From Pseudonocardiales bacterium (lineage in GTDB: Bacteria > Actinomycetota > Actinomycetes > Mycobacteriales > Jatrophihabitantaceae), in assembly GCA_030840415.1 (NCBI GenBank), contig JAVEEO010000057.1:1-10583 (forward strand): DNA of 10,583 bases. The letters run 5' to 3'. The notes below the pieces were generated by a model that worked only from the letters and a program-made list of their open reading frames with translations, searched no databases and was not told the DNA's origin. Each line of letters opens with the position of its first letter. The stretch's first letter is position 1. Below, one piece after another: positions 1-10,583 of this stretch. Made by a program: the position numbers and the translations under genes.

Positions 1-7
1 TTGCCCG

Positions 8-121
8 ATGGCCTACGACGAGGACCTGGCGGACCGGATCCGACTGGCGCTGTGGGACGAAGCCGGGGTGAGCGAGAAGCGGATGTTCGGTGGCCTGGCC
101 CTCCTGGTCGCCGGCCACCCC
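8..121 (+). pseudogene. Truncated TfoX/Sxy N-terminal domain protein
   Basis: The first ~37 codons from the ATG at 8 read like the opening of the TfoX N-terminal domain: MAYDEDLADRIR, then EKRMFGGLALLVAGH, whose R-M-F-G-G is the family signature. Intact proteins of this family run to about 100-120 residues. Here the similarity stops at about base 118-121. The frame stays open to 451, but that part lies antisense to the VOC gene and shows no TfoX features. I read this as a 3'-truncated remnant created by a deletion or rearrangement whose junction lies just before the VOC stop codon at 131. Only 7 bases precede the ATG, so no ribosome binding site can be judged. Stand-alone actinobacterial TfoX-domain proteins have no well-defined role. 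The end coordinate is approximate. Confidence 0.6.
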
Positions 122-130
122 GGTAGCCGC

Positions 131-520
131 TCAGCCCTCGGCGAGCTCGTCGGGCCGCAGTGCCCGCAGCACGCAGAACTCGTTGCCGTCCGGATCGCCC
201 ATCACCACCCAGCTGACGTCATCGCCCTGGCCGACATCGACCCGGCGCGCGCCGAGTTCCTCCAGCCGGGCCACCTCCGCGGCCTGGTCGGCCGGCCGCA
301 GTTCCAGGTGCAAGCGGTTCTTTCCGGCCTTGGTTTCCGGAACGCGCAGGAACAGCAGGTCCGGCGACACCCCGTCGGCAGCGCTGCCGGCCGGCGGTTC
401 GAGCACGACCTCGTGATCGCGTTCGTAGGTGCGGCGCCAGCCCAGGGCTGACTGCCAGAAGGCCGCAAGCCGGGCCGGATCGGTGCTGTCGATGCAGATG
501 CACTGGATGCGAAGGGCCAT
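131..520 (-). CDS. VOC family (glyoxalase-fold) protein
   Basis: This 129-residue protein has the small single-domain vicinal-oxygen-chelate layout. It opens with a strand MALRIQCICIDSTDP and a helix ARLAAFWQSALGW, then shows a central strand RLHLEL (residues 69-74). It ends with VVMGDPDGNEFCVL (105-118), the typical closing strand of the actinobacterial glyoxalase-like family. Members are metal-dependent isomerases, dioxygenases or antibiotic-binding proteins; nothing here fixes the substrate. I chose the ATG at 520 because the fold begins right there and a GAAAG Shine-Dalgarno-like stretch lies about 9 bases upstream. An in-frame ATG at 580 would add a 20-residue tail that does not look like part of the domain. 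It is divergent from the serine hydrolase gene and shares about 165 bases of upstream DNA with it. Confidence 0.8.
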   Translation of the reverse strand: MALRIQCICIDSTDPARLAAFWQSALGWRRTYERDHEVVLEPPAGSAADGVSPDLLFLRVPETKAGKNRLHLELRPADQAAEVARLEELGARRVDVGQGDDVSWVVMGDPDGNEFCVLRALRPDELAEG

Positions 521-684
521 GCCGGTGATCTTTCGCGCAGGCGGGGCATCTCCTCCACTGAATATCTCCGTCCCGGCCATCGCCGCAACCGCCGCCCGCC
601 GCGCCGATCCGACCGCCTCCGGGCGGCAAATGGTTCACTGGAGGAGATGGAGTCGACGTTGATCCACCCGACCAGTACTGCCGT

Positions 685-1743
685 ATGAACAGGCGCCGGT
701 GGTTCGTGACCCTGCCCCTCGGTGCGTGCGCCGCCGCGCTCAGCCTGCTCCTGCTCGGCATGGAGCCGGTCGGCGACGTCCGGACGGACAGCCAGCGCCG
801 GCCAGCCGGCAGTGCGCCTCCCACCACCAGGGCTCTCGGCCAGCCCTTCGCGACTCCGACGCCTTCGGCCACCGACCGGCCGACGGCGTCGGCTACGTCG
901 TCCAAGGCGACCAAGGCGGCCAAGGCGGCCAAGGCGGCCAAGGCGTCCAAGGCAGCCACCCCGAGCCGGTCTCGCACCCCGGAGTCCGCCCGGGCCGAGG
1001 CGGCTCCACCGATCAGCCGGGTGCCGGTCGATGGCCCGGGAATCCAGGCGGCGGCCGACTATGCGACCTCGCGCGGCTACCGGGTCGGGCTCGCGGTGCT
1101 CGACACCAGGACCGGCAAGCTCTGGGGCGCCAGCGAGCATGCGAGCCTGTTCGCCTCGGAGTCGGTGGTGAAGGTCTTCATCGCCACCCGGCTGCTGCTG
1201 GCCGGGCAGTTGACCGGCAGCGCCGCCGACACCGCCTTCCGGATGATCGCCCGGTCCGACGACGGGGCGGCCGACGCGCTGTACGGATACGCCGGTGGCG
1301 ACGACGTGCTGCCCTGGATCGCGGCGCACTACGGCATCGCCAACCTCGGAACGCCGCCCATCCGGGACGGCTGGTGGTCCAACACCCACATCAGCGCGGC
1401 CGGCCTGGTGCAGTTCTACGCCAAGGTGAAGGCCGATCCCGTCGTCTGGCCGTGGCTGTCCAAGGCGATGCATGCCGCCACCGGGTACGGCTCGGACGGC
1501 ACGTACCAGTTCTTCGGCCTCAAGCAGGCCGACCCGAACGCCGCCATCAAACAGGGCTGGGGCCAGGACGACGACGACTGGTCGGCGAGTTCTGACTTCA
1601 ACTCCACCGGCTTCGTCAACGGCGACCGCTATGCCGTGGCGATCCTGCTCAAGGGCCCGTCGTGGCAGTACCGCACCGGCGTCCCTGCCATGGTCAGTTC
1701 GGTGGCCCGCAGGCTGATGCCCGGCGGCGTACTGCGTCCCTAG
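685..1743 (+). CDS. Secreted beta-lactamase-fold serine hydrolase
   Basis: This 352-residue exported protein has three parts. An N-terminal signal or anchor (MNRRR, then a hydrophobic stretch to about residue 26) comes first. A low-complexity Pro/Thr/Ser/Ala/Lys linker follows (about 30-110), with a Lys-Ala tract at 74-91. The catalytic domain starts at about 115. It carries the active-site SxxK as S160-V-V-K163, an S191-D-D element where related proteins have SDN, and K289-Q-G in place of the KTG triad. These fit the class A beta-lactamase/DD-peptidase superfamily, in the branch of actinobacterial secreted hydrolases that are mostly not proven beta-lactamases. A role in cell-wall metabolism is inferred. 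C15 sits in an LGAC context, but inside the hydrophobic segment, so a lipoprotein is possible but doubtful. No clear ribosome binding site precedes the ATG at 685, yet no other in-frame start exists nearby. It converges on the biosynthetic operon with 22 bases between stop codons. Confidence 0.8.
   Translation: MNRRRWFVTLPLGACAAALSLLLLGMEPVGDVRTDSQRRPAGSAPPTTRALGQPFATPTPSATDRPTASATSSKATKAAKAAKAAKASKAATPSRSRTPESARAEAAPPISRVPVDGPGIQAAADYATSRGYRVGLAVLDTRTGKLWGASEHASLFASESVVKVFIATRLLLAGQLTGSAADTAFRMIARSDDGAADALYGYAGGDDVLPWIAAHYGIANLGTPPIRDGWWSNTHISAAGLVQFYAKVKADPVVWPWLSKAMHAATGYGSDGTYQFFGLKQADPNAAIKQGWGQDDDDWSASSDFNSTGFVNGDRYAVAILLKGPSWQYRTGVPAMVSSVARRLMPGGVLRP
901..954 (+). repeat. Tandem 9-bp repeat encoding Lys-Ala linker
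   Basis: Six consecutive 9-base units of the form NCCAAGGCN lie in frame in the serine hydrolase gene; three central copies are identical (GCCAAGGCG). They encode a K-A-A type tract (residues 73-90) in the linker between signal sequence and catalytic domain. Perfect in-frame copies suggest growth by replication slippage. The positive charge could help contact with cell-wall polymers, which is inference. Confidence 0.85.
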
Positions 1744-1759
1744 ATCGCCTGCGGAGAAA

Positions 1760-1796
1760 CACCGGTCAGGACAGGTAGTCCTCACATCCGCCGGTG
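1760..1796. terminator. Possible bidirectional terminator hairpin
   Basis: Between and overlapping the ends of two converging genes there is a nested inverted repeat. An outer arm CACCGG (1760-1765) pairs with CCGGTG (1791-1796). An inner arm AGGAC (1768-1772) pairs with GTCCT (1778-1782) around a five-base loop. It covers the last codons and stop of the amidinotransferase gene. There is no T-tract, which is common for actinobacterial terminators but leaves this call weak. Confidence 0.3.
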
Positions 1797-2914
1797 CGGT
1801 GGGTGTCCAGGGTGAAGCAGTGGAATCCGCCCCCGAACAGCCGCCGGTGCCGGTGCCGGACCGGGATGGTGGTGAAGCCTTCGGCGTCGAGCATCTTGCG
1901 GATGCCGGTGCAGTCCTGGTTGACCAGCACGGTGTCCTCGTCGACGGACAACACGTTGAGGTCTATGTAGGCGCTGGTCAGCACCATGTCGTCGTCGTCG
2001 TAGACCGGGAAGTCACCCGCGTCCGGCGGTGGCGGGATGAGGAACTTCCATGACCGCAGGGATTCTGGCAGCAGGTCACGCACCCCCTCGTGCCGGGCGA
2101 TGAAGACGCCGGGCTTGAGCGCCAACAGCATGCTGTCGATGTGGCTGTCGGCCATCCGGTAAACCCGGTGCAGGCGATAGCGGTCGCCGAGGTGGCGCTC
2201 CAGCCAGTCCGCCGCCATCCGGTGGTTCTGTTGAGCGACGTTGACGACGAGATCACGCCCCAGTCGCAGGATCTGTGCGCCGTCGATCATCATCTCCAAC
2301 CCGACGTCGAACGGGCTGGGCCGGGGATCGGCGATCGGCTCGGTGGGACCACCTTGCGTGGTCGAGACGTCACGGGCGTATGACAGGTCGAATGACATGT
2401 CGGTCAGCAACGGGCGAGGCATGGTGGTCCATCGCGCACCCGCCTCGTAGTAGCTCTGGAAGATGCCGGCAAGCAGGCGGGTCTCGAGGTAGCGGGAGCG
2501 CACCATGGGGGGCGTCTCGATGATTTCATCGCCCAGGATAAGGGTGTTGTCGCGAATGTTGAGTGCCGGTGTCGGCGCCACCTGCCATCCCAGGCCCGCG
2601 ACGACCGGTACGTCCGAAGGCAACCTCAGTGGCCGATGGACGGTGATTCCCAGTCCAGCGAGGGTTTCGGCGAGGTTCTCGACGTCTTCGTGGAGTTCCT
2701 CGGTATAGCGCTTCTTGATCTTCCAGCTTTCTGCGCTGTGGCTGCTGCCACTGGTTACCAGCCGCGGATAGGCCCAGTCACTCCGGATCCCGGTCAGGTT
2801 CTCGTGATGGAACAGTTCGAAGGTCACGTCCCGGTCGTGGGACAGGTAGTTCTCGGCGGAACCGACCACGATCTCACGCAGCGGAGTGAAATCGTCGTGG
2901 CTGTTGAGCTGCAT
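1766..2914 (-). CDS. Amidinotransferase (AGAT/StrB1 family), ketomemicin-type
   Basis: This 382-residue protein matches the arginine:glycine / inosamine-phosphate amidinotransferase family over its whole length. The catalytic triad is visible: Asp211 in IDGAQILRLGRD (equivalent to FDAAD in AGAT), His258 in SHID, and the nucleophile Cys366 in GGGFHC near the C-terminus. Family enzymes move the amidino group of L-arginine to an amine through a Cys-amidino intermediate, releasing ornithine. In ketomemicin biosynthesis the acceptor product I recall is amidino-arginine, the N-terminal residue of the pseudotripeptide; that assignment here rests on context. The ATG at 2914 follows a strong AGGAGAGGA ribosome binding site. 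It is the last gene of the operon, 58 bases after the MaoC gene, so it is the only member with a sizeable upstream gap. No tailoring domain is fused to it. Confidence 0.88.
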   Translation of the reverse strand: MQLNSHDDFTPLREIVVGSAENYLSHDRDVTFELFHHENLTGIRSDWAYPRLVTSGSSHSAESWKIKKRYTEELHEDVENLAETLAGLGITVHRPLRLPSDVPVVAGLGWQVAPTPALNIRDNTLILGDEIIETPPMVRSRYLETRLLAGIFQSYYEAGARWTTMPRPLLTDMSFDLSYARDVSTTQGGPTEPIADPRPSPFDVGLEMMIDGAQILRLGRDLVVNVAQQNHRMAADWLERHLGDRYRLHRVYRMADSHIDSMLLALKPGVFIARHEGVRDLLPESLRSWKFLIPPPPDAGDFPVYDDDDMVLTSAYIDLNVLSVDEDTVLVNQDCTGIRKMLDAEGFTTIPVRHRHRRLFGGGFHCFTLDTHRTGGCEDYLS

Positions 2915-2972
2915 CGCAGGGTCCTCTCCTACGCTAGTCAGGTGGGCTTGCTCGTATACCGCGTAGCCGGGC

Positions 2973-3533
2973 TCAGTAGCCGGCGCTCAGGTGCAGGTCG
3001 TTGTCCCTGGTAGCCACCAGGAAGCTGCGCTCGAACGTGAGCACCACCTCTCCGGTTGACTTGATCCCCGCGGTGCGGCAGTCCACGATGCCCTGCCCGG
3101 GGCGGCTGGCCGACAGCCGTTTGCCGGTGATTTCGCTTTCCGCGTACAGGGTGTCCCCCACGAACACCGGGTGGGTCAGGCGGATCCGGTCCCACCCCAG
3201 GTTGGCGATGGCACGGCCGCTGGTACTGCGTGCCGTCATGCCGCCGACGATGCTGAGAGTCACCAGGCTCGACACCAGCGGCTGCCCCCACGGACCCTCG
3301 GCGCAGAACGCGGCATCGATGTGCAATGGCGAGGCGTTCATGCTGAGCATGCTCATCAGGACGTTGTCCATCTCGGTGACGGTCCGGCCCGGGCGGTGCT
3401 CGATGACCGTTCCCACGAGCAGCTCCTCGTAGCAGAAACCGACCACCTCGCGATAACGGTTGGATCCCACTCTCCGGTAACCGCTGGGCTGCCCGTCCTG
3501 GGCGACCTCCTCGGTCGGAGGCGGCGTGGTCAC
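2973..3533 (-). CDS. ktmF: MaoC-type acyl-CoA dehydratase, ketomemicin-type
   Basis: This 186-residue hot-dog-fold protein has the MaoC/mesaconyl-CoA hydratase signature. The segment HRPGRTVTEMDNVL leads to the presumed catalytic pair Asp56 and His71 (in SPLHID). Next come RSTSGRAIANLGWD and HPVFVGDTLYAESE (121-134), then RPGQGIV. Relatives (re)hydrate branched malyl-type and fumaryl-type CoA esters such as beta-methylmalyl-CoA. Paired with the CitE-type aldolase two genes upstream, the expected step is dehydration of a 2-substituted malyl-CoA to the enoyl-CoA. The GTG start at 3533 overlaps the stop of the PLP enzyme gene (GTGA, 3530-3533), indicating translational coupling; its own ribosome binding site is poor. 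The first ~25 residues are a Pro-rich tail outside the domain. The symbol is from memory of the ketomemicin clusters. Confidence 0.82.
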   Translation of the reverse strand: MTTPPPTEEVAQDGQPSGYRRVGSNRYREVVGFCYEELLVGTVIEHRPGRTVTEMDNVLMSMLSMNASPLHIDAAFCAEGPWGQPLVSSLVTLSIVGGMTARSTSGRAIANLGWDRIRLTHPVFVGDTLYAESEITGKRLSASRPGQGIVDCRTAGIKSTGEVVLTFERSFLVATRDNDLHLSAGY

Positions 3534-4762
3534 AGCGTGGCCGTCAGTTCACGGACGTGGTCGGCGAACGTTGCCAGCCGCTCGTGGCTGATGTCGGATC
3601 GGAGCATTATCCGGATGCCCGCTTCGCCCCGCGGCACGATCGGGAAGAACACCGCGGAGCTGTAGAAACCACGTCGGTAGAGTTCGGCCGATATCCGCAC
3701 CGCCTGGTCCCCGTCGCCGACGGTGATCCGGCGGACCGGCAGGCCGTTGCCGGAGAACGAGGTAGGCAACAACTCGTCGAAGTACTCGACGTTGGCTTGC
3801 AGTTGGCGCTGCAAGCGCCCGAGTTCAGGCGAGCGGTGAATCGCCGCGCTGGCCAGTGATGCGCCGGCCAGGGCCACGCCCATATCCTGCGACCACCCCA
3901 GCGGCCCGCCGTGCCGGGCCAGCAATCCCGCGAGCCGGGGGTTGCCCAGCATTGCGAGGCCGCCTCCGGTCCCGAAACCCTTGCTGAGACTGGCAACGAT
4001 GATCGTCAGCTCGTTCATGGTCAGTTGCGACCGCACGAAACCCTCCCCGCGCTCGCCCATGAGCGATAGGGAATGCGAGTCGTCGATGAACAGGAACAAG
4101 CCGTAGCGATCCTGCAACTCCTGCAAGCCCTCCAGCGCAGCGGCGCCTCCCATCGAGTAGACCCCGTCTGCGATGTAGGCGACGTTGGGGTAGCGACGGC
4201 AGACGTCCTCCAGGTAGTCGAGGTCGTTGTGGGGCGAGGTGAGTACCAGGCTCTCGTCGGCGCAGATGGGCTTGACGTAGGTCATGCAGAAGTGACAGAA
4301 CCGGTCGAAGACCATCACTCGCGGGCCGCCGGGCGCCAAGTGGCCCGATGCCAGCAGCGGCAGAATACCCGCGGTCACGGAACTGCAGGATTGACCGAGC
4401 ACTGCCTGGGCGTCGAACAGGTCGCTCAGCTCTTCCTCGAGCCGTCCGAGCAGTCGATGCCGGATACGGGTGGTCGAATTGGCCAATCTGGTGGTACCAG
4501 CCTCACGCAGTGCCTCGATGGCGCCGTCGATGACGGCTGGGTGGTAGTTGATGCCGAGGTAGGCACAGGAGCACATGTTGGTGAACTTGTGATCGCTCTC
4601 GGACACCACGAAGTCATTGCTGGACTCGACACCCACCTCGATGCCGATCAGTCCGTGGTCCGCGGCGGCCTGCCAGACCGGATCGGCGGTCCGAACCATC
4701 TTCTCGCTGTTTCGATAGTGATGGGGACCTAGCACCTGTTGCTGGACATCTGTCTGGGTCAT
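3530..4762 (-). CDS. ktmB: Alpha-oxoamine synthase-like PLP enzyme, ketomemicin-type
   Basis: This 410-residue fold-type I PLP enzyme belongs to the glycine C-acetyltransferase / 8-amino-7-oxononanoate synthase family. The PLP-binding residues are visible: Asp227 and His230 in IDDSH, and the Schiff-base Lys261 in SLSKGFG. The N-terminal CSCAYLG (64-70) replaces the usual N-Y-L-G. The segments SPHNDLDYLE and IADGVYSMGG resemble, from memory, the subfamily that includes the aminotransferase-like domain of saxitoxin SxtA. Family chemistry is decarboxylative condensation of an acyl-CoA with an amino acid to give an alpha-aminoketone. Here that step would create the carbonyl-methylene peptide mimic. 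The ATG at 4762 follows GAGGAG five bases upstream and lies 19 bases after the aldolase stop. The amino acid substrate cannot be read by eye. The symbol is from memory. Confidence 0.87.
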   Translation of the reverse strand: MTQTDVQQQVLGPHHYRNSEKMVRTADPVWQAAADHGLIGIEVGVESSNDFVVSESDHKFTNMCSCAYLGINYHPAVIDGAIEALREAGTTRLANSTTRIRHRLLGRLEEELSDLFDAQAVLGQSCSSVTAGILPLLASGHLAPGGPRVMVFDRFCHFCMTYVKPICADESLVLTSPHNDLDYLEDVCRRYPNVAYIADGVYSMGGAAALEGLQELQDRYGLFLFIDDSHSLSLMGERGEGFVRSQLTMNELTIIVASLSKGFGTGGGLAMLGNPRLAGLLARHGGPLGWSQDMGVALAGASLASAAIHRSPELGRLQRQLQANVEYFDELLPTSFSGNGLPVRRITVGDGDQAVRISAELYRRGFYSSAVFFPIVPRGEAGIRIMLRSDISHERLATFADHVRELTATL

Positions 4763-4781
4763 CCTGGCTCCTCATGAGGCG

Positions 4782-5657
4782 TCACGTGTTGTCGGGAGAG
4801 CCGGCCGTCGAATCGGCCGGTACGAGAGGCTCGAACTCCTCCAGCAGTCGCCGGGAGGCGTCGAAGAAAGGCCGTCCCACCATCGAGCCGCCCACGGTGG
4901 TGATGCCCTGGCCGCTGCGCTCGGCGGCGGTGACGACCTGGTGCGCATGCTCGAGTTCCGCGGCGCCGGGTGAGAAGACCTCGTTGATGACCTCGACCTG
5001 CCGAGGGTGCAGAGCGATCTTGCCGCTGTAGCCGAGTGCCAGCGCGCACTCGGCCTCCCGACGTAGCAACGACAGGTCGGTCAGGTCGAACAGCGGTGAG
5101 TCGATCACCTCGATTTTCGCTGCTCGCGCGGCGTTGACCAGCAGGGACCGGGCATAGACCAGTGGTTCCCAGGCCAGTCCGATTCCCAGCGCCGCGGCGT
5201 AGTCAGCGGATCCGAAGATCACCGCGCGCAGCGGGGCCGAGGTGCTGGTGATCTCGGCAAGGCGCTCGAGCCCGCGTGGGGTCTCCATCACCGCCAGCAG
5301 TTCCAACTCGGGACAGCCATCGCCGAGGACTGCCTCGACGATCTCCAGATCCCGGGCAGACTCGACCTTCGGCACCAGCACGATGTTCGCCTTGACGGGA
5401 AAGTCCCGCAGTGCGAGCAGGTCGCGCAGGCCGGCCGGCTCGGTGACGGTGTTGATGCGCACCGCGCAGCGGGTCGGCGGGCACGCGCCGGCGAAGAAGT
5501 CGCGCGCCTTGAACCGCGCTTCCTCCTTGCGGGCCAGCGGGACGGAATCCTCCAGGTCGACCAGGCAGATGTCCGCGCCGGACTGGTAACAGTGGGCGTA
5601 CCGGTCTTCTGCGATCGCCGGAGTGCACAGCATCGAACGGCAGTAACGGGTGTACAC
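4782..5657 (-). CDS. ktmA: CitE/HpcH-type acyl-CoA aldolase, ketomemicin-type
   Basis: This 291-residue TIM-barrel protein of the HpcH/HpaI aldolase-citrate lyase beta family starts with the typical RSMLCTPA. It then shows VDLEDSVP (33-40), VRINT (CoA/substrate-binding Arg67), VMETPRG with metal ligand Glu125, GSADY with metal ligand Asp152, and GKIALHPRQ (212-220). Family members form or split malyl-CoA-type thioesters using Mg2+. The proposed role is the first step: aldol addition of a malonyl-CoA-derived nucleophile to a 2-oxo acid such as phenylpyruvate. The start is a GTG at 5657, one base after the reductase stop codon, with GGGAG upstream inside the reductase gene. An internal ATG at codon 9 would cut into the conserved opening strand. 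It is unlikely to be a citrate lyase subunit: no alpha or gamma subunit genes are nearby. The symbol is from memory. Confidence 0.87.
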   Translation of the reverse strand: MYTRYCRSMLCTPAIAEDRYAHCYQSGADICLVDLEDSVPLARKEEARFKARDFFAGACPPTRCAVRINTVTEPAGLRDLLALRDFPVKANIVLVPKVESARDLEIVEAVLGDGCPELELLAVMETPRGLERLAEITSTSAPLRAVIFGSADYAAALGIGLAWEPLVYARSLLVNAARAAKIEVIDSPLFDLTDLSLLRREAECALALGYSGKIALHPRQVEVINEVFSPGAAELEHAHQVVTAAERSGQGITTVGGSMVGRPFFDASRRLLEEFEPLVPADSTAGSPDNT

Positions 5658-5658
5658 C

Positions 5659-6639
5659 TCAATGCTCCCGGTTCACATCGATGAGGATCTTGCCCGAGGT
5701 GGTTCGGGCGGCCATTGCCGCGTGGGCGTCCCCCACCCCGGCAAGGGCAACGGTTCGGTCTATCCACGCGACCAACTGGCCACGCTTGGCCAGATCGAAG
5801 AGCTCTGCTGCCATGCCGGCCAGCAGCGTCCGGTTCTCGACCACGTGCCGCATCCAGAAGCCGGCGCAGCCGATCGACCGCTCGATCAGATCGTCCGTCG
5901 ACACCCGCACCGGTCCATACTGGTCACTGCCCCCATCAGCTGCTGCCCGCCAGCCGACGGTGACCAGCCGTCCGAACGGCGCCAGGCCGTCGAGTGCCGC
6001 CCGAGCCAGCCCGCCGCCGACGGAGTCCACGAAGAGGCCGACCCCGCCGCCGGAGGCATCGCGCAGCTGTTCGCCGAGATCGTCTGCCGCGGGATCGAGC
6101 ACGTGGTGAGCGCCGAGGTCGCGGAGCCGGGCGCGCTTGCCGACAGAGGAGGCCAGGCCGATCACCGGATGAGCGCCGTAGGCCAGCGCCAGCTGGATGG
6201 CCAGATGCCCGACCCCGCCAGCAGCCGCGGACACGCCAACGGCTTCACCGGAGCGCAGCCTTCCGGCAAGTATCAGCGCGCCATAGGCAGTGCTGCCCTG
6301 TTCCAGCAAGCCGACCGCCTGATCGTCGCTGAGGTGGTCGGGCAGCTCGACGGTGTACCGGTCCTCGGCAGCCACCACCTGCGCGTAACCGCCGCCCTCG
6401 CGCAACAGGACGGCCACCCGGCACCCGTCCGAGCGACGAACCCCCACGGCGTCGACGCCGAGCACGGCAGGAAGAGCCAACGGTTGGTACTGGCCGGAGC
6501 GCCGCTCCAGGTCGTCGTAGTTCACGCCGGCCAGCCGCACGTCGACCAGGCTCTGCCCCGCTGCTGCCAGCGGTTCCGGCAGCTCTTCGACTGCCAACAC
6601 CTCCGGGCCGCCGGTGCGGCGCATCACCACGGCTTTCAT
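5659..6639 (-). CDS. ktmC: NADPH:quinone oxidoreductase-like enoyl reductase, ketomemicin-type
   Basis: This 326-residue medium-chain dehydrogenase/reductase of the zinc-free quinone oxidoreductase branch opens with MKAVVMRRTGGPEVL and has AGVNYDDLERRSG. The nucleotide-binding motif is AAAGGVGHLAIQLA (138-151). The C-terminal region ends TTSGKILIDV, usual for the family. The zinc-ligand cysteines of alcohol dehydrogenases are absent. Such enzymes often reduce activated C=C bonds. In this operon the natural substrate would be the 2-substituted fumaryl-CoA made by the MaoC dehydratase, reduced to a succinyl-CoA derivative before condensation. Its ATG at 6639 overlaps the ligase stop as ATGA (6636-6639), showing tight coupling. 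The order of reduction versus condensation is inferred from memory of the ketomemicin work, not from the sequence. Confidence 0.85.
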   Translation of the reverse strand: MKAVVMRRTGGPEVLAVEELPEPLAAAGQSLVDVRLAGVNYDDLERRSGQYQPLALPAVLGVDAVGVRRSDGCRVAVLLREGGGYAQVVAAEDRYTVELPDHLSDDQAVGLLEQGSTAYGALILAGRLRSGEAVGVSAAAGGVGHLAIQLALAYGAHPVIGLASSVGKRARLRDLGAHHVLDPAADDLGEQLRDASGGGVGLFVDSVGGGLARAALDGLAPFGRLVTVGWRAAADGGSDQYGPVRVSTDDLIERSIGCAGFWMRHVVENRTLLAGMAAELFDLAKRGQLVAWIDRTVALAGVGDAHAAMAARTTSGKILIDVNREH

Positions 6640-8012
6640 CCGCTGCTCACCGGGAGTTCGGCCAGCCGGCCGTGCTCGGAATCGGTCGTGCCCGCCAGTT
6701 CGTCGAACAGGGAGAGCACCTGGGTCTGCATGGTCCGAGCGGCCGCCAGATCCGGGGCGACCACGCAGTAGGCAACGCTTCGGTCGGGCATCAGGGTCGA
6801 AGTGAGCACGACCCCGGTTCCGGTTGCCTTGTCGAAGGCCAGTCCGGCACCGGCAAGCTGCTCGACTGCGGCCGCGAACGAGGGCACCACCCAGTCGTGC
6901 AGTTCCATAATCACCCGCTGATCCCGGTGCTCCGCGGCAAGCAACCTGTCGTTGATGACGACGTGCAGGTGGGTGGAACCACTCATCCGGGCGTTCGTTT
7001 CGCTGATGAAGAGATCTCCTGCCGGCGTCAGTAGCGCATCGACGCTGAGATAACCGCGATAGCCGATCGCGTGATAGGCGCTGGCCAACGCCATTCCGAC
7101 TGCCACCAGCGCGCTTCGAGCAGCCAGGTTCAATACCTGCGGAGGAACGATCTCGCCGATGGGAAGCGGCGACATCAGGATCTCACCGACACCGACCGGT
7201 ACCGGACCGTCGTCGCCAACCAGGTACTCGCTGTACACGGTGTCGCAGCCGGTCAGGTAGTGCTCGACTATCAGCCGGTGCCGACCCCCTGCGGTGAGTC
7301 GATTCCAATGCTGGTCGAAGTAATCGCACACCGCTGACGCATCGGCAAGTACTGCCGAGGTGAACGCGCCGGCCGCTCGCACCCCGGCAACGGGACTCAG
7401 AATCTCGTTTCCATAACCGCCAGCGGCAAATTCCTGCTTGACGATCGCGCTGTTGCCCGCCGCGAGCAAGTCGCTGACCATGGCCTGCGCTTCGGCACGG
7501 CGGCCCGTGGCCAACCCTGCGACGAGGGGCACGCCTACCCCGGCCGCGATTGCCCGGAAGCACGCCTTGCTGTTGAGAAAGGCATCGCCGCCCTCAGCGC
7601 TGAAAGCGTGACCCGGCACCTGCAGGCCCACCGCGGCAGCCAGCCGCATCACGGGCACGTCCTTGTAGACGGCCAGCATCCGGTCGACACCTCGCTCCCG
7701 CACGACCGCTCGCACCTGCTCGCGGAAGCCGGCGTCGGCGATCCGGTCAGGGGTGAGGAGATCGGCGCCGAGCCCATCGGGGGGTGGGCACAGCACCAAC
7801 AGCGATTCCGGCTCGGTAGCGGTCAATCCGGTGACGTAGTCGCGGTAGTCGGCTGGAGGCTGGTATGGCAGGAGCAGTACGTCGCCAGCACCCGCGAACC
7901 ACAAGAGTCGCTGTGCCGCACACCCGCCGGAGCGCCGTTGGGCGGGGCTGAGAGCTACCAGTTCGCCTGCCATCTCCTCGGTTCGGCTGTTGCCGACGAT
8001 CAGGGTGCTCAC
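6636..8012 (-). CDS. PGM1-type ATP-grasp peptide ligase, ketomemicin-type
   Basis: This ~458-residue protein has a pre-ATP-grasp domain (about 1-125: STLIVGN at the start, a CAAQRLLWFAGAGDVLLLP segment) and an ATP-grasp domain. Likely ATP and metal ligands are K149, K192 (IVKQEF), E250 (IVEHYL), D325 (SVDALL) and E338/N340 in SETNARMSG. A ~100-residue C-terminal domain follows. This layout and the ETNARMSGSTHLH motif are those of ligases related to PGM1 of pheganomycin, which activate a guanidino acid carboxylate as acyl-phosphate and join it to a peptide amine. The neighbouring amidinotransferase fits a guanidino acid (amidino-arginine) substrate. I prefer the GTG at 8012, because GAGAGG (8021-8026) lies 8 bases before it. 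The in-frame GTG at 8021 would overlap that site. First gene of the operon. Confidence 0.85.
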   Translation of the reverse strand: MSTLIVGNSRTEEMAGELVALSPAQRRSGGCAAQRLLWFAGAGDVLLLPYQPPADYRDYVTGLTATEPESLLVLCPPPDGLGADLLTPDRIADAGFREQVRAVVRERGVDRMLAVYKDVPVMRLAAAVGLQVPGHAFSAEGGDAFLNSKACFRAIAAGVGVPLVAGLATGRRAEAQAMVSDLLAAGNSAIVKQEFAAGGYGNEILSPVAGVRAAGAFTSAVLADASAVCDYFDQHWNRLTAGGRHRLIVEHYLTGCDTVYSEYLVGDDGPVPVGVGEILMSPLPIGEIVPPQVLNLAARSALVAVGMALASAYHAIGYRGYLSVDALLTPAGDLFISETNARMSGSTHLHVVINDRLLAAEHRDQRVIMELHDWVVPSFAAAVEQLAGAGLAFDKATGTGVVLTSTLMPDRSVAYCVVAPDLAAARTMQTQVLSLFDELAGTTDSEHGRLAELPVSSG

Positions 8013-8020
8013 AACTGTCA

Positions 8021-8026
8021 CCTCTC
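8021..8026 (-). promoter_or_regulatory. Ribosome binding site deciding the ligase start
   Basis: The minus strand reads GAGAGG here, with 8 bases to the GTG at 8012. The alternative GTG at 8021 would use the same bases as its own start region, so this site argues for the shorter protein. Confidence 0.6.
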
Positions 8027-8054
8027 AAGGATGCGAACTGGACACTTCAGCGCA

Positions 8055-8060
8055 TTTATA
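8055..8060 (-). promoter_or_regulatory. Possible -10 element for the ketomemicin-type operon
   Basis: The minus strand reads TATAAA at this position, five of six matches to the sigma-70-type -10 consensus, unusual in such GC-rich DNA. A transcript would start near 8048, leaving about 35 bases before the preferred ligase start at 8012. No good -35 hexamer sits 16-18 bases upstream (TAGTGC at 17), so activator dependence or a false match are both possible. Confidence 0.35.
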
Positions 8061-8063
8061 CCG

Positions 8064-8204
8064 TTAGTCCCCATTGAGCACTAGAGGGATGTACGGGTTT
8101 TTCTGGTCGCCGGAGCACAGCGCCATGATCACTTCATCGCTGGCTGGCGGGAGCCTCCATGCGACCCGTCGGCCAGTAGCGGAGACCCGGCAACGGTTGC
8201 CCAT
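8064..8204 (-). CDS. Candidate 46-residue small ORF upstream of the ligase
   Basis: An ATG at 8204 opens a 46-codon frame ending with TAA at 8064-8066, 51 bases before the preferred ligase start and on the same strand. The peptide is basic at first (MGNRCRVSATGRR), has two Cys (5 and 30), and ends DQKNPYIPLVLNGD. No family was recognised. About 74% of codons end in G or C, lower than in the neighbouring genes, and it contains a rare CTA codon. No Shine-Dalgarno sequence precedes the ATG; a candidate promoter at 8225-8253 would give a very short leader. PGM1 itself acts on ribosomally made peptides, which makes a peptide gene here interesting. However, the ketomemicin ligase uses enzymatically made dipeptides, so this may be a chance frame. 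Confidence 0.2.
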   Translation of the reverse strand: MGNRCRVSATGRRVAWRLPPASDEVIMALCSGDQKNPYIPLVLNGD

Positions 8205-8219
8205 GGCGGCAAAGGGCTC

Positions 8220-8248
8220 TTGTCAATATATAAGCAGAATGTTACTTT
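8220..8248 (+). promoter_or_regulatory. Candidate promoter for the secreted Ser/Thr-rich protein
   Basis: TTGTCA (8220-8225) and TACTTT (8243-8248) are spaced by 17 bases, an acceptable vegetative-sigma arrangement. Transcription would start near 8255, leaving about 70 bases of leader before the GTG at 8326. The surrounding AT-rich sequence supports a promoter, but the -10 match is only three of six. Confidence 0.35.
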
Positions 8249-8253
8249 TTCAG
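8225..8253 (-). promoter_or_regulatory. Candidate leftward promoter
   Basis: On the minus strand CTGAAA (8253-8248) and TATATT (8230-8225) are 17 bases apart, nine of twelve matches to the consensus. A start near 8218 would place the 46-codon ORF and then the ligase operon downstream. It overlaps the rightward candidate promoter, so the two would compete if both are real. Confidence 0.3.
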
Positions 8254-8325
8254 CCCGCTCCTAGTAGATTCTTAGGTTTCACAGGTTTGAGGTATTTATC
8301 CATCCCTAGTCCGAGGAGAACCCCC

Positions 8326-8934
8326 GTGAGAATCAGGTCCGAAAGAGGCGTCCACCCGCGCCGGCTGCGCAGAACCATGACCGCCGTGGCCGCGGCTGTC
8401 GGCATCAGCGCCGGCATGCTTGCCATCCCGACGTCGGCATATGCCATCCCGCTCGGCGGCTGGTGCTACGACCAGTGGTACGACGTATCGAGCGTCGGCA
8501 GCGTCACCCAAACGCCGCTGATCCCGACCAGGAGCTTTCAGAACAGCAGCAGCAGCACCACGGTCACCTGGAGCGAGAGCTACACCAACTCCACCACGTA
8601 CCAATCCACCTACTCGACCACCACCACGTTCTCCGGCGGCATCGACCTCGGGATCATCAAGATCGGAGTGAACTCGGCGCAGACGAGGACCACCCAGACC
8701 AGCATCACCGTGACCACGACCTCGTCCTTCAGCGCGCCGGTCCCGCCGCTCACCACCGCCTACGCGGACTACGGCACGTACAAGCTGCAGACCTCCGGGA
8801 CGTACAACGAGGAGAAGTACGGCTGCGATAACCACGACTTCGCCACGTTCAAGAGCGGCGCGCTGACCGCGTACAGCCTGACCAGCGTCGGTTGGCACTA
8901 CTGGGACTCGAGCGGCGGGAACAGCAACCTGTAA
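8326..8934 (+). CDS. Secreted Ser/Thr-rich protein, unknown function
   Basis: This 202-residue exported protein belongs to no family I can name. A long actinobacterial signal peptide (Arg-rich start, hydrophobic 18-34, cleavage likely after TSAYA, residue 40) leads to a mature ~162-residue protein. It has only two cysteines (47 and 167), probably one disulfide. Residues ~78-102 and ~119-136 are dominated by Thr and Ser alternating with hydrophobic residues, flanking a more apolar stretch GGIDLGIIKIGV (104-115). Such a strand-hairpin-strand pattern is seen in aerolysin-type beta-pore proteins, but this is only a resemblance. I chose the GTG at 8326 because AGGAG lies about 8 bases upstream and it is followed by a normal signal peptide. 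An upstream in-frame ATG at 8074 would add 84 residues of non-coding character. It is divergent from the biosynthetic operon; no functional tie is shown. Confidence 0.75.
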   Translation: MRIRSERGVHPRRLRRTMTAVAAAVGISAGMLAIPTSAYAIPLGGWCYDQWYDVSSVGSVTQTPLIPTRSFQNSSSSTTVTWSESYTNSTTYQSTYSTTTTFSGGIDLGIIKIGVNSAQTRTTQTSITVTTTSSFSAPVPPLTTAYADYGTYKLQTSGTYNEEKYGCDNHDFATFKSGALTAYSLTSVGWHYWDSSGGNSNL

Positions 8935-9039
8935 TGCGCTCCTGATCCGGCCGTCTCGTCACCGCGCGAGGTACTGAGCGGGGGCGAGGCGGCTGGCGGT
9001 GGTGCGGTTGATCGGCCTCCCGCTCGACAACGGCCTCCA

Positions 9040-9057
9040 ATCCCGCTAGGGCGGGAT
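9040..9057. promoter_or_regulatory. Perfect inverted repeat between secreted-protein and SDR genes
   Basis: ATCCCGC (9040-9046) and GCGGGAT (9051-9057) form a seven-base-pair stem with a TAGG loop, 43 bases before the SDR start. It could be a T-less terminator for the upstream gene or an operator in the SDR leader. The sequence does not decide between them. Confidence 0.4.
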
Positions 9058-9099
9058 AGCGTCGTTGTCGATTGGTCAGCGAGGCTGGAAGGAAGCACG

Positions 9100-9957
9100 A
9101 TGCCCTCATCGGTGGGTGCGGTGCTGGTGACCGGTTGCTCGTCAGGCATCGGACGGGCCACCGCCTTGTTACTGGCAGACCGCGGGCACACGGTCTACGC
9201 GACGGCTCGCCGTCGGGCTGCGCTGGCCGATCTGGCGGCGGCCGGCTGCCGCACTCTGGCACTGGATGTCACCGACGAGCAGTCCCGGCAGGCCGCCGTC
9301 GACACCGTGGTCGCCGAAGCGGGTGCGGTCGGCGCGTTGGTCAACAACGCCGGCTATTCCCAGTCCGGCGCGCTGGAAACCCTGGATCTCGACGAGGTCC
9401 GCCGGCAATTCGAGACCAACGTCTTCGGGCTGCTGCGGATGTGCCAACTGGTGCTGCCCGCCATGCGCGACCGCGGCGCCGGGCGGATCGTCAACGTCTC
9501 GTCCATGGGAGCGAACTTCACCTTTCCCGGCGGCGGCTCGTACCACGCGACCAAGTACGCGGTCGAGGCGCTGTCGGATGCGCTGCGCTTCGAGGTCGCC
9601 GGCTTCGGAGTCGGTGTCACGGTCATCCAGCCGGGAATCATCCGAACGTCGTTCAGCGAGCGGGCGGTCGCCGAGGTACCCGGGCCGGGCCGCCGCCCCG
9701 GGCCGTACGACGAGTTCAACCGCAGCGTGGCCGAGGCCACCCGCGAGGTCTACCAGCGCGGTCCGCTGGCCAGGCTGGGCGGTGAGCCAGAGACGGTGGC
9801 GAAGGTGATCGCCCGCGCCATCACCGCGCGGCGGGCGCCGGTGCGGATCCGGGTCACGCCGTCGGCGCACTACCTCGTGGCCCAGCACCGCTTGCTGCCG
9901 GCCCGGGTCTGGGACCGGTTCCTCCGCTCGCAGTTTCCGACCCCGGCCCGCTTCTGA
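9100..9957 (+). CDS. Classical SDR family oxidoreductase
   Basis: This 285-residue short-chain dehydrogenase/reductase has all classical landmarks. TGCSSGIG (11-18) is the Rossmann glycine motif, with ARR following strand 2 (36-38), which favours NADP(H). D56 lies in LALDVTD, NNAG is at 82-85, and the catalytic tetrad is Asn107, Ser135, Tyr148 and Lys152 (in SYHATKYAVE). IQPGIIRT is at about 195-202. The C-terminal extension of about 30 residues resembles the group of SDRs with long basic tails often called 17-beta-hydroxysteroid dehydrogenase-like. The substrate cannot be inferred. The ATG at 9100 follows GGAAGGAAG about 5 bases upstream. It is flanked by unrelated secreted-protein genes, so it probably forms its own transcription unit. 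Confidence 0.88.
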   Translation: MPSSVGAVLVTGCSSGIGRATALLLADRGHTVYATARRRAALADLAAAGCRTLALDVTDEQSRQAAVDTVVAEAGAVGALVNNAGYSQSGALETLDLDEVRRQFETNVFGLLRMCQLVLPAMRDRGAGRIVNVSSMGANFTFPGGGSYHATKYAVEALSDALRFEVAGFGVGVTVIQPGIIRTSFSERAVAEVPGPGRRPGPYDEFNRSVAEATREVYQRGPLARLGGEPETVAKVIARAITARRAPVRIRVTPSAHYLVAQHRLLPARVWDRFLRSQFPTPARF

Positions 9958-9999
9958 CCGGGCACGGCTACGCGGCCCTGAAAACGCTCGTCCGAGATC

Positions 10000-10027
10000 T
10001 GGACGTACGCGCCGATCGCGCTACGCT
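10000..10027 (+). promoter_or_regulatory. Weak candidate promoter for the amylase gene
   Basis: TGGACG (10000-10005) and TACGCT (10022-10027) are 16 bases apart, similar to some Streptomyces vegetative promoters. A start near 10034 would give a leader of about 80 bases. The hexamers are poor matches, and no maltose-operator direct repeats were recognised. Confidence 0.2.
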
Positions 10028-10113
10028 CTCGGTGGGCACGTGCACGATTTGATCGGATTTCACCCGGCAACCGCGGACGGCCCGTCACCCGCCCGCGCTG
10101 TCCAGGAGTTCCG

Positions 10114-10583
10114 ATGCCGCTTCCCCGCCGCCGTCTTCGTCGTATCCGATCAGCCCTCGGCGCGAGCCTTGCCGGCGGCGCCCTGGTGGCGGCCGCCCTG
10201 GTCGCGGCCGTGTTCACCGGCTCCGCGCCGGCCGCCGCCGCCAGCACCCCGCCGCGCGGCGACGTGATCGCCAACCTGTTCGAGTGGAACTGGAACTCGG
10301 TCGCCACCGAGTGCAGCACCGTGCTGGGCCCGAACGGCTACGGCGGGGTCCAGGTCGCGCCACCGCAGGAGTCGGTGACTCTGGCAAGCTCCGGGCACCC
10401 GTGGTGGGAGGTCTACCAGCCGGTCAGCTACCAGGTCAGCAGCCGGATGGGCAACCGCGCGGCCTTCGCGGCGATGGTCTCCACCTGCCACAACGCCGGG
10501 GTCAAGGTCTACGCCGACGCGGTGCTCAACCACATGACCGGGCAGAACAGCGCCGGCTCGGGTTACGCCGGCACCACGTTCAG
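10114..10583 (+). CDS. Secreted alpha-amylase (GH13), N-terminal part
   Basis: The frame from the ATG at 10114 stays open to the window end, giving the first 156 residues of a larger enzyme. A twin-arginine-like or Sec signal peptide (MPLPRRRLRRIR, hydrophobic 14-35, cleavage near residues 40-44) is followed by GDVIANLFEWNWNSVATEC (49-67). Then come GYGGVQVAPPQES (75-87), WWEVYQPVSYQ (97-107) and GVKVYADAVLNHM (129-141). The last holds conserved region I (DxxxNH) of GH13, and the set is typical of Streptomyces-type alpha-amylases that split internal alpha-1,4-glucan bonds outside the cell. The catalytic Asp, Glu and Asp residues and any starch-binding domain lie beyond the window. CAGGAG five bases upstream supports this start. 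It is truncated only by the window edge. Confidence 0.92.
   Translation, partial: MPLPRRRLRRIRSALGASLAGGALVAAALVAAVFTGSAPAAAASTPPRGDVIANLFEWNWNSVATECSTVLGPNGYGGVQVAPPQESVTLASSGHPWWEVYQPVSYQVSSRMGNRAAFAAMVSTCHNAGVKVYADAVLNHMTGQNSAGSGYAGTTF

What the first reader, a model, noticed from the sequence alone, without database searches (positions are those of the whole stretch)
1766..8021. Complete six-gene ketomemicin-type pseudotripeptide cluster
Seen: six same-strand genes, mostly overlapping or within 20 bases of each other, encoding an ATP-grasp ligase, zinc-free reductase, CitE-type aldolase, alpha-oxoamine synthase-like PLP enzyme, MaoC dehydratase and amidinotransferase, each with intact catalytic residues. 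Known (from memory): ketomemicin clusters contain these six functions and make pseudotripeptides with a carbonyl-methylene bond in place of an amide plus amidino-arginine. Inference: this window holds an intact relative, without regulator or transporter, whose side chains may differ. Gene order may also differ from the described clusters.
Basis: partly seen in the sequence, partly recalled or inferred. Interest (0 to 1): 0.85.

Follow-up and report, generated by a model that had tools for sequence, protein, structure and literature searches.

The report
Ketomemicin-type cluster with borrowed amidinotransferase
This actinobacterial DNA carries an intact six-gene set for making a small protease-resistant peptide mimic of the known ketomemicin kind, but the enzyme that caps its first amino acid seems to have been taken from a different, uncharacterised peptide pathway, so the product may differ from the known ones.

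Summary
The six genes are there as described: an intact, tightly packed, minus-strand operon D-F-A-B-C-E. Aldolase, PLP enzyme, dehydratase, reductase and PGM1-type ligase are 45-78% identical to those of the Salinispora tropica CNB-440 cluster. In trees A, B, C, D and F fall with proteins of ketomemicin (ktm) loci, apart from A/B/C trios, paralogues and other ligases. Gene order is not new: six Micromonospora-type loci share it; a same-genus genome has the operon at another site. The amidinotransferase (1766-2914) is 66-79% identical to enzymes in nine non-ktm loci but only 51-55% to Salinispora/Streptomyces KtmE and 32-36% to Micromonospora/Kitasatospora KtmE, and nests with the non-ktm enzymes (100/100; AU test only p = 0.040). 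So the ketomethylene machinery is ordinary ktm, while the amidinotransferase was probably recruited from elsewhere. Predicted product: an N-amidino pseudotripeptide with a ketomethylene bond and possibly a new N-terminal residue. The chemistry is inferred, not shown.

The parts
6636..8021 (-). KtmD: PGM1-type ATP-grasp peptide ligase (461 aa), first gene of the operon
   Evidence: PreAtp-grasp and PGM1_C domains; PGM1 3wvq at 3e-86; 61% to G003, 45% to S. tropica KtmD; in the ktm-side ligase clade, apart from four ligases of non-ktm loci, 100*
5659..6639 (-). KtmF: MDR-type (zinc-free) reductase (326 aa)
   Evidence: ADH_zinc_N/PIG3-type; 74% to G003, 62% to S. tropica; tree separates it and the other ktm-locus reductases from five other reductases (99*)
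4782..5657 (-). KtmA: CitE/RipC-like aldolase (291 aa)
   Evidence: HpcH_HpaI 5e-31; below the RipC and CitE equivalog cut-offs; 70% to G003, 65% to S. tropica; in a 27-row clade 99* apart from trios and paralogues
3530..4762 (-). KtmB: PLP-dependent alpha-oxoamine synthase-like C-acyltransferase (410 aa)
   Evidence: NCBIfam PRK07505 516 bits against 137 for bioF; 75% to S. tropica KtmB; in the 97* set that holds the Salinispora and five Micromonospora-type KtmB
2973..3533 (-). KtmC: MaoC-fold dehydratase (186 aa)
   Evidence: MaoC 6e-21; RipB-like but below cut-off; 85% to G003, 78% to S. tropica; in a 29-row clade 96* apart from trios
1766..2914 (-). KtmE-position amidinotransferase (382 aa), of a non-ktm lineage
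   Evidence: Relative of 1bwd and arginine:glycine amidinotransferase; 66-79% to amidinotransferases in nine non-ktm loci, 52% to S. tropica KtmE, 34-36% to Micromonospora-type KtmE; in a 24-row clade with the nine, 100/100

Best explanation
A probably working ketomemicin-type (ktm) operon in an actinobacterium, perhaps of the Jatrophihabitantaceae. Inferred route, from the published pathway as I recall it (not tested here): KtmA joins an aryl-pyruvate to a malonyl-CoA-type unit, KtmC dehydrates, KtmF reduces, and KtmB condenses the resulting benzylsuccinyl-type CoA thioester with an amino acid by decarboxylative Claisen chemistry, giving a pseudodipeptide with CO-CH2 in place of CO-NH. The amidinotransferase puts an amidino group from arginine on an amino acid, and KtmD ligates this to the pseudodipeptide. 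Shown here: all six genes are intact and constrained; five group with ktm proteins and the order is the Micromonospora-type one. Inferred from trees: the sixth, the amidinotransferase, was recruited from a separate PGM1-like-ligase pathway. The CO-CH2 half is therefore expected to be conventional (C-terminal Phe/Tyr type), and the N-terminal residue is the part most likely to differ.
For: intact operon; same order in G003 and six Micromonospora-type loci; identities to S. tropica, whose genome is recognised by its exact length; A, B, C, D, F with ktm-locus proteins; motifs kept; dN/dS 0.09-0.31; flanking genes syntenic with two same-genus genomes, so the contig most likely belongs to this genus; amidinotransferase lineage.
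Against: No product, expression or enzyme data. AU rejection of one clade for Salinispora, Streptomyces and window-type KtmE is only p = 0.040, and the group was named after a first tree. Ten of the 24 rows of the key clade have unknown gene context, and inside its 22-row core the branching is weak (82/57, 85/49); the direction of transfer rests mainly on L210 and L209 branching outside. The pairing of window and G003 is weak or absent in A (84), B (0) and C. The ktm-side clades of A, C and F also hold loci in which I saw no full D and E. The S. mobaraensis and Micromonospora ATCC 39149 clusters were not identified by name.
Confidence: 0.85

Rival explanations
1. All six genes descend together from one ktm ancestor; the non-ktm amidinotransferases were taken from this ktm lineage, not the other way round.
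Against: Two non-ktm loci branch outside the core in turn (L210, then L209; 100/100, 95/90, 100/100) with the window inside; 9 of 9 such loci show no A, B, C or F match.
Confidence: 0.12
2. The genes belong to a different pathway with the same chemistry (for example an arphamenine-like dipeptide, or an itaconate/citramalyl-CoA type catabolic pathway), not ketomemicins.
For: A and C resemble RipC and RipB; the best solved relatives of B are deposited as 8-amino-7-oxononanoate synthases (278 bits) and that of A as a citrate lyase; A/B/C trios without D, E, F exist; F-A-B-C also occurs beside a PKS-NRPS.
Against: A and C are far below the RipC/RipB cut-offs; ligase and amidinotransferase lie in the same operon; A, B and C fall with full ktm clusters, apart from the trios.
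Confidence: 0.08
3. A binning artefact or decayed cluster.
For: The assembly is fragmented (569 contigs, 85.6% complete, 4.25% contaminated; probably a MAG), and the window is one whole contig.
Against: Glyoxalase, serine-hydrolase and SDR genes match G002 and G003 of the same genus in relative order and at 79-82% DNA identity; no internal stops; dN/dS 0.09-0.31.
Confidence: 0.03

Closest known systems
Micromonospora-type ktm loci (order D-F-A-B-C-E; G326, G570, G533, G588, G626, G634)
   Same: Same six functions, same order, all on one strand; A, B, C, F 59-78% identical
   Different: Amidinotransferase only 34-36% identical and of another deep clade; ligase 46-50%. Of the six, only G533 is named (Micromonospora cathayae, by equal contig length with P0043); four share S. 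tropica's genus code, two only its family code
Ketomemicin C cluster of Salinispora tropica CNB-440 (L051)
   Same: D-F-A-B-C block in the same order; B 75%, C 78%, A 65%, F 62%, D 45%
   Different: There the amidinotransferase gene is divergent and upstream; its protein is 52% identical and outside the window's 24-row clade
Streptomyces-side A-B-C-D-E-F clusters (Streptomyces sp. I05A-00742, Actinacidiphila acididurans, by equal contig lengths; probably the ketomemicin B type)
   Same: Same six functions; B 64-67%, C 75-78%
   Different: Order and amidinotransferase clade differ; E 54-55%
Non-ktm loci with PGM1-like ligase + amidinotransferase, usually a P450 and an APH-like kinase (L202-L210; Saccharothrix sp. 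ALI-22-I and Actinacidiphila soli among them, by equal contig lengths)
   Same: Amidinotransferase 66-79% identical
   Different: No KtmA, B, C or F match; ligase only about 28-38% identical to the window's
Pheganomycin ligase PGM1 (3wvq)
   Same: Ligase family and domains
   Different: No ketomethylene genes; joins peptides to a guanidino phenylglycine (recalled)

Membership tests
ketomemicin (ktm) clusters | Six genes: aldolase, PLP C-acyltransferase, dehydratase, ATP-grasp ligase, amidinotransferase, dehydrogenase (as given in PMC11943689) | tested here: met
ketomemicin (ktm) clusters | PLP enzyme, aldolase and dehydratase with ktm-locus proteins, not with primary-metabolism families or A/B/C trios | tested here: met
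   Aldolase clade 99* and dehydratase clade 96* (both also hold seven loci without a full D and E in the stretch fetched); PLP 95* (holds two such loci)
ketomemicin (ktm) clusters | Ligase on the ktm side of the PGM1-type family | tested here: met
   apart from four ligases of non-ktm loci (100*)
ketomemicin (ktm) clusters | Reductase with ktm-locus reductases | tested here: met
   99* against five other reductases
ketomemicin (ktm) clusters | Amidinotransferase inside a KtmE clade of characterised-type clusters | tested here: not met
   KtmE of known-type clusters is itself not one clade (Micromonospora/Kitasatospora apart at 100/100), so I do not treat this as defining for the cluster family
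ketomemicin (ktm) clusters | Gene order of a type found in other ktm loci | tested here: met
   D-F-A-B-C-E as in L053-L058 and L139
ketomemicin (ktm) clusters | Product: N-amidino pseudotripeptide with a ketomethylene bond | not testable with these tools
   No metabolite data
non-ktm PGM1-like-ligase/amidinotransferase loci | P450 and APH-like kinase nearby, no KtmA/B/C | tested here: not met
   The window has A, B, C; none of the ten window proteins scanned is a P450 or kinase
itaconate-degradation RipB/RipC | NCBIfam equivalog cut-offs (340 and 375 bits) | tested here: not met
   190.9 and 229.6 bits

The most novel reading that the evidence does not exclude
The N-capping slot of ketomemicin clusters is modular.
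Probability: 0.4. Interest if true: 0.6.

Novelty: new variant of a known kind. Interest (0 to 1): 0.42.

Why it matters
Ketomethylene pseudopeptides are protease-resistant peptide mimics, and PMC11943689 names ketomemicins and arphamenines as the only natural ones known. A lineage that keeps the bond-forming module but has a different capping enzyme points to untested N-terminal chemistry, gives a natural experiment on which enzyme sets which residue, and extends the clusters to a further actinobacterial family. The non-ktm loci that share the amidinotransferase look like another guanidino-peptide pathway that I could not identify.

Tried and rejected
Explanations from primary metabolism (CitE, RipB/RipC, BioF) were rejected on cut-offs and trees. 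Contamination was rejected on syntenic flanks. A simple empty site in G002 was considered and qualified: its roughly 200 bases between serine hydrolase and SDR read, at the end, as the tail of a tachylectin-domain gene that is whole in G003 (L119:5936-7648), so the spot is variable rather than pristine. Promoter and terminator scans gave no more than shuffles (1 against 0.6 and 2 against 2.4, window 1600-9150); Rfam at gathering scores and the tRNA search of the window gave nothing. Substrate prediction from motif differences (for example KtmD residue 284) was not pursued to a claim. Paper searches for the non-ktm amidinotransferase pathway: one search listed 15 papers, of which I opened for this purpose none; one search found none. 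Jatrophihabitans with 'biosynthetic gene cluster' gave six listings, none opened; the 11 papers holding 'ketomemicin' have no Jatrophihabitans in their titles. Only eight papers were opened: PMC11943689 (parts 1-3 of 4), and passages of PMC11906848, PMC9239090, PMC9096227, PMC4712552, PMC10367076, PMC7317104 and PMC11151856. No structure prediction was run. The original ketomemicin papers (Ogasawara 2016, Kawata 2017) were seen only as reference-list entries; their pathway is recalled.
Full report
What is there. The window is one whole contig (C248) of a 569-contig assembly, 85.6% complete and 4.25% contaminated, probably a MAG. Six intact minus-strand genes run from 8021 to 1766: ligase (D), reductase (F), aldolase (A), PLP enzyme (B), MaoC dehydratase (C), amidinotransferase (E), with two 4-base overlaps and gaps of 1, 19 and 58 bases. 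Family and structure-sequence searches give the expected functions.

Is it ketomemicin-type? PMC11943689 (parts 1-3 of 4 read) describes ktm as these six functions and sorts ktm-like clusters of 28 non-Salinispora Actinomycetota into four synteny types. One genome in the tool, G223, has exactly 5,183,331 bases, the length given for S. tropica CNB-440 in PMC4712552 (one passage), so its locus L051 serves as the ketomemicin C reference. Against it the window is D 45%, F 62%, A 65%, B 75%, C 78%, E 52% (tblastn). S. tropica has E divergent; four Streptomyces-side loci have A-B-C-D-E-F; Kitasatospora types have A-B-C with F, D and E on the other strand. Seven further loci (L008, L010, L061, L062, L065, L120, L121) have A, B and C, some with F, but no full D and E in the stretch fetched.

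Distribution. KtmB relatives occur in 2 of 24 genomes of the window's family at E <= 1e-50; at E <= 1e-80 in 14 of 397 genomes drawn from the order and in 33 of 354 of the family of G326; at E <= 1e-90 in 38 of 394 of the Streptomyces-side family. The last three counts include A/B/C trios that are not ktm clusters.

Trees. With A/B/C trios, CitE-like, BioF-like and other reductase rows as contrast, the window's A, B, C and F lie with ktm-locus proteins. In larger sets D lies in a 45-row lineage (97*), mostly unnamed, on the ktm side and apart from four ligases of non-ktm loci, and B lies in the 97* set that also holds the Salinispora and five Micromonospora-type KtmB. Weak spots: the pairing of window and G003 has support 84 in A, 0 in B and is not recovered in C; A, C and F clades also include loci without a full D and E; all trees but one search are quick searches. 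P0235, named Streptomyces marincola, falls in the Streptomyces set of B; PMC9096227 (passages) reports a ketomemicin B3/B4 cluster in that species, which ties the set to the B type.

The amidinotransferase. The first small tree, with ktm members only, put E beside Salinispora and Streptomyces KtmE. A wide search changed that: 1,684 relatives at E <= 1e-30, the 120 listed being 72-85% identical. Flanks of twelve loci with such enzymes were fetched. In nine (L202-L210, E 66-79%) there is also a PGM1-like ligase, about 28-38% identical to the window's D, and in none of the nine a match to A, B, C or F; the other three (L211-L213, E 52-62%) show none to A, B or C among called genes. Of 13 loci compared, eight share a gene family whose L204 and L202 members are called P450s or fall in it, and seven an APH-like kinase family; only members from L204 and L202 were given to the family libraries. 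In the quick tree of 93 rows (60 of the 120 listed proteins: the first 40 and every fourth after) and in the careful tree of 39 rows (13 listed proteins, chosen by me), the window's E falls in the clade of these non-ktm enzymes (100* and 100/100), with L210 and L209 branching outside the core that holds the window. Ten of the 24 rows of that clade have unknown context, and the branching inside the core is weak. Salinispora, Streptomyces and Micromonospora/Kitasatospora KtmE are elsewhere; the first two are not resolved from each other. Holding Salinispora, Streptomyces and window-type KtmE together (12 rows against 7 non-ktm rows) costs 39.8 log units, AU p = 0.040: moderate, and the group was named after a first tree. 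Since S. tropica's A, B, C and D sit among Micromonospora-type proteins while its E does not (100*), a swap in Salinispora is supported the same way.

Local evolution. Window and G003 have the operon at different spots of one neighbourhood: between serine hydrolase and SDR in the window, and on the far side of the glyoxalase gene in G003; G002 has it at neither. KtmB has no match at 1e-50 in 7 of 9 genomes of the genus, two of the seven under 90% complete. In the E tree window and G003 fall in two sub-clades, each with kin of unknown origin.

Mechanism. The chemical steps are recalled from the published pathway (Kawata 2017, not opened). PMC9239090 and PMC11906848 (passages) say only that KtmB is a PLP-dependent Claisen-type enzyme of ketomemicin biosynthesis. 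The residues that I take as catalytic (B K261, D228, H230; E D211, H258, C366; A R67, E125, D152) are kept in the aligned ktm proteins; their role is recalled from the families.

Verdict. A real, intact ktm-type cluster, ordinary in five genes and in order, with a new amidinotransferase lineage. Interest moderate.

Noticed in passing
window 8074-8934 (+): Divergent gene for a likely secreted, Ser/Thr-rich protein with no Pfam hit up to E = 1; it lies with the operon between the serine hydrolase and SDR genes, and tblastn at 1e-8 found no match in any locus listed, G002 and G003 included.
   Followed up: partly
L202-L210 (for example L204:9161-14001): A recurrent PGM1-like ligase + amidinotransferase locus, mostly with a P450-family gene (8 loci) and an APH-like kinase-family gene (7), in some with an NsdA-type regulator (seen in L202, L204) or an Asp/Asn-hydroxylase-like gene (3): an apparently separate guanidino-peptide pathway that I could not match in two paper searches.
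   Followed up: partly
L008:7152-19220 (Actinokineospora terrae): F-A-B-C ketomethylene genes beside a PKS-NRPS hybrid (KS-AT-ACP-luciferase-like monooxygenase-C-A, running off the locus) with no KtmD or KtmE match in the locus: the pseudodipeptide unit may feed an assembly line.
   Followed up: partly
L052, L064, L066-L070, L131-L134: A/B/C trios (B 43-50% identical) with no D, E or F match in the stretch, including a second locus in S. tropica: perhaps a sister pathway.
   Followed up: no
L060, L063 (family code of S. tropica): Decayed-looking ktm clusters: L060 has a D fragment, B lacking its start, C and E; L063 has part of F and B, a split A, and C. Partial clusters are reported in Salinispora (PMC11943689).
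   Followed up: no
P0053 (Kitasatospora sp. NPDC004799): 777-aa protein with both reductase and PGM1-ligase domains, a KtmF-KtmD fusion by its Pfam list.
   Followed up: no
P0297, P0306 (Archangium, Myxococcus): KtmB relatives 60% identical in myxobacteria, outside Actinomycetota.
   Followed up: no
window KtmD residue 284 (motif ILMSP): About three quarters of the sampled ktm-side ligases have Glu/Asp here (my count 62 of 83 rows); the window and several of its kin have Ser or Ala, three Kitasatospora-type rows Arg: a possible specificity residue.
   Followed up: no
L119:5936-7648 and G002 (L116:15525-15724): An alpha/beta-hydrolase-like protein with tachylectin repeats is whole in G003, looks like a remnant in G002, and the window has the ktm operon there instead: a variable spot.
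   Followed up: partly
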